NCBI RefSeq assembly: GCF_001458215.1
Contig: NZ_CYTW01000005.1
Location: 124,001 to 188,000, forward strand
Direction of reading: 5' to 3'
Length of the DNA: 64,000 bases
Source: Shimia thalassica
Lineage (GTDB): Bacteria; Pseudomonadota; Alphaproteobacteria; Rhodobacterales; Rhodobacteraceae
The position numbers and the translations under genes were made by a program. How positions within the stretch are numbered: the first letter of the stretch is position 1; each line of letters starts with the position of its first letter. This document shows, in pieces, positions 1 to 64,000 of the stretch. The notes under the pieces are model-generated. The model saw nothing but the letters and a program-made list of their open reading frames with translations. It was not told the origin of the DNA and did no database searches.

Positions 1-1
1 G

Positions 2-343
2 ATCGAGACCGCGTCTTTCTCGCCCTTTGTGTTTTATTGCGCCGTGCCCGTCATTATTACGATTGGCGGTCAGATTGCGCTTAGCCCGATTATCTTTGTG
101 GTGTTCCTCGGGGGGCTTTTGTCCGAACTGCCCGGGCTTGACGTTGACCCCACGCTCGCCGTGTTTTCGCTGAGTTTCGGATGGGCGCTCAGCATGGCGG
201 CCTCTCCGAATGCAACGGCGACTTTGGTCATTTCCGCAGTCAGCAATATTCCCCCAACGACCCTCACCTGGAAGTGGAACGGGCGATATGCGATTTTGTG
301 CTATGGGGTTTTTGTGGCGTTGGTCTTTGCCCTGACCCGCTAG
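2..343 (+). CDS. C-terminal part of an unidentified integral membrane protein (5' truncated by the window edge)
   Basis: The frame is open from the first bases of the window to a TAG at 341-343, so this is the last ~113 residues of a longer gene. A GTG at 29 could begin an ORF, but the frame continues upstream and that codon is probably internal. At least two to three hydrophobic segments are visible: one in the stretch starting VIITIGGQIALS, one around FSLSFGWALSMAA, and one at the C terminus (AILCYGVFVALVFALTR). I do not recognise the family; a transporter or permease is only a guess. It converges on the minus-strand ureohydrolase gene, and the two stop codons share the bases CTAG at 340-343. 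Confidence 0.6.
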   Translation: METASFSPFVFYCAVPVIITIGGQIALSPIIFVVFLGGLLSELPGLDVDPTLAVFSLSFGWALSMAASPNATATLVISAVSNIPPTTLTWKWNGRYAILCYGVFVALVFALTR

Positions 344-1287
344 CTGCGTGCCTTGACGCCCGGCAACACGCACAGCATTTCGAACAGAATATTTGCTGCA
401 AGGTTTGCGGTCGCGCCGGTCTGGTCATAGGGCGGCGACACCTCGACAAGATCACAGCCGACGATGTTCAATCCGGCCAAGCCACGGATCAATTCGATCC
501 CTTGGTGTGACGTCAAACCGCCCGGTTCAGTTGTGCCTGTGCCGGGGGCATAGGCAGGGTCGAAGCTGTCGATGTCGAAGGTCACATAGACGGGGCCGTT
601 ACCCATCTGTTCGCGCACTTCCTTCATCAAGGGGGCGAGAGACTTGTACCAGATTTCTTCGGCCTGCACGACGCGCCAGCCTTGTTCGCGGGGCCAGTCG
701 AAATCGCCAGCCTCGTACCCTGTGGCGCGCAAACCGATCTGGCAAACGCGGGCCGGATCAAGAAGCATGTCTTCATGGCTGCGGCGGAAGGGCGTGCCGT
801 GGGCGATTTTTTCGCCAAACATCAGGTCGTTGATATCCGCATGCGCGTCGACGTGGATCAAGCCCACGGGGCCGTGTTTCTTGGCAATCGCCTTGAGAAC
901 TGGATAGCTGAGGGTGTGATCCCCGCCCAACGTCAGAGGAATGACGTCATGCTGCAAAATCTCGTCATATGCGTCTTCGATAATTTTGACAGACTGTTTG
1001 AGGTCAAAGGTATCAATCGCGATATCCCCGATATCCGCGATCTGAAGAGAATCAAACGGCGACACCTTGGTCCACATATTATAAGGGCGGATCATCGCAC
1101 TTTCGGCGCGGATCTGCCGTGGTCCGAAACGTGTTCCTGACCGGTGGGATGTCCCGATATCCATCGGAATCCCGACAAAGCACGCATCCAGCCCCTCGGG
1201 TGACGTCTGATAGGGCAGGCGCATCATCGTGGGCAGCCCGCCAAAGCGTGGCATTTCGTTTCCACCAAGGGGTTGATTAAAAGCCAT
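340..1287 (-). CDS. Ureohydrolase (agmatinase / guanidinobutyrase-like)
   Basis: A 315-residue arginase/agmatinase-family enzyme that hydrolyses a guanidino compound to urea and an amine. The binuclear Mn ligands are all visible: GGDH (His124), DAHAD (Asp147, His149, Asp151) and TFDID (Asp238, Asp240), followed by the loop GTGTTEPGG. The start is placed at the ATG at 1287 because GGAG lies 8 bases upstream; the open frame extends to 1419 but that stretch runs over a transcription terminator. The neighbours gabD and gabT make GABA metabolism the likely theme, so 4-guanidinobutyrate (giving GABA plus urea) is as plausible as agmatine. Family assignment is strong; the substrate is inference. Confidence 0.85.
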   Translation of the reverse strand: MAFNQPLGGNEMPRFGGLPTMMRLPYQTSPEGLDACFVGIPMDIGTSHRSGTRFGPRQIRAESAMIRPYNMWTKVSPFDSLQIADIGDIAIDTFDLKQSVKIIEDAYDEILQHDVIPLTLGGDHTLSYPVLKAIAKKHGPVGLIHVDAHADINDLMFGEKIAHGTPFRRSHEDMLLDPARVCQIGLRATGYEAGDFDWPREQGWRVVQAEEIWYKSLAPLMKEVREQMGNGPVYVTFDIDSFDPAYAPGTGTTEPGGLTSHQGIELIRGLAGLNIVGCDLVEVSPPYDQTGATANLAANILFEMLCVLPGVKARS

Positions 1288-1417
1288 GTTGTGTCTCCGC
1301 CAAAAGGGATGCTGTGCCCGAATATCTGTACCCAAATCCCGACAAAGTGCCAGAGGTTTAGCGCACGGCAAGTCCGCTATCGCCTGTGCTGTTTGGGGCT
1401 TTGTCAGAATGACATGC

Positions 1418-1448
1418 AAAAGGGCGGCTGTTGTATAGACAGCCGCCC
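1418..1448 (-). terminator. Rho-independent terminator after gabD
   Basis: A perfect 10-bp inverted repeat, GGGCGGCTGT (1422-1431) and ACAGCCGCCC (1439-1448), encloses a 7-base loop. On the minus strand it is followed directly by TTTT. It lies just past the gabD stop, so it should end the gabT-gabD transcript and set the ureohydrolase gene apart. Confidence 0.8.
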
Positions 1449-1473
1449 CTTAAAAATCTCTACGCAAACTGGG

Positions 1474-2949
1474 TTAGTTGATTTCGCCCATGCACAGGTA
1501 TTTCATCTCGAGGAAGTCTTCGGTTCCGTATTTGGATCCTTCACGGCCAAGACCCGACTGTTTGATACCGCCGAAAGGGGCGACCTCGGTCGAGATGAGG
1601 CCTGTGTTGATGCCGACCATGCCGGATTCCAGAGCCTCTGCCACACGCCAGACACGTGAAAGATCACGGCTATAGAAATACGAGGCCAAACCGAACTCGC
1701 TGTCATTTGCCATTGCAACAACGTCGGCTTCATCTTCGAACTTGAACAGGGGGGCAACCGGACCAAAGGTTTCTTCCTTGGCAACCTTCATCTTGCGGGT
1801 CACACCGGTCAGAACCGTTGGCTGAAAGAAGGTTCCCCCGAGGTTCGAACGCGTGCCGCCCTCGACAATTGTGGCGCCTTTTTCAACAGCATCAGCGATG
1901 TGGTCTTCGACTTTGGCCACGGCGGCCTCGTTGATCAGAGGGCCGGTTGTGATGCCATCGGCAAACCCGTCGCCGATGCTCAGGCTGGCGACCTTGGCTT
2001 TGAGCTTGGCTGCAAATTCATCATACACGCCGGCCTGCACATAGATGCGGTTGGCGCAAACGCAGGTCTGGCCGTTGTTGCGATATTTGGCGATCATCGC
2101 GCCTTCGACGGCGGCATCGATATCGGCGTCGTCAAACACGAGGAACGGCGCGTTGCCGCCCAGTTCCAGCGACATTTTCTTGATCGTATCGGAACACTGG
2201 CTCATCAGGATTTTGCCAACGCGGGTTGATCCGGTGAAGGTGATCTTGGCGACCTTTTCATTTGCGCAAAGCTCTTGGCCGATCCCGGCAGAATCCGACG
2301 ACGGGATCACATTGAGGACCCCGGCGGGGATGCCTGCGCGTTCGCCAAGCACCGCCATGGCCAGTGCCGACAACGGGGTCAGTTCGGCGGGGCGCGCCAC
2401 AAAAGTACACCCGACAGCAAGGGCAGGCGCCACTTTGCGTGCGATCATCGCGTTGGGGAAATTCCATGGCGTGATCGATCCGACAACGCCGATGGGCTGT
2501 TTCAGAACAACGATGCGCTTGTCACGCTGGTGTCCGGGGATGACGTCGCCGTAGACGCGTTTGGCTTCTTCCGCGAACCATTCGATGAACGACGCCCCAT
2601 AGATGATCTCGCCACGGGCTTCGGCCCAGGGTTTGCCCATCTCAGCGGTCAAAATCGTGGCCAGATCATCGGCGTTCTCAACCATGAGATCGAACCATTT
2701 GCGCAAAACGCCTGCGCGCTCTTTGCCGGTCCAAGAGGCCCAGTCGGCCTTGGCTGCATAGGCGGCATCAATCGCGGCTGATGTGTCTTCGACCGAGAGG
2801 TCGGACACATTGGCGATAAGATCACCCGTAGCAGGGTTATAGACGGGAAAGGTTGCATCCTTTTCGATCCACACGCCATTCACATAGGCGCGTGTTTCGA
2901 GAAGCGAGTCATCTTTCAGCGAGAGTTTTGTCACTTGAGTATCCAGCAT
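1474..2949 (-). CDS. gabD: Succinate-semialdehyde dehydrogenase
   Basis: A 491-residue aldehyde dehydrogenase that oxidises succinate semialdehyde to succinate, the second step of GABA degradation. Visible are the PWNFPNA cofactor-binding segment, the FTGSTRVGK motif, general base Glu262 in LELGGNAPF and catalytic Cys296 in NGQTCVCANR. The usual Lys of the KPAE cofactor motif is Arg186 here (ARPAELTP), a conservative change that may affect NAD/NADP preference. The ATG directly abuts the gabT stop (TAAATG), so the two genes are translationally coupled and co-transcribed. The pairing with gabT makes the GabD assignment firm. Confidence 0.93.
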   Translation of the reverse strand: MLDTQVTKLSLKDDSLLETRAYVNGVWIEKDATFPVYNPATGDLIANVSDLSVEDTSAAIDAAYAAKADWASWTGKERAGVLRKWFDLMVENADDLATILTAEMGKPWAEARGEIIYGASFIEWFAEEAKRVYGDVIPGHQRDKRIVVLKQPIGVVGSITPWNFPNAMIARKVAPALAVGCTFVARPAELTPLSALAMAVLGERAGIPAGVLNVIPSSDSAGIGQELCANEKVAKITFTGSTRVGKILMSQCSDTIKKMSLELGGNAPFLVFDDADIDAAVEGAMIAKYRNNGQTCVCANRIYVQAGVYDEFAAKLKAKVASLSIGDGFADGITTGPLINEAAVAKVEDHIADAVEKGATIVEGGTRSNLGGTFFQPTVLTGVTRKMKVAKEETFGPVAPLFKFEDEADVVAMANDSEFGLASYFYSRDLSRVWRVAEALESGMVGINTGLISTEVAPFGGIKQSGLGREGSKYGTEDFLEMKYLCMGEIN

Positions 2950-4227
2950 TTAGTGGCCTTTCACGGCGTCGATGGACGCTTCCAGGATGTCCATAGCTTC
3001 GGTAAAAATGTCGTCCTGCACGGTTAGGGGGGCAAGGAAACGGATCACATTGCCATAGACACCGCAGGTCAGCAGAACCAGGCCGCGCGACAAGGCTTCG
3101 GCGCGGACGGCATTTGCCATTTCGGGGTTGGGGGCACTGCCATCAGCAGTGTTGAGTTCGGCGGCAATCATGAAACCGGGGCCGCGAATGTCGACGATTT
3201 CTGGGGTGCGTTCGCGGATGGATTCCAGACGTTGCTTCAGGCGCGAGCCGAGTTCGTTCGCGCGGTTGCACAGGTCTTCTTCCTCGATCACGTCAAGAAC
3301 GGCGTTGGCTGCCGCGATCCCAAGAGGGTTGCCGCCATAGGTGCCACCCAACCCGCCGGGGGCGGCTGCGTCCATGATGTCGGCGCGGCCGGTCACCGCC
3401 GCGAGGGGGAGGCCACCGGCCAGACCTTTGGCCATGGTCGTGATATCGGCACAAACGTCATAGCCGTCCATGGCGAACAGGTTTCCGGTACGGGCAAAGC
3501 CGGTCTGAACCTCATCCGCGACCATGATGATGCCATGTTCATCACACAGGGCACGCAGGCCGCGCATCAACTCGGCCGGTGCAGGATAAAATCCGCCTTC
3601 ACCCTGCACAGGTTCGATGATGATGGCCGCAACCCGCTCGGGGTCGAGATCGGATTTGAACAGTTTGGTGATCGCGCCCAGTGCATCCTCGGTCGAGGTG
3701 CCGTGCAGATCAATCGGGAAGGGCACGTGATAGACATCAGGCATCATCGCGCCAAAACCTTTTTTATATGGCGCAACCTTGCCCGTCAGGGTCATGCCCA
3801 TAAAGGTACGGCCATGAAAGGCACCGCCAAAGGCAATCACGGCGGGGCGGTTCGTTGCGGCGCGCGCGATTTTCACGGCATTCTCAACGGCTTCCGCACC
3901 TGTGGTGACAAAAATGGTTTTCTTTTCAAAGTCGCCGGGCACTTTTTCGTTCAGGCGCTCGGCCAGACGAATATAGTTCGCGTATGGCATCACCTGATGG
4001 CAGGTATGGGTAAAGCTGGCGGCTTGTTTCTGGACCGCGTCCAGAATTTTCGGGTGGCAATGTCCGGTGTTTACAACGGCAATACCCGCCGCAAAATCAA
4101 TATAGCGATTGCCTTCGACGTCCCAGACTTCCGAGTTCAGGGCGCGTTCGGCATACACTTGGGTCTGCATTCCGACACCGCGCGCAACGGCGGTGTCGCG
4201 TCGATTGGAGAGTTCTGCGTTAGACAT
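2950..4227 (-). CDS. gabT: 4-aminobutyrate aminotransferase
   Basis: A class-III PLP aminotransferase of 425 residues that moves the amino group of GABA to 2-oxoglutarate, yielding succinate semialdehyde. The PLP lysine is in TMAKGLAGGLPLAA. The cofactor aspartate region IIMVADEVQTGFARTG and the motif EPVQGEGGFYPAP are typical of GabT. The start at 4227 is preferred over the longer frame (to 4287) because GGAAAGGA sits just upstream and MSNAELSNRR is a typical N terminus. It is the first gene of the gabT-gabD operon and is divergent from an XRE-cupin regulator. Confidence 0.93.
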   Translation of the reverse strand: MSNAELSNRRDTAVARGVGMQTQVYAERALNSEVWDVEGNRYIDFAAGIAVVNTGHCHPKILDAVQKQAASFTHTCHQVMPYANYIRLAERLNEKVPGDFEKKTIFVTTGAEAVENAVKIARAATNRPAVIAFGGAFHGRTFMGMTLTGKVAPYKKGFGAMMPDVYHVPFPIDLHGTSTEDALGAITKLFKSDLDPERVAAIIIEPVQGEGGFYPAPAELMRGLRALCDEHGIIMVADEVQTGFARTGNLFAMDGYDVCADITTMAKGLAGGLPLAAVTGRADIMDAAAPGGLGGTYGGNPLGIAAANAVLDVIEEEDLCNRANELGSRLKQRLESIRERTPEIVDIRGPGFMIAAELNTADGSAPNPEMANAVRAEALSRGLVLLTCGVYGNVIRFLAPLTVQDDIFTEAMDILEASIDAVKGH

Positions 4228-4260
4228 GGTGTGTCCTTTCCAAGAGGCGGACTCACCGAG

Positions 4261-4276
4261 CCCGATTGTGATCGGG
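4261..4276. promoter_or_regulatory. Inverted repeat in the gabT / regulator intergenic region
   Basis: CCCGAT-TGTG-ATCGGG is a perfect 6-4-6 inverted repeat about 34 bases upstream of the gabT start, in the divergent promoter region. It could be an operator for the neighbouring XRE-cupin regulator or a small hairpin in the gabT leader. There is no second copy to compare with, so the role is inferred. Confidence 0.35.
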
Positions 4277-4359
4277 TGACTGTACATCGTTTGATAATGC
4301 CCAATAAGTCTATTTCTTGTTTACGGTAATGCATTGAAATATAAGGTATCGGAATTGCA

Positions 4360-4944
4360 GTGTTGAAAGTAATGAACATGCCAAACATTGATCAGGATGC
4401 CTTGGAGGTGGGGCTAAGGCTGCGCGCCTTGCGGGAAGGGGCCGGGTTGTCACAACGGGCCCTGGCCAAACAGGCGGGGGTCACCAACTCTACCATTTCT
4501 TTGATTGAGGCTGGTAAAGTGAACCCGTCTGTCGGCGCCCTGAAGCGAATTCTCGAGGGCATTCCTATCGGGTTATCTGACTTTTTCGCCTATGAACCGG
4601 ATGGTGAGAAAACGGTATTTTATGCCGCCGAGGATTTGACCGAGATCGGCAAGGGCAGCTTGTCCCTGAAACAGGTGGGCGCGAACCTCTATGGCCGCGC
4701 GATGATGATCCTGTTGGAAACCTATGATCTTGGGGCCGATACGGGGCGTGTCATGTACGGCCATGACGCCGAAGAAGGCGGGATCGTGGTGTCCGGTCGC
4801 GTAGAGGTGACGGTGGGCGAGGAACGCAAAGTGCTCGGGGTGGGGGACGCCTACTATTTTGATAGTCGAACGCCCCATCGTTTTCGGCAGGTTGGTCCTG
4901 AAAAATGTGTCGTGGTCAGCGCCTGCACGCCGCCGACATTCTAA
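4360..4944 (+). CDS. XRE-family regulator with C-terminal cupin domain
   Basis: A ~194-residue regulator with an N-terminal helix-turn-helix (about residues 13-67; core GLSQRALAKQAGVTNSTISL) and a C-terminal cupin fold (about 115-190; VSGRVEVTVGEE, GVGDAYYFDSRTPHRF). This is the architecture of PuuR-type regulators that sense amines or amino acids, which fits control of the divergent gabT-gabD operon. Start is uncertain: the frame opens with GTG at 4360, with ATGs at 4372 and 4378, and none has a strong ribosome site. The helix-turn-helix is intact with any of them. Confidence 0.85.
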   Translation: MLKVMNMPNIDQDALEVGLRLRALREGAGLSQRALAKQAGVTNSTISLIEAGKVNPSVGALKRILEGIPIGLSDFFAYEPDGEKTVFYAAEDLTEIGKGSLSLKQVGANLYGRAMMILLETYDLGADTGRVMYGHDAEEGGIVVSGRVEVTVGEERKVLGVGDAYYFDSRTPHRFRQVGPEKCVVVSACTPPTF

Positions 4945-4955
4945 GGTGTTGCGGC

Positions 4956-6377
4956 CTAGCTGCGCCGTGATTTCCAACGCACATAGCGCGCCATGCCTCT
5001 TTCCAAGAGAGAGGGCTTCGCACTGTCGTCAAGATCCAGATGGCCACCGCCGGCCCGATACATCTCGGCAAAAATGTCGAGAACACGGGTTTTGACCATG
5101 CCCCGCAGGGGCACATGGGCCATCATGCCATAGGTTGCCGCGCTGCCTGAATTCGCGAGGTCCGGGTTTGACCGGACAGAGGCCACAGCAGTTTTCAGAT
5201 CATTGACATAGGTTTCTGCAACCTCGTTGTGTTTGGCCGTGACCATGGCGTGAATGCCATCGGGGTTTTGAACCCTGTTAACATTCCATCCCTGTGCCTC
5301 CAGTTGATCCGCGACTGCAAAGATATTGAGCTTGGGATCAGACGAGCCGTAAGACAGAAGAGGCCCTTGCGGATTTCCCAACAAACGCAGGCCATCGGTG
5401 TCGTTGATACCTGCTTTCAACGTCTCAACCGCCGCCGTTGTCTGTGCGGCAAGCTCACGGTACCCGTCGATCCCCATTTTCTGAAGCACGGCCCAAGCCG
5501 CCGCATAGGCCCCGCCGGGACGCGTCCCCAAAAGGGCAGGAGAAGCAAAGACCCCACCGGGCCAGTCCTGATACACAAACATCTGGTGTTTTAACGTATC
5601 AAGATCACGATACAGGATCGTCGACGCGCCTTTGGCGGTATAGCCGTATTTATGCAGGTCGGCAGAAATCGAGGTAACACCCGGCACGCGGAAATCCCAC
5701 TCGGGCAGGGGGATGCCGTTCATTTCCATAAACGGCAGGATGAAGGCCCCAACGCATGCGTCCACATGCATGGGAACGCCTTTTTCGCTAGCGATCTGGC
5801 CCATTTCTGCAATCGGATCAATCGTTCCATGCGGGTATTCCGGAGCGGACCCAAGGATCATCACCGTATTGCGATTGATCATGCTTTTGAGCTTTTTGAT
5901 ATCGGTGCCAAAATCCTTGGTCATGGGAAGCAGTCTAGCTTTGACACCAAAATATCCGGCGGCCTTGAACCATGCCACATGCGCGGTCGCGGGAATAATC
6001 ATATTGGGGGTCTTCACGCGACGTTTGGCGCGCGCCATATCGCGATAGGTTTTGACCGCCATCAGGCAGCTTTCTGTTCCTCCTGCCGTGACAACACCAC
6101 AGGTGTCAGGCCCGCCGTTCAACAACCCCGCAACAGTCGAAATAATCTCGGTTTCCATGCGTTTCAGGCTTTTGAAAGCCGCCGGATTCAAACCGTTCGC
6201 AGAGGAATACTGCTGATAGGCCGCTGCGGTGAAATCTTCGTGGGCCTGATCAAGGTGATAAACAAGACTCCAGACGCGGCCATGTTTGTAATCAGGGTCG
6301 TCTTCAGAAAACTGCTTGAGGTCGTCCAGAATTTCGTCTTCCGGGCGGCCTTGTTCCGGCAGGCGCATGTGATCCAT
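4956..6377 (-). CDS. PLP-dependent decarboxylase/lyase, sphingosine-1-phosphate-lyase-like group
   Basis: A 473-residue fold-type-I PLP enzyme of the group II decarboxylase family. The PLP-binding lysine is in SADLHKYGYTAKGAS, preceded by the cofactor aspartate region PMHVDACVGAF and the phosphate-binding TAGGTESCLMA. The central sequence resembles bacterial sphingosine-1-phosphate lyase homologues more than classical glutamate decarboxylase, but substrates in this group are hard to predict. AAGGA precedes the ATG at 6377. It lies 19 bases downstream of the DUF819 gene on the same strand, so the two are probably one operon. A phosphorylated amino alcohol or an amino acid are both possible substrates. 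Confidence 0.75.
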   Translation of the reverse strand: MDHMRLPEQGRPEDEILDDLKQFSEDDPDYKHGRVWSLVYHLDQAHEDFTAAAYQQYSSANGLNPAAFKSLKRMETEIISTVAGLLNGGPDTCGVVTAGGTESCLMAVKTYRDMARAKRRVKTPNMIIPATAHVAWFKAAGYFGVKARLLPMTKDFGTDIKKLKSMINRNTVMILGSAPEYPHGTIDPIAEMGQIASEKGVPMHVDACVGAFILPFMEMNGIPLPEWDFRVPGVTSISADLHKYGYTAKGASTILYRDLDTLKHQMFVYQDWPGGVFASPALLGTRPGGAYAAAWAVLQKMGIDGYRELAAQTTAAVETLKAGINDTDGLRLLGNPQGPLLSYGSSDPKLNIFAVADQLEAQGWNVNRVQNPDGIHAMVTAKHNEVAETYVNDLKTAVASVRSNPDLANSGSAATYGMMAHVPLRGMVKTRVLDIFAEMYRAGGGHLDLDDSAKPSLLERGMARYVRWKSRRS

Positions 6378-6396
6378 GTTCTAATCCTTTTCCTGT

Positions 6397-7533
6397 TCAA
6401 ATGGCCGCAAGCATCAGTGCAATCGTGATGCCAAGGTAGTTGCCGATCGCGAAGCCCAAAATGCCGGTTGTCATGCCCGAGATAAGTATCGCGGGATTGC
6501 CAAGGCTGCGCGCGACCATCGGCACAAAGGCAGGCGACATCAATGCCGCCACAGAGGTGATGAGGAAAGTATCCCCGTCGATCTTTGCCAGCCGACAGGC
6601 CAGCGAATGAAGGGTGAGGCTACCAAAGGTTGCCAGCACGATAAAAATCAGAACCGAAAGATCCATATCTTTCAAGGCCGTCAAATCCATGGCCGCCGCG
6701 ACACAAAAGGAAAACGCATAGATCAGATACATTCCGATGGGTGTTGCGTACCGGTTGTCGCGCACTTGCGGGATCAGCGATGCCGCAAGACCGAAGGTCG
6801 TCAACAAAACGATCACCATGATGTCGGGGCTGGCGAAGGAAAAAATAGGTGCCAGCGCAACCGCCAACCCCACGCTAACCGCGGCACACAGCAACCCAAT
6901 CAAAGATCCCGCGATCATGTTTTTTCGCGTTTTTTCTGCGTCAGTGTTGTCTTCAATGTCCTGAGATATCATCGCCTCCTTCGGAAAGGGCGTCAAAAAG
7001 GTTGATACCAATCGCGGGGCTGTCGTCAGGACAAACAAAAGATAGACAGCGCCCACAACGGTATCGACTGTGGCAAACAGCAGGTAACGCTCGTCAGGGA
7101 TTGAAAGGGCGAGCTTGATAGCGCCCAGGTTCGCAATGCCTCCGGTGTACATGCCCACGGCCATGCCGGCCAATTGTTCGGGCTGGTCCACTCCGCGCGA
7201 TGAAAACACGATGAACAGGGCCGTTGCTACGGCCACAACTGCGATCACCGCAAATAGCATCGACACCATTGCCCGTCCCGCGACACGCCCCCAGGACCGA
7301 ATGTCGACAGAGAACAGCAGCAATGGCAACGCAAGGGCCAGGCTGACTTCGGTCGCGGTTGTTCGCGGGGCCGTGGCGCTTTCGGGAAGCAACCCTGACA
7401 AACCAAGGGCCAGCCCGCCGATATAGCACAACACGATGGGACCAAGGCGCTGGGCCAGTGGAACAAATCGGGCAGCCCACAGGATCAACGCGGGGGCCGC
7501 GAGAAACGCCACAATAAAACCGACCTCTGTCAT
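6397..7533 (-). CDS. DUF819-family multipass membrane protein
   Basis: A 378-residue, almost wholly hydrophobic protein with about 10-11 membrane spans and a hydrophilic loop near the middle (around DIEDNTDAEKTRKN). The segment YTGGIANLGAIKLAL matches the signature region of DUF819 (YjcL-like) proteins, a putative permease family of unknown substrate. The start at 7533 (MTEVGFIV) follows GGAGTGGGTGC; the longer frame to 7575 lacks such support. The PLP lyase gene follows at 19 bases, hinting that this protein handles the enzyme's substrate or product. Transport is inferred, not shown. Confidence 0.75.
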   Translation of the reverse strand: MTEVGFIVAFLAAPALILWAARFVPLAQRLGPIVLCYIGGLALGLSGLLPESATAPRTTATEVSLALALPLLLFSVDIRSWGRVAGRAMVSMLFAVIAVVAVATALFIVFSSRGVDQPEQLAGMAVGMYTGGIANLGAIKLALSIPDERYLLFATVDTVVGAVYLLFVLTTAPRLVSTFLTPFPKEAMISQDIEDNTDAEKTRKNMIAGSLIGLLCAAVSVGLAVALAPIFSFASPDIMVIVLLTTFGLAASLIPQVRDNRYATPIGMYLIYAFSFCVAAAMDLTALKDMDLSVLIFIVLATFGSLTLHSLACRLAKIDGDTFLITSVAALMSPAFVPMVARSLGNPAILISGMTTGILGFAIGNYLGITIALMLAAI

Positions 7534-7719
7534 GCACCCACTCCTGTTTCGCGCATTATGAAGCGGATTGATCACCGTTCAAGCCGGACGCAAGGTCAGG
7601 AGAACACCGCAATGGCGCCTCCTGCACGCTCGTTTCAGGTCCAAGCCCGCAATTGCGTGACGGCAAACAGCAGAGACGTTGAATAAACGATCGGCTGTTT
7701 CGCGCCCTGATGTGATGCC

Positions 7720-9390
7720 TTACTTTACATCGCCTGCCGCGGCGCGCCCTGCCTGACGTCCCGAGAAAATGCACCCGCCGAGGAATGTTCCCTCCAGTGC
7801 GCGATAGCCATGATATCCACCTCCGCCAAAGCCTGACACTTCACCAGCAGCATAAAGTCCGGGCATCACTTGGGCACCGCGCCCTTCTTCGTGACGGAAG
7901 CAGCGCCCCCCCAGATCGGTTTCCAGCCCGCCCAGAGTTTTGCGCGTGAGAATATTCAACCGAACGCCAATCAGCGGGCCATGTTTCGGGTCGAGTATTT
8001 TGTGCGGCTTGGCAGTGCGGATCAGTTTGTCACCTAGGTAATTACGGAAGGTGCGTATCCCCATAATCTGCTGATCTTTGGTGAATTTGTTGTCGAGTTG
8101 ACGGTCCCTGTCTTCGATCTGGCGCTGAACCTGTTCGACGTCCAGCAAATCGGTTCCGGCAACCCCGTTCATTTTGGCAATCAACTCGGGCAGGGTGTCC
8201 GCCACAACAAAGTCTTCGCCATGTTCCTTGAAGGCTTCGACCGGGCCTGTCGCCTTTGGACCAAAGGCGCGTCCGGCAACCATTTTCCAGTTTTTGCCCG
8301 TCAGATCAGGGTTCTGTTCCGATCCGGAGAGGGCGAATTCTTTCTTGATGATGCTCTGTGTGGTGATGAACCATGTATAGTCATAGCCCGTTTTCATAAT
8401 GGCTTCGAGCGATCCAAGACTGTCATATCCGGGGTAATTCGGTTCGACCATGCGCTTGCCGGTGGCGTCAAACCACATCGACGACGGGCCGGGCAAAATA
8501 CGAATGGCATGATCCGGCCAGATTGGATCCCAGTTGCGCACGCCTTCTACATAGTGCCACATCCGGTCCTTGTTGATGGTGTTGGCACCGGCACCTTCGC
8601 TGATCCCGATCATGCGGCCATCAACATGTGCGGGTACGCCTTTGATCATTGCGCTGGGTGGTTTGCCCAGTCTTTCGGGCCAACTTTGTCGCACAAGATC
8701 AAGGTTCCCGCCGATGCCACCGGAACAGACAATCACGGCAGGGGCGCGCATTTCGAAATCCCCCACGACATCGCGGTTGGTGGGTTTGCCACGATCCGCG
8801 TTATCCTCGGCAAGGATTGATCCCTTTACACCAACGCAAGCGCCCGCTTCGATGATCAGGTCATCCACCTGATGGCGGAATTTGAAGGTGATCTTTCCTT
8901 CGTCTGCCATGGCGCGTGCCCTGTTTTCAAACACTTCGACAGTGCCCGGACCGGTCCCCCAAGTGATGTGAAACCGTGGGACTGAGTTTCCGTGAGATGA
9001 CGCATCAATCCCGCCGCGCTCTGCCCAGCCGACGACGGGGAAAATGCGGTGTCCCATGCTGCGCAACCACTCTCGTTTTTCCCCCGCTGCAAATTCGACA
9101 TAGGCCCGCGCCCATTTTTGTGGCCAGTGGTCTTCGTCACGGTCAAAGCCAGCGGCCCCGCGCCAGTCAGCCCATGCAAGGTCAAAACTGTCCTTGATGC
9201 CAAACCGGCGCTGTTCCGGTGTGTCGACCATAAACAGCCCACCTAGGGACCAGAATGCCTGACCGCCCAGATTGGCCTCGGACTCTTGTTCAAGGATCAC
9301 AACCTTAAGACCGGCCTCGGCGGCTTCGGTTGCCGCAACAAGACCTGCCAAACCACCGCCAACAACGATGGCGTCTGTCTGAGTGCCCAT
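7720..9390 (-). CDS. FAD-binding dehydrogenase (fumarate reductase / ketosteroid-dehydrogenase-like)
   Basis: A 556-residue flavoprotein of the FAD_binding_2 type. The N-terminal dinucleotide motif AIVVGGGLAGLVAATEAAEAG is followed by the Glu-containing ILEQESEANLGGQAFWS. Near the C terminus LYAAGEVSGFGGGGYHGYRAL is the second FAD contact, typical of 'FAD-binding dehydrogenases' related to 3-ketosteroid delta-1-dehydrogenase. No signal peptide, so cytoplasmic. The ATG at 9390 follows a strong GGGAGGAA; a longer frame to 9576 is not supported. It is divergent from a TetR regulator and is probably its target. The natural electron acceptor and substrate cannot be told from sequence. Confidence 0.82.
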   Translation of the reverse strand: MGTQTDAIVVGGGLAGLVAATEAAEAGLKVVILEQESEANLGGQAFWSLGGLFMVDTPEQRRFGIKDSFDLAWADWRGAAGFDRDEDHWPQKWARAYVEFAAGEKREWLRSMGHRIFPVVGWAERGGIDASSHGNSVPRFHITWGTGPGTVEVFENRARAMADEGKITFKFRHQVDDLIIEAGACVGVKGSILAEDNADRGKPTNRDVVGDFEMRAPAVIVCSGGIGGNLDLVRQSWPERLGKPPSAMIKGVPAHVDGRMIGISEGAGANTINKDRMWHYVEGVRNWDPIWPDHAIRILPGPSSMWFDATGKRMVEPNYPGYDSLGSLEAIMKTGYDYTWFITTQSIIKKEFALSGSEQNPDLTGKNWKMVAGRAFGPKATGPVEAFKEHGEDFVVADTLPELIAKMNGVAGTDLLDVEQVQRQIEDRDRQLDNKFTKDQQIMGIRTFRNYLGDKLIRTAKPHKILDPKHGPLIGVRLNILTRKTLGGLETDLGGRCFRHEEGRGAQVMPGLYAAGEVSGFGGGGYHGYRALEGTFLGGCIFSGRQAGRAAAGDVK

Positions 9391-9431
9391 GTATTCCTCC
9401 CTTTCACAGGTTTCGCGACGAACCTGTTTTC

Positions 9432-9447
9432 GATACAATGTTGTATC
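9432..9447. promoter_or_regulatory. Palindromic operator candidate for the TetR regulator
   Basis: GATACAA-TG-TTGTATC is a perfect 7-2-7 inverted repeat centred in the 78-base gap between the divergent FAD dehydrogenase and TetR genes. Size, symmetry and position are what is expected of a TetR-family operator controlling both promoters. Confidence 0.6.
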
Positions 9448-9468
9448 CAGTTGTGAACGAGGACCCTG

Positions 9469-10116
9469 ATGAGTCAAGAAGAACCACGCGTCATCCCGCC
9501 AGCGACGCCAAAACCACGTCAACGGCGCCCGAAGCGCGAAGAGGTGCGAGACCGGCTCATCGAGGGGGCGATGCACGCCTTTGCACTCAAGGGATTTGGC
9601 GGTGCCTCTATTGATTTTATCTGCGCGCAGGCGGGGTTTTCACGCGGGGCCTTCTATTCAAACTTTGATGACAAAGAGGCCTTGTTCTTCGCTATGTATG
9701 ATCAGCGGATTGATCGCCTTTATACCCGCCTCGGGCGGATCGCAGAGGTGGTTCAGGCCTCTGATCAACCTTGGCAAACTATTGCGGACCATCTGCGGGC
9801 TCCTGACCCGGACGAGTTGCAGTGGGACATTCTGAACAAAGAGTTCATCTTGCATGCCCTTCGCAATGAGGCGGCACAACAAAGGCTTCGGGCGTCGCGA
9901 CAAGGCAGCAAAGAACGTCTGTCCGAAATATTGATCAGCCTTGAGGCAAAATTGGCCGATCACCCTGAACAGCTTGATCAGCTTTGCCGTTTCATCATTG
10001 CCCTGCATGAAGGAGAGTTGACGCAGCTTGGTCTTGATCCGGCCCTGACCGCGCAGACGTCTCTGCTGGCGCGATTTGTGCCGCTCGTGATGTCGGGCAT
10101 GGTAGAGGCACTCTGA
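9469..10116 (+). CDS. TetR-family transcriptional regulator
   Basis: A 215-residue protein with an N-terminal TetR helix-turn-helix at about residues 22-70 (RDRLIEGAMHAFALKGF, then FICAQAGFSRGAFYSNFDDK) and a helical ligand-binding C-terminal domain. GAGGA lies 7 bases before the ATG. The long basic, proline-rich leader (residues 1-20) is common in this family. It is divergent from the FAD dehydrogenase with a perfect inverted repeat between them, so autoregulation and repression of the dehydrogenase are likely. The inducer is unknown. Confidence 0.92.
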   Translation: MSQEEPRVIPPATPKPRQRRPKREEVRDRLIEGAMHAFALKGFGGASIDFICAQAGFSRGAFYSNFDDKEALFFAMYDQRIDRLYTRLGRIAEVVQASDQPWQTIADHLRAPDPDELQWDILNKEFILHALRNEAAQQRLRASRQGSKERLSEILISLEAKLADHPEQLDQLCRFIIALHEGELTQLGLDPALTAQTSLLARFVPLVMSGMVEAL

Positions 10117-10163
10117 TCCGTATCCCCGTGCCATCAGCGACCAAGGTTAACGCGTGATTGGTC

Positions 10164-11057
10164 TTAGGGGTGTTTTTGAAATGCCGCCCATCGGTCCTGT
10201 GCCGTGATATAGGTGCGCACATCGTTCACGACCTCGGCAAGATGGGTTTGCTGGCGCACATATAGATAAACCTGTCGCACATCCGGCAGATCGACAATCG
10301 GTTGAAAGCACAGATCATTGGGCGCAAAGGCCATCACGGACTTTGGCAGGACAGTGACCCACCTTCCGGAATACACCGTGGCCAAAAGGGAATGGGTGTT
10401 GTGCAACAGGGTGGGCACCGAGGCCATGCGGTCTTGGAAGGCCGGGGTTTCAATCTGATCACACAGTGAATTGCGCACGAAACGTGTAGAGAACACATCA
10501 TCAAGCCGCAGGTGGTCACCTTTTTCCAAAAGAGGGTGATTGGCTGCACAGACAAGGCCGAACTGATCCTGAAACAGGGGCGTGGCTTCTGTTTCTTTCA
10601 AGGTGAAATAGCGTGATGCAATACCGATGTCGGCCCACCCCTGAACCAACGCGTCGATGACCTGTTGGGTATTTGAATCCCGCAACTCAAGTCGCAATTC
10701 AGGATAGGTCGTTGATAAAAAATCCACCACGGGCGGGTATACGAACGCAGCAACAGAAGGCACCGACGCCATACGCAGCAACCCTTGCGGGGCTTTGGCC
10801 GAGTCCGTGATGGCCTGAATTGTGCTGTCAAACTGGCTCAGCTGCTTTGAGCCAAGCGCAAAGACCTGTTCCCCCAAAGTGGTCAGCCGGTTTTTGCGTT
10901 CGCTCTCAAACAGGTTGCTGCCTAGGTGTTGCTCAAGCTGCTTTAGGGTCATGGACACCGCAGATTGCGTGCGTCCGAGTTGATCCGCAGCATCCGAAAG
11001 GTTTCCGGCCTTGGCGACCGCACAAAAGCAACGCAGCATTTCGATCTTGATGGACAA
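10164..11057 (-). CDS. LysR-family transcriptional regulator
   Basis: A 297-residue LysR regulator. The N-terminal winged helix-turn-helix (about residues 4-62) has FCAVAKAGNLSDAADQLGRT followed by QSAVSMTLKQLEQHLG; the rest is the periplasmic-binding-protein-like effector domain. The frame starts with TTG at 11057, preceded by AGGA about 10 bases upstream; the next in-frame ATG (11039) would clip the first helix, so TTG is preferred. It is divergent from the five-gene operon beginning with an aldehyde dehydrogenase at 11157 and is its most likely regulator. Confidence 0.92.
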   Translation of the reverse strand: MSIKIEMLRCFCAVAKAGNLSDAADQLGRTQSAVSMTLKQLEQHLGSNLFESERKNRLTTLGEQVFALGSKQLSQFDSTIQAITDSAKAPQGLLRMASVPSVAAFVYPPVVDFLSTTYPELRLELRDSNTQQVIDALVQGWADIGIASRYFTLKETEATPLFQDQFGLVCAANHPLLEKGDHLRLDDVFSTRFVRNSLCDQIETPAFQDRMASVPTLLHNTHSLLATVYSGRWVTVLPKSVMAFAPNDLCFQPIVDLPDVRQVYLYVRQQTHLAEVVNDVRTYITAQDRWAAFQKHP

Positions 11058-11061
11058 GCTT

Positions 11062-11078
11062 CAATTTTCCTGAAATTG
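11062..11078. promoter_or_regulatory. Inverted repeat, candidate LysR binding site
   Basis: CAATTT-TCCTG-AAATTG is a 6-5-6 inverted repeat immediately upstream of the lysR start, in the 99-base divergent promoter region. LysR regulators usually bind such interrupted AT-rich palindromes next to their own gene. It overlaps the proposed ribosome-binding site of the TTG start, which would suit autorepression. Confidence 0.4.
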
Positions 11079-11156
11079 GGTTAAGCAGTTTGAATTTGAC
11101 TGATGTGGCTCTGGTTGTCCACCATAGAGACAACCCTTCTGACATCGAGAATCCCT

Positions 11157-12602
11157 GTGACTTATAAAAACCTGATTGCTGGCGAATGGCTGGCTGGCGA
11201 AACCGAAATCGAAAACCGCAACCCTTCGGACACAAGTGATCTGATCGGCCTGTACGCGCAGGCCACGCCGGATCAGCTTGAGGCCACGTTGGATCAGGCG
11301 CGCATCGCGCAACGTGAATGGGCGGCTTACGGGCTTGAGCGCAAGCAAAACGTTCTGAACGCGATTGGCAACGAGTTGATGGCGCGGGCCGAAGAGCTTG
11401 GGAGGCTGTTGTCGCGCGAAGAAGGCAAACCTTTGGCAGAAGGCAAAGGCGAGGTCTTCCGCGCCGGTCAGTTCTTTACCTACTATGCCGCTGAATGCCT
11501 GCGCCAGATTGGTGAAAACGCAGACAGTGTGCGCGACGGGATAGAAGTTGATGTGCGTCGCGAGCCGATTGGAACGGTTGCGATTATCAGCCCGTGGAAT
11601 TTTCCGACTGCGACCGCCTCGTGGAAAATTGCGCCGGCGCTTTGCTATGGCAATGCCGTGGTGTGGAAACCTGCGAATATCACACCTGCGTCCGCGGTTG
11701 CGCTGAGCGAAATCATCGCCCGTCAGGATATTCCGAAAGGTTTGTTCAGCCTCGTTATGGGGGCAGGGGGCACGATTGGCCAGCGTCTGGTCGAAAGCCC
11801 CAAGATTGCTGCGGTGTCCTTCACGGGGTCGGTTCCCGTGGGCAAAGGGATTGCGACGGCGGCCATTCAAAACCTGACCAAAGTGCAGATGGAGATGGGC
11901 TCTAAAAACGCGTTGGCTGTTATGGATGACGCGGATCTGGACCTTGCGGTTTCACTTGCCCTCGGAGGGGCCTTTGGTGGAACGGGCCAGAAATGCACCG
12001 CCTCGTCGCGTCTGGTTGTGCACGAAGCGATCCATGATGCCTTTGTCGAGAAACTGGTTGCGGGAACGCAGGCCATGAAGGTCGGGCACGCGCTTGAGGC
12101 AGGCACCCAGATGGGGCCGGTAGTAAACCAGCAACAGCTTGACGAAAACCTTGCCTATGTCGCGCTGGGCCAATCCGAAGGTGCAGAGCTGGCCTGTGGC
12201 GGCGCGCGTCTCGACATGCCGACAAACGGTTTTTACATGTCCCCGGGCGTGTTTCTGAATTCCACCAATGACATGCGGATCAACCGAGAAGAGATGTTCG
12301 CGCCGCTGACGTCGGTGATCAAGGTCGGAAGCTATGACGAGGCGTTGACCGTGGTGAACGACACCAATTTCGGGCTGACCTCGGGCATTGTGACACGCAG
12401 CCTTGCGCGGGCCACACATTTCCGCCGCAATGCGCGCACCGGCGTTGTGACGATCAATCTGCCAACTGCGGGAACCGATTATCACGTGCCCTTTGGTGGA
12501 TGCGGAGACAGCTCTTACGGATCACGCGAACAGGGCAAAGCCGCGGCTGAATTCTACACTTCTGTGAAAACGGCCTATATCTCGGCAGGGAGCCCTGATT
12601 GA
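11157..12602 (+). CDS. Aldehyde dehydrogenase, resembling alpha-ketoglutaric-semialdehyde dehydrogenases
   Basis: A 481-residue NAD(P)-dependent aldehyde dehydrogenase. The frame opens at 11103, but homology-like sequence (VTYKNLIAGEWLAG) begins at the GTG at 11157, which I take as the start. Catalytic Cys280 is in GTGQKCTASSRLVV, Glu246 in MEMGSKNA, and ISPWNFPTATASWK is the cofactor region. Length and the CTASSR context recall enzymes that oxidise 2,5-dioxovalerate, but this is a weak basis for a substrate. First gene of a five-gene operon; its TGA overlaps the next ATG by one base. Confidence 0.85.
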   Translation: MTYKNLIAGEWLAGETEIENRNPSDTSDLIGLYAQATPDQLEATLDQARIAQREWAAYGLERKQNVLNAIGNELMARAEELGRLLSREEGKPLAEGKGEVFRAGQFFTYYAAECLRQIGENADSVRDGIEVDVRREPIGTVAIISPWNFPTATASWKIAPALCYGNAVVWKPANITPASAVALSEIIARQDIPKGLFSLVMGAGGTIGQRLVESPKIAAVSFTGSVPVGKGIATAAIQNLTKVQMEMGSKNALAVMDDADLDLAVSLALGGAFGGTGQKCTASSRLVVHEAIHDAFVEKLVAGTQAMKVGHALEAGTQMGPVVNQQQLDENLAYVALGQSEGAELACGGARLDMPTNGFYMSPGVFLNSTNDMRINREEMFAPLTSVIKVGSYDEALTVVNDTNFGLTSGIVTRSLARATHFRRNARTGVVTINLPTAGTDYHVPFGGCGDSSYGSREQGKAAAEFYTSVKTAYISAGSPD

Positions 12603-13582
12603 TGCGTATAGACGGCCTGCAATATGCCAATTGGTCGGAAAAGATCTTTCGGCAAATGCGAGAGGGAGACGTGGATGCCGTTCACGTCACCATTTCGTAT
12701 CATGAGAATTTTCGCGAAACGGTACTCAATTTCGAGCGTTGGAACCGTTGGTTCGAACAGTACCCGGATCTGATCATGAAAGGGCAGTGGGCCAGCGATA
12801 TCGACAAAGCCAAACAAACGGGCCGCACAGCGATCTTTTTCGGGTTCCAGAATCCGTCTCCGATTGAGGATGATATCGGTCTTGTCGAAATCCTGCACAC
12901 GCTGGGTGCACGTTTCATGCAACTGACCTATAACAACCAGTCCCTTCTGGCGACGGGGTGTTACGAAGCCGAAGACAGTGGCATCACCCGCATGGGGCGT
13001 GAAGTCATCAAGGAAATGAACCGGGTCGGGTTGGTCGTGGATATGAGCCACTCTGCCGACCGTTCAACCATCGAAGCTGCGGATCTGTCACAGCGTCCAA
13101 TTGCCATCACTCACGCCAATCCATACGATTGGAGCCCTGCTTTGCGGAACAAAAAGGATGATGTCATCCGCGCCGTTACGCAAAACGGGGGCATGTTGGG
13201 CTTTTCTGTGTATCCGCATCACCTGAAAGACAAATCAGCGTGCACGCTTCAAAGCTTTTGCGAAATGGTTGCACGAACGGCGGACAAATTCGGGGTCGAA
13301 CATTTGGGGATCGGCACCGACCTTTGTCAGGACCAACCCGACAGTGTGGTCGAATGGATGCGCGTGGGGCGCTGGACCAAAGAAATCGACTATGGCGAAG
13401 GATCGGCCAGCAATCCGGGGTTCCCGCCGATGCCCAACTGGTTTCAGGACAACCGTGACTTTGGCAACATCGAACGCGGCCTGCGTGAGGTTGGCATGAA
13501 TGCGACTGAGGTGGCAGGTGTCATGGGGGGCAACTGGTATCGGTTTTTCTCTGAAAACTTCGTGCCCAAAGGAACGGTGTGA
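12602..13582 (+). CDS. Peptidase family M19 (membrane dipeptidase-like) homologue with missing metal ligands
   Basis: A 326-residue amidohydrolase-fold protein alignable by eye with renal dipeptidase: GREVIKEMNRVGLVVDMSH (His150), AITHANPYD (His171) and GIGTDL (Asp240). However, the N-terminal DGHxD zinc motif reads DGLQY, and the bridging glutamate motif GVEGG reads GFQNP (Gln83), so three of the usual metal ligands are absent. No signal peptide, so cytoplasmic. It may be a one-metal enzyme or may have lost peptidase activity. AGGGAG precedes the ATG, which overlaps the previous stop (TGATG). Family assignment is good; 'dipeptidase' should not be taken as function. Confidence 0.8.
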   Translation: MRIDGLQYANWSEKIFRQMREGDVDAVHVTISYHENFRETVLNFERWNRWFEQYPDLIMKGQWASDIDKAKQTGRTAIFFGFQNPSPIEDDIGLVEILHTLGARFMQLTYNNQSLLATGCYEAEDSGITRMGREVIKEMNRVGLVVDMSHSADRSTIEAADLSQRPIAITHANPYDWSPALRNKKDDVIRAVTQNGGMLGFSVYPHHLKDKSACTLQSFCEMVARTADKFGVEHLGIGTDLCQDQPDSVVEWMRVGRWTKEIDYGEGSASNPGFPPMPNWFQDNRDFGNIERGLREVGMNATEVAGVMGGNWYRFFSENFVPKGTV

Positions 13583-15249
13583 TGGCAAATCGGCGTCCGG
13601 CAGAAACGGTGATGCACCTGTCACGGCTTGGATCGCTGCATCAGTGCCGCCTCAGCTTTATGAGGCAGCTGACACGGCGGATGGCGCGGGAGCACTGGAC
13701 GTTTTCGCGGGGCGTCTTTGACATCAACGACGCTGGCGTCGGGCACGCGGTTTATACCGCTCAAGGACCCGATCATGCCTATTCCCTTGTTGCGTTTTCG
13801 CATGATCTGCCGCCGGAAATGCGGTCGGATCGCGTGATTGCCACCGCCTGGGACGCTACTTTTACCTTGTTTGACGGTGTCCCGACCGAAGACGACATCG
13901 CGCGTCTTGAAAAAAATATCCCCCTTCAGGAAGCAGGCCGTGTCACCCAGTCTGAATTGTCTGTGTCGCGGGCCAACCGGTCGGTGCGTCTGTGGGATCA
14001 TTTTGTCGAAAGGCTTTCGCAGGGACATCAGCCTGATATCGAAAAGGTCGAGGCGGTCGGCTATCTCATGCGCACAACTGCGGTTTACGGATCGGGTAAA
14101 CTGGGCGCCGCTGATCGCGAAATCATCGCCAACCGTCCCGAGATGCATGCCCCTTTTCAGGCCGAGATGCTTTCGGTTTTCCTGACACGATGGTTCGTGC
14201 GCGATCTGGTCAATCATATGGCCAAAGCCCGCGGAGGTGAGAAGGCTGTTCCACTGACGTCTGATATCGCTGGCCGTTTGGGGATCGGAAATTCCACAGG
14301 GCTGGGAATGGCCCCTTACATCATCAATCATCCGGTTCTTTTTAACAACTGGATGGCTGCGCGAGAAGAAGCGATTGCGCGCGTGCGCAGTGTGGCCAAG
14401 GCGGATGATGACAAGATTGCCGAGTTCAAATCCGTTTTGGCACGGTCGCTAAAATCCATTGAACGGTGGACCTCGGAACACCCCATCCAAATCGATAAAC
14501 TGGCGGCGCTGTCTCAGGATATGGATCACCTGCAAAGCCATCTATCCAACACAGATTTGTCTGACCCCACGCCATGGGGTTCACTGATGGTCTGGGCGGC
14601 AGGGGCACTTTCAGAGGAAGGCCAAGAGCTTTTGGCGTCCTTGATCCTCGAACCTTATGGAGAGTTGGTGGACGATCTGGGAGCCACCATGGCGGATGAA
14701 ACACCGGATGCGTTCATCATTGATGGCACCATGCCGGTTGGGAACGTCAGGGCGTTGATTGAAGACACCTTTGGGTGGGCTTTGTCGCTGGATTGGTCCG
14801 AGGAACAGAACTGTGCTGGGGCCTGGTACGTGTCCGAGGAAAAGCTTGAACCGCGCCTTGGCAACCGGTTTGAAGAGCCGATCGCGGACTTTGAGCAACC
14901 TCTGGCACCCGCACGGGACGCAGCCGCGGCGCATCACGATCTGTCGCAGTGGGCATCCGAAGCCGAGGTCTCGACGTTTTTGGCCAAACACCCCGAGCAT
15001 CGCCATACAATCAGGCGGGCCCAGATTTCAAACCGTGTGCCGTATAGTGAAATTCGCTCAAACACGATTGCTGCGGATATGCTGCCTATCGATATGCTGC
15101 GCGCCAAGCTGTCGTTTTTCGGTGCCACGCATTTTGATCCCAGATCAGACCGATGGGTGCGCATCTGCATGTATTCGGGGGCGCCTTACCCGTCTGAGCT
15201 AACCTCGGCCAACGCAGATATGTGGGTTTATCCCGAGGTGACGGCATGA
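13582..15249 (+). CDS. Uncharacterised 555-residue protein
   Basis: No family recognised. The protein is soluble and acidic, without signal peptide, membrane span or clear nucleotide-binding motif. Features that stand out are an N-terminal stretch rich in Arg/Leu (LSRLGSLHQCRLSFMRQL), a central predicted helical region (about residues 250-330, EEAIARVRSVAKADDDKIAEF), and a Trp-rich C-terminal third (DLSQWASEAEV, DRWVRICMYSGAPYP). Start ATG at 13582 follows AAGGA and overlaps the previous TGA by one base; the next gene overlaps its stop by four bases. It is therefore tightly coupled to the M19-like and DUF3726 genes and probably works with them. Confidence 0.8.
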   Translation: MANRRPAETVMHLSRLGSLHQCRLSFMRQLTRRMAREHWTFSRGVFDINDAGVGHAVYTAQGPDHAYSLVAFSHDLPPEMRSDRVIATAWDATFTLFDGVPTEDDIARLEKNIPLQEAGRVTQSELSVSRANRSVRLWDHFVERLSQGHQPDIEKVEAVGYLMRTTAVYGSGKLGAADREIIANRPEMHAPFQAEMLSVFLTRWFVRDLVNHMAKARGGEKAVPLTSDIAGRLGIGNSTGLGMAPYIINHPVLFNNWMAAREEAIARVRSVAKADDDKIAEFKSVLARSLKSIERWTSEHPIQIDKLAALSQDMDHLQSHLSNTDLSDPTPWGSLMVWAAGALSEEGQELLASLILEPYGELVDDLGATMADETPDAFIIDGTMPVGNVRALIEDTFGWALSLDWSEEQNCAGAWYVSEEKLEPRLGNRFEEPIADFEQPLAPARDAAAAHHDLSQWASEAEVSTFLAKHPEHRHTIRRAQISNRVPYSEIRSNTIAADMLPIDMLRAKLSFFGATHFDPRSDRWVRICMYSGAPYPSELTSANADMWVYPEVTA

Positions 15250-15818
15250 GCTTTTCCCTGAACGAAGTTGAAGCCATGGCCAAACGCGCAGCGCGGGGTG
15301 CGGGACATACCTGGGGGCAGGCGGAAGAGGCGTCAAAGGCGACGCGCTGGTTGTGTGCCCAAGGTGTTGATGGTGTTTCGGTATTGGCCGAGGTCTTGAA
15401 ACACGGGCCTTCCCAAGGTTGCCCTCTTGGTCTGGGCGTGGCCCTTTCTGATGAGGCAGCGGCCCTTGTTGAAGGACCAAAACAGCTTGGACGCGTGCGC
15501 CAGCCCGAAATGGTGCTTCCATTCGCGGCGATGGCAGCGCGCCAGCTGGGTAAAGTGGTCCAACTGTCATGTGACACCGCCAAAGCAACCACAGACGGTT
15601 GCGCGCTGTTGGTGACGGGGACCTTGCCCGACGACGTTGAAAACCTGACGATATCCGTTGTGACGGCAGACCTGCACGGCGCAACCCATGCCACTCGTGC
15701 GATCCCTTCGACAGAAGCCTGGTCGTTCTTAAGTGAATTGGCCCATCTCACCTATGCGCCCGCAACAGAAGAAAGCCGCCGTCTTGGTGCGGGTGCCGGG
15801 CTTTCTGACAATGATTGA
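15246..15818 (+). CDS. DUF3726-family protein
   Basis: A 190-residue protein whose start (MSFSLNEVEAMAKRAARG, then AGHTWGQAEEASKATRWL) matches what I recall of DUF3726 proteins, a family without known function. There is no signal peptide; alternating beta-strand-like segments fill the second half. The ATG overlaps the previous stop (ATGA), and the Ldh2-type dehydrogenase begins 18 bases after its end. The C-terminal tail (EESRRLGAGAGLSDND) looks disordered. Role can only be described as a partner of this operon. Confidence 0.75.
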   Translation: MSFSLNEVEAMAKRAARGAGHTWGQAEEASKATRWLCAQGVDGVSVLAEVLKHGPSQGCPLGLGVALSDEAAALVEGPKQLGRVRQPEMVLPFAAMAARQLGKVVQLSCDTAKATTDGCALLVTGTLPDDVENLTISVVTADLHGATHATRAIPSTEAWSFLSELAHLTYAPATEESRRLGAGAGLSDND

Positions 15819-15836
15819 ACAAGACCGGAGCCCCCA

Positions 15837-16847
15837 ATGATCGAAATGCAAACACTGACGCTGTCCGAGATCGAAGATCTGTCTCTGCGCGCCCTGATGG
15901 CTGCTGGAACGTCGGAAGCCAATGCGCGGCCTTTGGCCGTTGCGACTGCCGCAACCGAGGCCGATGGCGTCGCCAGTCATGGATTGGCTTATATCCCGAT
16001 CTATTGCGAACATGTGCAATGCGGCAAGGTTGACGGTCAGGCCACGCCTGTTGTGGCCACACCGCGCCCCGGTGTGGTGACCGTTGATGCGGCAAGCGGT
16101 TTTGCGCATGCCGCCATCGAAGCCGGATTTGAAAAACTGATTCCGATGGCGCGCGAACAAGGAATTGCCGCGCTGGCCATCACCAACAGCTATAACTGTG
16201 GCGTTCTTGGGTATCATACATATCGGCTGGCCCAATCAGGGATGCTGGGCCTTGGATTTACCAATGCACCTGCATCGATCGCACCATCCGGAGGCGCCAA
16301 GCCTGTTGTCGGCACCAACCCGTTTTCTGTTGCTGCACCGGGCGCAGATGGCCAGCCCGCATTGCTGATTGATCAATCTGCCAGCACGATTGCCAAGTCC
16401 GAAGTGATGAAACATGCCCGCGAAGGAACTCCAATTCCTGTGGGCTGGGCGCTGGACGCCGAAGGGAACCCGACCACCGATCCGGCTTTGGGGCTGAAAG
16501 GGTCGATGGCGCCATCCGGCGGATACAAAGGCGTGGGGATTGCTCTTTTGACCGAGATTATGGCCGCAGCCATGACAGGTGCCACATTGGGTATCAATGC
16601 TTCGCCGTTTTCGGGAACCGCAGGTGGCCCGCCCCGCACGGGACAGTTCTTTATGGCCATCGATCCGGGTGTGACGTCAGGCGGAGATTTCGCTACGCGC
16701 ATGGCAGATTTGGTTGGTGCGATTCACGATCAGGACGGTGCCCGCCTTCCCGGCGACGGGCGACGAGGCAAGCGTTTGGCAGCGCGCGACAATGGTGTTG
16801 CCGTCAACGTGGCGACACTGGACCGGATCAAGACCTTTTTGGACTAA
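15837..16847 (+). CDS. Ldh2-type (malate/L-lactate dehydrogenase family) oxidoreductase
   Basis: A 336-residue NAD(P)H-dependent dehydrogenase of the family that includes malate/sulfolactate, ureidoglycolate and delta1-pyrroline-2-carboxylate/piperideine-2-carboxylate reductases. Seen: the catalytic His48 in GVASHGLAYIP, the GFAHAAIEAGFEKLI segment, PVVGTNPFSVAAPG, and the C-terminal GDGRRGKRLAARDNGVAV. GGAG lies about 10 bases before the ATG at 15837; a second ATG at 15846 is possible. Last gene of the operon. The neighbouring semialdehyde-dehydrogenase-like gene makes an imino acid reductase plausible, but a hydroxy-acid dehydrogenase fits equally well. Confidence 0.85.
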   Translation: MIEMQTLTLSEIEDLSLRALMAAGTSEANARPLAVATAATEADGVASHGLAYIPIYCEHVQCGKVDGQATPVVATPRPGVVTVDAASGFAHAAIEAGFEKLIPMAREQGIAALAITNSYNCGVLGYHTYRLAQSGMLGLGFTNAPASIAPSGGAKPVVGTNPFSVAAPGADGQPALLIDQSASTIAKSEVMKHAREGTPIPVGWALDAEGNPTTDPALGLKGSMAPSGGYKGVGIALLTEIMAAAMTGATLGINASPFSGTAGGPPRTGQFFMAIDPGVTSGGDFATRMADLVGAIHDQDGARLPGDGRRGKRLAARDNGVAVNVATLDRIKTFLD

Positions 16848-16891
16848 GCGCAGGTTTGCAGCCACTCAGGCCTGTCTCTTTTGCGGACAAG

Positions 16892-16926
16892 GGGCGAAGC
16901 TTGCCAGCTTCGCCCGTTTTTCTTTT
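16892..16926 (+). terminator. Rho-independent terminator of the 11-17 kb operon
   Basis: GGGCGAAGC (16892-16900), a six-base loop and GCTTCGCCC (16907-16915) form a perfect 9-bp stem followed by GTTTTTCTTTT. It ends the five-gene plus-strand operon and borders the convergent EF-G-like gene. Confidence 0.88.
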
Positions 16927-18896
16927 CAGGCTTGTTGAAGGTGGTCGAATTCAGAGGCTATCGTTCCGACCCCAAGGCTCACAGACCTCAACTCGGTGAC
17001 GATATCGGACATTTCGGCAAGTGGGATCATGGCTTGAACCTCGTCCCAACCGGACCAACCTTGTTTTGTATCAAACCCCAAAAGCTGCCCGCGCCGACCA
17101 GAGACTATTCGCTGGACTTTGGGGGTGAACTCGGACGGAACGCCAAAGGTCACCTTGTGAATAGGCTCAAGCCGGATGGGTTTGCACTGGGGCAGGGCGT
17201 CGGTCATCGCTTTGATGGCAGTTTTCTGAAAGGCCATTTCCGAACTGTCGACATTGTGGTGTTTGCCATCAACCAAGGTAACGGCCACATCCACGATCGG
17301 GTGCCCGTTGGGACCCGTTTCCAGAAAGGCGCGCACGCCCTTTTCTACGGCAGGGATATACTGTTTCGGTACGGCCCCGCCGACGATCCGGTCATCAAAA
17401 ACAAACCCGTCCCCGCGCGGCAGAGGTTTGATTTCGATTTCCACATCTGCAAATTCGCCGTGCCCACCGGATTGCTTTTTGTGGCGGGCTTTCTGGCGGG
17501 TGCTATTGGTGATGGTATCCTTAAAGGCAACCGCCGGCGTGGTCTGGGACAGTGTCAAACCGGCATCCGCTTCAAGGTGTTTCAGGGCAATTTGCAATTG
17601 CACTGCGCCCTGTCCTGACAGGATCAATTCACCGGTTTCCTGACTGTGCCGGGCCATGATTGAGGGGTCCGTCTCGCACAAACGGCTGAGGGCACCAGAC
17701 AGCCTGACCTCGTCTGCGTGATGTTCCGTTTGCAGGGCCACACCAAAAACCGGCTCTGGCGCCTTAGGCCAATAGGCGTCGATTGCCGCGCCATTTGTGA
17801 GCAAATCTCCGGTTTGAACCGTGTTCATACGACCCAGCGAGACGATCTGGCCAAGCGATGCCGTGCCGGTCAGATCAGATTTGCCCCCGAGATGTGTTCG
17901 CATGTTCGCGATGCGCATGTCATTCAGCGTGTCCCCGTCAGAAATGTCATCGGCCCAGATTCGGGCAAAAGACATCTTTCCGGCTTTTCCGGCGAATGCA
18001 CTTTTAAACACCTGTGCCACCTGACCTGAGTCAGGCAGCCCCAAACGCGATCTCGTTTGTGCTACATCGGGTGCATCATGGCGCAGCGCTTTCATCAGGC
18101 GGGTAATGCCGTTTTCGTTTTCCGCAGATCCAAAAAAGACCGGCACGACCAGATCGTCTCGCAAATCCTGTACCAGATTGGCATAAACCTCACTTGTCGA
18201 TGGAACCACATCCTCTAGAAGCTCGGTCATCAATGCGTCATCAAAATCGGCAAGCGTTTCCAGCATCGTATTGCGCGCCTCGTCTTCAGCCTCGGCAAGA
18301 TCAACAGGAAGTTCGATCAGTTCCGATTTTTTGTGAGGCTCCCAGTGCCAGGCGCGTTCACTGACAAGGTCGACCATACCGGTCAACTGGCCTTGGGCAT
18401 CGCGAATTGGAATTTCCCGCAGCACAAGCGGGCGGGCCGAGACGGTCTGGATCGCTTCAAACGTGGCACGGACCGAGGCCTCTTCGTGGTCCATTTTGTT
18501 GATATAGATAAAGTGCGGAATGCTCTGGTCATCCAGAAACCGCAGCAAAGGCGACAGGGTCACGACACGCTCTGGCTTTGGATCACAGACAACGACAACG
18601 ATGTCAGCCACCATCATCGCACATTGTGCGTCATAAATTAGTTCAACCGATCCGGGGCAATCCAGCAGGGTCCAAGGCTCATCCAGATACGCGAACGAGG
18701 CGACATTCATGTCTGTCGACATGGCGCGCGCGCGGGCTTCGGGGGATGTATCCCCCACGCTGGTGCCGTTTTTGACCGAACCGCGCCGTGGGATGGCACC
18801 TGCGGTGAACAGGATATCCTCGAACAGGGTGGTTTTACCGCTGGAATACGGGCCCACAATGGCCGCAACCTTGGTGCCTGAAGTTTGTTTTGTCAT
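16926..18896 (-). CDS. Elongation factor G paralogue (EF-G-2-like translational GTPase)
   Basis: A 656-residue translational GTPase, shorter than canonical EF-G (~700). G1 is GPYSSGKTTL, G3 is DCPGS (canonical DxPGH has His; here Ser), G4 is NKMD. The switch-I 'RGIT' motif is not conserved (EARARAMSTDMNVAS). Domain IV retains KKQSGGHGEFADVEIEI and GGAVPKQYIPAVEKGV, as in EF-G-2 proteins such as the Thermus paralogue. The G3 His-to-Ser change affects the residue that normally triggers GTP hydrolysis, so GTPase behaviour may differ. GGAGG precedes the ATG. Not with ribosomal genes; stands alone downstream of a terminator. Confidence 0.88.
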   Translation of the reverse strand: MTKQTSGTKVAAIVGPYSSGKTTLFEDILFTAGAIPRRGSVKNGTSVGDTSPEARARAMSTDMNVASFAYLDEPWTLLDCPGSVELIYDAQCAMMVADIVVVVCDPKPERVVTLSPLLRFLDDQSIPHFIYINKMDHEEASVRATFEAIQTVSARPLVLREIPIRDAQGQLTGMVDLVSERAWHWEPHKKSELIELPVDLAEAEDEARNTMLETLADFDDALMTELLEDVVPSTSEVYANLVQDLRDDLVVPVFFGSAENENGITRLMKALRHDAPDVAQTRSRLGLPDSGQVAQVFKSAFAGKAGKMSFARIWADDISDGDTLNDMRIANMRTHLGGKSDLTGTASLGQIVSLGRMNTVQTGDLLTNGAAIDAYWPKAPEPVFGVALQTEHHADEVRLSGALSRLCETDPSIMARHSQETGELILSGQGAVQLQIALKHLEADAGLTLSQTTPAVAFKDTITNSTRQKARHKKQSGGHGEFADVEIEIKPLPRGDGFVFDDRIVGGAVPKQYIPAVEKGVRAFLETGPNGHPIVDVAVTLVDGKHHNVDSSEMAFQKTAIKAMTDALPQCKPIRLEPIHKVTFGVPSEFTPKVQRIVSGRRGQLLGFDTKQGWSGWDEVQAMIPLAEMSDIVTELRSVSLGVGTIASEFDHLQQA

Positions 18897-19025
18897 GATA
18901 GTCCTCCGTCAAGCCGATACGCAAAAGCGATGACCGGCCACAGGAATCTTGCGAAACCGTGTGGTCTGTGCCGGAAGACTCTTGAAAGAGGTGCGCTTCG
19001 TCTATGATGTGGGTCAAGACAAACG

Positions 19026-19054
19026 AAAAGCGCGGGCATGTCACCCGCGCTTTT
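19026..19054 (-). terminator. Bidirectional-looking rho-independent terminator
   Basis: AAAAGCGCGGG (19026-19036), loop CATGTCA, CCCGCGCTTTT (19044-19054): a perfect 11-bp stem with A/T ends on both sides. It lies between the DRE-TIM gene and the downstream EF-G-like gene, both on the minus strand, and separates their transcripts. Confidence 0.8.
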
Positions 19055-19083
19055 GCACAATCCAGTTGTCTTGAAATTTTCGC

Positions 19084-19121
19084 CTTCGAGAGGTTAACCC
19101 CAAACTAATAACCCCTCGAAG
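19084..19121. repeat. Long imperfect inverted repeat downstream of the DRE-TIM gene
   Basis: CTTCGAGAGGTTA (19084-19096) pairs with TAACCCCTCGAAG (19109-19121) with one mismatch around a 12-base loop. It lacks a following T-run on either strand, so it is more likely an mRNA 3'-end hairpin acting together with the terminator at 19026-19054 than a terminator itself. Confidence 0.5.
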
Positions 19122-19147
19122 ACTAAGCCATGTGAGTGGCGTGTGGA

Positions 19148-20362
19148 TTAGGCGAGGGCCCGTACTTCGTTTACGATTGCGGTGAATTCTGCATCGGTCA
19201 GGATATCGCGCTTGTCGATGCCCTTCTGTTTCACCCGTGACAGAATTTCGGTGCCTTGGTCGTCGCTGACTTCGCCAAGACCAAGTTCGCCCAGCTTGTA
19301 AACGATCGAGGCTTTTCCGCTTTTCTTGCCCAGAACAACTTCGCCTGTACGACCGGTGAGGGCAGGGTGCGTGCCGAACATGACAAGAGGGTCATGCATC
19401 ACGTACTGAATACCGATGCCGGATTCACGAATGAAGTTGCCATGCCCGAGAACCGGTTTGTTGCGTGCAATCGGGATATTCGACAATTCCGAAATCAGGT
19501 TTGCCAGTTCGGGAATTTTGTCGAGTTTGTAGTGGGTGTCATAGCCATACAGCAGATGAAGCCCCAGCATCAGTTCTTCCAATGCTGCGTTGCCTGTCCG
19601 CTCGCCAAGACCGTTCGCACAGCTGTGCACCACTTCGGCGCCTGCCGTAACGGCGGCCAGTTCGGTTGCAACTCCCATGCCAAAGTCATTGTGTGTGTGG
19701 ATCTCGATGGGCAGCCCGGTCATGCCTTTGACCCAGCCAACCATATATTTGATGGCCTCTGGCGTAGCACAGCCCATTGTATCCACGATCCCGATGGAAT
19801 CCGGAGGCGACTCGTTCATGATGCCTTTGCAGAGGTTCTCGAGATCATCGCGACGTGCACGTGTGGTGTCGTACGGGAAGAACACCGCATACAAGCCCTG
19901 TTCGCGGGCATAGTTGATCACGTCCTTGCTCTTTTTGAACACGTCCTGCCACGTCCACCCAAACTGTGTGACCAGTTTTGGATAACCGATAGGCACTTCG
20001 ATGATGACGCCGTCCGCACCGCATTCCAGCGCCATGTCGATGTCTTGTTTCATGGCCCGCGCAAAGGTGAAGATCTTGGACTTGAGGCCAAGTTTCGAGA
20101 TTTCCTTGATGGCTTCGGCATCCATGGGGGACACTGCGGGCATGCCCGCTTCGATCCGGTCCACACCCAGTTCATCCATTTTGGTGGCAATGCGGATTTT
20201 GTCATCGATTGAGAAAACCACACCAGGTGTCTGTTCCCCGTCGCGCAATGTCGCGTCATGGATTTGCACCTTGGGCGGCAACAACAGAGATTCACGGACT
20301 TCGGGTTGGAAATTGTAGGGGCTGACCCACCACTTGCCATCTTCAAAATAATTTTCGCGCAT
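19148..20362 (-). CDS. DRE-TIM metallolyase family protein (2-isopropylmalate / homocitrate synthase-like)
   Basis: A 404-residue HMGL-like TIM barrel. The metal/acyl-CoA motif is DATLRDGEQTPG (Arg40, Asp41, Glu43); EIHTHNDFGMG supplies the two metal His; SCANGLGERTGNAALEE is the glycine/acidic loop. This chemistry condenses an acyl-CoA with an oxo acid or does the retro-aldol reverse. It lacks the long C-terminal regulatory domain of LeuA (~500 aa), so feedback by leucine is unlikely. It is divergent from an FCD-type GntR regulator with two ATATCGAT palindromes between them, placing it in the catabolic cluster to the right rather than in leucine synthesis. The substrate is unknown. Confidence 0.82.
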   Translation of the reverse strand: MRENYFEDGKWWVSPYNFQPEVRESLLLPPKVQIHDATLRDGEQTPGVVFSIDDKIRIATKMDELGVDRIEAGMPAVSPMDAEAIKEISKLGLKSKIFTFARAMKQDIDMALECGADGVIIEVPIGYPKLVTQFGWTWQDVFKKSKDVINYAREQGLYAVFFPYDTTRARRDDLENLCKGIMNESPPDSIGIVDTMGCATPEAIKYMVGWVKGMTGLPIEIHTHNDFGMGVATELAAVTAGAEVVHSCANGLGERTGNAALEELMLGLHLLYGYDTHYKLDKIPELANLISELSNIPIARNKPVLGHGNFIRESGIGIQYVMHDPLVMFGTHPALTGRTGEVVLGKKSGKASIVYKLGELGLGEVSDDQGTEILSRVKQKGIDKRDILTDAEFTAIVNEVRALA

Positions 20363-20453
20363 TCGGCTTCACCTGACTCATGTGTCGTTCTTGATGGCTT
20401 CATTTTTATCCTTCATTTGTCACTCAAACAATAAAAAAACGAGATTTTGTAAA

Positions 20454-20465
20454 AATATCGATATT
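20454..20465. promoter_or_regulatory. Operator candidate, copy 1 of an ATATCGAT motif
   Basis: AATATCGATATT, a perfect 12-bp palindrome, 88 bases upstream of the DRE-TIM gene start at 20362. Related copies are at 20644-20653 and near 23896-23909. Best explained as binding sites of the GntR regulator encoded at 20691. Confidence 0.6.
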
Positions 20466-20643
20466 GAAGGTGGTGGCGTTTCACCTCATCGTGATTTGGG
20501 GAAAACCGGTGTAAAAGTGCGACTGTGATGCTAAGTGTATGTAAGTAATTGGGAAAATTTGGGTGGGTGAGCGTGCAAAGCATGTGCGGTTCCGTCACGC
20601 GGCAAAAGAAATTTCACCTTCCCCAATTGTGACTTGCGCTGAA

Positions 20644-20653
20644 ATATCGATAT
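20644..20653. promoter_or_regulatory. Operator candidate, copy 2 of an ATATCGAT motif
   Basis: ATATCGATAT, a perfect 10-bp palindrome, 37 bases upstream of the gntR start. Its position suits autoregulation. Confidence 0.6.
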
Positions 20654-20690
20654 AATTTGCGGACTAGTCCATTTTTGGCTAATTTAAGGT

Positions 20691-21353
20691 ATGAACAAAA
20701 CGGTAATGCCCACTCAAACGAACCAATCCTCCACACAGCGTACCTATCTGACGCTCAGGAACGAAATCATCACCGGCAAGCTGGCACCGGGCGAGCGTCT
20801 CAAGGTAGAGACGCTCAAAGAGAACTATGGCACCGGAGCCTCGCCCATTCGCGAAGCGCTGAGCCTTTTGACCTCGGATCAGCTTGTGGAACGTCTTGAC
20901 CAGCGCGGGTTTCGTGTTGCGGAAACAAGCCGTCACCAGTTTCAGGAAATTCTGAACCTGCGCTGCACCTTGGAAGATATGGCCCTGCGCAACAGCGTGG
21001 CGAATGGCGGGCGCGAATGGGAAGAGAACCTCGTTCTGGTGCATCACTATCTCAGCCGCACAGATCGCACTGACATCGAACTGTTTGAAGAGCGGCACAA
21101 GAGCTTTCACATGGCATTGTTAGAAGCCTGCGGGTCTCCGATTTTGCTACGGTTTTGTGGCCAGCTTTATGATTTGAACGTCCGTTACCGTTTTCTTGCC
21201 GGACGCTCGAAATCGTACAGCAGACGAGACGTCGAATCAGAGCATCTTGCGATTCTGGACGCCGCAGTCAGCCGTGATGTTGAACAATCTTCCCTGCTTT
21301 TGATGGACCATTATCGCAGCACCGGCGCCTTTCTTGCAGAGTTGATCGACTAG
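20691..21353 (+). CDS. GntR-family regulator (FCD/FadR-like)
   Basis: A ~220-residue regulator: winged helix-turn-helix at about residues 18-80 (TYLTLRNEIITGKLAPGERL, GASPIREALSLL) and an all-helical FCD ligand domain with metal-binding-type residues (LRCTLEDMAL, RHKSFHMALLEACGS, ESEHLAILDA). The start is ATG 20691 with only AAGG close upstream; ATG 20706 is an alternative. It is divergent from the DRE-TIM gene, followed by a GST gene, and flanked by ATATCGAT palindromes that recur at the 23.9 kb divergent promoter, so it probably controls the whole 19-29 kb cluster. Ligands of this class are often organic acids. Confidence 0.9.
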   Translation: MNKTVMPTQTNQSSTQRTYLTLRNEIITGKLAPGERLKVETLKENYGTGASPIREALSLLTSDQLVERLDQRGFRVAETSRHQFQEILNLRCTLEDMALRNSVANGGREWEENLVLVHHYLSRTDRTDIELFEERHKSFHMALLEACGSPILLRFCGQLYDLNVRYRFLAGRSKSYSRRDVESEHLAILDAAVSRDVEQSSLLLMDHYRSTGAFLAELID

Positions 21354-21391
21354 CAGGCCTCATATCACCGGCTTTGGCAAAGGACGGACGC

Positions 21392-22186
21392 ATGATCACG
21401 TTGTACCACGGCAAAACAAGTGTGTGTTCGGCCAAAGTACGCCTTGGATTGGCCGAACGCGGGGTGGGCTGGCAAGGCCGGATCGTGAACCTTGCCGGTG
21501 GTGAGCAAAACGAAGACTGGTATCTGGCATTGAACCCCAAAGCAGTTGTGCCCGCGTTGGTGCACGATGGGGTCACTTTGCTCGAATCGAATGTGATCCT
21601 TGAATACGTTGATGGGCTGGGAGACGGGCCGCCGTTAATGTCGACCGACCTTCTGGATCAGGCCCGCGCGCGCCTGTGGCTGGCTGATTGTCTGGATATT
21701 CATGCGGCGGTGAACACGCTTACCTATGTTGTATCCAAGCGGCGTCAGATCCTTGCCAAGAAAACACCTGACCAGATCGCAGCATCGATCGCGCGGATGG
21801 CCAATCCGGCGAATGCTTCAAAGCGACGGGATATTCTGGACCAAGGGATCGCATCCCCGCATGTGGATACTGCGCTTTTTACACTGCGTTTGACCTTTGG
21901 CCGGATGCAGCAGGCGTTGATCCAAGGCCCATGGCTTTTGGGGCAGAAATACAGTCTCGCAGATACGGCAGTTCTGGCTTTTGTGGATCGCCTAGACAGG
22001 CTTGGACTGGATCAACTGTGGTCACATGACCATCCGGCTGTTGCAGATTGGCTTTTGACATCAAGACAACGGCCCAGTTATAACACCGCGATTGAATCCT
22101 TTGCAGGGGCGCCTGAGCTTGAAAGGCAAAACAGTTTGAGTGCCGGGCACTGGGGCCTGCTGGCCCCCGCCATCGGCAGGGGCTGA
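21392..22186 (+). CDS. Glutathione S-transferase-like protein
   Basis: A 264-residue protein with an N-terminal thioredoxin-fold GST domain (MITLYHGKTSVCSAKVRLGL; cis-Pro region AVVPALVHDG; ESNVILEYVDG) and a helical C-terminal domain (PWLLGQKYSLADTAVLAFVDRL). Ser/Cys at the start of helix 1 (TSVCSAK) are the expected catalytic residues. The ATG at 21392 follows AAAGGACGG; the upstream TTG at 21374 is less likely. It is 38 bases downstream of gntR and probably co-transcribed. In catabolic clusters such GSTs act as isomerases or lyases of ring-cleavage products; the specific reaction is not evident. Confidence 0.82.
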   Translation: MITLYHGKTSVCSAKVRLGLAERGVGWQGRIVNLAGGEQNEDWYLALNPKAVVPALVHDGVTLLESNVILEYVDGLGDGPPLMSTDLLDQARARLWLADCLDIHAAVNTLTYVVSKRRQILAKKTPDQIAASIARMANPANASKRRDILDQGIASPHVDTALFTLRLTFGRMQQALIQGPWLLGQKYSLADTAVLAFVDRLDRLGLDQLWSHDHPAVADWLLTSRQRPSYNTAIESFAGAPELERQNSLSAGHWGLLAPAIGRG

Positions 22187-22193
22187 TCCCACA

Positions 22194-23465
22194 TTATTTT
22201 GCGCTGAACTCGCTGCTGTCGCTGAGTTTTGCGGCTTGTTTGGCCAGAGACTTTACCGAACTCGCCGCGGCGACTTCGTTCTTTTTGGCAAACTGTTCTA
22301 CGTTCTGTGCAATCTTGGACAGGTCATACAGATAGTTCACCATGGTGCCACCCGATTGGGCGATCCCCTTGGCAGACGTGTCAGCGTCGGCATGCACCAT
22401 GTGAATCTGTGCGCCATTGGCCAGATGAAAGCGCGCAACCGGATCAAGCGGCTTACCGTCTGGCTTTTTCGCGTCCAAAAGGTAATGCGCCGCCAGTGGT
22501 TTGAGTTTGTCTGGCTGTGGGCGCGTGTCGGTCGTGCCTTGTGCATCAAGCCATCTGGTAAAACCGGGGATCGGGGACAGTGTTACAAATTTCTTCAGGT
22601 TTGGCAGGTCGCGCGACAGGTCATGCACAACCTGTTTGATCAGGGAGTTGCCAAAAGAAATGCCGGCCAGCCCTGCCTGACAGTTTGAAATCGAATAGAA
22701 AACGGCGGTGTTCGCCTCATCCTCTGACAGGAAGCTCCGGTCTTCGGACAAAACCGTCTGGATCGACCCCGGAATGCCTTTGGTCAATGCAACTTCGACA
22801 AAGATAAGAGGGTCATCCGGCATGGAGGGGTGGAAAAAGGCGTAACACCGCCGGTCTTCGGGTTGCAGGCGGCGGCGCAAATCGCTCCAGTTGTGGATTT
22901 CGTGCACGGCCTCATAGGCAATGATACGTTCCAAGATCGACGCGGGCGTGTCCCAGGTGATTTGGCGAAGCACAAGAAAGCCGCGATTGAACCAGCTTCT
23001 GAGAAGGTGGACCAGATCGTGATCCGTGCGCCCCAAATTTGGGGCGTCTTTCACGAACCCCAAAAGATTCGCACGCATCCGAACCAGTTCCGCAGTGGCT
23101 CCGGGTGCCTGATTAAGGCGCCGGAACAGGTCTTGTCGGCGGGGTTCGGTCACTTTTGACAGCTGGCGGAAGTTCTGTGTGCTGGGATCATCGCGGTATT
23201 CTTGCGCAGAGGTCGCCACCGCATCTGCGTCGATATCAAGATCTTCGTTCAGGAACGCATAGAAGGTCGCGCGGTCTTCTGTCGACAGGTCCCGGAATTG
23301 AGTCAGGATGTCCGCAGCCAGTTGCACGCCCGAAGTTTCTGATTCTTCCGCGAGAAGCTTGAGGCACAACTCCGAGAGACCTTCGCCCGAATCGCCCTTG
23401 CGATAAAATGGACGACGGTCGAGCAGGGTTGTCAGAAGATCGCCAAGAGCACTGGTGTTAGACAT
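22194..23465 (-). CDS. Malonyl-CoA decarboxylase
   Basis: A 423-residue protein matching malonyl-CoA decarboxylase, which converts malonyl-CoA to acetyl-CoA and CO2. The catalytic region is visible as HNWSDLRRRLQPEDRRCYAFFHPSMPDDPL, in pieces: WSDLRRRL, CYAFFHP, and ISNCQAGLAGISFGNSLIK; the C-terminal motif DTSAKGIAQSGGTMVNYLY is very characteristic. The N-terminal helical domain is complete. Start ATG 23465 follows TTGGGGATC; the frame extends to 23516 without better support. It follows a YciI-like gene by 13 bases on the same strand. With a RutE-like reductase nearby it suggests that malonate-level C3 units arise in this pathway. Confidence 0.9.
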   Translation of the reverse strand: MSNTSALGDLLTTLLDRRPFYRKGDSGEGLSELCLKLLAEESETSGVQLAADILTQFRDLSTEDRATFYAFLNEDLDIDADAVATSAQEYRDDPSTQNFRQLSKVTEPRRQDLFRRLNQAPGATAELVRMRANLLGFVKDAPNLGRTDHDLVHLLRSWFNRGFLVLRQITWDTPASILERIIAYEAVHEIHNWSDLRRRLQPEDRRCYAFFHPSMPDDPLIFVEVALTKGIPGSIQTVLSEDRSFLSEDEANTAVFYSISNCQAGLAGISFGNSLIKQVVHDLSRDLPNLKKFVTLSPIPGFTRWLDAQGTTDTRPQPDKLKPLAAHYLLDAKKPDGKPLDPVARFHLANGAQIHMVHADADTSAKGIAQSGGTMVNYLYDLSKIAQNVEQFAKKNEVAAASSVKSLAKQAAKLSDSSEFSAK

Positions 23466-23478
23466 ATTGATCCCCAAT

Positions 23479-23865
23479 TCAGGATAGAATCGCGCGCCCG
23501 GTGGACAGGCCCACATTGATAGATAGGCTGCCTTCGTTCACCAACCACTTGCGCAGGGTGAAACTTCGGGCCCCTGCGCTGTGCATAGGGTCGTTTTCAG
23601 CAAGCGAACGCGCCTCATCCATCGATTTTGCGCGGAAAATGATAAGGCCGGCACCGACCATATCCTCTCCGGTTGGGTCAGAAAGAGGCCCTGCGAGCAC
23701 CAAAATGCCACGTTCTTCGAGGTCGCGTTGATATCCAAGGTGGTCTGGCAAGGTCTCTTTTACCGCTTCTGGCGCACCGGAAGGGGTTGATTCTACGACG
23801 TAAAGTTCGAGTGCCAGAGCACCGCGCCCACGCGCTGTTTCTTTATATTCGTTCCAAGCAACCAT
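23479..23865 (-). CDS. YciI-like (DABB superfamily) small protein
   Basis: A 128-residue ferredoxin-like alpha/beta protein. The core TLPDHLGYQRDLEERGILVLAGP and the later FRAKSMDEARSLAENDPMHSAG region match the YciI/YCII family (His and Asp of the presumed active site: LPDHL, ENDP). Start ATG 23865 follows GGAG. First gene of the two-gene minus-strand unit with malonyl-CoA decarboxylase and divergent from the RutE-like gene. YciI proteins are thought to be small lyases or isomerases, e.g. in dehalogenation or muconolactone-type steps; function here is unknown. Confidence 0.8.
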   Translation of the reverse strand: MVAWNEYKETARGRGALALELYVVESTPSGAPEAVKETLPDHLGYQRDLEERGILVLAGPLSDPTGEDMVGAGLIIFRAKSMDEARSLAENDPMHSAGARSFTLRKWLVNEGSLSINVGLSTGRAILS

Positions 23866-23895
23866 GTGATCGTCTCCATTTCTGCGCTTATTATG

Positions 23896-23909
23896 AAAAT
23901 ATCGATTTT
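23896..23909. promoter_or_regulatory. Operator candidate, copy 3 of an ATATCGAT motif
   Basis: AAAATATCGATTTT contains the ATATCGAT core seen twice around 20.5 kb. It lies in the divergent promoter region (23866-24061) between the yciI-like and nitroreductase genes, 31 bases upstream of the former. A partial repeat, AAAATATCATCG, follows about 25 bases on. Confidence 0.5.
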
Positions 23910-24061
23910 ATTTGACAAGGTAAAATATCATCGTCAAAATATTAGAAACATCAGGGCACATGCCCGTTGCGACCAAAGTGCTGTGCGAATGTGTGTCAGT
24001 CACGAGGTTATTCGGGGTGTTCTGAAACGGGGATCTCTTTGGAACAGGAAATTAAAGAGAC

Positions 24062-24727
24062 ATGACAGCACTGACTGGTGAAGCTCTGGAAAAGGCGCGC
24101 GCTCAGGCGCAAGAAGACGTTAGAGCACTGCGCGCACGTCAAAGCACGCTTGATAATGATTCGATTGATGTCATCCTTTCGGATGCGCGGTCCCACTATG
24201 CATGGCAGGACAAGCCTGTTTCGACAGAGTTGCTGCATCGTCTGTATGAAATTACGGCCCTGGGTCCGACGAGCATGAACACCTGCCCGGCCCGGTTTGT
24301 GTTCGTGACCTCGGATGAGGGCAAGCAGCGTTTGGCCAAGTCTTTGAAAGAAAAGAACATCGACAAGATGATGGCCGCGCCGGTCACAGCGATTATCGCT
24401 CATGATCTGGAATTCTGGAAGGAGCTGCCGTTCTTGTTCCCGCACGAAGACCGCCGTCCTCACTTTGAAGGCAAGCCAGAGCATTCCGAAGTTACGGCCT
24501 TTCGCAACGGGACGTTGCAGGGGGCCTATTTCATGATTGCAGCGCGGGCCCTTGGTTTGGATGTGGGCGCTATGAGCGGTTTTTCCAACCAGATTGTGGA
24601 CGAAGAATTTTTTGCAGGTACTTCGCTGAAATCGAATTTTCTGTGTAATCTTGGTTATGCGGACGAAAGCGCACTGTTTCAGAAACTGCCGCGTTTTCCG
24701 TTCGACAAAGCCTGCTCGTTTGCGTGA
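24062..24727 (+). CDS. RutE-like nitroreductase-family protein (malonic semialdehyde reductase type)
   Basis: A 221-residue flavin-dependent nitroreductase-fold protein. Many segments match RutE/YdfG-complementing malonic semialdehyde reductases: WQDKPVS, LGPTSMNTCPARFVFV, APVTAIIAHDLEFWKELP, TAFRNGTLQGAYFMIAARAL, GAMSGFSNQIVDEEFF and SLKSNFLCNLGYAD. It likely uses FMN and NAD(P)H. The N terminus has about 30 extra residues, rich in Ala, Glu and Arg, compared with RutE. First gene of the plus-strand operon leading to the TRAP transporter and dioxygenase. No other pyrimidine-degradation genes are present, so the true substrate may be another aldehyde or enone. Confidence 0.85.
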   Translation: MTALTGEALEKARAQAQEDVRALRARQSTLDNDSIDVILSDARSHYAWQDKPVSTELLHRLYEITALGPTSMNTCPARFVFVTSDEGKQRLAKSLKEKNIDKMMAAPVTAIIAHDLEFWKELPFLFPHEDRRPHFEGKPEHSEVTAFRNGTLQGAYFMIAARALGLDVGAMSGFSNQIVDEEFFAGTSLKSNFLCNLGYADESALFQKLPRFPFDKACSFA

Positions 24728-24734
24728 GGACGTC

Positions 24735-25193
24735 ATGGCCGGAATAAAAATGAAAACCACCGTAAAGCTTCGCGCGCATGCGGAATGCCAGTCGCATTCG
24801 CGTGCCGACATCCAGATCCGCGATCTGAGCTTTGCGATTGATGAGCCGGTCGAAAGGGGCGGGTCCAATCTGGGGCCGACACCTACGGATACCGCGATTG
24901 CGGCATTGATCGGGTGCACCAATGTCATCGGCCACAAATGTGCCAAAGCATTGGGTGTGGAAATCGGTCATCTTAGCATTGATGCTGTGTGCGATTTCGA
25001 TCGCCGTGGTGTTACGCTGCAAGAAGAGATTGAGGTGCCTTTCAGCGCAATCACGCTGAATGTTGTTTCGGATGGCGTCGCCCAACAGGAGGAGTTGGAC
25101 CGCGTTGCAGAGGAAACGGAAAAATACTGCCCGCTATCAAAGCTGTTCAAGGCTGCGGGAACCAAAGTGGAGGTTCACTGGAGCAAACTTTGA
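24735..25193 (+). CDS. OsmC-family protein
   Basis: A 152-residue OsmC/Ohr-fold protein with the two expected redox cysteines in ALIGCTNVIGHK and EKYCPLSKLF. Such proteins are thiol peroxidases or, in catabolic operons, of unclear role. ATG 24735 follows GAGGA; the longer frame overlaps the upstream gene and is not supported. It lies 7 bases after the RutE-like gene and 33 bases before the TRAP binding protein, in one operon. Confidence 0.88.
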   Translation: MAGIKMKTTVKLRAHAECQSHSRADIQIRDLSFAIDEPVERGGSNLGPTPTDTAIAALIGCTNVIGHKCAKALGVEIGHLSIDAVCDFDRRGVTLQEEIEVPFSAITLNVVSDGVAQQEELDRVAEETEKYCPLSKLFKAAGTKVEVHWSKL

Positions 25194-25226
25194 ACCTCAA
25201 CATAACATCCATCCAGGGAGGAAATG

Positions 25227-26300
25227 ATGGCTGTATTTTCAAAAGGTTTGGCGCTGAGCGCCCTGTTGGCGGGCCTGACAGCCGCGCCGGCGTTCGCAAC
25301 GGAAACGATCAAGGCCGTTGTCATTGACGGGTATCCGGCGCGTGCACTGTGGGTAAAGGAATTCTCGAACTTCTTTATCCCAGAGGTCGACAAAAAGCTT
25401 GCCGAGACCGGCAACTTCAAAATGGACTGGCAAGAAAGCTATGGCGGTTCGATTGTAAAACCCAAAGGTGTGCTTGAGGGCGTCAAATTGGGTCTGGGCG
25501 ATATCGGTATCGTCACAACGATCTTCCACTCTTCAAAACTGCCCAGCCAGGCGATCTCGGCTGTGACTCCATTTGTGGCCGCAGACTCGGTCGCTGTTGC
25601 CAAGGCCGTGGATGAGATCGCTAAAGAATTCCCGACCATGCAAAAGGAATTCGCAAAGCAAAATCAGGTCTATCTGGCGACCGGTGTTGTGTTGGACACC
25701 TATCAGGTCTTCTCAAAAGACCCGATCACATCAAGCAAGGACATCGAAGGCAGCAAGGTTGCCGGCGCGGGCATGAACCTGCGGTATCTGGAAGGCATCA
25801 ATGGTGCTGCCGGGGTACGTGGCGGTCTGACCGATTTCTACAACATGCTTGATACGGGTCTGGTCGACAAAGCCATGCTGTGGCCAGAAGCCGCCAAGAC
25901 GTTCAAAATCGCAGAGGTCGCGCCACACATGCTAGCTGTGGATCTTGGTGCCGTGAATTCCAAGACAATTACTGTGAATGCCGACTACTGGAAGAGTTTG
26001 CCTGACGAAGTCAAAACAGCTCTTCAGGACGTGGCACTGATGTATCGTGACCACGTGGCTGGTATCGCCATGGAGCGTGCTGCCGCAAGCCGTGACGCCT
26101 ATGTTGCTGCTGGTGGAACGATCACCGAAGCTTCGGCTGAAGATCGTGCTGCCTGGGCCGCTGCCATGCCGAACATCGCCATGGAATGGTCTGCAAACCT
26201 TGATGGTAAAGGCGAGCCTGGCACAGACATGCTCAAAGCCTATTTGGCGAAGCTCGAAGCAGCCGGTTACACCGGTGTGCGTGACTGGACTGCTGAATAA
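25227..26300 (+). CDS. TRAP transporter substrate-binding protein (DctP family)
   Basis: A 357-residue periplasmic binding protein. A Sec signal peptide is clear (SKGLALSALLAGLTAAPAFA, cleavage after AFA). The mature part has the DctP pattern, including SYGGSIVKPKGVLEGVKLG near the N-terminal lobe and AGAGMNLRYLEGI in the substrate-binding region. Two ATGs are adjacent (25224, 25227); the second has better spacing from GGGAGGAA. It feeds the DctQM membrane pair that follows. The ligand is probably an organic acid; in TRAP systems a conserved Arg clamps the carboxylate (candidate in NLRYLEG). Confidence 0.9.
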   Translation: MAVFSKGLALSALLAGLTAAPAFATETIKAVVIDGYPARALWVKEFSNFFIPEVDKKLAETGNFKMDWQESYGGSIVKPKGVLEGVKLGLGDIGIVTTIFHSSKLPSQAISAVTPFVAADSVAVAKAVDEIAKEFPTMQKEFAKQNQVYLATGVVLDTYQVFSKDPITSSKDIEGSKVAGAGMNLRYLEGINGAAGVRGGLTDFYNMLDTGLVDKAMLWPEAAKTFKIAEVAPHMLAVDLGAVNSKTITVNADYWKSLPDEVKTALQDVALMYRDHVAGIAMERAAASRDAYVAAGGTITEASAEDRAAWAAAMPNIAMEWSANLDGKGEPGTDMLKAYLAKLEAAGYTGVRDWTAE

Positions 26301-26332
26301 GCGCCTACTCTAAAATCGGAAAGGGCTGGAAC

Positions 26333-26893
26333 TTGGTAGTATCTGCCTTCAGAAAATTAGTTATGGGCCTTTCCAAAGCCACAAACAGCGTAGCCATAGG
26401 CGCAAATGCCGCCGGTACGTTGGTCGTGCTTGGGCTCGTCGGGATCGTAAACTTTGATGTTGTGGCGCGGGGTGTGTTCAATGCACCGTTCCTCGGTGCG
26501 GTCGAAGTCGTGCAATTCTCGATGGTGCTGATTGTGTTCTTGCAGTTGCCCGACGTGGTTCGGGTCAACCGCTTGACACGGTCGGATGGCTTTCTGGTTG
26601 TGATCGGGGTGAAATATCCCCGCTTTGCAGCCTCTCTGCGACACGTCATCGACAGCATCTCAGCCGTTTTCATGGCCTTGATCTCAATCGCGATCTGGCC
26701 GGAATTCGTCGAAATGTTAGAAACCAGAGATTACTTCGGCGTACCGGGTGTGTTCACAGCACCGTGGTGGCCCATCAAGCTGGTGATTTTCCTGAGTGCG
26801 ACTTTGTGCACTCTGATCTTTCTGCTCAAAGTTGTTCGGCCTGCTGACAAGCCGGAACTGGTGCGGGTTCCTGAACATGAGGACAAAACATGA
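26333..26893 (+). CDS. TRAP transporter small permease (DctQ family)
   Basis: A 186-residue membrane protein with four predicted spans, as is usual for DctQ (first span around AAGTLVVLGLVGIVNFDVVA; motif VVARGVFNAPFLGAVEVVQF is typical). The frame starts with TTG at 26333, preceded by GGAAAGG; an ATG at 26363 lacks a ribosome site. Its TGA overlaps the dctM ATG (ATGA). Confidence 0.88.
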   Translation: MVVSAFRKLVMGLSKATNSVAIGANAAGTLVVLGLVGIVNFDVVARGVFNAPFLGAVEVVQFSMVLIVFLQLPDVVRVNRLTRSDGFLVVIGVKYPRFAASLRHVIDSISAVFMALISIAIWPEFVEMLETRDYFGVPGVFTAPWWPIKLVIFLSATLCTLIFLLKVVRPADKPELVRVPEHEDKT

Positions 26894-28197
26894 GTCCCGT
26901 TGAAATTGGCATGGCGTCAGTCGCTGCCATCGTCTTCCTGATCTATATGGGGGTTTATATCCCTGTCGCGCTCGGGGTCGTTTCCTTTGTGTCTATCTGG
27001 TTGATGCGCGACAACTTCGATCTGGCAATGAACTTGCTGAAGATTGCGGTCGGCGACAGCGTGATGGAATACACTTTTGCCACGGTGCCGTTGTTCACCT
27101 TTATGGGGCTCGTGGTCTCAAAGGCCGGATTAGGCAGCGATATTTACGATGTCATGAGCTCGGGCTTTCGCCGCGTAAAAGGCGGAATTGGCATGGCCAC
27201 AGTTGGCGCCAATGCCGTGTTTGCTGCGGTAACGGGATCGTCGATCGCATCGGCATCGGTCTTCTCGAAGGTCTCGGTCCCGCAAATGCTGCGCTACGAC
27301 TATAATCCGCGCTTTGCTGTTGGCGTTGTGGCCGGGTCTTCGGTTCTTGGGATGATCATTCCCCCGTCGGCGATGCTTATCATCTATAGCTTTGTGGCCG
27401 AGCAATCGGTGGGCGAGATGTTCCTCGCGGGTATTGTGCCGGGGCTGATGCTGGCCGTGGCCTATGTGGCCGCGATCTGGTTCATGGGGCGGTTTTTCCC
27501 AAAGTTTGTCGGCGGTCGCCCTGCGTCCGACTATGAATTCCTGCCTTGGTCCGAAATTGCGTCAAAGACGTTGCCGACACTTGGTCTGATTTTTGTGGTG
27601 CTTGGCGGCATCTACACAGGTTGGCTGACACCCGTCGAAGCAGGTGCCACCGGATCGCTTGTGGCGCTGCTGATCGCGCTTGCGCGTCGCACGATGACCC
27701 TCAAAACCTTTTGGGAGGCGCTGCTTGAAACGGGCCATATCACCGCGTCGATCCTGTTCCTGATCACGGCCGCGTCGATCTATAGCCGCATGCTGGGTCT
27801 TGCCGGATTGCCAAATGAACTTGGGGATCTGCTGGCTGGCAGCAATGCAAGCTTCTTTATGATCATGGTGATCTACGTTGTGATGATGCTGTTCCTTGGA
27901 ACCTTGCTGGACACAGCCTCAATCATCCTGATTGTTGTACCGCTGTTCCTGCCACTCGTTGAACCAATGGGGCTGAGCCTTGTGTGGTTTGGTATCATCA
28001 CGGTTGTTGGCGCGGAAATCGGCCTTTTGACACCACCTCTCGGCATATCCTGCTTTGTGATCAAGGCAACACTCAACGACGACCGTATTTCCCTCAAGGA
28101 TGTCTTCCTCGGAGCACTTCCCTTTGCCGGGGTGATGCTTGTCGTCCTTATCCTGCTGATCCGTTTCCCGGCTCTCAGCCTCGCGATTCTGAACTAG
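26890..28197 (+). CDS. TRAP transporter large permease (DctM family)
   Basis: A 435-residue membrane protein with about 12 spans. The family motifs TGSSIASASVFSKVSVPQM and GSSVLGMIIPPSAMLIIYSF are present, as is the C-terminal LLTPPLGISCFVIKA. It forms the ion-coupled transport channel with DctQ and receives substrate from the binding protein at 25227. It overlaps dctQ by four bases and lies 9 bases before the dioxygenase gene, linking uptake with ring cleavage. Confidence 0.93.
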   Translation: MSPVEIGMASVAAIVFLIYMGVYIPVALGVVSFVSIWLMRDNFDLAMNLLKIAVGDSVMEYTFATVPLFTFMGLVVSKAGLGSDIYDVMSSGFRRVKGGIGMATVGANAVFAAVTGSSIASASVFSKVSVPQMLRYDYNPRFAVGVVAGSSVLGMIIPPSAMLIIYSFVAEQSVGEMFLAGIVPGLMLAVAYVAAIWFMGRFFPKFVGGRPASDYEFLPWSEIASKTLPTLGLIFVVLGGIYTGWLTPVEAGATGSLVALLIALARRTMTLKTFWEALLETGHITASILFLITAASIYSRMLGLAGLPNELGDLLAGSNASFFMIMVIYVVMMLFLGTLLDTASIILIVVPLFLPLVEPMGLSLVWFGIITVVGAEIGLLTPPLGISCFVIKATLNDDRISLKDVFLGALPFAGVMLVVLILLIRFPALSLAILN

Positions 28198-28206
28198 GAG
28201 GCGCAG

Positions 28207-29073
28207 ATGCGCACAGTTACCAAAGATAATATCACCGATGTTTTCGCAGCATACTTTGCAGAAGACACAGACCCTCGGACCCGCGAAGTCCTGATCGCCA
28301 TGACCCGCCATATTCATGACTTTGCCCGCGAGGTGAACCTCACCCATGACGAATGGCGCAAGGGGCTCGAGTTCCTTGAGTGGGCCGGCAAGATCACCAC
28401 ACCCGAGCGCAACGAGTTTGTTTTGCTTTCGGATGTGTTGGGCATGTCGTCTTTGGTGGATATGCAGCATTCGGTCGAAGGCGCGACCAGCTCGTCAGTG
28501 CTTGGGCCATTCCACGTTTCAAACCCGCCGGTGTTGAATATCGGTGGCGATATGAAGCGGGACTTTGAGGGTGAGGTTCTTCTGGTCGAAGGCACAATCC
28601 GCGATCTGAACGGAAACCCGATCCCCGGCGCAAAGCTGGACATCTGGCAGACAGCGCCCAACGGCATGTATTCCAGCCAGGATCCGGATCAGGATATCCA
28701 TTCGTTCCACGGTCTTATGACGGCGGATGAAAACGGTCGCTATGCGTTCACCACGGTGCGCCCCGTGAGCTATACCGTGCCGGATGATGGTCCTGTTGGC
28801 GAAATCCTGCGTGCGGCAGGGCGTCATCCGTGGCGGCCATCGCATTTGCACTACATCGCATCCGCAGATGGGTTCCGCAGCTTGGTTACCGAGGTGTTTC
28901 CGGACGATGACCCGTACCTTGACGAGGATACAGTGTTCGGTGTGCGTGATGACCTTGTCATGACCTATGTCGCCCAACCGGCTGGTAGTTTCCCGGAAGG
29001 GTTCGAGCTTTCCGGCAAGGTCGACGACGCGTATTCTCGTGTGGATTTCGATCTTATCCTTGCACCGGCCTGA
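28207..29073 (+). CDS. Intradiol ring-cleavage dioxygenase (catechol / hydroxyquinol 1,2-dioxygenase family)
   Basis: A 288-residue non-haem Fe(III) dioxygenase. The four ligands are visible: Tyr155 (APNGMYSSQD), Tyr189 (PVSYTVPDDGP), His213 and His215 (PWRPSHLHY). An N-terminal helical linker domain (residues 1-100) is typical of the catechol/hydroxyquinol branch, and EGATSSSVLGPFH recalls hydroxyquinol enzymes. It cleaves a 1,2-dihydroxybenzene between the hydroxyls. AGGAG precedes the ATG. Last gene of the TRAP operon and followed by a strong terminator. No muconate cycloisomerase or maleylacetate reductase is in the window, so the downstream route is open. Confidence 0.9.
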   Translation: MRTVTKDNITDVFAAYFAEDTDPRTREVLIAMTRHIHDFAREVNLTHDEWRKGLEFLEWAGKITTPERNEFVLLSDVLGMSSLVDMQHSVEGATSSSVLGPFHVSNPPVLNIGGDMKRDFEGEVLLVEGTIRDLNGNPIPGAKLDIWQTAPNGMYSSQDPDQDIHSFHGLMTADENGRYAFTTVRPVSYTVPDDGPVGEILRAAGRHPWRPSHLHYIASADGFRSLVTEVFPDDDPYLDEDTVFGVRDDLVMTYVAQPAGSFPEGFELSGKVDDAYSRVDFDLILAPA

Positions 29074-29124
29074 GCCTTATTAGAGGGCGTTGGTGTCCGA
29101 ACATCGCGCCCAGAATGAAACTGG

Positions 29125-29158
29125 AAATCCGCGCCACAGATTGTGGTGCGGATTTTTT
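29125..29158 (+). terminator. Rho-independent terminator after the dioxygenase
   Basis: AAATCCGCGCCACA (29125-29138) and TGTGGTGCGGATTT (29142-29155) form a 14-bp stem with one G-T wobble and a 3-base loop, running into a T6 tract. Confidence 0.9.
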
Positions 29159-29167
29159 CTGTCCTTA

Positions 29168-29202
29168 GTCAATTAATAAATCATATTTATTTATTAATTG
29201 AC
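29168..29202. promoter_or_regulatory. Long perfect inverted repeat, candidate ROK-regulator operator
   Basis: GTCAATTAATAAAT (29168-29181) and ATTTATTAATTGAC (29189-29202) are perfect 14-base arms around CATATTT. The AT-rich composition with TTATT/AATAA half-sites is typical of NagC/XylR-type ROK operators. It lies 60 bases upstream of the ROK gene. Confidence 0.65.
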
Positions 29203-29261
29203 TCGGGTCCTGTTTTCACTCAAATTGCCCGCAACGAAAGTACCGATTGGGAGGAATCGCT

Positions 29262-30485
29262 GTGGCTGACGCGTTGCAACATTTGGACGAGACGGGCGTT
29301 TCCCCTGTCTCGGCCAGTGCGCGCGGATCAAACCAGAGCGGTATGCGGGCCTATAATGAAAGGCTTGTCCTCACACTGATCCGTCAGCGGGGGGCTTTGC
29401 CCAAGGCAGAGATCGCGCGGATGACGGGCCTTTCTGCCCAGACCGTTTCCGTCATCATGCGCGCACTCGAGGCGGATGGCTTTTTGGCTAAAGGAACGCC
29501 CGTTCGCGGCAAGGTGGGCCAACCCTCTGTTCCGATGGGGCTGAAAGCGGATGGAGCCTTTTTCTTTGGTCTGAAAATTGGACGCCGCAGTCTGGAGTTG
29601 ATCCTGACCGATTTTGAGGGCGCGGTGATCAAACGCGCCCAAAGGATGCACAAGTATCCCAGCCCGAAAAACGTCCTGTCCTTTGTGAACCAATCCGTTG
29701 CGGAGATGCTGCTAGCTTTGCCGGAAGAGCATCGTACCCGCGTTGCCGGTCTTGGGATTGCGACGCCATTCCGGCTTTGGGAGTGGGCGAAATCGCTTCA
29801 GGTTGCCTCGTCCGAAATGGAGGCATGGCGCGACCACGATATCGCATCCGTGCTTTCCAAATTTTGGGACTTTCCAGTTTTCCTTCAGAATGATGCGACT
29901 GCGGCTTGTGGCGCTGAACTTGTTTTTGGCGTTCAGGACAAGCCCAAGGATTTTCTATATTTCTATATTGGGTTCTTTGTCGGCGGCGGCCTTGTTCTAG
30001 AGGGCAATCTTTATCCGGGACGCACAGGAAATGCCGCGGCCTTGGGTTCGATGCCGATGCGGGGAAAAGCACAGGGGCGACAACTGGTTGATGTGGCCTC
30101 TCTCTGTGTTCTAGAGCAAAACATGATCGCCGATGGCGGCGATGCAGACGGTCTTTGGCTGTCTTGTGAAAACTGGGATGTGCCTTCCGCGATTTTGGAA
30201 GACTGGCTTTGCGCTGCGGCAACGGGGCTGGCCGATGCCATTCAAAGCGCGACCTGCCTGATTGATGTGGAGTGTGTGCTGCTGGATGGCTGGCTGCCCT
30301 CTGACCTGCGTGCGGATCTGGTGCGTCGGGTCGAGGCGCAAGTGCATGCCGAAACTGTTGCCGGGATCGAAGCCCCAGTGGTTCGCGAAGGCACCATTGG
30401 GCCGGATGCACGTGCCCTGGGCGCGGCGAGCCTTCCTTTGTCCGAGCGGTTCCTTGTGGACCGGAATGCGTTTTTGAAAGGGTGA
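29262..30485 (+). CDS. ROK-family transcriptional regulator
   Basis: A 407-residue protein with an N-terminal winged helix-turn-helix (about residues 30-85; RALPKAEIAR region, GLSAQTVSVIMRALEADGF) and a sugar-kinase-fold ROK domain (FVGGGLVLEGNLYPGRTGNA holds the ROK signature area). The classical CxCGxxGC zinc motif is not seen. The GTG at 29262 has GGGAGG seven bases upstream and is preferred over TTG 29247. It overlaps the PfkB kinase ribosome site by ending at 30485, two bases before the kinase ATG, so both are one unit. It likely senses a sugar or sugar phosphate and controls the sugar genes that follow. Confidence 0.88.
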   Translation: MADALQHLDETGVSPVSASARGSNQSGMRAYNERLVLTLIRQRGALPKAEIARMTGLSAQTVSVIMRALEADGFLAKGTPVRGKVGQPSVPMGLKADGAFFFGLKIGRRSLELILTDFEGAVIKRAQRMHKYPSPKNVLSFVNQSVAEMLLALPEEHRTRVAGLGIATPFRLWEWAKSLQVASSEMEAWRDHDIASVLSKFWDFPVFLQNDATAACGAELVFGVQDKPKDFLYFYIGFFVGGGLVLEGNLYPGRTGNAAALGSMPMRGKAQGRQLVDVASLCVLEQNMIADGGDADGLWLSCENWDVPSAILEDWLCAAATGLADAIQSATCLIDVECVLLDGWLPSDLRADLVRRVEAQVHAETVAGIEAPVVREGTIGPDARALGAASLPLSERFLVDRNAFLKG

Positions 30486-30487
30486 AC

Positions 30488-31414
30488 ATGATTTTGTGTT
30501 GCGGAGAAGCCTTGATCGATATGATCCCGACACCGACCGAAACCGGAAGCGACGGCTTTGTGCCGCATTCGGGTGGTGCGATCTTCAACACGGCCATCGC
30601 GTTGGGACGGCTTGGCGTCCAGACCGGCATGTTGACCGGTCTGTCCACAGATATGTTTGGGCAGCAATTGACGGATGCGTTGAAATCAAGCCACGTTGAC
30701 ACGTCTTTGGTCGTGACCACAGAACGCCCGACCACGCTTGCCTTTGTGCGTCTTTTGAACGGGCATGCCACCTATAGCTTCTTTGATGAAAACACTGCTG
30801 GACGGATGCTGCAGTTTGGCGATATGCCCCAGCTGCCCGACGAGGTTTCGGCGCTTTATTTCGGCGGGATCAGCCTTGCCTGCGAGCCCGGTGCCGAGGC
30901 CTATGCGTCACTGCTCGAGCGCGAGGGCGATCGGCGTGTCGTGATGCTTGATCCCAACATCCGCCCCGGTTTCATCAAGGACATTGAGCGCTATCGTGCG
31001 CGGCTGGATCGCATGATTGCGAAATCAGATATCGTCAAAGTCTCGGATGAAGATTTGAACTGGATCCTGCCGTCTCCGCTCTCGTTGAGCGAAAAGGTGG
31101 ACTGTCTTCTTGAAAAGGGGCCTTCGGTTCTGATCCTGACACGTGGCGGCGAAGGGGCCGTGGGCGTATTGGCCGATGGCACCGAGGTACGCGTTGCGGC
31201 CAGCCGCGTCGAGATCACAGACACAGTGGGGGCGGGTGACACCTTTAACGCGGGAGTGCTCGCCAAACTGTCCGAATTGGGACTGCTTCGAAAGTCAGAA
31301 CTCAGCGTGTTGTCCGCCGAGGCACTTGAAGCAGCTCTCAAGCATGGCGCAAAGGTTGCTGCCGTGACCGTATCGCGGGCGGGGGCAAATCCCCCTTGGG
31401 CCGGAGAGCTTTAA
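30488..31414 (+). CDS. PfkB-family sugar kinase, probable fructokinase
   Basis: A 308-residue ribokinase-fold kinase. The N-terminal GEALIDMIP and GGAIFNTAIALGRLG motifs and the C-terminal TVGAGDTFNAGVLAKL (anion hole and catalytic Asp) are intact. Sequence pattern and length fit fructokinase or 2-keto-3-deoxygluconate kinase. Fructose is the product of both polyol dehydrogenases encoded at 37-39.5 kb, and no other fructose kinase is in the cluster, so fructose to fructose-6-phosphate is the best reading. ATG 30488 follows AAAGGG; the GTG at 30482 is not needed. Confidence 0.85.
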   Translation: MILCCGEALIDMIPTPTETGSDGFVPHSGGAIFNTAIALGRLGVQTGMLTGLSTDMFGQQLTDALKSSHVDTSLVVTTERPTTLAFVRLLNGHATYSFFDENTAGRMLQFGDMPQLPDEVSALYFGGISLACEPGAEAYASLLEREGDRRVVMLDPNIRPGFIKDIERYRARLDRMIAKSDIVKVSDEDLNWILPSPLSLSEKVDCLLEKGPSVLILTRGGEGAVGVLADGTEVRVAASRVEITDTVGAGDTFNAGVLAKLSELGLLRKSELSVLSAEALEAALKHGAKVAAVTVSRAGANPPWAGEL

Positions 31415-31459
31415 TCGTCACATGAATGTCACTGAGTGGGTGCATTCCTAGATAAAACA

Positions 31460-31473
31460 TGTTAGCGCTAACA
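31460..31473. promoter_or_regulatory. LacI-type operator upstream of the Entner-Doudoroff operon
   Basis: TGTTAGCGCTAACA is a perfect 14-bp palindrome with the central CG of LacI/GalR-family operators, 49 bases upstream of gap. It differs from the palindrome before smoE (43727-43740), so a different LacI protein, not encoded in this window, may bind it. Confidence 0.65.
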
Positions 31474-31522
31474 ATCTGCAAGGCTCCGCAAGTTTCCGGA
31501 TGCCGCAGCTGGAGGAAAGAAA

Positions 31523-32554
31523 ATGACTGTAAAGATTGGTATCAACGGGTTTGGCCGGATCGGCCGAGGTGTATTGCGCGCGCTGATCGAACAGAACACA
31601 CAAGACATTGACGTCGTCGCGATCAACGATTTGTCATCCGCCGAGACACTGGCACACCTGTTGAAATACGACAGCGTGCACGGGCGCCTGAAGGCTCCGG
31701 TCTCGATTGAAGGGGACATGCTGATTGTGGGGCGTCACCGCATCCACCTGACGGCTTTGCGCGACCCACAGGACCTGCCGTGGGATAACGTCGACATCGC
31801 GTATGAATGCACGGGCCTGTTCACGACACGCGAAAAAGCGGCGCTGCATCTGCAAAACGGATCGGATCGCGTGCTGATTTCGGCCCCCGGGACAGACGTG
31901 GATCGCACCGTTGTGTATGGCGTGAACCACTTTGAGCTGACTTCGGACGATGTGATTGTCTCGAACGCGTCCTGCACGACAAACTGTCTGGCGCCCGTTG
32001 CCAAGGTGCTGGATCAGGCCTTTGGCATCCGCACCGGATATATGACCACAATCCATTCATTTACGGGCGATCAACCAAGCCACGACAGCAGCCACAAGGA
32101 CCTGTACCGCGCCCGCGCTGCGTCATTGTCGATGGTGCCAACCTCGACGGGGGCTGCGCGCGCGATCTCTCTGGTGTTGCCCCAGTTGGCAGGCAAACTG
32201 GAAGGCTCTGCTGTGCGCGTGCCGACCCCCAACGTATCGCTGGTTGATCTGACTTTTGTGCCGGTGACCCCCGCAACGCGAGACGAGGTGAACGAGGCCA
32301 TCCGCACCGCAGCCCAAGGCGATCTGGCAGGCATCCTGTCGTATGAGGATGACCCATTGGTGTCGGTTGATTTCAACCACGATCCGCATTCGTCCTGTTT
32401 TGCGGCCGCCCAGACATCTGTGACCGCAGACGGGCTGATCCGGATTGTCAGCTGGTATGACAACGAATGGGGCTTTTCCAACAGAATGATCGACACAGGG
32501 CGTCACATTGGCGCTATGCTACACTCTTCTGACACCCTGAAACTAGCGAGCTAA
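31523..32554 (+). CDS. gap: Glyceraldehyde-3-phosphate dehydrogenase
   Basis: A 343-residue phosphorylating GAPDH. The NAD-binding INGFGRIGRGVLRAL, catalytic Cys in SNASCTTNCLAP, and SWYDNEWGFSNRMID are complete. It oxidises glyceraldehyde-3-phosphate released by the KDPG aldolase encoded at the end of the same operon. A GGAGGAAAG ribosome site lies just before the ATG. As first gene of gap-zwf-pgl-edd-eda it is probably a pathway-dedicated copy, with a housekeeping gap elsewhere. Confidence 0.94.
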   Translation: MTVKIGINGFGRIGRGVLRALIEQNTQDIDVVAINDLSSAETLAHLLKYDSVHGRLKAPVSIEGDMLIVGRHRIHLTALRDPQDLPWDNVDIAYECTGLFTTREKAALHLQNGSDRVLISAPGTDVDRTVVYGVNHFELTSDDVIVSNASCTTNCLAPVAKVLDQAFGIRTGYMTTIHSFTGDQPSHDSSHKDLYRARAASLSMVPTSTGAARAISLVLPQLAGKLEGSAVRVPTPNVSLVDLTFVPVTPATRDEVNEAIRTAAQGDLAGILSYEDDPLVSVDFNHDPHSSCFAAAQTSVTADGLIRIVSWYDNEWGFSNRMIDTGRHIGAMLHSSDTLKLAS

Positions 32555-32557
32555 GCC

Positions 32558-34009
32558 ATGGTATCCCGCGTCATCCCCGTTGACCCTTTTGATCTGGTTG
32601 TGTTCGGTGCAACTGGCGACCTTGCGAAACGCAAAATCCTGCCCGGTTTGTTCCATCGCTTCACCGTGGGGCAGATGCCCGAAGACGCACGGGTGATCGG
32701 GGCGGCCCGATCCGACATGGACAACACGGCGTTTCAGGCGCTGGTGCGCCAGAGCCTTCTCGAGTTTGTGCCCAACGCCGACGACCTGACCGCTGAACTG
32801 GACCTGTTTTTGTCAAAGCTCAGCTATGTCTGTGTGGATGCAAAAGGCACAAAGGGATGGGATAATCTGGTTTCCGAGCTGCGCCCTGACACCATTCGGG
32901 CCTTTTATCTGTCGGTAACGCCTTCCTTGTTCGGCGCGATTGCGGCGAATATGAATGCGCATGGCATTGCCACCAAGGACAGCCGGATTGTTGTCGAAAA
33001 ACCCTTTGGACATGATTTGGCATCGGCCAAGGCTTTGAACTCGGAACTGCGGCGAAACTTCGAAGAAAGCCAGATTTACCGCATCGACCACTATCTGGGA
33101 AAAGAGACTGTACAAAACCTGATGGCGTTGCGATTTGCCAATTCCCTGTGGGAGCCGTTGTGGAACTCGACCCATATCGACCACGTGCAAATCACGGTGG
33201 CGGAAAGTCTCGGGGTTGAGGGGCGCGGCGAGTATTATGACAAATCCGGCGCGATGCGCGATATGGTTCAGAACCACCTGATGCAATTGCTGTGCCTTAC
33301 CGCGATGGAACCTCCCTCGAGGTTGACCCCGAACGCTGTACGCGACGAAAAGGTCAAGGTGATCGAGGCGCTGGAACCTGTTGAACAGTCGGATATCGTG
33401 CGCGGCCAGTATCGTGGCCGCGATGGTGAAGGCAGCTATCGCGATCATGCGGGTGACCCCGAGAGTTTGACAGAAAGCTTCGTTGCCATGAAGGTCAAGG
33501 TTGGCAACTGGCGCTGGTCGGGCACCCCGTTCTATCTGCGCACCGGCAAGAAACTGCGGGCGCGCACCTCCGAGATCGCGGTGGTGTTCCGCGATCCGCC
33601 CCATATGATTTTCCCCGCTCTCGAAGGGCGGCGCGGGAACGCGCTGATCATTCGGCTCCAGCCGGACGAAGGCATCACCTTGCGCACCACTATCAAAGAA
33701 CCCGGCCCCGGCGGGATGCGTCTTGCCGAAGTCTCGCTGGACATGACCTTTGCCGAAGCGCTTGGGGCGGATGCAGAAGCACAGGATGCCTATGAGCGTT
33801 TGATCATGGACGTGATCCGCGGGGATCAGACCCTTTTCATGCGCGGTGACGAGGTAGAGGCCGCATGGGCCTGGGCCGACCCGATTATTTCAGGTTGGGA
33901 AGAAAGCAGGCTGGCCCCCGCGCGCTATGACCCCGGAAGCTCTGGTCCCGAGGATGCCTTGATGCTGATGCATCGCGAAGGCCGACGGTGGCGCGAGATC
34001 GAGGTATAG
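32558..34009 (+). CDS. zwf: Glucose-6-phosphate 1-dehydrogenase
   Basis: A 483-residue enzyme that oxidises glucose-6-phosphate to 6-phosphogluconolactone. The cofactor motif VVFGATGDLAKRKILPGL and active-site RIDHYLGKETVQNL (catalytic His) are intact, as is EKPFGHDLASAKALN. It begins three bases after the gap stop and ends two bases before the pgl start. Confidence 0.95.
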   Translation: MVSRVIPVDPFDLVVFGATGDLAKRKILPGLFHRFTVGQMPEDARVIGAARSDMDNTAFQALVRQSLLEFVPNADDLTAELDLFLSKLSYVCVDAKGTKGWDNLVSELRPDTIRAFYLSVTPSLFGAIAANMNAHGIATKDSRIVVEKPFGHDLASAKALNSELRRNFEESQIYRIDHYLGKETVQNLMALRFANSLWEPLWNSTHIDHVQITVAESLGVEGRGEYYDKSGAMRDMVQNHLMQLLCLTAMEPPSRLTPNAVRDEKVKVIEALEPVEQSDIVRGQYRGRDGEGSYRDHAGDPESLTESFVAMKVKVGNWRWSGTPFYLRTGKKLRARTSEIAVVFRDPPHMIFPALEGRRGNALIIRLQPDEGITLRTTIKEPGPGGMRLAEVSLDMTFAEALGADAEAQDAYERLIMDVIRGDQTLFMRGDEVEAAWAWADPIISGWEESRLAPARYDPGSSGPEDALMLMHREGRRWREIEV

Positions 34010-34011
34010 AG

Positions 34012-34710
34012 ATGCACACGATTGTTGAGTATCCATCGTCACAACATCAGGCCGAAGGACTGGCGGATGAGGTGGCGGCACAATTGGCCCAGTCTCTTGC
34101 TGACAAAGGACGCGCGACGCTGGCTGTTCCCGGTGGCACAACCCCCGGCGCGTTTCTGACTGCCTTGTCAAAGGCAGAGATCGATTGGGCGCATGTCTCT
34201 GTTTTGCTGACCGACGAACGGTTCGTTGCAGAGCAAGACGCGCGTTCGAATATGCGTCTTCTTCGAGAAACCTTGGCGCGCAATGCAGCCAGTGCGGCGA
34301 CCTTTGTGTCGCTCTATGCACCCGCCGAATTTCCGGAATCCGTGCTAGGAGACATTGCGCAAGCGGTCGAAGCCGTGCTGCCCATAGATGTCGGTGTTCT
34401 GGGCATGGGGGCAGACATGCACATTGCCAGCTTGTTTCCCCAAGGGGACCGTTTGAGCGAGGCTCTGGCAAGTGACTGTGCATCCGTTCTTTTGCCTATG
34501 CGGGCCAAAGGCGCGATTGAGCCGCGCCTGACGCTGACCGCACCCGTGCTGGGGGCAGCCAAGCACCTGCATCTGTTGATCCGCGGGGCCGAAAAAGTCG
34601 AGGCGATTTCCCGCGCCACAGCCGAGCACTCTATTGAGAACGCCCCAGTCAAACTGTTGCTGGAGCGTCCAAACCTTACAATTCATATTGCCGATGGAGA
34701 ACTGACATGA
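34012..34710 (+). CDS. pgl: 6-phosphogluconolactonase
   Basis: A 232-residue enzyme of the glucosamine-6-phosphate isomerase fold that hydrolyses the lactone made by Zwf. Motifs: [27 protein letters not shown], and [16 protein letters not shown]. Canonical Pgl has GMGxDGHTASLFP; here the segment reads [11 protein letters not shown], retaining His. ATG 34012 lies two bases after the zwf stop. The gene overlaps edd by four bases. Confidence 0.92.
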
Positions 34711-36518
34711 CTGTTCTGAATGACACCGTCAGACAGGTGACGGATCGCATTGTCGCCCGCAGCGCTGACACCCGCTCGGTTTATCTGGAACGTATGGCCG
34801 CCGCACGGCGCAAGGGCCCGTCGCGCGCGCATCTATCGTGCAGCGGACAGGCCCATGCCTATGCCGCGTCCGGCCCGGACAAAGACGCCCTGGCAGAAGG
34901 TACCGCCGGAAACCTTGGTATCGTCACGACCTATAATGACATGTTGTCGGCGCACCAACCGTTTGAATATTATCCAAATCTTATCCGGCAGGCCGCACGC
35001 GATATCGGCGGCACGGCACAGGTGGCCGGAGGTGTCCCTGCGATGTGTGACGGGGTCACCCAAGGTGAATCAGGCATGGAGTTGTCGCTGTTTTCCCGAG
35101 ACGTCATTGCGTTGGCTGCGTCTGTTGCGCTGAGCCACAATACCTTTGATGCGGCGGTATTTTTGGGTGTTTGCGACAAGATCGTTCCCGGCCTTGTGAT
35201 TGCCGCCCAGTCCTTTGGGCATTTGCCAGCGGTTTTCCTGCCTGCGGGGCCAATGGTCAGTGGCCTTGCCAATGATGACAAAGCCAAGGTGCGCCAGAAA
35301 TTTGCGGCCGGAGAGGTCGGGCGGGATGCCTTGATGAAGGCCGAAATGGCGGCCTATCATGGTCCGGGCACCTGCACTTTCTATGGCACGGCCAACACCA
35401 ACCAGATGTTGATGGAGTTCATGGGGCTTCACCTTCCGGGATCGTCTTTCGTACCGCCGAACACAGAGTTGCGGGATGCCTTGACAGGAGAGGGCGCCAA
35501 GCGCGCGTTGTCTCTCAGTGCATTGGGAGACAACTATACGCCCGTCTGTGATATTCTGGACGAGCGGGCCTTTGTGAACGGGATTGTCGGGCTGAATGCG
35601 ACGGGCGGGTCCACGAACCTGCTTATCCATCTGGTTGCAATGGCACGGGCTGGCGGGATCATTCTGGACTGGCAGGATTTTTCGGATCTGTCCGATGCCG
35701 TGCCTCTCATGGCACGCGTGTACCCCAATGGTCTGGCCGACGTGAACCATTTCCATGCCGCAGGGGGACTTGGATATATGATTGGCGACCTGCTGAACGA
35801 AGGTCTGCTGCACGACGATACATGGACTGTCGCGGGGCAGGGGCTTGGGCACTATACCAAAGATCCTGTTTTTGCTGATGAGACCTTGATCTGGAAAGAG
35901 GGCGCTGGCCACAGCTTGAACGACAAAATCTTGCGCCCCTTTGCCGATCCATTCCAAGCGACGGGGGGCCTTAAACGTCTGACCGGAACCTTGGGAACGG
36001 CCGTTATGAAGGTGTCTGCGGTTGCCCCGGAACATCGCGTTGTTGAGGCGCCTGTGCGGGTGTTTGCCGATCAGCAAGACGTCAAAACCGCATTCAAAGC
36101 CGGAGAGCTTACAGGCGATTTGGTGGTTGTGGTGCGGTTTCAAGGGCCAAAAGCCAACGGCATGCCAGAGTTGCACAGCCTGACGCCTCTTTTGTCGATC
36201 TTGCAAGGGCGCGGTCAAAAAGTTGCCTTGGTGACGGATGGCCGGATGTCCGGCGCGTCTGGCAAGGTGCCTGCTGCCATTCATGTCTGCCCAGAAGCCG
36301 TTGATGGTGGTGCCATTGCCCGTTTGCAGGATGGAGATATCCTGCGGGTTGATGCTGTGGCAGGGACGCTGGATATCTTGACGCCAGACGTGGACGCCCG
36401 TCCGGCAGCCACGGCTGACTTGTCGCAAAACCAGTTCGGCACAGGGCGCGAGCTTTTTTCAACGTTTCGCAATGCGGTTGGTCCGGCGACCGATGGCGCA
36501 AGCATTTTTGGAGGCTAA
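34707..36518 (+). CDS. edd: Phosphogluconate dehydratase
   Basis: A 603-residue IlvD/Edd-family [4Fe-4S] dehydratase converting 6-phosphogluconate to KDPG. Cluster-region motifs are visible: [39 protein letters not shown] and [14 protein letters not shown]; the C-terminal [20 protein letters not shown] is characteristic. Length equals that of E. coli Edd. Starts in the stop of pgl (ATGA). Confidence 0.95.
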
Positions 36519-36521
36519 CCC

Positions 36522-37163
36522 ATGACCCTTTCTCCCCAAACCGCCAGCCAGATGACCCGCGACCTTTGCCGTTTGGCACCGATTGTGCCCGTGCTTGTGG
36601 TTGATGACGTTGCAACGGCCCGCCCCTTGGCCGAGGCGCTTGTCGCAGGCGGTTTGCCTGCTTTGGAAGTGACCTTGCGCACCCCTGCAGCATTGGACGC
36701 CATCCGCGAAATGTCCCAAGTGACAGGCGGGCACGTCGGAGCAGGTACGCTTGTCACACCTGCTGACGTGCGTGCGGCTAAAGCGGCGGGCGCAACATTC
36801 GGGGTGTCTCCCGGGGCAACTCCGGCGTTGCTGCAGGCCTGTGCAGACGAAGACCTGCCCCTTTTGCCGGGTGCAGCAACCGCAACAGAAGCGATGAAAC
36901 TGTTGGAATACGGGTTTGATATGCTCAAATTCTTCCCTGCCGAGGCGGCGGGGGGCGCGCCTGCTCTCAAATCGATCGGGGGGCCTTTGCCGCAGATCAC
37001 GTTTTGCCCAACGGGCGGGGTGAACCCGCAAAACGCCCCAAGCTATCTGGCGCTTGAAAATGTGCTTTGTGCCGGGGGAAGTTGGGTTGCCCCACAAAAG
37101 ATGGTGGCCGCAGAAGACTGGGCCGGAATCGAAGCTCTGGCTAAAGCTGCGGCTGCGCTCTGA
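36522..37163 (+). CDS. eda: 2-keto-3-deoxy-6-phosphogluconate aldolase
   Basis: A 213-residue class-I aldolase splitting KDPG into pyruvate and glyceraldehyde-3-phosphate. The Schiff-base lysine is in DMLKFFPAEAAGG, the catalytic Glu in LPALEVTLRTP, and the phosphate-binding region in CPTGGVNPQNA. It starts three bases after edd and is the last gene of the operon. Confidence 0.95.
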   Translation: MTLSPQTASQMTRDLCRLAPIVPVLVVDDVATARPLAEALVAGGLPALEVTLRTPAALDAIREMSQVTGGHVGAGTLVTPADVRAAKAAGATFGVSPGATPALLQACADEDLPLLPGAATATEAMKLLEYGFDMLKFFPAEAAGGAPALKSIGGPLPQITFCPTGGVNPQNAPSYLALENVLCAGGSWVAPQKMVAAEDWAGIEALAKAAAAL

Positions 37164-37176
37164 GTTTTGAAGTGTC

Positions 37177-37226
37177 CCAAGGCCAAAGCCGTGCGTTTTA
37201 GAATGCGCCCATGGCTTTTGCCTTGG
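37177..37226 (+). terminator. Hairpin downstream of eda (probable terminator)
   Basis: CCAAGGCCAAAGCC (37177-37190) and GGCTTTTGCCTTGG (37213-37226) pair over 14 bases with one mismatch; the 22-base loop contains a smaller GCG/CGC pairing. No T-run follows, so termination efficiency is uncertain. Confidence 0.5.
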
Positions 37227-37251
37227 TTGGATGTATTTCACACAGTTGAAA

Positions 37252-37287
37252 AGCGCCTATCTGGCCGATGTTAGTCGGCCAGATAGG
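37252..37287 (-). terminator. Rho-independent terminator at the mtlK stop
   Basis: CCTATCTGGCCG (37256-37267) and CGGCCAGATAGG (37276-37287) form a perfect 12-bp stem around 8 bases that contain the mtlK stop codon. On the minus strand it is followed by CGCTTTTC. It blocks read-through from the polyol operon into the convergent Entner-Doudoroff operon. Confidence 0.75.
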
Positions 37288-38743
37288 TCTTAATCGTTAC
37301 TTCGGTTCCTTGATCCCAAATCAGGCGGAGCCAGCGGCAAAACGCGTCCGAAAATTCAAGCGAATACGCCAGATCGCCATAGATGCGGGTCTGCGCCAGC
37401 CATGCAGCAGGCGAGTCCTGTGCGACCCGTGCCGTTTTCTGAAGATCCTCCCAAAAGGGATCATTGGGCTCGATTTGTGTCCCGTCTTCACGCGTTCCGG
37501 CACACATGCGTGCCCAAAGAGCCTCGACAAGGGCAAGACCGCTCACAGACCTTTGCGCCTCTAGCTGATCACGCAAAATGGGCAACAGGAACCCCGTATG
37601 ACGCGATGATCCATCAAAGGCGACCCGACGCGTGGTGTCCACGATACGCGGGTTGGAAAACCGGCTGTCGATCAGTGCGACATAAGCCTGAGGCGTCATG
37701 CCGGGCACCGCGGATACGGTTGGCGCAATTTCTTCGGTCTGGACCTTCGCGAACAAGGCCGAAATCAAGGGATGGGCCATACAGTCCGAGATCGTCACGA
37801 TCCCAAGCAACTCTCCTGCGTTTGCAAGAACTTGGTGCCCTGCGTTCAGGATGCGGATTTTCATGGTTTCGTAGGAATGCACATCCTCCGAGAACGTCGC
37901 ACCGGCCTGATCCCAATCAGGACGCCCCGCACAGAAGTTGTCTTCAATCACCCATTGGCGGAAAGGTTCGTGAGTGACGGGTGCCGCGTCTTTCAGGCCA
38001 AAATTGCGGGCCAGTGACAACTCATTCGGCCCTGTTGCTGGCGCGATACAATCCACCATCGAATTGGGAAATGTCATATGGGTTTCGATCCAGCCTGCAA
38101 GGTCGGGATCGGAAAGGCGGGCAAGAGACACAACGGTCTGCATGAGGATCGCCCCGTTGCCCTGAAGGTTATCGCAGCTCAATCCGGTAAACGGACCGTG
38201 ACCCGCGTCCCGGCGCAGTTTCAGCGCGGCGATCATCGCACCGAACGCCGTCCGAGGGGTCTCGGGGTGGGCTGCGTCGTGCTGGATGTCGGGATGCGCT
38301 GCATCGAAGCCTTTTGTGGCGGGATCAATGTAATATCCGCCCTCGGTCACGGTCAGCGAAACAATCCGGATGGACGGATCTGCCATTGCCGCGATCAGGG
38401 ATGCGTTGGTTTCCTCAATGGGAAGATAGCCGATCATAGAGCCGATGACCTCGGCGGCGCTGCGCTCGGGGTCGAGTTCGATCAGGGTTGTCAGGCAATC
38501 CTGCGCCAAAAGCCGTTCGCGCATATCGGCATCAAAGGGGCGCACACCTGCACCCAGAATGGCCCAGTCATGCGCTTTGCCTTCCTGCATAAGCCGATGC
38601 AGATACCACGCCTGATGCGCACGATGAAAATTGCCGACACCGATATGGACAATGCCGGGGCGCAGGCCCGAACGGTCATAGTGCGGGCGATCAATGCGCA
38701 GCTGATCCAAAGAGGCATTTTTCAGGGGAATTAGCTCATCCAT
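37271..38743 (-). CDS. mtlK: Mannitol 2-dehydrogenase
   Basis: A 490-residue polyol-specific long-chain dehydrogenase that oxidises D-mannitol (and often D-arabitol) to fructose. Seen: the NAD-binding GIVHIGVGNFHRAHQAWYL, the catalytic lysine region MKIRILNAGHQVLANAGEL, and NSMVDCIAPATGP. Length fits the family (~490). Its ATG lies inside the end of smoS (13-base overlap), so the two are coupled, matching the smoS-mtlK order of Rhodobacter sphaeroides. Fructuronate or altronate reductases are relatives, but the smo context favours mannitol. Confidence 0.92.
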   Translation of the reverse strand: MDELIPLKNASLDQLRIDRPHYDRSGLRPGIVHIGVGNFHRAHQAWYLHRLMQEGKAHDWAILGAGVRPFDADMRERLLAQDCLTTLIELDPERSAAEVIGSMIGYLPIEETNASLIAAMADPSIRIVSLTVTEGGYYIDPATKGFDAAHPDIQHDAAHPETPRTAFGAMIAALKLRRDAGHGPFTGLSCDNLQGNGAILMQTVVSLARLSDPDLAGWIETHMTFPNSMVDCIAPATGPNELSLARNFGLKDAAPVTHEPFRQWVIEDNFCAGRPDWDQAGATFSEDVHSYETMKIRILNAGHQVLANAGELLGIVTISDCMAHPLISALFAKVQTEEIAPTVSAVPGMTPQAYVALIDSRFSNPRIVDTTRRVAFDGSSRHTGFLLPILRDQLEAQRSVSGLALVEALWARMCAGTREDGTQIEPNDPFWEDLQKTARVAQDSPAAWLAQTRIYGDLAYSLEFSDAFCRWLRLIWDQGTEVTIKTYLAD

Positions 38744-39501
38744 TGACCACCATCCACGTTATAGCATTGGGAAACGATGTAGTTGGCCTCGTCACTTGCG
38801 AGGAAAACCGCCATTCCGGTCAGATCCTCTGGCGAGGCCATCCGACCAAAAGGAACCGCAGCTCCAACTTCTTGTTTTTTCTGGCCAGGGGCCTTGTTTT
38901 CATATTTGGCAAAAAACGCATCTACGCCGTCCCAGTGGGCGCCATCGACCACGCCGGGTGCAATAGCATTGACGTTTATTTTATGCTTGATCAGGTCCAG
39001 ACCCGCCGATTGCGTCAGGCTGATCACTGCGGCTTTGGTGGCGCAGTACACCGCAACCAAAGGCTCGCCGCGTCTTCCTGCTTGGCTGGCCATATTGATG
39101 ATCTTGCCACCGGCACCCCGTTCGATCATGTGCCGCGCGACGGCCTGCATGGTGAACAACGTGCCCGCGACATTGATCTCGACCGTCCGGTCATAATCTT
39201 CGCGTGTGATTTCCACGGTGGGCGCGGCCGTAAAAACCGCGGCATTGTTGATCAAGATGTCGATGTGCCCAAAGGTTTCGATGGTTTTCGCAACAGCGGA
39301 GTCGATGCTGTTCTGATCTGTGACGTCGAGCTGCACCGCAACACTGTTGGAACCCAGTTCGCCCGCTGCCTGCTGGGCTCCGCTGAAATCGATATCAGCC
39401 AGAGCAACCTGCGCACCTTCGCGCAGATAGGCCTCGGCAAAGGCGCGCCCGATCCCTCGGGCGGCGCCAGTTATCAATGCCGTTTTGCCAGCCAGGCGCA
39501 T
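38731..39501 (-). CDS. smoS: Sorbitol (D-glucitol) dehydrogenase, SDR family
   Basis: A 256-residue short-chain dehydrogenase. The cofactor motif is TGAARGIGRAFAEAYLREGA; the catalytic residues are Ser in INMASQAGRRGEP and Tyr/Lys in YCATKAAVISLTQSAGLDLI. Large parts match the Rhodobacter sphaeroides sorbitol dehydrogenase as I remember it (NVNAIAPGVVDGAHWDGVDA, EVGAAVPFGRM). It makes fructose from sorbitol, and probably other polyols. The ATG overlaps the smoK stop by one base (TGATG). Confidence 0.92.
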   Translation of the reverse strand: MRLAGKTALITGAARGIGRAFAEAYLREGAQVALADIDFSGAQQAAGELGSNSVAVQLDVTDQNSIDSAVAKTIETFGHIDILINNAAVFTAAPTVEITREDYDRTVEINVAGTLFTMQAVARHMIERGAGGKIINMASQAGRRGEPLVAVYCATKAAVISLTQSAGLDLIKHKINVNAIAPGVVDGAHWDGVDAFFAKYENKAPGQKKQEVGAAVPFGRMASPEDLTGMAVFLASDEANYIVSQCYNVDGGQWMS

Positions 39502-40505
39502 CAAGCGATCCTCAAGCCTTCGGCGTCAAACCTGTGGATCATGTCGGCCCGCGGTGACAGCCGGATACGGTCACCGTGACGGAAGTTCACTTCGCCATCA
39601 GCACGCACCGTGATCGTATCTGCCAATCCGGTTTCGTGGATATGGAAGAACGTGTCGGACCCAAGGTGTTCGGAAACACTGACCACACCGGACCAGGGGC
39701 CTTCGTCTGCTGAAACAGTGATGTGCTCGGGACGGATGCCGATGGTGTGGGCGTCGTACTTTGCCGCCTCGGGGCCTTCGATGAAGTTCATCTTGGGCGA
39801 GCCGATAAAGCCGGCCACGAATTTGTTGCGAGGCGTGTGGTAGAGATCGAGAGGAGAGCCCACCTGTTCGATCAATCCGGCTTGCAGCACGACGATCTTG
39901 TCGGCCATTGTCATGGCTTCGACCTGATCGTGAGTCACATAGATCATTGTGGTTTTGAGACGCTCGTGAAGTTCCGAGATTTCCAACCGCATGCCAACGC
40001 GCAAAGCCGCATCAAGGTTCGACAGGGGTTCATCGAACAAAAAGGCCGAAGGTTCGCGAACAATGGCACGTCCGATTGCAACCCGCTGGCGTTGACCACC
40101 AGACAGTTGCCCGGGACGACGATCCAGATAGTCTGTCAAATTGAGGGCCTGTGCGGCGGCATCAATCCTGCGTTTCTGCTCGTCTTCGGGCAGTTTCGCC
40201 ATTTTCATCGGAAAGGCGATGTTCTTGCGCACCGACATGTGAGGATAAAGCGCGTAGGATTGGAACACCATCGCCAGACCGCGTTTGGCGGGCGGGGTCA
40301 TGGTGGCATCGTTGCCATCAATTGCGATATGGCCCGAAGTTACATCTTCAAGTCCGGCAATCAGACGCAGAAGTGTAGACTTGCCGCATCCCGAGGGACC
40401 AACAAAGACGCAGAATTCGCCGTCTTCGATGGTCAGGTCAAGTGGTGGGATGACCTCGACAGCGCCGAAGCTTTTTGTCACTTGGTTAAGTTGAATTTGT
40501 CCCAT
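39501..40505 (-). CDS. smoK: Polyol ABC transporter ATP-binding protein
   Basis: A 334-residue MalK/UgpC-type ATPase. Walker [10 protein letters not shown], signature [15 protein letters not shown], Walker [13 protein letters not shown] and switch His in [13 protein letters not shown] are intact, followed by a C-terminal TOBE regulatory domain ([14 protein letters not shown]). It powers the SmoEFG mannitol/sorbitol importer; 12 bases separate it from smoG. Confidence 0.93.
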
Positions 40506-40517
40506 TGATCAGGTCCT

Positions 40518-41348
40518 TTACTTAACAGCGCCGAAAGTCAGGCCGCTTACGAGTTGTTTCTGGCTGAACCAGCCAAGGATGAGGATCGGCGCAATCGCCA
40601 TTGTCGATGCCGCACTAAGTTTCGCGTAGAAGAGACCTTCTGGACTGGAGTAGCTCGCAATGAATGCCGTGAGGGGCGCAGCTTTGGCTGCAGTCAGGTT
40701 GAGCGTCCAGAAAGCTTCGTTCCACGCCAGAATGACGTTCAAAAGAACCGTCGAGGCGATGCCGGGGATAGCCATCGGTGTCAGCACATAGAGAACTTCT
40801 TCCCGCAGGCTGGCGCCGTCCATCCGTGCCGCTTCAAGAATTTCGCCAGGGATTTCCTTGAAGTAGGTGTAAAGCATCCAGACGATGATCGGCAGGTTGA
40901 TGAGCATCAACACAACCACCAGACCAATCTTGCTGTCGAGAAGTCCCATTTTGATAAAGATCAGATAGATGGGATACAGAACGCCAACAGCAGGCAGCAT
41001 CTTGGTCGACAGCATCCACAGAAGGATGTCTTTGGTGCGTTTGGATGGCACAAAGGCCATGGACCATGCGGCGGGGATGGCAATGATGATGCCAAGAAGA
41101 GTAGAGCCGCCTGCGATAATGATCGAGTTCCACAGGAACCTCATATAGTCCGACCGTTCCAGAACAACCGTGTAGTTCTCCAGGGTCCAGTCAAAGGCCA
41201 GAAACACCGGAGGATCTGAAATCGCCTGTGCTTCGGTTTTGAAGCTGGTGAGAATGGTCCACAGGATCGGAAAGAAGATCAGCAGGCCAACAGACCACGC
41301 GGCGGCAGTGTTGATGATTTTGCGTTTTTGGGTAACTGAGCGAGCCAT
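40518..41348 (-). CDS. smoG: Polyol ABC transporter permease (MalG type)
   Basis: A 276-residue inner-membrane protein with six predicted spans and the ATPase-docking EAA loop EILEAARMDGASLREEVLYV. The MalG-like C-terminus lies in the cytoplasm. Pairs with SmoF. The gap to smoF is 10 bases. Confidence 0.92.
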   Translation of the reverse strand: MARSVTQKRKIINTAAAWSVGLLIFFPILWTILTSFKTEAQAISDPPVFLAFDWTLENYTVVLERSDYMRFLWNSIIIAGGSTLLGIIIAIPAAWSMAFVPSKRTKDILLWMLSTKMLPAVGVLYPIYLIFIKMGLLDSKIGLVVVLMLINLPIIVWMLYTYFKEIPGEILEAARMDGASLREEVLYVLTPMAIPGIASTVLLNVILAWNEAFWTLNLTAAKAAPLTAFIASYSSPEGLFYAKLSAASTMAIAPILILGWFSQKQLVSGLTFGAVK

Positions 41349-41358
41349 GATATCCTCC

Positions 41359-42225
41359 TCACGCGTCCAGGTTCTTGCCGACCATGCGCATCAGGAAGAT
41401 GGCAACGATGTTGGCGAGAATGATTGCATAGACACCACCGGCAGATCCGAGGCCGACGTTTTGGCTTTCCAGAACGCGCTGGTAGATCAGATAAGTCAGG
41501 GTGCGGGTGCCGAAACTGCCTTGGGTGGTGACAAAGATCTCTGCGAAGATCGACAGCAGAAAGATCGTTTGGATCAACACCACAACGGTGATGGCACGTC
41601 CAAGGTGGGGCAATGTGATATAGCCGAACTGGGCGAGTTTCGGGGCGCCGTCCATTTCAGAGGCTTCAAGTTGTTCACTGTCCAACGACTGGATCGCGGT
41701 CAACAGGATCAGGGTTGCAAAGGGCAGCCACTGCCAGGACACGATCATGACAATCGAGCTGAGTGAGGCTTCGCTGAGCCAGGCCACGGGTTCGGCCCCG
41801 AAAAACTTCCACAGATGGGCGAACAGGCCGTTCACCGGATCCATGAACATGTTCTTCCAAACCAGAGCGGACACGGTCGGCATGACAAAGAAGGGTGCAA
41901 TGACCAGAATGCGAACGATGCCTTGGCCCCACATGGGTTGATTAAGAAGAATGGCCAGAAACACACCAAGAACAACGGTGATGACCAGAACGCCACCGAC
42001 GATGGTCAGCGTGGTCAGGACGGAAGGCCAGAATGCGCTGGAAGTTACAAAACGAATGTAGTTGTCAAAACCGACCCAACCGAGGTCTCCACCGCGCAGA
42101 GGGAGGTATTTCTTAAATGAAAACAATAGGGTCATGATGAGGGGGACGAGCATCCAGCCCAGGAGAAGGATCACCGCCGGGGCCATCATTAGTCGCGCCG
42201 CTGATCGGGAATGTTGCGTTGCCAT
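41359..42225 (-). CDS. smoF: Polyol ABC transporter permease (MalF type)
   Basis: A 288-residue inner-membrane protein with six predicted spans. The EAA loop is EQLEASEMDGAPKLAQFGYI. It forms the channel with SmoG. A 123-base gap with a possible hairpin separates it from the upstream binding-protein gene smoE. Confidence 0.92.
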   Translation of the reverse strand: MATQHSRSAARLMMAPAVILLLGWMLVPLIMTLLFSFKKYLPLRGGDLGWVGFDNYIRFVTSSAFWPSVLTTLTIVGGVLVITVVLGVFLAILLNQPMWGQGIVRILVIAPFFVMPTVSALVWKNMFMDPVNGLFAHLWKFFGAEPVAWLSEASLSSIVMIVSWQWLPFATLILLTAIQSLDSEQLEASEMDGAPKLAQFGYITLPHLGRAITVVVLIQTIFLLSIFAEIFVTTQGSFGTRTLTYLIYQRVLESQNVGLGSAGGVYAIILANIVAIFLMRMVGKNLDA

Positions 42226-42293
42226 GAGGCACCTCCGCTGTTGACTGCCTACAGGCTGCCTGATTCAGGGTAACAATGTCTCGAAATTTGTTG

Positions 42294-42332
42294 CCCGAGG
42301 AGCGGAGAGAGGGGAAGGAGGGGCCCCTCGGG
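42294..42332 (-). other. Possible hairpin between smoE and smoF
   Basis: CCCGAGG (42294-42300) and CCTCGGG (42326-42332) can pair around a purine-rich 25-base loop in the 123-base smoE-smoF gap. Such intergenic hairpins often protect the binding-protein transcript and lower permease expression. No T-run, so not an obvious terminator. Confidence 0.35.
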
Positions 42333-42348
42333 CTGTGGGATGGTGCCG

Positions 42349-43653
42349 TTAGTAGCCGGCAGCTTCCATTTCTTCAGAGGTCAGCATCTGGGCTTTGTCC
42401 AGCGCTTGCTCAACTGTCTGTTGTCCGGCCAGAGCGGCAGAGATTTCCTGACCCACTTGGGTCGCGATACCTGCGAATTCCGGGATGGCAACAAACTGAA
42501 CACCAGTATACGGAACCGGCTTGACCGAAGGAGCGGTCGGATCGGCTGCGTTGATCGAACCCAGTGTCATAGCTGCGAACGGTACTTTGGCGTATTCTGC
42601 ATTCTCGTAAAGCGATGTACGTGTGCCCGGAGGTACGTTTGCCCAACCTTCTTTCGAAGCAACCAGTGCGGTGTACTCTTTCGAAGTGGCCCAAGCGACG
42701 AACTTTTTCGCTGCATCTGTCGCGTCAGAGCCGGCTGGGATGCCCAGCGACCAAGCCCAGAGCCAGTTGCCGCGTTTGCCCATGCCGTTGTCTGGTGCCA
42801 GCGCAAAGCCAACTTGGTCAGCAACAGTCGAGTCTTTCGGGTTGGTCACGAACGACGCAGCCACGGTGGCGTCAATCCACATGCCGCACTTGCCTTGTTG
42901 GAACAAAGACAGGTTTTCGTTAAATCCGTTGGTGGACGCACCGGGAGGACCATAGTTGTTCATCAGGTCCATGTAGTAGTTGACGGTGGCGGTCCATTCG
43001 GCGCCATTCAACTCGGGCTTCCAGTTTTCGTCAAACCAGCGTGCGCCGAACGAGTTCGACATCGCGGTCAGGAAGGCCATGTTTTCGCCCCAGCCTGCTT
43101 TACCACGCAGACAGATACCGTAGACTTCACCTTCTTTGTCGGTCATGGCGGCGGCAGCTGCCTTGATCTCGTCCCATGTTGGCGCTTCGGGCATTTCCAT
43201 GCCAGCAGCAGCCATCAGGTCTTTACGATACATGACCATCGAGCTTTCGCCGTAGAACGGTGCAGCATAAAGTTCGCCATCAACGGTCAGACCACCGCGG
43301 ATCGCTGGCAGAAGATCGTCTGCATCCCATGCGTCGGGCAGATCGTTCAGCGATACCAGCCAGCCCTGCTTGCCCCAGATTGGAACTTCGTAGGTGCCGA
43401 TGGTCATAACGTCGAACTGACCGCCTTTGGCGGCGATGTCCTGAGTCACGCGTTGACGCAGAACGTTTTCTTCAAGCGTAACCCATTCAAGTTTGATGTC
43501 GGGGTTTTGCGCTGTGAAATCGTCTGTCAGACCCTGCATACGGATCATGTCACCGTTATTCACGGTTGCGATAGTCACTGTGGTTTCAGAATAGCTGGCG
43601 CCCGCTAAGAGCGCGAATGCCGAGGCGGCGTATAAAGTTTTCTTCAGCGACAT
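42349..43653 (-). CDS. smoE: Polyol ABC transporter substrate-binding protein
   Basis: A 434-residue extracellular binding protein (family 1). A Sec signal peptide is present (KKTLYAASAFALLAGASYS, cleavage around SYS/ETT). The mature protein has the expected GLTDDFTAQNPDIKLEWV start and sugar-binding Trp-rich segments. GGGAGG precedes the ATG. It is the first gene of smoEFGK-smoS-mtlK, transcribed from a promoter bearing a perfect LacI-type palindrome at 43727-43740. Confidence 0.93.
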   Translation of the reverse strand: MSLKKTLYAASAFALLAGASYSETTVTIATVNNGDMIRMQGLTDDFTAQNPDIKLEWVTLEENVLRQRVTQDIAAKGGQFDVMTIGTYEVPIWGKQGWLVSLNDLPDAWDADDLLPAIRGGLTVDGELYAAPFYGESSMVMYRKDLMAAAGMEMPEAPTWDEIKAAAAAMTDKEGEVYGICLRGKAGWGENMAFLTAMSNSFGARWFDENWKPELNGAEWTATVNYYMDLMNNYGPPGASTNGFNENLSLFQQGKCGMWIDATVAASFVTNPKDSTVADQVGFALAPDNGMGKRGNWLWAWSLGIPAGSDATDAAKKFVAWATSKEYTALVASKEGWANVPPGTRTSLYENAEYAKVPFAAMTLGSINAADPTAPSVKPVPYTGVQFVAIPEFAGIATQVGQEISAALAGQQTVEQALDKAQMLTSEEMEAAGY

Positions 43654-43726
43654 CGGTTCCTCCCTGTCAGTCTACTGGTCGTGCCTAAAAAGGTAGCGAT
43701 TTATGTGTCGCGAAGTCAAATAAAAA

Positions 43727-43740
43727 TTTACGCGCGTAAA
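43727..43740. promoter_or_regulatory. LacI-type operator upstream of smoE
   Basis: TTTACGCGCGTAAA is a perfect 14-bp palindrome with central CG, 74 bases upstream of smoE and 32 bases beyond the end of the lacI-type gene. Offset outer arms CAAATAA and TTATTTG flank it. The neighbouring LacI-family regulator is the natural candidate to bind it. Confidence 0.65.
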
Positions 43741-43771
43741 CTTATTTGAATTTTGGATGTAAATCAGAGTG

Positions 43772-44803
43772 TTATGCAGAGTCCCGCATGACCAACTTGC
43801 CGTCAAAGAGCGATTCTTTGCGTGTTGCAGGCTTCGAATCCGATTCGATTATCCCGAAAAGGGTACTGACCGCGCGGTCCGCGATGGCCGCATAATCCTG
43901 TGAAATGGTGGTCAGCGGGGGGCATGTGAACTTGGAAAACGGGTGGTCATCATGCCCTGCGATGCGCATTGAGGCATCCGGTTCAAGCCCGACCTTGATG
44001 TCATTCTTATAAGCGGCTGCCAGCATTCCAATGGCCAGACGATCATTGCTGCACAAAACCGTATTGGTGGGAAAGGCATTGTCGATCAAAAGCTGGCCCC
44101 CCTCGGAGCTGCCGATTTCTTCAAAATCCCAACCTTCACCCTCGGCCTGGAATACATGGGCCTCGTGGCCTTGGCGCGCCATGCTTTCAAAATAGGCCTG
44201 TCGACGTTTGTTGGCGTTCGGGTTGGATGGGGATTTCATTTCGAAGAAACACGGCGGCTGTCCGCTGCGACAGAGGTATTCAACCATCAGATCGACGCTT
44301 TGGAAGTTGTCGGTCCCAACAAAGGCCTCGCCCGTGTCTTCAATATTGGCGTCAAACAGAACCAAAGGCACTTCTGTGCTGAACTTGGTGATGGCGCCCT
44401 TGTCTGATGCCCGCCCAAGCGGGGCCAGCAATACACCAGCGGGTTTGAGCGCGCGCAGCGCTTCGAGGTTGTCGTTTTCCTGATCGGGGTTGCCGTGAGA
44501 GCTGAGCAGGATCGGGCTGTATCCGGCTTCGATACACTTTACCTCAACAGCCCGGCCAATCTCGGTAAAGAAGGGGTCGGCAAGATATGGAACGACGATG
44601 CCAATGTTGCGCGTCGTCCGCCGGTTCTGGTTCATGGCATAGAAATTGGGACGATAATCATAATGCAGCAAGGCGTCTTCAACGCGCTGGCGGGTCGATT
44701 TGCGAACGCTTTCCGGATCGTTGAAGTACTTGGACAGGGTCGGTCGAGAGATGCCGCTGACCGCGGCGAATTCTTCCATGTTCCGAATTTTTTTCTGAGA
44801 CAT
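43772..44803 (-). CDS. LacI-family transcriptional regulator of the polyol operon
   Basis: A 343-residue LacI/GalR regulator. The N-terminal helix-turn-helix is MEEFAAVSGISRPTLSKYFN with hinge RRTTRNIGIVVPYL; the rest is a periplasmic-binding-protein fold (ESMARQGHEAHVF, TNTVLCSNDRLAIGMLAAAY, SMRIAGHDDHPFSKF). Start ATG 44803 follows a G-rich ribosome site; the frame extends to 44839 without support. Same strand as smoE, directly upstream, with an operator-like palindrome between them. Rhodobacter uses a different regulator (SmoC), so the regulatory link here is inferred from position. Confidence 0.9.
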   Translation of the reverse strand: MSQKKIRNMEEFAAVSGISRPTLSKYFNDPESVRKSTRQRVEDALLHYDYRPNFYAMNQNRRTTRNIGIVVPYLADPFFTEIGRAVEVKCIEAGYSPILLSSHGNPDQENDNLEALRALKPAGVLLAPLGRASDKGAITKFSTEVPLVLFDANIEDTGEAFVGTDNFQSVDLMVEYLCRSGQPPCFFEMKSPSNPNANKRRQAYFESMARQGHEAHVFQAEGEGWDFEEIGSSEGGQLLIDNAFPTNTVLCSNDRLAIGMLAAAYKNDIKVGLEPDASMRIAGHDDHPFSKFTCPPLTTISQDYAAIADRAVSTLFGIIESDSKPATRKESLFDGKLVMRDSA

Positions 44804-45070
44804 GTTTCCCCCCGTCAAACATTCTCGCGACGCGCGCAAATATTACTTAACATAATTATTTTGGAGGACAGGCGTCAAGCCCGCACCTTTTGGGGGCAAG
44901 GTGTTGTATTTTGAAGGAATATTGAGGTTATTTTACTGGAGGGTCAATTGACGGGGACCACAGTCATGCCAAAAGGCGATGTAAATTTACCCGCCGGACC
45001 GGTTTCTCAAAACCAGTCTCGTACCACGCGAACAAGAGCGTTTCGTGTGTTTTCCTAGAGGGTGTCGTGC

Positions 45071-45850
45071 CTAGAAGTTAAAACTGACACCTGCCATGAG
45101 GCCTTCCATTTCGACGTCATACTGGAAACTGCCGTCTTCACGATCGACCGACAGCCAGCGATATCCGATTATGCCAGAGGTGGTTGGAGTGAATTGATAT
45201 CCAAGAGCGCCAAACAGGTCGAAACTGCTGTCAGATCCGACGCCAAATCCGCCTGCATAGGCCCAGCCGACAAGGTAAAGATCCCCGGAAAGCTCGGTTC
45301 TGCCGCGCACGCCAATCATAGGGTCAACCCAGGTGTTCTTGCTTCGCGCGGATGCTGCGGGACTTGTTCCGGCGCTAAAGTTAAGGCCGGCGTCAACGCT
45401 CCAATACCGCGCGCCGATGCTGCCCCAGACTTCTGATGTGGAAGAGGTTTTCAGAAGATATTCAGCGTTCAGGCTGTAAATCTTGTTGGTAATCGCGACA
45501 TCGACGGACGAATACGCCGGTCCCGGTGTCGGGCCGGAGTTGCCCAGCTTGAAATACTGCAAATCGCCGGAAAACCCGAAGCGCCCGTTATTTGCGTGCC
45601 CCACAACCATCGCGGCAAAATCAAGGTTGTCCCAGATATCCCCGAAGCTGGCATCCACATCAGCGGGCGGAAGAGCAGGCGAAGTGGCGACCGTGCCGGA
45701 AAGGCCCGTTCCCCAGAAGTAAGGCGCGATCTTGTAACTCCAGTCTCCACCCGCGCTTTGGGCAAGAGCTGACGTGCTCATCAGAAGCGGCAAAACGAGT
45801 GCGCCAACATAAAGCGATGGCCGCAGTAGCTGATTTGGTTCTGGTGTCAT
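45071..45850 (-). CDS. Outer-membrane beta-barrel protein
   Basis: A 259-residue secreted protein with a signal peptide (VGALVLPLLMSTSALAQS, cleavage after ALA) and alternating aromatic/polar strands ending in the outer-membrane signature Phe (VSFNF). Repeats of the type WSYKIAPYFWGTGLSGTV, FSGDLQYFKL, DLYLVGWAYAGGFG and GIIGYRWLSVDRE fit an 8- to 12-strand barrel. AGGAG lies 10 bases before ATG 45850. It stands alone between the lacI-type gene and the V-ATPase operon. Porin or structural role unknown. Confidence 0.78.
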   Translation of the reverse strand: MTPEPNQLLRPSLYVGALVLPLLMSTSALAQSAGGDWSYKIAPYFWGTGLSGTVATSPALPPADVDASFGDIWDNLDFAAMVVGHANNGRFGFSGDLQYFKLGNSGPTPGPAYSSVDVAITNKIYSLNAEYLLKTSSTSEVWGSIGARYWSVDAGLNFSAGTSPAASARSKNTWVDPMIGVRGRTELSGDLYLVGWAYAGGFGVGSDSSFDLFGALGYQFTPTTSGIIGYRWLSVDREDGSFQYDVEMEGLMAGVSFNF

Positions 45851-46208
45851 TTGGAGCTCTCCTAGGCGCAAGCGGTTGCTGTTATGGAATCTCTTCCTAT
45901 CGACCTTACAACCAGTTGGTGCATTTCTGCAAAACTATTGGGAAATATAGCGAATTTCATCACGGTTTTGGGAACAATGCGAAACAGCGATGCGTTTTGT
46001 TCACGGAATTCTCCTTTTCGAATGCATGTTTAGAGTAAAGCTAGGGCGTTTCATGTGAATTTCATCTTAACATCCCTGATTTGGCAGATGGTCGCGCCGA
46101 TCTCTCTTGTGTAACCGCAGCGCAACGTTAGACTCGGGGTTGAGACCTTTTCGACTCGCTTCTGCGCGCGAAGGCGCAGGACCAATTCTGTGGTGACAGG
46201 GACCTGCC
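45851..46208. other. 358-base gene-free region before the V-ATPase operon
   Basis: No ORF with a plausible product. It should contain divergent promoters for the beta-barrel gene and the ATPase operon. A CTGCGC/GCGCAG hairpin lies within the last 50 bases before the ntpB ATG and could sit in the leader. Apart from a weak -35/-10 pair (separate entry) I see no repeats or operators. Confidence 0.6.
46107..46134 (+). promoter_or_regulatory. Possible sigma-70-type promoter of the V-ATPase operon
   Basis: TTGTGT (46107-46112), 16 bases, TAGACT (46129-46134), about 75 bases upstream of the ntpB start. Matches to consensus are partial (TTGaca, TAtAaT), so this is a weak call based on spacing and position. 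Confidence 0.3.
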
Positions 46209-47570
46209 ATGTCGCAAACTTTGTTAAGATATACCCGTGTTCTCGAAATCGTCGGCGATACCCTCAAGGTACGGGTGCCGCCGGGAGAAGACAGCGCCGT
46301 TGCCGTCCGGTTTGGCGACCTTGCCGTGATCTCGGCTGTGGACGGTTCAAAATCGCTCGCTCAGATCATTTTCATTGATCATGACGTGGTCACGCTTCAG
46401 GTCTATTCCGGCACCAAAGGCATTTCGACCGAAGCAACGGCAACCTTTCTGGGGCACCCCATGCAGGTGCCTTATTCCGGTAATATCCTCGGGCGCGTAT
46501 TTAACGGTGCGGGTGAAACCATCGACGGTGGCCCTGACCTTGCCGCCGAGCCCCGCGTGAGCATTGGCGGCCCGTCAGTGAACCCTATTGAGCGGTCGGT
46601 TCCAAGCCGTATGATCCGCACGGATGTGCCGATGATAGACGTTTTCAACACGCTGGTAGAGAGCCAGAAAATCCCGATCTTTTCGGTCTCGGGCGAGCCT
46701 TTCAACGCGTTCTTGTCCCGTATCGCCATTCAGGCCGATGCTGACATCGTGGTCTTTGGCGGCCTTGGGTTGATTTTTGACGACTTCTATACTTTCCGAA
46801 AAGCGTTTGAAGATGCAGGCGTGTTTTCGCGCACCGTGATGTTTGTCAATCAGGCGATGGATCCATTGGTCGAGCGGCTTCTTGTGCCGGATATGGTGCT
46901 TGCCGTTGCCGAAAAATTCGCAGTGGAAGAGGGCAAGCGCGTACTGGTCGCGATGACGGACATGACGGCCTATGCCGATGCGATGAAAGAGGTGGGGATC
47001 AGTCAGGAACGCGTGCCATCGAACCGCGGGTATATGGGCGATCTTTATTCCCAACTTGCGCGACGGTACGAAAAGGCGTGTGACTTTGCCAAGGGCGGAT
47101 CTGTGACCATTTTGGCGGTGACAACGATGCCCGGTAACGATGTCACCCATCCCGTGCCTGACAACACCGGATACATCACCGAAGGCCAGTTCTATCTGCA
47201 TTCCGGAATGCTTGATCCGTTTGGAAGCCTGTCTCGTCTCAAACAAAACGTCATCGGCAAAACCACGCGCGAGGATCACAGCCAGATCATGAATACCATG
47301 ATCCGTTTCTACTCCGAGTCGCGCGATGCTGCCCAAAAACAGGCTATGGCGTTCGAGTTGTCGGACTATGATCTTCAATTGCTAAAGTTTGGCGACCTGT
47401 TCCGTGACCGTTTTATGCGTCTGGACGTGTCTATGCCGCTTGAGGACGCTTTGGATCTTGGCTGGGAAACACTGGCCGAGTGTTTTGAAGCGGAACAACT
47501 TCTGATGAAACAGTCGCTTGTCGACAAATATTTTCCCAAAGAAACCCATGGCACGGCTGCAGCTGAATAA
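46209..47570 (+). CDS. ntpB: A/V-type ATPase subunit B
   Basis: A 453-residue non-catalytic nucleotide-binding subunit of the V1/A1 head. The N-terminal beta-barrel (residues 1-75) is followed by the Rossmann core; as expected for B subunits there is no Walker-A lysine (the position reads FSVSGEPFNAF). Typical segments: GRVFNGAGETIDGGP, RSVPSRMIRTDVPMIDVFN, VAEKFAVEEGKRVLVAMTDM and GYMGDLYSQLARRYE. Length is usual for the family (450-460). It is unusual that B is the first gene of the operon, with A last. It overlaps ntpD by 23 bases. Confidence 0.95.
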   Translation: MSQTLLRYTRVLEIVGDTLKVRVPPGEDSAVAVRFGDLAVISAVDGSKSLAQIIFIDHDVVTLQVYSGTKGISTEATATFLGHPMQVPYSGNILGRVFNGAGETIDGGPDLAAEPRVSIGGPSVNPIERSVPSRMIRTDVPMIDVFNTLVESQKIPIFSVSGEPFNAFLSRIAIQADADIVVFGGLGLIFDDFYTFRKAFEDAGVFSRTVMFVNQAMDPLVERLLVPDMVLAVAEKFAVEEGKRVLVAMTDMTAYADAMKEVGISQERVPSNRGYMGDLYSQLARRYEKACDFAKGGSVTILAVTTMPGNDVTHPVPDNTGYITEGQFYLHSGMLDPFGSLSRLKQNVIGKTTREDHSQIMNTMIRFYSESRDAAQKQAMAFELSDYDLQLLKFGDLFRDRFMRLDVSMPLEDALDLGWETLAECFEAEQLLMKQSLVDKYFPKETHGTAAAE

Positions 47571-48144
47571 ATCCTCATTGGCGCGTCAGGTGACGCAGCT
47601 TCAAAGCTACAAGCGCTTTCTGCCGTCGCTCGACCTGAAGCGTCAACAGCTTATGGCAGAGCGCGCGCGTGCCCGTACCGAGGCGAAAGCTCTGCGAACG
47701 GAAGTCGACGAATTGGTTCAACAGGTCGGAGAACGGCTTCCTATGTTGGCGCAAGAAGGCATTGATCTTGAGGGGCTGGTCGAACTGGATACCTACGATC
47801 TGACCGAAGTGAACGTGGTTGGCGTCAAGGTGCCCCAGCTTGCCGGTGTGCATGTCACGGTGCGCCCGTATTCCCCCATGGCCAAGCCCCACTGGGTTGA
47901 TAACCTCGCGCGGCTTTTGAAAGACGTGATCGAAACCCGGCTGCGGGTCAGCGTTGCCGAAGAACGTGTGCGGCTGTTTGAAAAGGCGGTCGATACGATA
48001 ACGCAACGGGTCAACCTGTTTGAAAAAGTGCTGATCCCTCAGACACAAGCCAACATCAAACGCATCCGGATTTACCTGAATGATGAACAGATTCAGGCGG
48101 TTGTGAGGTCCAAGCTCTCCAAACGAAAGAGAACGGTCGCATGA
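47548..48144 (+). CDS. ntpD: A/V-type ATPase subunit D (central stalk)
   Basis: A 198-residue protein, mostly two long antiparallel helices, the rotor shaft of the A/V-ATPase. The N-terminal helix (LNKSSLARQVTQLQSYKRF) and the C-terminal one (ETRLRVSVAEERVRLFEKA, then RVNLFEKVLIPQTQANIKRI) match NtpD/AtpD. The start is ATG 47548 inside the end of ntpB; the TTG at 47518 is unlikely. It ends in the start of ntpI (ATGA). Confidence 0.92.
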   Translation: MARLQLNKSSLARQVTQLQSYKRFLPSLDLKRQQLMAERARARTEAKALRTEVDELVQQVGERLPMLAQEGIDLEGLVELDTYDLTEVNVVGVKVPQLAGVHVTVRPYSPMAKPHWVDNLARLLKDVIETRLRVSVAEERVRLFEKAVDTITQRVNLFEKVLIPQTQANIKRIRIYLNDEQIQAVVRSKLSKRKRTVA

Positions 48145-49937
48145 CGGTTGCATCTCTCAAGAAAGTGACCCTGTTCGGTGATGCCACTGCCCGCACCGAG
48201 ACGATGGTGTTCCTGCAAGAGTTGGGCTGTATGCATCTGGTGCCGCTTGCCCCTTTGCCGGATGCCCCCGAACATGTTCAGTCGCGTGATGCCAAGGATG
48301 CCTATACCGCCTTGCGGTTTCTGGCCGAAGTCGGCACGCCACGCCGGCAGGTGCAGCGCGATCCCGGCTTTGATATGACACGGTTCGTGGCCGAGGTCTT
48401 GGACCTGTCCCACCGGATGCGCGAAATGCGGGATCGTCGGGATTTTCTGGTGCATCGCATCCGCGCGGTGCGTCCTTGGGGGGATCTGGAATTTCCACCG
48501 CACGAGGACCTTGCCGGAAACCGGCTTTGGTTCTACCGCCTGCCGGTGAAGCACCGCAAGGCGCTGGAACAGGTCGCTTTGCCTTGGTCCATCTTGGGGA
48601 CGGATCACCGGTTTCTGTATGTTGTGTTGATTGCTTTGGACGAGCCGGACGATGATGTTCTTCCGGTGGCGCGCACGCATACGGGTGCGCTGCCTATCAA
48701 GCAGCTAGAAGAACAGCTCGAAGATACGGAAATTGCCCTCGAAGCGTTAGAGGCCGAGCGGTTGGCCTCTACCCGCTATCTTGATTTGATGCGTAAAAAC
48801 CTGTCCGAAGCCGAAACCAAGGCCGAACTCGCCCACGCAGAACAGAAGGTCTTGGAAGAAGATCACCTTTTTGCGGTTCAGGGCTGGGTGCTTTCGGATC
48901 GGATTGAGGCTGTATTGGCAGGTGCCAAATCCCGAAAACTGGCCGCGACCATCGAAGAGCCCCGCGTCGATGAATTGCCGCCAACCCTGCTTGAGCAACC
49001 GGACAGCCGCAGTGCAGGGGTCGACCTTGCCATGTTCTATCAGGTGCCAAGCGCACGTGGTTGGGATCCAACCGTGATGTTGACACTGTCATTTGCCATT
49101 TTCTTTGCAATGATTGTGGCGGATGCGGGCTACGGCCTAGTTATTCTTGCCGGGCTTGGTCTGGGCTGGAAGGGACTCGGGAACACTGCAGCGCGCCGGT
49201 CCTGGCGCCGGCTGGGCCTCGGGATTGCTTTGGGGACTGTCGCATATGGTGTTCTGGTTGGTAGCTATTTTGGTGTGTCACCGGATCAAACCAGTGTTTG
49301 GGGCAAGCTTCAAATTCTTGATTTGAACGACTTTGGCGCGATGATGCTGCTGTCTATTGTTATCGGGGTGCTGCACCTTGTGATTGCCAATGCTCTGGCG
49401 GCGCGGGCGGCGTGGGGCACGCGCCATGCCATCGCCAACCTTGGCTGGATCGCGTCCTTGTTGGGCGGGCTTTTCCTGTGGCGGGCAAGCGTCGCAGAAC
49501 AGGCGACAGCCGTTCCCGTTGCCGTATTGGGGGCAGGGCTGGCGACGATCTTTGTTTTTTCCAGCGACCGCCCCATTCAGAAACCAACGGACTGGTTGTG
49601 GCGGATGCTCGACGGTGCCCAAGGCGTCAGCGGCGCGATGGGCGCCTTTGGCGATGTGCTGAGCTACATGCGGCTGTTCGCACTTGGGCTGGCCTCGGCA
49701 TCGCTGGCGATCACGTTCAATGATCTGGCCTTTGGCGTGATGCAGGCGTTGGAAGGGCCGGGGATGCTGTTCGGATTGCTCATCTTGCTTGTTGGCCATG
49801 CACTTAACTTCGGCCTCGCCCTGATGAGCGGCGTCGTGCATGGCTTGCGCCTTAATTACATCGAATTTTACAAATGGGGTTTGCCCGACGAAGGCGTCGC
49901 CTTCCGACCGCTCACCCGCAAGGAGCTTCAGGAATGA
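48141..49937 (+). CDS. ntpI: A/V-type ATPase subunit I (a-subunit)
   Basis: A 598-residue membrane subunit. The N-terminal ~300 residues are soluble and helical (coiled-coil around LEEQLEDTEIALEALEAERL); the C-terminal half has about seven to eight spans. The essential proton/sodium-channel arginine is Arg511 in LSYMRLFALGLASASLA. It starts early in the membrane part with TVMLTLSFAIFFAMIVADAG, a family hallmark. Somewhat shorter than archaeal homologues (~650). Overlaps its neighbours by ATGA on both sides. Confidence 0.94.
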   Translation: MTVASLKKVTLFGDATARTETMVFLQELGCMHLVPLAPLPDAPEHVQSRDAKDAYTALRFLAEVGTPRRQVQRDPGFDMTRFVAEVLDLSHRMREMRDRRDFLVHRIRAVRPWGDLEFPPHEDLAGNRLWFYRLPVKHRKALEQVALPWSILGTDHRFLYVVLIALDEPDDDVLPVARTHTGALPIKQLEEQLEDTEIALEALEAERLASTRYLDLMRKNLSEAETKAELAHAEQKVLEEDHLFAVQGWVLSDRIEAVLAGAKSRKLAATIEEPRVDELPPTLLEQPDSRSAGVDLAMFYQVPSARGWDPTVMLTLSFAIFFAMIVADAGYGLVILAGLGLGWKGLGNTAARRSWRRLGLGIALGTVAYGVLVGSYFGVSPDQTSVWGKLQILDLNDFGAMMLLSIVIGVLHLVIANALAARAAWGTRHAIANLGWIASLLGGLFLWRASVAEQATAVPVAVLGAGLATIFVFSSDRPIQKPTDWLWRMLDGAQGVSGAMGAFGDVLSYMRLFALGLASASLAITFNDLAFGVMQALEGPGMLFGLLILLVGHALNFGLALMSGVVHGLRLNYIEFYKWGLPDEGVAFRPLTRKELQE

Positions 49938-50380
49938 ATGAACTTGTTATGGCCCTTGGATGGCTTGGAATATATGCGCCTATGGCTCTTGGGGCCGTGG
50001 CTTCGGCAATTGGCTGTGCCATCGCGGGACAGGCGAGTATCGGCGCGATGACGGAAACCGATGGCGGGTACGGTCGTTTTGTCGGGATATCGGCCTTTCC
50101 GTCTACTTTCGTGATCTACGGGATCGTCATCATGTTCACGCTGAACCGCGAGGTGACGCCGGAAAATTCGCCCGGTTTGTTCGGCGTGGGAATCCTCGCC
50201 GGAATTGCGATGTTGTATTGCGGCATCTGGCAGGGGCGCGCCTGTGCGTCTGCGATCAATGCCGCCAAGGAAAAGCCCGAAATCTTCGGATTGGCCTTGG
50301 CACCCGCCGCAATCATTGAAGGCTTCGGCGTGTTTGCCTTTGTCTTTGCGCTTGTCATCAGCGGGGGGATCAGCGGATGA
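49934..50380 (+). CDS. ntpK: A/V-type ATPase subunit K (rotor c-ring proteolipid)
   Basis: A 148-residue, four-span proteolipid made of two fused hairpins. The ion-carrying glutamate is Glu129 in PAAIIEGFGVFAF. Compared with the Na+-binding NtpK of Enterococcus hirae, Thr58 and Gln100 (GIWQGR) are kept, but the key Gln65 equivalent is Phe59 (PSTFVIYG), and Leu61 is Phe55. One expected Na+ ligand is therefore lost, which favours H+ coupling or an altered site. The first hairpin has no carboxylate, as usual for V-type K. Confidence 0.93.
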   Translation: MNELVMALGWLGIYAPMALGAVASAIGCAIAGQASIGAMTETDGGYGRFVGISAFPSTFVIYGIVIMFTLNREVTPENSPGLFGVGILAGIAMLYCGIWQGRACASAINAAKEKPEIFGLALAPAAIIEGFGVFAFVFALVISGGISG

Positions 50381-51054
50381 CAAAGCAAGGCATTGTTTCA
50401 CACGGTGTTGACGAGCTGATTGATAAGCTGCGCAACGACGGTATCGCGGCAGGGCGCCAAGAGGCGGAACGCCTGCAGGCCGAAGCCGAAGCAGAAGCCG
50501 CGCGGATCGTGGCAGAAGCCAAGAAAGAGGCGACCGGCTATTTGCGCAAGGCCCACACCGATGCCGACAACTATGTCAAAGCCGGAGAAGAGGCGCTCAA
50601 CACCGCGATGCGCGATGCTGTTCTGTCGATGAAAAGCGAACTGACCCGGCGCTTTGCGGCGGATGTCCAACGCCTTGTCACACAGGAAATGGCCGATCCG
50701 GAGTTGATGCGCCAACTGATCCTCGAAGTGGTCGGGACCACGGCCCGCCAAGCGGACCTTGAAGGCAAAATTGACGTGATCCTTCCGGAAAAAGCAGCCA
50801 CGCAGGAAGACATCAAAAAGAACGCGGATGATATCCAGCACGGCAAGCTGACCAAATATGTACTGGGCCTCACGGCAGAGATGCTGCGCGAAGACGTGAC
50901 ACTGCATGTGGCGGATGATCTGAAAGAAGGCATCCGCATGCGGTCTGACGGCGAGGGCGTTGTTCTTGACCTGTCAGATGCGGCGGTTGGGTCGGTTTTG
51001 CTGGAACACCTGCAACCCCGGTTCCAAGCCGTTTTGGATGGTGTGATCCGTTAA
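50377..51054 (+). CDS. ntpE: A/V-type ATPase subunit E (peripheral stalk)
   Basis: A 225-residue protein with a long Ala/Glu-rich N-terminal helix (residues 8-95; ERLQAEAEAEAARIVAEAKK) and a globular C-terminal domain (SVLLEHLQPRFQAVLDGVI) typical of subunit E. In A/V-ATPases E normally pairs with a G/H subunit; none is recognisable here. Overlaps ntpK by four bases; the next gene starts one base after its stop. Confidence 0.87.
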   Translation: MTKQGIVSHGVDELIDKLRNDGIAAGRQEAERLQAEAEAEAARIVAEAKKEATGYLRKAHTDADNYVKAGEEALNTAMRDAVLSMKSELTRRFAADVQRLVTQEMADPELMRQLILEVVGTTARQADLEGKIDVILPEKAATQEDIKKNADDIQHGKLTKYVLGLTAEMLREDVTLHVADDLKEGIRMRSDGEGVVLDLSDAAVGSVLLEHLQPRFQAVLDGVIR

Positions 51055-51055
51055 G

Positions 51056-51748
51056 ATGTCCGACCGCGACGCATACACCGCTTTGGTGTGCAGCCTGCCC
51101 AATTCCGAACGGCTGTTCATTGCCAAGAAGCCCCCGTTGTCACGCTTGCGGCTGGACAGCCGCCTCAAGGCGCTGACGGTTGCGGATGCCGAGGTGCTTG
51201 CCCGTCTCGAGCATGTTCTGAGCTGGAATGAATATGCGGTCGATATTACGGACGCCGTGGCACTCAAACGGGTGCGTGACGCCCTAAAGGTGATCCGGCA
51301 GCCTGCGCTGCGTAAAATTGTGCACGAACGGATGGAGATGCGCACCGCCATGTCAGCCTTGCGATTGCGACGTGACGGGCTTGCCCCTCCGGCGGGTGCG
51401 TTTGGCTTCGGGCGCTGGGCCCGCCATATTCCCGCACATTGGGCCGAGTCCTGCTTTGGTCTTGGAGCTGCGCTGCCTTGGTTGAAAGAGGCACAGCGCC
51501 TGATCGAAAGTGATGATCCTCTCGCGCTTGAGCGGCACCTTTTGGACACAAGTTATCTGATGTTGAAACGCCACGCTGCCCGTCACCAGTTCGATTTCGA
51601 AGCGGTGGCCATCTACGTGCTGATCTGGAACATCTTTGACCGCTGGGCCCAAAGTGATGCTTCGGCTGCAGCCCGCCGTTTTGAATTTCTTGCCCACGCC
51701 GCAATGGCGCAACTGGGCGATATCCGTTTTGAGGGAGAGCCCGCATGA
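51056..51748 (+). CDS. DUF2764-like V-ATPase operon protein (possible subunit C substitute)
   Basis: A 230-residue, largely helical protein. Its N terminus (YTALVCSLPNSERLF, then PPLSRLRLDSRLKAL) resembles the YxLVASLPxL start of DUF2764 proteins found in the same place of Treponema/Bacteroides-type V-ATPase operons. It lies exactly between E and A, where those operons carry DUF2764. No classical C or F subunit gene is present, so this protein may supply the rotor-to-membrane collar. The sequence is divergent, Arg/Ala/Leu-rich, and ends RFEGEPA, overlapping ntpA. Family call is tentative; membership of the complex is inferred from gene order. Confidence 0.65.
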   Translation: MSDRDAYTALVCSLPNSERLFIAKKPPLSRLRLDSRLKALTVADAEVLARLEHVLSWNEYAVDITDAVALKRVRDALKVIRQPALRKIVHERMEMRTAMSALRLRRDGLAPPAGAFGFGRWARHIPAHWAESCFGLGAALPWLKEAQRLIESDDPLALERHLLDTSYLMLKRHAARHQFDFEAVAIYVLIWNIFDRWAQSDASAAARRFEFLAHAAMAQLGDIRFEGEPA

Positions 51749-53595
51749 ATGCCCCCACCGACCCGACCCAGACCGTCACCGCACGCGTGGTCACTGTTCA
51801 GGAAGACCTCGTCAGAATTCAGGCGCTGCCCCAATCGGACGGCGCACCCGGACATCTGGTGAAAAACGAGGTGGTGTATATCCTGCCGTCCAAGCTGGGT
51901 GTGTCCGGCCGCCAAGAGCGTCTCAAGGCCGAGATTTTGCTGGTCAGAGGCGATACCGCCGATGTTCAGGTGTATGAAAGCACTGCTGGTGTGGCCGTCG
52001 GGGACGGTGTGGAACAAACAGGGCTGATGCTGTCTGTCGAGCTGGGGCCGGGCCTTTTGGGACAGGTCTATGATGGGCTGCAATCCCCCTTGCCAAAAGT
52101 GGCCGCCGGATACGGGACCTTTCTGCCGCGCGGGGTTGATGTGCCTGCCATTGATCAACAGGCAAAATGGTCCTTTTCTCCCAAGATCAAAGTCGGGGAT
52201 ACCGTTCGTGCCGGCGACAGCATCGGTTCGGTTCCTGAAGGGCGGTTTGTGCACAAGATCATGGTTCCCTTTAACTGGCCCGGCACCTACCGCGTTGTCT
52301 GGATTCAGGAAGGCGCCGCACAGGTGCATGATGTCGTGGCCCGGCTTGAGGATGAAAACGGAGGAGAGCACCCTCTGACGTTGTCTCAACGATGGCCGGT
52401 CCGCCGGTCCCTGCCGCTTCATCTGCTCAAACGTGCCTTGTCGCAACGCACCTATCCGGACGAGCCGGTTTTGACATCGCAGCGTCTGATCGACACGTTT
52501 TTCCCGATCGCACGGGGCGGGACCGCCTGTATTCCCGGCCCGTTTGGCGCGGGGAAAACCGTGTTGCAAAACCTGATTGCGCGGAACGCAAAAGTGGACG
52601 TTGTGATTGTTGTGGCATGTGGTGAACGGGCCGGTGAAGTTGTGGAAACCATCAATGAGTTTCCCAAGATGACGGACCCGATATCCGGCGGAAGCCTGAT
52701 GGATCGCACGATCATCATCTGTAACACATCATCCATGCCGGTGGCCGCACGCGAAGCCTCGATCTTTACGGGGATCACGCTGGGTGAATACTATCGCCAG
52801 ATGGGGCTGAACGTTCTTCTTATTGCCGACAGCACCTCGCGCTGGGCCCAAGCCATGCGTGAAACTTCCGGCAAACTCGAAGAAATTCCGGGCGAAGAAG
52901 GCTTTCCCGCATATTTGGAAAGCTCGATCAAAGGGCTTTATGAGCGCGCAGGTGTCATTCAGTGCAATGACGGGGATATGGGCAGCCTTACATTGATTGG
53001 AACAGTGTCGCCTGCGGGGGGCAATTTCGACGAACCTGTCACTCAATCCACGCTTTCGACCGTCAAATGCTTTCTCGGGCTGTCATCCGAGCGGGCCTAC
53101 AAACGGTTTTACCCCGCAGTGGACCCGCTTCTCAGCTGGTCGCGTTATCAGGATCAGCTGTCTGACTGGTATGAACGCCAGATTCAGCCGGGCTGGGTCG
53201 GGCGCGTCAAGGAAATGCAGGCTTTGCTGGAACGGGGCGAACAGATTTCGCAGATGATGCAAGTCACCGGCGAAGAGGGGGTCACGCTCGAGGATTTCAT
53301 CACGCAGCAAGCGGCCTTGTTCCTTGATATGGTGTACCTCCAGCAGGATGCCTTTGACAAAGTCGACGCCACCGTACCGATGGAGCGCCAAAAGCTGACC
53401 TTTGGGCTGGTCTACGAGGTGTGCAGTGCGCACCCTGAGTTTTCCGAGAAAGCCGAAGTGCGTCAGTTCTTTACCCAGCTGACAGGCCTGATGAAAAACT
53501 TCCACTATGCGGCTCTGGACACTCCGGAATACGCGCGGCTTCTTGAGGAAATTCGGGATCTTTGCCGCGCCCGCATTTCGGGTTTTCACGGGTAA
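51745..53595 (+). CDS. ntpA: A/V-type ATPase catalytic subunit A
   Basis: A 616-residue catalytic subunit. Walker A is GPFGAGKT (265-272); the catalytic Glu region is [18 protein letters not shown]; Walker B is [18 protein letters not shown]. The ~90-residue 'non-homologous region' insert specific to A subunits is present around residues 110-200 ([10 protein letters not shown] to GTYRVVW). Length is slightly longer than typical (580-600). It is the last gene of the operon, whereas A is followed by B in nearly all A/V-ATPase operons. Confidence 0.95.
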
Positions 53596-53610
53596 TTCCG
53601 AAAGCCGGCG

Positions 53611-53641
53611 TTGTAACAAAGACGTCCTCTTGGCGTTACAA
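53611..53641. promoter_or_regulatory. Interrupted inverted repeat before the polyamine-type binding protein gene
   Basis: TTGTAAC (53611-53617) and GTTACAA (53635-53641), 17 bases apart, lie about 100 bases upstream of the binding-protein gene and just after ntpA. It could be a regulator site or a weak hairpin; there is no second copy. Confidence 0.3.
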
Positions 53642-53735
53642 AACCTTTATCGACTGGTCACACCTCTGACTCAGTGCGTCCCTAACGATCGGCGGGACAA
53701 ACACTGGTTCATCAATATCCCAAGAGGTTCTGACC

Positions 53736-54857
53736 ATGACAATCACCCGTCGTTCTGCCCTGAAACTGGGGGCCGCCGCATTGGCCGCACCTATGATCCT
53801 GCGCGCCACTGATGCTCTGGCCTCATCCGGCAGCGTCAAAGTCTTTGCATGGCAGGACTATATCCAGCCGAATATCGCCGAAAAGTTCGAAGCCGATACC
53901 GGTATCAAGCTGGAACTGACCACCTATGGGTCCAACGACGAAGCAGAATCCACCGTGCGTGCCAACGGCGGCAAAGGGTTTGACGTTGTGTTCCCGTCGA
54001 TCACCAACTCGGCCGGCTATATTGATGACAATGGCGACAGCTTCTTTGCCGAAGTGTCCGACAGCGTCAATTCGGGCAACGTGATCCCGTCGTTCCTGCG
54101 GGACTCGGCGACTTTGGGTGGCATGCACAACGGCGCGCAGATCCTGTTGCCTTTCAACTGGGGCACAGAAGGCCTGACTTTGAACCGTGGCAAGCTGAAT
54201 ATCTCGGACGCGGACCTTTCGTTTGGGGACCTGTGGCGTCCCGAAGTGGCCGGTGCTGCCGCGTTCCGCCAGAAATCTGTCATCATGGGCACAGGCCTGT
54301 ATCTCGATGCGATCGGTGCTGTTCCGTCAAATCGCATGCTGGATGTCTATAAATCCGAAGACGACGCACGCCGCGTCTGGAGCGAAGTTGCCAAGTTCAT
54401 CATCGAGCGCAAAGAAAACTTCGGTGCCTTCTGGAACAACGCCACTGAAGCGACCGCGGCCTTCAAAGAATCCGGCTGTGTCATCGGCCAGACCTGGGAC
54501 ACGACAGGTTTGCTGCTGAACCGTGAAAACAATGACTTTGTTTATCGCGCTCCAAAAGAAGGCATCATCACATGGCTCGACTCGGTCGGCATTCTCAAGC
54601 AGGCCGCCAACCGCGAACAGGCCGAGGCCTTTGTGAACTTTGTTCTTCAGCCAGAAGTCGGCGGCATGTTCGCCAACAACACCGGGTATAACTCGGCGGT
54701 GGCAGGTGCTGCGGATTACGCATCAGACGATTTCAAGAAACAGTTCAATGACGTCTACACGCCAGAGGTTCTGGGCAACATGTGGTGGTGGCAAGCGGAC
54801 ACGCCTTTCTTTGCGCCGATCCGCAACGAATTCGTCGAGATTATTACAAACGCATAG
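53736..54857 (+). CDS. ABC transporter substrate-binding protein, spermidine/putrescine (PotD) type
   Basis: A 373-residue periplasmic binding protein of the PotD/PotF-like superfamily. The N terminus TRRSALKLGAAALAAP is a twin-arginine signal (Arg5-Arg6), so export is probably via Tat. The mature protein starts around SSGSVKVFAWQDYIQPNIAEKF, and FNWGTEGLTLNRGKL and IGQTWDTTGLLLN are in the expected ligand-binding places. The usual PotD acidic cluster is not obvious, so the ligand could be a polyamine, an opine-like amine or another small solute. A strong terminator follows, which sets its expression apart from the ATPase/permease genes. Confidence 0.85.
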   Translation: MTITRRSALKLGAAALAAPMILRATDALASSGSVKVFAWQDYIQPNIAEKFEADTGIKLELTTYGSNDEAESTVRANGGKGFDVVFPSITNSAGYIDDNGDSFFAEVSDSVNSGNVIPSFLRDSATLGGMHNGAQILLPFNWGTEGLTLNRGKLNISDADLSFGDLWRPEVAGAAAFRQKSVIMGTGLYLDAIGAVPSNRMLDVYKSEDDARRVWSEVAKFIIERKENFGAFWNNATEATAAFKESGCVIGQTWDTTGLLLNRENNDFVYRAPKEGIITWLDSVGILKQAANREQAEAFVNFVLQPEVGGMFANNTGYNSAVAGAADYASDDFKKQFNDVYTPEVLGNMWWWQADTPFFAPIRNEFVEIITNA

Positions 54858-54881
54858 TTAAAGCGCTTTTCATGAAGACAG

Positions 54882-54913
54882 GGCGGCCTCTCCCCCGAGG
54901 CCGCCTTATTTTC
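54882..54913 (+). terminator. Rho-independent terminator after the binding-protein gene
   Basis: GGCGGCCTC (54882-54890), loop TCCCCC, GAGGCCGCC (54897-54905), then TTATTTTC. A 9-bp GC-rich stem placed 24 bases after the stop. It probably attenuates rather than separates, giving more binding protein than transporter. Confidence 0.82.
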
Positions 54914-55032
54914 GTTTGACGACAGTCACATAAGCAAGGCTTCGTTTGTCACGGACGGAACTCCAGAAGTTTTTTCAAACCACGCCCTGTGGTTATCATC
55001 TTACTGTCACACCGGATCGCTAGAGACGCCGC

Positions 55033-56157
55033 ATGAGTTCCAAGAGGCATGCAATGCACGGCAAAGACGTTACGCTGGATGGGGTCGCCATCACCTACCC
55101 GAACGGGTTTACAGCGGTTCATCCCACCAATCTGAAAGTAGAAGCAGGCGAGTTCTTTTCGATACTCGGCCCGTCCGGATGTGGGAAAACCACCATTTTG
55201 CGGGCCGTATCCGGTTTCGTCGATCCCAGTCAGGGAAAGGTTCTGATTGGCGGGGACGATCAACAGGGTATCGGTCCGAATACGCGCCCCACGGCGTTGA
55301 TCTTTCAAAACCTTGCGCTGTTCCCTCTCATGTCGGTTTGGGAAAACGTGGCGTTTGGTCTTGAGGCGCGGGGCGCATCCAAAGCGGAGCGTCGCAAGAA
55401 GGCACTTGAGTTGCTGGATCTGGTTGCCCTGCGCGATCAGGCGGACAAGAAGCCACAGGAGTTGTCGGGCGGGCAACGTCAACGCGTGGCCATTGCCCGC
55501 GCCTTGGCCGTTGAACCATCGGTGCTGTTGCTGGACGAACCGCTGTCGGCGCTGGATTTGAAGTTGCGGCAACACATGCGTGCCGAACTTCGTGACATTC
55601 AGAAAAAAACCGGCGTGACCTTTATCTATATCACCCACGACCAAGGCGAAGCCCTGACCATGTCTGACCGGATTGCGGTGATGAACGCGGGCGTTGTCGA
55701 ACAGGTCGGCGCCCCTGACGAGGTGTATAACGCCCCCGCAACGGCCTTTGTGGCGTCATTTGTCGGAGAGGTGAACCAATTCAAGGGGCGCATTGTCGAG
55801 ATCAGGGAAGATGGCCTTGCCGTGATCGAAACCGTCGCCGGGGTGCTTGTCGGGAAAAACCCCAAAGGTTTGACCACAGGTGATGCCGCGATCCTTTTTG
55901 TGCGCCCGGAACAGGTTCAACCGGGCCAGCACCTTACCAATCAGTTCACCGGACAGGTTATGCGTCGCGACTTGGAAGGGGCCTTCATTAACTACGAGAT
56001 CACCATCCGCGAAGGCGCGCAATTGGTCATGCATACAACAAACACTGGCGACGGTGTTGGCGTTGGGGCCGAACTTTCTGTCGGGTTTCAAGGCAATGGC
56101 GGCATCATTTTGCCCGAGGGCCAGCTGGCCCGCACTGGACGGGAGCTGGCCGCGTAA
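55033..56157 (+). CDS. potA: ABC transporter ATP-binding protein, PotA type
   Basis: A 374-residue ATPase. Walker A GPSGCGKTT, signature [15 protein letters not shown], Walker B VLLLDEPLSALD and FIYITHDQGEALTMSD are intact; a C-terminal TOBE domain follows (ILFVRPEQVQPG). ATG 55033 is the first of three candidates (also 55054, 55060). Its TAA overlaps the permease ATG by one base (TAATG). Powers the two permeases that follow. Confidence 0.9.
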   Translation: MSSKRHAMHGKDVTLDGVAITYPNGFTAVHPTNLKVEAGEFFSILGPSGCGKTTILRAVSGFVDPSQGKVLIGGDDQQGIGPNTRPTALIFQNLALFPLMSVWENVAFGLEARGASKAERRKKALELLDLVALRDQADKKPQELSGGQRQRVAIARALAVEPSVLLLDEPLSALDLKLRQHMRAELRDIQKKTGVTFIYITHDQGEALTMSDRIAVMNAGVVEQVGAPDEVYNAPATAFVASFVGEVNQFKGRIVEIREDGLAVIETVAGVLVGKNPKGLTTGDAAILFVRPEQVQPGQHLTNQFTGQVMRRDLEGAFINYEITIREGAQLVMHTTNTGDGVGVGAELSVGFQGNGGIILPEGQLARTGRELAA

Positions 56158-57578
56158 TGAAGTCCCTCTTGAACGGGTTCGGGCGCACGTTGACGATTGT
56201 ATTTTTCGTCGCTGTTCTGGTGTGGGGCTTGGTGCTGATCATCTTGCCGCAACTCACGATGCTGGAACGCGCGGCGACGGCCCCGAAACGCCAGCTGGAC
56301 AGCTCGATTGCGCTGTCGCTCAGGCGTGATGCGCGCACCTGTGTTTCGGTTCTGGATGCCTATACGGTCAATCCGGCAGAAAACGGCGCGTCAAACACAG
56401 GTCTTTCCATCCCGTCGGTCTCCGGCATGGCCTTGCCGTCGCCATCGGGGATGGCGGTGCCGTCCTCATCCACCATGACAGGGCCCAAGGCAAAGGCCTC
56501 TGCGGAAGTGGTGAATCGCCCCTATATCCTTCAATGCGACAGGGCCAGCACCCACAAGCAGTTGGTGCGCGAAGACAGTGTTGCAAAGCTGTGGCTGGAT
56601 GAAGCCTATGATGTTGAAACGCTCTCGGTTGAGGCCGCTGATCCCATCGCCGTCCAAAAGCAAACCGCCGAGAAAATCGCACTGATCGCTGATGATCTTT
56701 ATCTTCAGATGAAACAGGCCGAGGCGGCGGCCTTTCCTTACACAACAGGCAACTTTGGCAAATTGTTCGCGGCCCGTCTGATCCCTTTGTCGCCCGCGCA
56801 AAAGGATATCGAGGACGCGAAACTGTCCAAGCAGCTTTATGGTCTTATCGGATTGCGGTTTGAACGCGACGGACAAATCTATGAACGGATCGGGTTGGTC
56901 ACGCTCACCCGCACGATTTCATTTGCCTTGATGGCGACAACCCTTGCGCTGCTTTTGTGCTATCCGGTCGCGTATAAAGTCGCCTTGGCCTCAACGCCCG
57001 AGCGTGCGGTCTGGTTGTTCATGGGGCTGGTCATCCCCTATGCAATTGTCGAGTTGATGCGGGTCTATGCCTGGACCACAATTGTCGACAATCAGGGCCT
57101 TCTCAACGGTGTTCTGACCGGTCTCGGCATGATTGCCGATCCGATCCAGTTCAAACGCATGCCCGCGACCGTCTTTGTGGTGATTGTGTATACATACGTT
57201 TTGTTCATGGTCTTTCCGATTTTCAATGTCATGTCGACACTGGACAAGAACCAGATCGAAGCAGCCAAGGATCTGGGCGCTTCGACGGTGCGCACGCATC
57301 GGCGCATCATCATTCCGCATTCCAAACCGGGCATTGCTGTGGGCTGTATTGCAACCTTCATGCTGGCGGCGGGTGCCTTTTCGGTGCCCCGCATCATCAG
57401 CCGCGGCCTGCAATCGGAATGGTTCAGCCAGACGATCTATAACAAGTTCTTCGAATCCGAGAACTCGAACGTCGGGGCAGCCTACAGCTTTACCTATACG
57501 CTAGTCTGCTTTGTCATCGTTGGCCTGTTCATGTGGCTGATGCGCACGCGCCTCAAAGATTTTGCGAGAGTTCAATGA
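56157..57578 (+). CDS. potB: ABC transporter permease, PotB type, with a large periplasmic insertion
   Basis: A 473-residue permease, against ~285-320 for normal PotB. Span 1 is at about residues 12-34. About 205 extra residues (40-245) lie before the next span (252-275), on the side expected to face the periplasm. The insert begins with a low-complexity Pro/Ser segment made of imperfect repeats (GLSIPSVSG, MALPSPSG, MAVPSSS) and continues with two Cys (62, 127) and Ala-rich helices. The remaining five spans and the EAA loop (QIEAAKDLGASTVRTHRRI) are normal. The insert could bind substrate or the binding protein, but nothing in sequence proves it. Confidence 0.86.
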   Translation: MKSLLNGFGRTLTIVFFVAVLVWGLVLIILPQLTMLERAATAPKRQLDSSIALSLRRDARTCVSVLDAYTVNPAENGASNTGLSIPSVSGMALPSPSGMAVPSSSTMTGPKAKASAEVVNRPYILQCDRASTHKQLVREDSVAKLWLDEAYDVETLSVEAADPIAVQKQTAEKIALIADDLYLQMKQAEAAAFPYTTGNFGKLFAARLIPLSPAQKDIEDAKLSKQLYGLIGLRFERDGQIYERIGLVTLTRTISFALMATTLALLLCYPVAYKVALASTPERAVWLFMGLVIPYAIVELMRVYAWTTIVDNQGLLNGVLTGLGMIADPIQFKRMPATVFVVIVYTYVLFMVFPIFNVMSTLDKNQIEAAKDLGASTVRTHRRIIIPHSKPGIAVGCIATFMLAAGAFSVPRIISRGLQSEWFSQTIYNKFFESENSNVGAAYSFTYTLVCFVIVGLFMWLMRTRLKDFARVQ

Positions 57579-58405
57579 CCTCTACACGCCTTCTCAATAT
57601 CTATACCGGCGGCTTTCTGGTTTTCATGTTCGCACCGCTGGTGTTGATGATTGTCTCGTCTTTCAACAATATGTCCCCGCCTTCGGTTACCGAATGGCAT
57701 GGGTTTACCGGCAAATGGTATGCGTTCTTCTGGATGGAAGAAGGCAGCCTGCGGGCGGATCCGATCCTGCGTTCGCTTGATCGTGACCGGTTTGTTGGAT
57801 GCTTCGGAAATTCTCTGTTCATAGCCTCCATCGTGGTGCCCCTGTCCCTGTTGCTTGGGCTGTCAGGGGCCATATTGCTCACGCGGTGGCGCAGCCGTGC
57901 CAACGGCGTGCTGTGGTGGGTGTTGCTGTCTCCGATGCTTGCACCGGGCATCGTGCTGGGATTGTCGGCCTTGGTCTTTTGGGGGCGATTGGGGGTGAAT
58001 GCAGGGATGTTCACCATTGTCATGGCCCAGACCACGTTTATCGCCGGATATCCAATGTTGATCCTGATGGCGCGGTTGCAACGTCAGCCGGTCGAACTCG
58101 AGGAGGCCGCGCTTGATCTCGGGGCATCGCCCTTTCGGGTGTTTCGCCGGCTTACGCTGCCTTATCTTGCTCCTGCGCTGATGTCCGCAGCGGTCATTGC
58201 TTTCATGGCATCGATGGAGAACTACAACACGACGATGTTTGCCAAAGGGGGCGCCTGTACCTTTGCGACAGAAATCGGCGCAATGGCCCGAAATCCGAAC
58301 GGCCATCCGCCGGTGATCAATTCGGTTGGTACGGTTATCATTTTGCTTACGGTGATTGCTGCGGCGGCGCATACCTTTTTATCACGACGCGAGGCAAAGC
58401 CATGA
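57575..58405 (+). CDS. potC: ABC transporter permease, PotC type
   Basis: A 276-residue membrane protein with six spans. The EAA loop is VELEEAALDLGASPFRVFRRL. ATG 57575 overlaps the potB stop (ATGA); the frame runs back to 57533 inside potB without support. Extracytoplasmic loop 1 contains FTGKWYAFFWMEEGSL. Its stop overlaps the next gene's start by four bases. Confidence 0.92.
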   Translation: MTSTRLLNIYTGGFLVFMFAPLVLMIVSSFNNMSPPSVTEWHGFTGKWYAFFWMEEGSLRADPILRSLDRDRFVGCFGNSLFIASIVVPLSLLLGLSGAILLTRWRSRANGVLWWVLLSPMLAPGIVLGLSALVFWGRLGVNAGMFTIVMAQTTFIAGYPMLILMARLQRQPVELEEAALDLGASPFRVFRRLTLPYLAPALMSAAVIAFMASMENYNTTMFAKGGACTFATEIGAMARNPNGHPPVINSVGTVIILLTVIAAAAHTFLSRREAKP

Positions 58406-59109
58406 TCACCGCGCGCTGCCATCCAAAACTCGCGGCCTTGTTGCCGCGTCCAACAGTTGCCGGTGATGCCTTGCCAGAATGGCTGCGCCAGATGCCATCC
58501 GAAGTGACCGCCGAAACTCTTCGGGGCGAGGTCGTGCGCACGCTCAAACACTGTCCGCCGATTATCGACGCGCTGTCCGGTGGCGTTCTCATCCCGTTGG
58601 CGACAGATGTGCATGTTTGCGGTGGGGAAATGGCGTGGGATTGGGACCCGCCTGTTCTGGATGATGCCTTGATCACCCGTTCGCCAGTTGGGGTACATGT
58701 CTCGGAACAGGCCAGTGGCGCGCCTTTCACGTTACAGACCAACGCCGTGGTCAAGTTCATGAATTTCTGGACCTTGGAAGCCCCCAAAGGCATGTCTCTT
58801 TTGTTTACGCATCCCCTGAACCGTGAAGAGCTTCCGTTTCGCACCCTTTCGGGCATTGTGGATTGTGACCTGTTTCGGGATGGCTATGTTCATTTTCCGG
58901 CCCTTTGGACGGCTCCGGATTTTGAAGGGACCTTGGCCAAGGGCACACCGGTTGCTCAGGTGTTCGCAATCCCCCGCGCAGAGCAATCTTTGACGGTTGC
59001 AGACATGGACGCGGATGCGATTGCGCGAAATCGCGAGGTTCAATCCGCCTTGGGGGCAGAACGCGGTGTCTATCGAAAGCGGTTCAGACACGCCAATTCA
59101 CACGGCTAA
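58402..59109 (+). CDS. Uncharacterised protein co-transcribed with the polyamine-type transporter
   Basis: A 235-residue cytoplasmic protein of unknown function. It starts LLPRPTVAGDALPEWLRQMP; the middle has TLKHCPPIIDALSGGVLIPL and a Trp/Asp-rich WDWDPP; the second half reads FWTLEAPKGMSLLFTHPLNR and later VHFPALWTAPDFEG, FEGTLAKGTPVAQVFAIPR. I recall proteins of this general pattern in marine bacteria and phages but cannot name the family. Beta-rich composition. It overlaps potC by ATGA, so it is part of the operon and may act on the imported compound or regulate the transporter. Confidence 0.75.
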   Translation: MITARCHPKLAALLPRPTVAGDALPEWLRQMPSEVTAETLRGEVVRTLKHCPPIIDALSGGVLIPLATDVHVCGGEMAWDWDPPVLDDALITRSPVGVHVSEQASGAPFTLQTNAVVKFMNFWTLEAPKGMSLLFTHPLNREELPFRTLSGIVDCDLFRDGYVHFPALWTAPDFEGTLAKGTPVAQVFAIPRAEQSLTVADMDADAIARNREVQSALGAERGVYRKRFRHANSHG

Positions 59110-59159
59110 TACGTTTGACGGTGCTTCCTTTGAAAGCGGCGCACAGTTCTGGTCAAGGC

Positions 59160-59708
59160 TTAAAGGTTGAGCGGCATCGCGCCTTTGGACACGCGCACCA
59201 ATGTGCGCAGAACGGCGGCGCGGTCTGGATGTGTTTCCAGCAGGGATTTGCGCATCTCGGCCGCCTTTGGGTTTCGGGTTTCGGCGGCAACACGATAGAG
59301 CGCCAGCTCTGCCTCTGGATCGCCCTTCAAGAGAGACCATGAGCGTTCTGCGGCCTGCCAGTGGCCCAGCCGGATTGCAATTCGACCAAGGTTGCGCGCA
59401 GCGTCCTTGTCTGTTTTGTCCATCGACACGACCTTTGAAAAGGCATCAAAGCCGGTTTCCAGATCCTCGAGCGATAACGCGGTGCGCCCCATTTCAAACC
59501 ACGCCGCAGCATGGCCAGGTGCCCTTGCGACACATCGGTGAAACAGCTGCATCGCCTCGCAGTGGTGTCCAAGTTCGACCAAAACCTTGCCGTGATTATA
59601 GAGAAGAGAAGGATGCGCGTTCTGACCACGGGTCAGAGGGGCCAACAGCGCCGCGGCAAGTGGCCAGTCGCCACGCGTCAACGCCAAATTCAGGTGCTCT
59701 GTGTTCAT
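59160..59708 (-). CDS. Tetratricopeptide-repeat protein
   Basis: A 182-residue helical protein with about four TPR-like units: PSLLYNHGKVLVELGHHCEA, AAAWFEMGRTALSLEDLETG, KDAARNLGRIAIRLGHWQAA and EAELALYRVAAETRNPKAAE. No signal peptide or catalytic motif, so likely a scaffold or adaptor. It is a single gene on the minus strand, converging on the transporter operon and divergent from the PHP gene. Partner unknown. Confidence 0.78.
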   Translation of the reverse strand: MNTEHLNLALTRGDWPLAAALLAPLTRGQNAHPSLLYNHGKVLVELGHHCEAMQLFHRCVARAPGHAAAWFEMGRTALSLEDLETGFDAFSKVVSMDKTDKDAARNLGRIAIRLGHWQAAERSWSLLKGDPEAELALYRVAAETRNPKAAEMRKSLLETHPDRAAVLRTLVRVSKGAMPLNL

Positions 59709-59800
59709 GAATATGGTCTAGTGGAACAAGACGACAGTTTCGTTACAATTCCGTCGTGTAAACCGCCTAATTGGTTCCAAAAACAGCATGGAGACTTCAG

Positions 59801-60730
59801 ATGTCCCTTTCGGCATTCACACAGCCCGGTTCCTTTTGGCGCGGCAACCTGCACACCCATTCCAACCTGTCAGACGGGTGCCTTGATCCCGCCGAGGTAT
59901 GTCGCCGGTACAAGGACGAGGGCTATGATTTTATCGCGCTCACAGACCATTTTATCGGCATCTACAAGTATCCTCTTCTGGATACGTCAGAGTTTAGAAG
60001 CGAAGGGTTCACGACCCTGTTGGGCGCCGAGCTACACTCCGGCGCGATGGAAAACGGCGAGCTGTGGCATATTCTGGCCGTGGGGCTGCCCGCTGATTTT
60101 GCGCCGTCCAATTCTCCGGCCTTCGTGCCGGTCGACGATCAGGAAACCGGCCCCGAGATCGCGGCCCGCGCCCGCGATGCAGGCGCCTTTATCACGGTTG
60201 CGCACCCGCACTGGTCCGGTATGACGCTGGCAGATGCCCGATCCATCACAGCGGCCCATGCGGTTGAGATTTACAACCACGGTAGCGAGATGGGATGCGA
60301 TCGCGGCGGGGGCGCGCATGTGCTTGACCTCTTGTTGTCCGAAGGGCGCGATCTGACGTTGATCGCCACCGACGACGCCCATTTCACGGAACCTGACCAT
60401 TTTGGCGGCTGGGTGATGGTCAAAGCCCCGGAAAATGATCCCGACGCTTTGCTTGATGCGTTGAAAAACGGGGCATTCTACAGCACCCAAGGGCCGGAAC
60501 TGCGCAATCTTACGGTGGATAAAAAAGCAGTGCATGTTGACTGCACCTCGGCGGTGTCGGTCATTGTGCAAGGTCACGGAAGTGGCGCCCGTGCCGTGCA
60601 TGGGCATTCGATGACTCGGGCCTCTGTGCCATTGGACCGGTTCTACAATTCGCCCTGGTTGCGGGTGACTGTGCTGGATGCGTCGGGAAAACGCGCATGG
60701 AGCAATCCGTTCCCCAACCCGTCTTTCTGA
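59801..60730 (+). CDS. PHP-domain metal-dependent phosphoesterase
   Basis: A 309-residue protein with all four PHP motifs: NLHTHSNLSDG, ALTDHFIGI, GAELHSGAMENGELWHIL and VAHPHWSG, plus TDDAHFTEPD near residue 195, giving a three-metal phosphoesterase site. The C-terminal ~70 residues (after FYSTQGPEL) form a beta-rich extension with VIVQGHGSGARAVHGHSM, seen in stand-alone PHP hydrolases. No signal peptide. GGAG lies before ATG 59801. Substrate unknown; nucleotides and phosphosugars are typical for this family. Confidence 0.85.
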   Translation: MSLSAFTQPGSFWRGNLHTHSNLSDGCLDPAEVCRRYKDEGYDFIALTDHFIGIYKYPLLDTSEFRSEGFTTLLGAELHSGAMENGELWHILAVGLPADFAPSNSPAFVPVDDQETGPEIAARARDAGAFITVAHPHWSGMTLADARSITAAHAVEIYNHGSEMGCDRGGGAHVLDLLLSEGRDLTLIATDDAHFTEPDHFGGWVMVKAPENDPDALLDALKNGAFYSTQGPELRNLTVDKKAVHVDCTSAVSVIVQGHGSGARAVHGHSMTRASVPLDRFYNSPWLRVTVLDASGKRAWSNPFPNPSF

Positions 60731-60752
60731 TCGGAACATGACGGTGATCAAG

Positions 60753-60779
60753 GTGAGGCTCAGCCGTGCTCGGCCTCAC
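60753..60779 (+). terminator. Hairpin between convergent PHP and GntR genes
   Basis: GTGAGGC (60753-60759) and GCCTCAC (60773-60779) with an inner AGC/GCT pairing, followed by TTT. It overlaps the end of the GntR gene. A possible shared terminator; the T-run is short. Confidence 0.35.
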
Positions 60780-61449
60780 TTTGAGACAGCAGGTGTTCTG
60801 CAATGTGGGTCGCATCATCCAGATGGCGCGCAATGGCGTCTCGGGCCGCTTCGGCATCGCCCGAGACGATGGCATCACAAATGGCCTGCATGTGCACGGG
60901 GCCGGGCTGGGCGCGGTCATTGGTGGACAGGGTCATCATGCGCAGCCGGCTGATGCGGCCGTTCAGGCGCTGCACGACTTCCCAGGCAATGGAATGTCCG
61001 GCACCTTCAAAGATGACCTGATAAAACTCGGATGTGGCCGAAAACAAGGCCCCCGGGGCGTCGGTCGCAAGCGTGCCTTTCAGGTTCTGCAATGCGGCCT
61101 GCAACCGGTCTTTTAAGTCGGGCGTCATGTTGCGCGCGCAGGTCATCGCTGCCGCGGTTTCAAGCATGCGTCGAATGTCATAAATCTGGCGGGCATCGTC
61201 CCAGCTCATCTGCGCGACAATCGGGCCTTTGCCGGGCAGGATATCCACCAAACCCTCTGCTTCCAGATACCGGATGGTTTCGCGCACGACGGTGCGGCTC
61301 ACCCCGAGCTGGTCGCACAAGGGGCGTTCAACCAGACGTTCGCCGGGCTTGAAATGTCCGGCAATAATCGCCTCGCGCATTTGATCCTGCACGATATCCC
61401 GCAAGGTTTGTGGCGGCTTTTGGATTCTATTCAGACCAGATGTGTTCAT
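60760..61449 (-). CDS. GntR-family regulator (FCD type)
   Basis: A 229-residue regulator: winged helix-turn-helix (about residues 12-75; IAGHFKPGERLVERPLCDQL, GVSRTVVRETIRYLEAEGLV) and helical FCD domain with metal/ligand residues (DIRRMLETAAAM, FYQVIFEGAGHSI, HMQAICDAIVSGD). ATG 61449 follows GGAAGAG; the frame to 61539 runs over the operator and is not used. It is divergent from the DUF1185 operon, with a perfect palindrome between them. Confidence 0.9.
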   Translation of the reverse strand: MNTSGLNRIQKPPQTLRDIVQDQMREAIIAGHFKPGERLVERPLCDQLGVSRTVVRETIRYLEAEGLVDILPGKGPIVAQMSWDDARQIYDIRRMLETAAAMTCARNMTPDLKDRLQAALQNLKGTLATDAPGALFSATSEFYQVIFEGAGHSIAWEVVQRLNGRISRLRMMTLSTNDRAQPGPVHMQAICDAIVSGDAEAARDAIARHLDDATHIAEHLLSQSEAEHG

Positions 61450-61505
61450 AACTCTTCCGATAACAGCCCACCCGGTTTCGAACAAGCGTGATTGACATTC
61501 CGTAT

Positions 61506-61519
61506 TATGGTATACCATA
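61506..61519. promoter_or_regulatory. GntR operator candidate
   Basis: TATGGTATACCATA is a perfect 14-bp palindrome with the TGGTATACCA core common to FCD-type GntR operators. It lies 57 bases from the gntR start and 40 bases before the DUF1185 gene, suited to control of both. Confidence 0.7.
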
Positions 61520-61558
61520 TTATATTCAATTGGAATCACAACTCAGACAGGTGCCGCA

Positions 61559-62161
61559 ATGCCCGCCGAAATTCGCAAAACTCTGTTGCATATCGAAGAA
61601 ACACTTATCGAAGGCGGCAAGGTCGCGCCGGTGCCTCTCAAAATGATTGCAGCGGTGGCCGTGATCAAAAACCCTTGGGCGGGGCAGGGCTTTGTCGAAG
61701 ACCTGAAGCCCGCCATTCATGACTGCGCCCCCGGTCTGGGCGAGATGCTGACGGGTATGATCCTTGACGCCGCCGGTGGCGGTGATGCGGTCGAAGGGTA
61801 TGGAAAGTCGGGCATCGTGGGTGTCAACGGCGAGGTCGAGCACGCATCGGCCCTGATCCACACGCTGCGGTTTGGCAATCACTACCGCGAGGCCGTGGGC
61901 GCAAAATCCTATCTGGCCTTTACCAACACGCGCGGGCCGGCCAATGCGCCGCTTCAAATTCCACTCATGGACAAAAACGACGGTGGGCGCCGCAGCCACT
62001 ATTTGACAATCCAGTTGTCAGTTGCTGATGCTCCGGGTCCGGACGAGATCGTCATTGCACTGGGCGCGTCAATTGGCGGGCGACCTCATCACCGGATTGG
62101 TGATCGCTATCAGGACCTCAAGGAGTTGGGCCATGACGTCGACAACCCTGCAGCTGTCTGA
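61559..62161 (+). CDS. DUF1185 ('amino acid synthesis') family protein
   Basis: A 200-residue soluble protein. The pattern LHIEETLIEGGKVAPVPLKM, AAVAVIKNPWAGQGFVEDL and VGVNGEVEHASALIHTLRFG matches the DUF1185 family, whose biochemical role is not established. It is the first gene of a GntR-controlled operon; its 3' end overlaps the hydrolase gene by 29 bases. Conserved His and Glu (GEVEHASALIH) suggest an enzyme, but I cannot assign a reaction. Confidence 0.8.
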   Translation: MPAEIRKTLLHIEETLIEGGKVAPVPLKMIAAVAVIKNPWAGQGFVEDLKPAIHDCAPGLGEMLTGMILDAAGGGDAVEGYGKSGIVGVNGEVEHASALIHTLRFGNHYREAVGAKSYLAFTNTRGPANAPLQIPLMDKNDGGRRSHYLTIQLSVADAPGPDEIVIALGASIGGRPHHRIGDRYQDLKELGHDVDNPAAV

Positions 62162-62945
62162 CCCCTACGGTCAAGTCACTTATCGTGACGTTGGGCAGGG
62201 CGATCCGCTGGTGCTTATCCATGGCGTCGGGATGCAATCCGCCGCGTGGGATCCTCAGATTGCGGCATTGTCGGCACAGTGTCGCGTGATCGCCTTGGAC
62301 ATGCCCGGCCACGGGCAAAGCGCGCCCTTGTCCGGAACGCCGGCCTTGCCGGATTATGTGAATTGGTTGCATGCTGTCTTGTCGGCGTTGGAATTGCGAT
62401 CAGTCTCTCTTGCGGGGCATTCGATGGGGGCGTTGATCGCGGGTGGATACACCGTGACCCATCCGGAAAATGTCGCGCGTGTTGCGCTTTTGAATGGTGT
62501 GTTTCGCCGCAGTTCCGCCGCCCGAGAGGCGGTTGTGGCACGTGCCGAAGATATCCGAAACGGGCGGTTTGATCTGGAAACGCCGTTGAAACGCTGGTTT
62601 GGCACATCTGAGACAGACAAGGCCGCCAGCAATCTGGTTTCGGGCTGGCTGTCGTCGGTCGACCTCAAGGGATATGGCGACGCCTATGCCGCCTTTGCCG
62701 AAGGGGATGCAACCTATGCCGACGGGTTTCGCGATATCGCTTGTCCCTTGCTGGCTCTGACGGGGGGCGAAGATCCGAATTCTACACCTGACATGGCAAA
62801 AGCCATGGCAAGTGACGCGCCTGTGGGCCACGCTTTGATCATTGAGGGGGCGCGTCACATGGTGAACATGACGGCCCCTGGACAGGTCAACGTCGCATTG
62901 GCGCATTGGCTGGCATCTCCGGTGGAAGAAAGGAAAATGGCATGA
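62133..62945 (+). CDS. Alpha/beta hydrolase
   Basis: A 270-residue alpha/beta-hydrolase. Nucleophile elbow GHSMGA (Ser), oxyanion region LIHGVGMQSAAWD, acid Asp in LTGGEDPNSTPD, and His in EGARHMVNM make a full catalytic triad. ATG 62133 has AAGGAG upstream within the DUF1185 gene. Overlaps the flavin reductase gene by four bases. In an operon with a flavin-dependent monooxygenase it probably hydrolyses the oxygenated product, e.g. an ester, lactone or C-C bond. Confidence 0.88.
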   Translation: MTSTTLQLSDPYGQVTYRDVGQGDPLVLIHGVGMQSAAWDPQIAALSAQCRVIALDMPGHGQSAPLSGTPALPDYVNWLHAVLSALELRSVSLAGHSMGALIAGGYTVTHPENVARVALLNGVFRRSSAAREAVVARAEDIRNGRFDLETPLKRWFGTSETDKAASNLVSGWLSSVDLKGYGDAYAAFAEGDATYADGFRDIACPLLALTGGEDPNSTPDMAKAMASDAPVGHALIIEGARHMVNMTAPGQVNVALAHWLASPVEERKMA

Positions 62946-63862
62946 CCGACATTGATCCGCGCGCGCTGCGCAACGCCTTTGGGTCTTTCATGACCGGCGT
63001 CACGGTTGTGACCGCCCACGATACAAAAGGGGTGCCCATCGGGTTCACGGCCAATTCCTTTACGTCGGTATCGCTGGACCCGCCTTTGGTTCTGGTCTGC
63101 ATCGCCACGAGTTCTGGCAACTATGACGCGTTTTCTGCGGCTTCCGGATTTGCGGTCAACATCCTGTCCGAAAGTCAAAAAGACGTCTCCAATACCTTTG
63201 CCCGACCTGTTGACGACAGGTTCGCCGCCGTGGATTGGAAGGCAGGCCCACATGGCGCGCCGGTGTTCCAAGGTGTCTCGGCGTGGTTTGACTGTTCGAT
63301 GTTCAAACAGGTCGACGCAGGTGACCACCTGATCATGATTGGCAAGGTCGAGGCCTTTGAACACAACGCCCATCCGGGTCTTGGATATGCGAGCGGAGCT
63401 TACGTGACCCCCGCAGCCGAGGCCGAGGCACTGAGCAATGCAGCCAACCTGACGGTCTCAGCATTGATCGAGCAGGACGGGAAAATCCTTCTGGTGGATG
63501 ACGGGCAGGGGCAGTTGACCTTGCCAGACATCAAAGTTGGTAAAAAGGGGGCGTCCGTGGCCCTGTCCCGCTTGATCGAGACCAGCGGTGTCTTGGCCGA
63601 GCCCGGGTTTATCTATTCTGTTTATGAAGATGAAGCGCGCGAAAATCAGCACATCTCGTTTCATTGCCTGTCGCATGGTGGCACGCCTGCAAGCGGCGCT
63701 TTCACCGAATTGACAACGTCAACCTTGATGGACGTTGCCGATCCGGCGATGCGCATCATGCTTGAACGCTTTGCAGCGGAAAGCCGTATGGGCAATTTCG
63801 GGGTATACTTTGGTAATCAGATCAGCGGCAAAGTCCGTCCGATCGCGTCCGGGAGCACGTAA
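62942..63862 (+). CDS. Flavin reductase with C-terminal degenerate Nudix-like domain
   Basis: A 306-residue two-domain protein. Residues 1-155 are a flavin reductase of the HpaC/DIM6 type (LRNAFGSFMTGVTVVTA, GFTANSFTSVSLDPPLVLVC, FAVNILSESQ, GDHLIMIGKVEAF). Residues 169-300 look like a Nudix fold (VSALIEQDGKILLVDDGQG) but the Nudix box is degenerate: the stretch GKKGASVALSRLIETSGV lacks the REUXEE glutamates. It should supply reduced flavin to the luciferase-like monooxygenase encoded just downstream. The extra domain may sense or bind a nucleotide. Confidence 0.85.
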   Translation: MTDIDPRALRNAFGSFMTGVTVVTAHDTKGVPIGFTANSFTSVSLDPPLVLVCIATSSGNYDAFSAASGFAVNILSESQKDVSNTFARPVDDRFAAVDWKAGPHGAPVFQGVSAWFDCSMFKQVDAGDHLIMIGKVEAFEHNAHPGLGYASGAYVTPAAEAEALSNAANLTVSALIEQDGKILLVDDGQGQLTLPDIKVGKKGASVALSRLIETSGVLAEPGFIYSVYEDEARENQHISFHCLSHGGTPASGAFTELTTSTLMDVADPAMRIMLERFAAESRMGNFGVYFGNQISGKVRPIASGST

Positions 63863-63866
63863 AACC

Positions 63867-64000
63867 ATGAAATTCTCTTTGTTTGCTCACATGGAGCGAA
63901 TTTCGCCCGAAGAAGATCAAAAGCAGCTCTATGAAGAGTTCGTCGCGCTGTGCAAAATCGCCGATGAAGGGGGCATGCATGCCGTTTGGACCGGCGAGCA
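63867..64000 (+). CDS. Luciferase-like monooxygenase (5' part; runs off the window)
   Basis: An ATG at 63867, four bases after the flavin reductase stop, opens a frame that continues to the end of the window. The visible 44 residues read MKFSLFAHMERISPEED and later YEEFVALCKIADEGGMHAVW followed by TGEH, the N-terminal strand and helix of the bacterial luciferase / flavin-dependent alkanal monooxygenase fold. Directly after a flavin reductase, this is the oxygenase half of a two-component system. Only the beginning is seen, so the subgroup cannot be named. Confidence 0.75.
   Translation, partial: MKFSLFAHMERISPEEDQKQLYEEFVALCKIADEGGMHAVWTGE

Follow-up and report, generated by a model that had tools for sequence, protein, structure and literature searches.

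The window analysed here, a stretch of 64,000 nucleotides from Shimia thalassica, contains a seven-gene operon which probably encodes a complete minimal V/A-type ATPase, where a small protein, here called X, serves as the collar. The operon belongs to a clade in which the gene for subunit B comes first, and its product would work as an ATP-driven proton pump beside an ATP-producing F-type synthase. Seven tightly coupled genes in the order B-D-I-K-E-X-A had been proposed by the first-pass annotation, and are confirmed by open reading frames and family models:

46209..47570, + strand: subunit B, non-catalytic, 453 aa (NF002555, 694 bits, cut-off 431)
47548..48144, + strand: subunit D, rotor axle, 198 aa (PF01813, 2e-37; TIGR00309 above cut-off)
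48141..49937, + strand: subunit I/a, stator with ion half-channel, 598 aa (PF01496 above cut-off)
49934..50380, + strand: subunit K/c, four-helix proteolipid, 148 aa (PF00137, 2.6e-22; NF007200 above cut-off)
50377..51054, + strand: subunit E, peripheral stalk, 225 aa (NF002424, E-value 4.9e-27, below cut-off)
51056..51748, + strand: X, DUF2764-like, proposed shortened subunit C/d, 230 aa
51745..53595, + strand: subunit A, catalytic, 616 aa (NF003220, 753 bits, cut-off 470; PF16886)

All seven reading frames share one direction, and neighbouring genes overlap by 4 to 23 bases (23 for B and D) or sit one base apart. The starts of D (47548) and K (49934) were set by comparing relatives, and both differ from the longest open reading frame; the family-model searches used D from 47575 and K from 49874. 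Two features expected of a V/A-type rotary ATPase are present, a catalytic subunit A that has both the insert domain and the Walker A motif and a non-catalytic B: the Walker A of subunit A reads GPFGAGKT, with G.FG.GKT found in 71 out of 71 A proteins checked, and B is without it, G....GKT being missing in all 84 B proteins checked. Axle, stator, proteolipid and stalk are all identified, the stalk E by a match below the curated cut-off; a structure model of E (pLDDT 71) has stalk chains of V-ATPases as its best matches in Foldseek (E-value 1.5e-3). SY.RL.ALGLA, which in nature and role we take to be the arginine motif of the I subunit, is present in 79 of the 80 I proteins checked.

The operon is located on contig C5 (248,048 bases) of a 4.35 Mb genome in 12 contigs; a partition-gene search for replicon type gave one sub-cut-off match only, on another contig. 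In the interval from A to the solute-binding gene that follows it (window 53596-53735) a terminator-like site was not found, so that read-through into the downstream ABC transporter cluster is possible.

The gene order was described in the first-pass annotation as an exact rotation of the Bacteroides-type one, and this agrees with two annotated records, where E-DUF2764-A-B-D-I-K is read. Eight annotated orders, the canonical I-K-E-C-F-A-B-D among them, open a single circle, I-K-E-C-(F)-A-B-D, at different points: Firmicute records read I-K-E-C-F-A-B-D, a Rubrobacter record D-x-I-K-E-C-F-A-B, and the window and locus L110 (below) fit the circle. The hypothetical gene preceding I in the Rubrobacter and Enterococcus records is presumably G/H. 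A Streptomyces record departs from the circle, keeping I-K ... A-B-D with C placed before I; the circular order is therefore a strong tendency, not a law. The place of X on the circle is that of C, or of C-F.

A genome scan with B confirmed 364 relatives, and 80 of them, picked by B identity, were retained; with three plasmid records they make up 83 loci, hosted by alpha-, beta- and gammaproteobacteria and cyanobacteria. Close Ruegeria or similar account for 24 of the 80 (L016-L039). B-D-I-K-E-X-A is complete in 71 of the 83 loci, the remaining 12 show only its leading part, and no locus has another order. Seven of the 12 incomplete loci end at the end of the contig or of the examined stretch; A is some 1 kb past the examined stretch in L082 and L088, both from tubeworm symbionts, and in Thiocystis L084 B stands alone, with A elsewhere on a contig of equal length. 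In a concatenated A+B tree of 60 rows, a quick tree built without bootstrap and with long outgroup branches, as was the second one, all 50 B-first rows fall into a single clade (SH-aLRT 99), with Bacteroides outside; the window adjoins Ruegeria (support 100). This first tree skipped one locus, where the A gene is cut; for the second, of 61 rows, three long outgroup rows were dropped and four rows added.

These data bear on the possibility that a Bacteroides-type operon was acquired and recently rotated in this lineage, yielding a machine devoid of a collar, as the first-pass annotation had supposed. The exactness of the rotation and a patchy distribution speak for it; against it, the B-first order is shared by 71 of 83 relatives and replaced by another in none, the B-first rows form one clade apart from Bacteroides, and X resembles subunit C. 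Such a local event is very improbable: the B-first arrangement is the normal one across a broad clade, and this is what the annotation had itself named as evidence against its rearrangement, now found by both synteny survey and tree. The Bacteroides-type order E-X-A-B-D-I-K is absent from the window operon, where the cut is rotated; judged by sequence, the operon is a member of a sister clade of the DUF2764 subtype, and not the Bacteroides arrangement. Tandem duplication with loss is a possible origin of the ancient rotation. Locus L110 reads D-I-K-E-X-A-B and is nested in a seven-row set with cyanobacteria (support 99, second tree): being D-first within a B-first clade, it indicates that rotation recurred later inside the clade.

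As to X, a DUF2764-type gene between E and A is recognized by family-level match. The window protein itself scores below the cut-off (E-value 0.028), and in the set of 46 out of 76 available X proteins, 32 match DUF2764 at E-values <=0.01, the best at 8.7e-12, several of them above the cut-off. When a structure model of X was aligned to 801 PDB chains, the seven best were V-ATPase chains, two of them with subunit C in the title. For a DUF2764 protein of Bacteroides there is a match to AC39, the subunit C family, at an E-value of 4e-6; the AC39 model gives no match in the whole window genome, and a direct profile match of X to AC39 is also absent, the sequence being too divergent. Subunit C has a three-lobed build. 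Compared with known C/d proteins (AC39; e.g. 1r5z, 1v9m, 6ly9), X is about 100 residues shorter and highly divergent in sequence. Taken together, model and transitive profiles suggest that X is most likely a shortened subunit C/d, the collar; the earlier statement that the complex lacks the usual central collar is probably wrong. That X is instead an assembly or regulatory protein specific to the clade, with a similar helical fold, in a machine without collar, seems rather improbable. In the available text of PMC10790697, a DUF2764 gene beside a V-type ATPase is called of unknown function.

No F subunit was found in the whole genome with the ATP-synt_F model, at E-values up to 10, and the only match to the G/H model, again genome-wide, is a 10-bit one inside E itself. 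Since AC39 misses X too, these results indicate the absence of recognisable homologues only: divergent F or G proteins would escape. Of the earlier claim that C, F and G are not recognisable, the part on F and G thus stands genome-wide, and the part on C probably does not, given the most likely nature of X. Candidates for a hidden F were also considered in operon gaps: the long gap between B and D of two cyanobacterial loci contains a gene for polyphosphate kinase 2 (PPK2) instead, the gap in L078 has no co-directional open reading frame of at least 40 aa, and nothing convincing was found in that of L108.

Minimal V-ATPase clusters without C, F and G have been reported, as far as the consulted part of PMC2936114 goes. 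The types known from Borrelia, Chlamydia, Kuenenia and Bacteroides share with the window operon, according to excerpts of PMC2936114 and PMC10790697, E, an unnamed gene before A, A, B, D, I and K, a four-helix K with one carboxylate, a B falling in NF002555, and F and G not recognised. They differ in that the order is here rotated, with B first, in a separate, well supported clade; K in the window clade often is without the Q65-type sodium ligand, and X is about 230 aa long, against 280-292 in Bacteroides-type records. With the canonical, Enterococcus-type V/A-ATPase (I-K-E-C-F-A-B-D) the operon shares homologues of A, B, D, I, K and E and the circular order; in contrast, F and G/H are not found, the shortened X replaces C, and the circle is cut between A and B.

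The K protein bears one carboxylate per four helices, E129, aligned with E139 of the Enterococcus hirae ring (2bl2), and the single carboxylate is kept in all 79 loci where K was read. Fewer carboxylates per helix mean that fewer ions are moved for each ATP, a ratio ill suited to synthesis. The position of Q110 is Q in 79 out of 79 K proteins. At the position of Q65, which is Q in the controls (L114, L115, L116, L118, L119, L121, L122), the 79 K proteins, compared after a first set of 17, have F (32), M (30), Q (14), N (2) or L (1). In the window it is F, so that the Na+ ligand set of E. hirae is incomplete. Parsimony on the tree counts five changes between Q and not-Q. Following the ligand rule for ion choice given in the accessible part of PMC2359735, an enzyme with F at this position would move protons; the window enzyme would thus most likely be an ATP-driven proton pump, ion and direction being both inferred. 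Members with Q may, from their residues, move sodium.

The first-pass annotation also placed the minimal enzyme beside an F-type synthase, and rightly: F-type alpha/beta-like genes, named from length and place, are on another contig, C1, and the genome also encodes a zeta inhibitor of F-type synthases. Zeta acts as a brake on hydrolysis by the F-type enzyme. V-type genes beside F-type ones were already listed in 2008 for Labrenzia, several gammaproteobacteria and Synechococcus (PMC2359735, in the portion available), and their presence as such is therefore not new.

In the proposed machine, ATP hydrolysis in the A3B3 head would turn D, X and the K ring, the axle D standing on X as C/d collar above the ring; ions would cross at the stator I, and the peripheral stalk E would hold the head. 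Assembled without F and G, the complex would have D alone as axle and E pairing with itself. Pumping would likely be called for when respiration fails and the F-type enzyme, restrained by zeta, would be unable to pump; ATP would then come from carbamate kinase, acetate kinase, pyruvate phosphate dikinase (PPDK) or polyphosphate.

Genes for ATP-making phosphotransfer lie near or inside the operon in 27 of the 83 relatives (26 of 59 without the Ruegeria block), a count that is not a test, as the set of enzymes was picked after the neighbours had been seen. Genes of the arginine deiminase pathway are beside the operon in 18 of the 83 loci; in 13, deiminase, ornithine carbamoyltransferase and carbamate kinase are all present, 12 times upstream on the same strand, and in L013, L042 and L043 the carbamate kinase gene extends into the start of B. 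Of the loci, 8 have acetate kinase and/or Pta-like genes nearby and 4 have PPK2, which lies between B and D in cyanobacterial L085:11386-12204 and L091:1981-2799. In L073 PPDK is immediately upstream of the operon, and L076 has pyruvate formate-lyase and its likely activase upstream. L013 and L047, and Tateyamaria loci generally, are close kin, so the events are fewer than the loci.

A deiminase gene is found in 36 of 295 genomes of the host's family, so that well under one locus with chance adjacency within 10 kb is expected. The association of pump and deiminase at genome level is not significant (2 of 6 against 34 of 289, p 0.16). Mapped on the tree, the deiminase gene changes 11 times, where shuffling gives 11.6 on average, and so shows no clade signal; for carbamate kinase-type neighbours of any kind there are 9 changes, with a shuffled mean of 14.3. 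The window operon has none of these ATP-making neighbours and its genome no deiminase above cut-off; acetate kinase is encoded elsewhere in it. From the neighbours in relatives we infer that the pump runs on non-respiratory ATP. The literature searched on V-type ATPases and arginine deiminase, also in Roseobacter, and including the text available of PMC3091704, gave no link of the two operons.

Some further observations concern the neighbourhoods. The LacI regulator, beta-barrel and solute-binding genes adjoining the window operon were rejected as shared neighbours, a 27% LacI match in L021 being the only one among the loci searched. L013, L047, L054 and L061 have a common upstream block (PhaC-like, FabI, MaoC-Pta), with acetate kinase in three of the four, and DUF3141 genes adjoin the pump in L028 and L054. 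In Enterococcus gallinarum (L118:1-1512), 371 bases separate the end of arcA, the gene for arginine deiminase, from the first small gene of the canonical V-ATPase operon that comes after it; this is an independent example of such a neighbourhood. With the standard FNR consensus, no FNR-like box is found within two mismatches upstream of the window operon; within one mismatch, boxes occur in 7 of 82 relatives, against 0.9% of single-base shuffles, and four of them, in gammaproteobacterial L063, L064, L072 and L076, lie at -95 to -101 before B.

The enzyme might run, conversely, mainly as an ATP synthase on H+ or Na+ entry. Such a role has been suggested, in the part of PMC10790697 consulted, for the V-type enzyme of Bacteroides fragilis, which is of a related minimal type, and 14 of the 79 K proteins of the clade retain Q at the Q65 position. 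We consider it unlikely, given the few ions per ATP allowed by one carboxylate per four helices, the F-type synthase already present, and neighbours that, in relatives, make ATP themselves. Extended to the clade, the pump reading becomes tentative, and rather less probable than its opposite: a widespread clade would have shed F and G and kept a shrunken, two-lobed C, as a dedicated pump working on non-respiratory ATP (from carbamate kinase, acetate kinase, PPK2 or PPDK beside or inside the operon, depending on the lineage) and backing irreversible F-type synthases, with a ring that switched between Na+ and H+ several times.

B scores above thresholds in only 6 of the 295 genomes of the host's family, where it is absent from the one genome of the same genus, and in 7 of the 398 of a phylum sample; five pump-bearing genomes of the family sample apparently duplicate records among the 83 loci. 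This patchy distribution, together with plasmid carriage in relatives, fits the horizontal acquisition formerly proposed, without the local rearrangement that was thought to follow it. L044, a Saprospiraceae bin, nests among alphaproteobacteria, and may be wrongly binned. Some transferred copies are broken or incomplete: the Ruegeria haliotis copy L041 has several short open reading frames in D, I, E and A, and for the Halomonas plasmid copy L015 only B-D-I-K is in the examined stretch, where E, X and A were not found. They leave a very slight probability that the window operon, too, is a non-functional relic of transfer; its seven frames, however, are all open with their motifs kept, and the seven-gene order is retained across 71-86% B identity. 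The annotation of Tateyamaria plasmid L013:16846-17537 splits X in two. Tubeworm symbionts and Thiocystis (L147-L149) have a further A subunit that is more distant (43-44% identity), and perhaps hold two V-type enzymes.

Rotation inside one clade means that a fixed circular gene order can outlast its linear cut, and the switch from Na+ to H+ could be tested on the natural set that the K proteins form. Should X/DUF2764 be the collar, the gap at C would be closed, one of three (C, F, G), and the smallest V-type rotor could be defined and put to the test. The ATP-making neighbours, within the literature searched, provide the first concrete idea of what the pump of this clade may be for.
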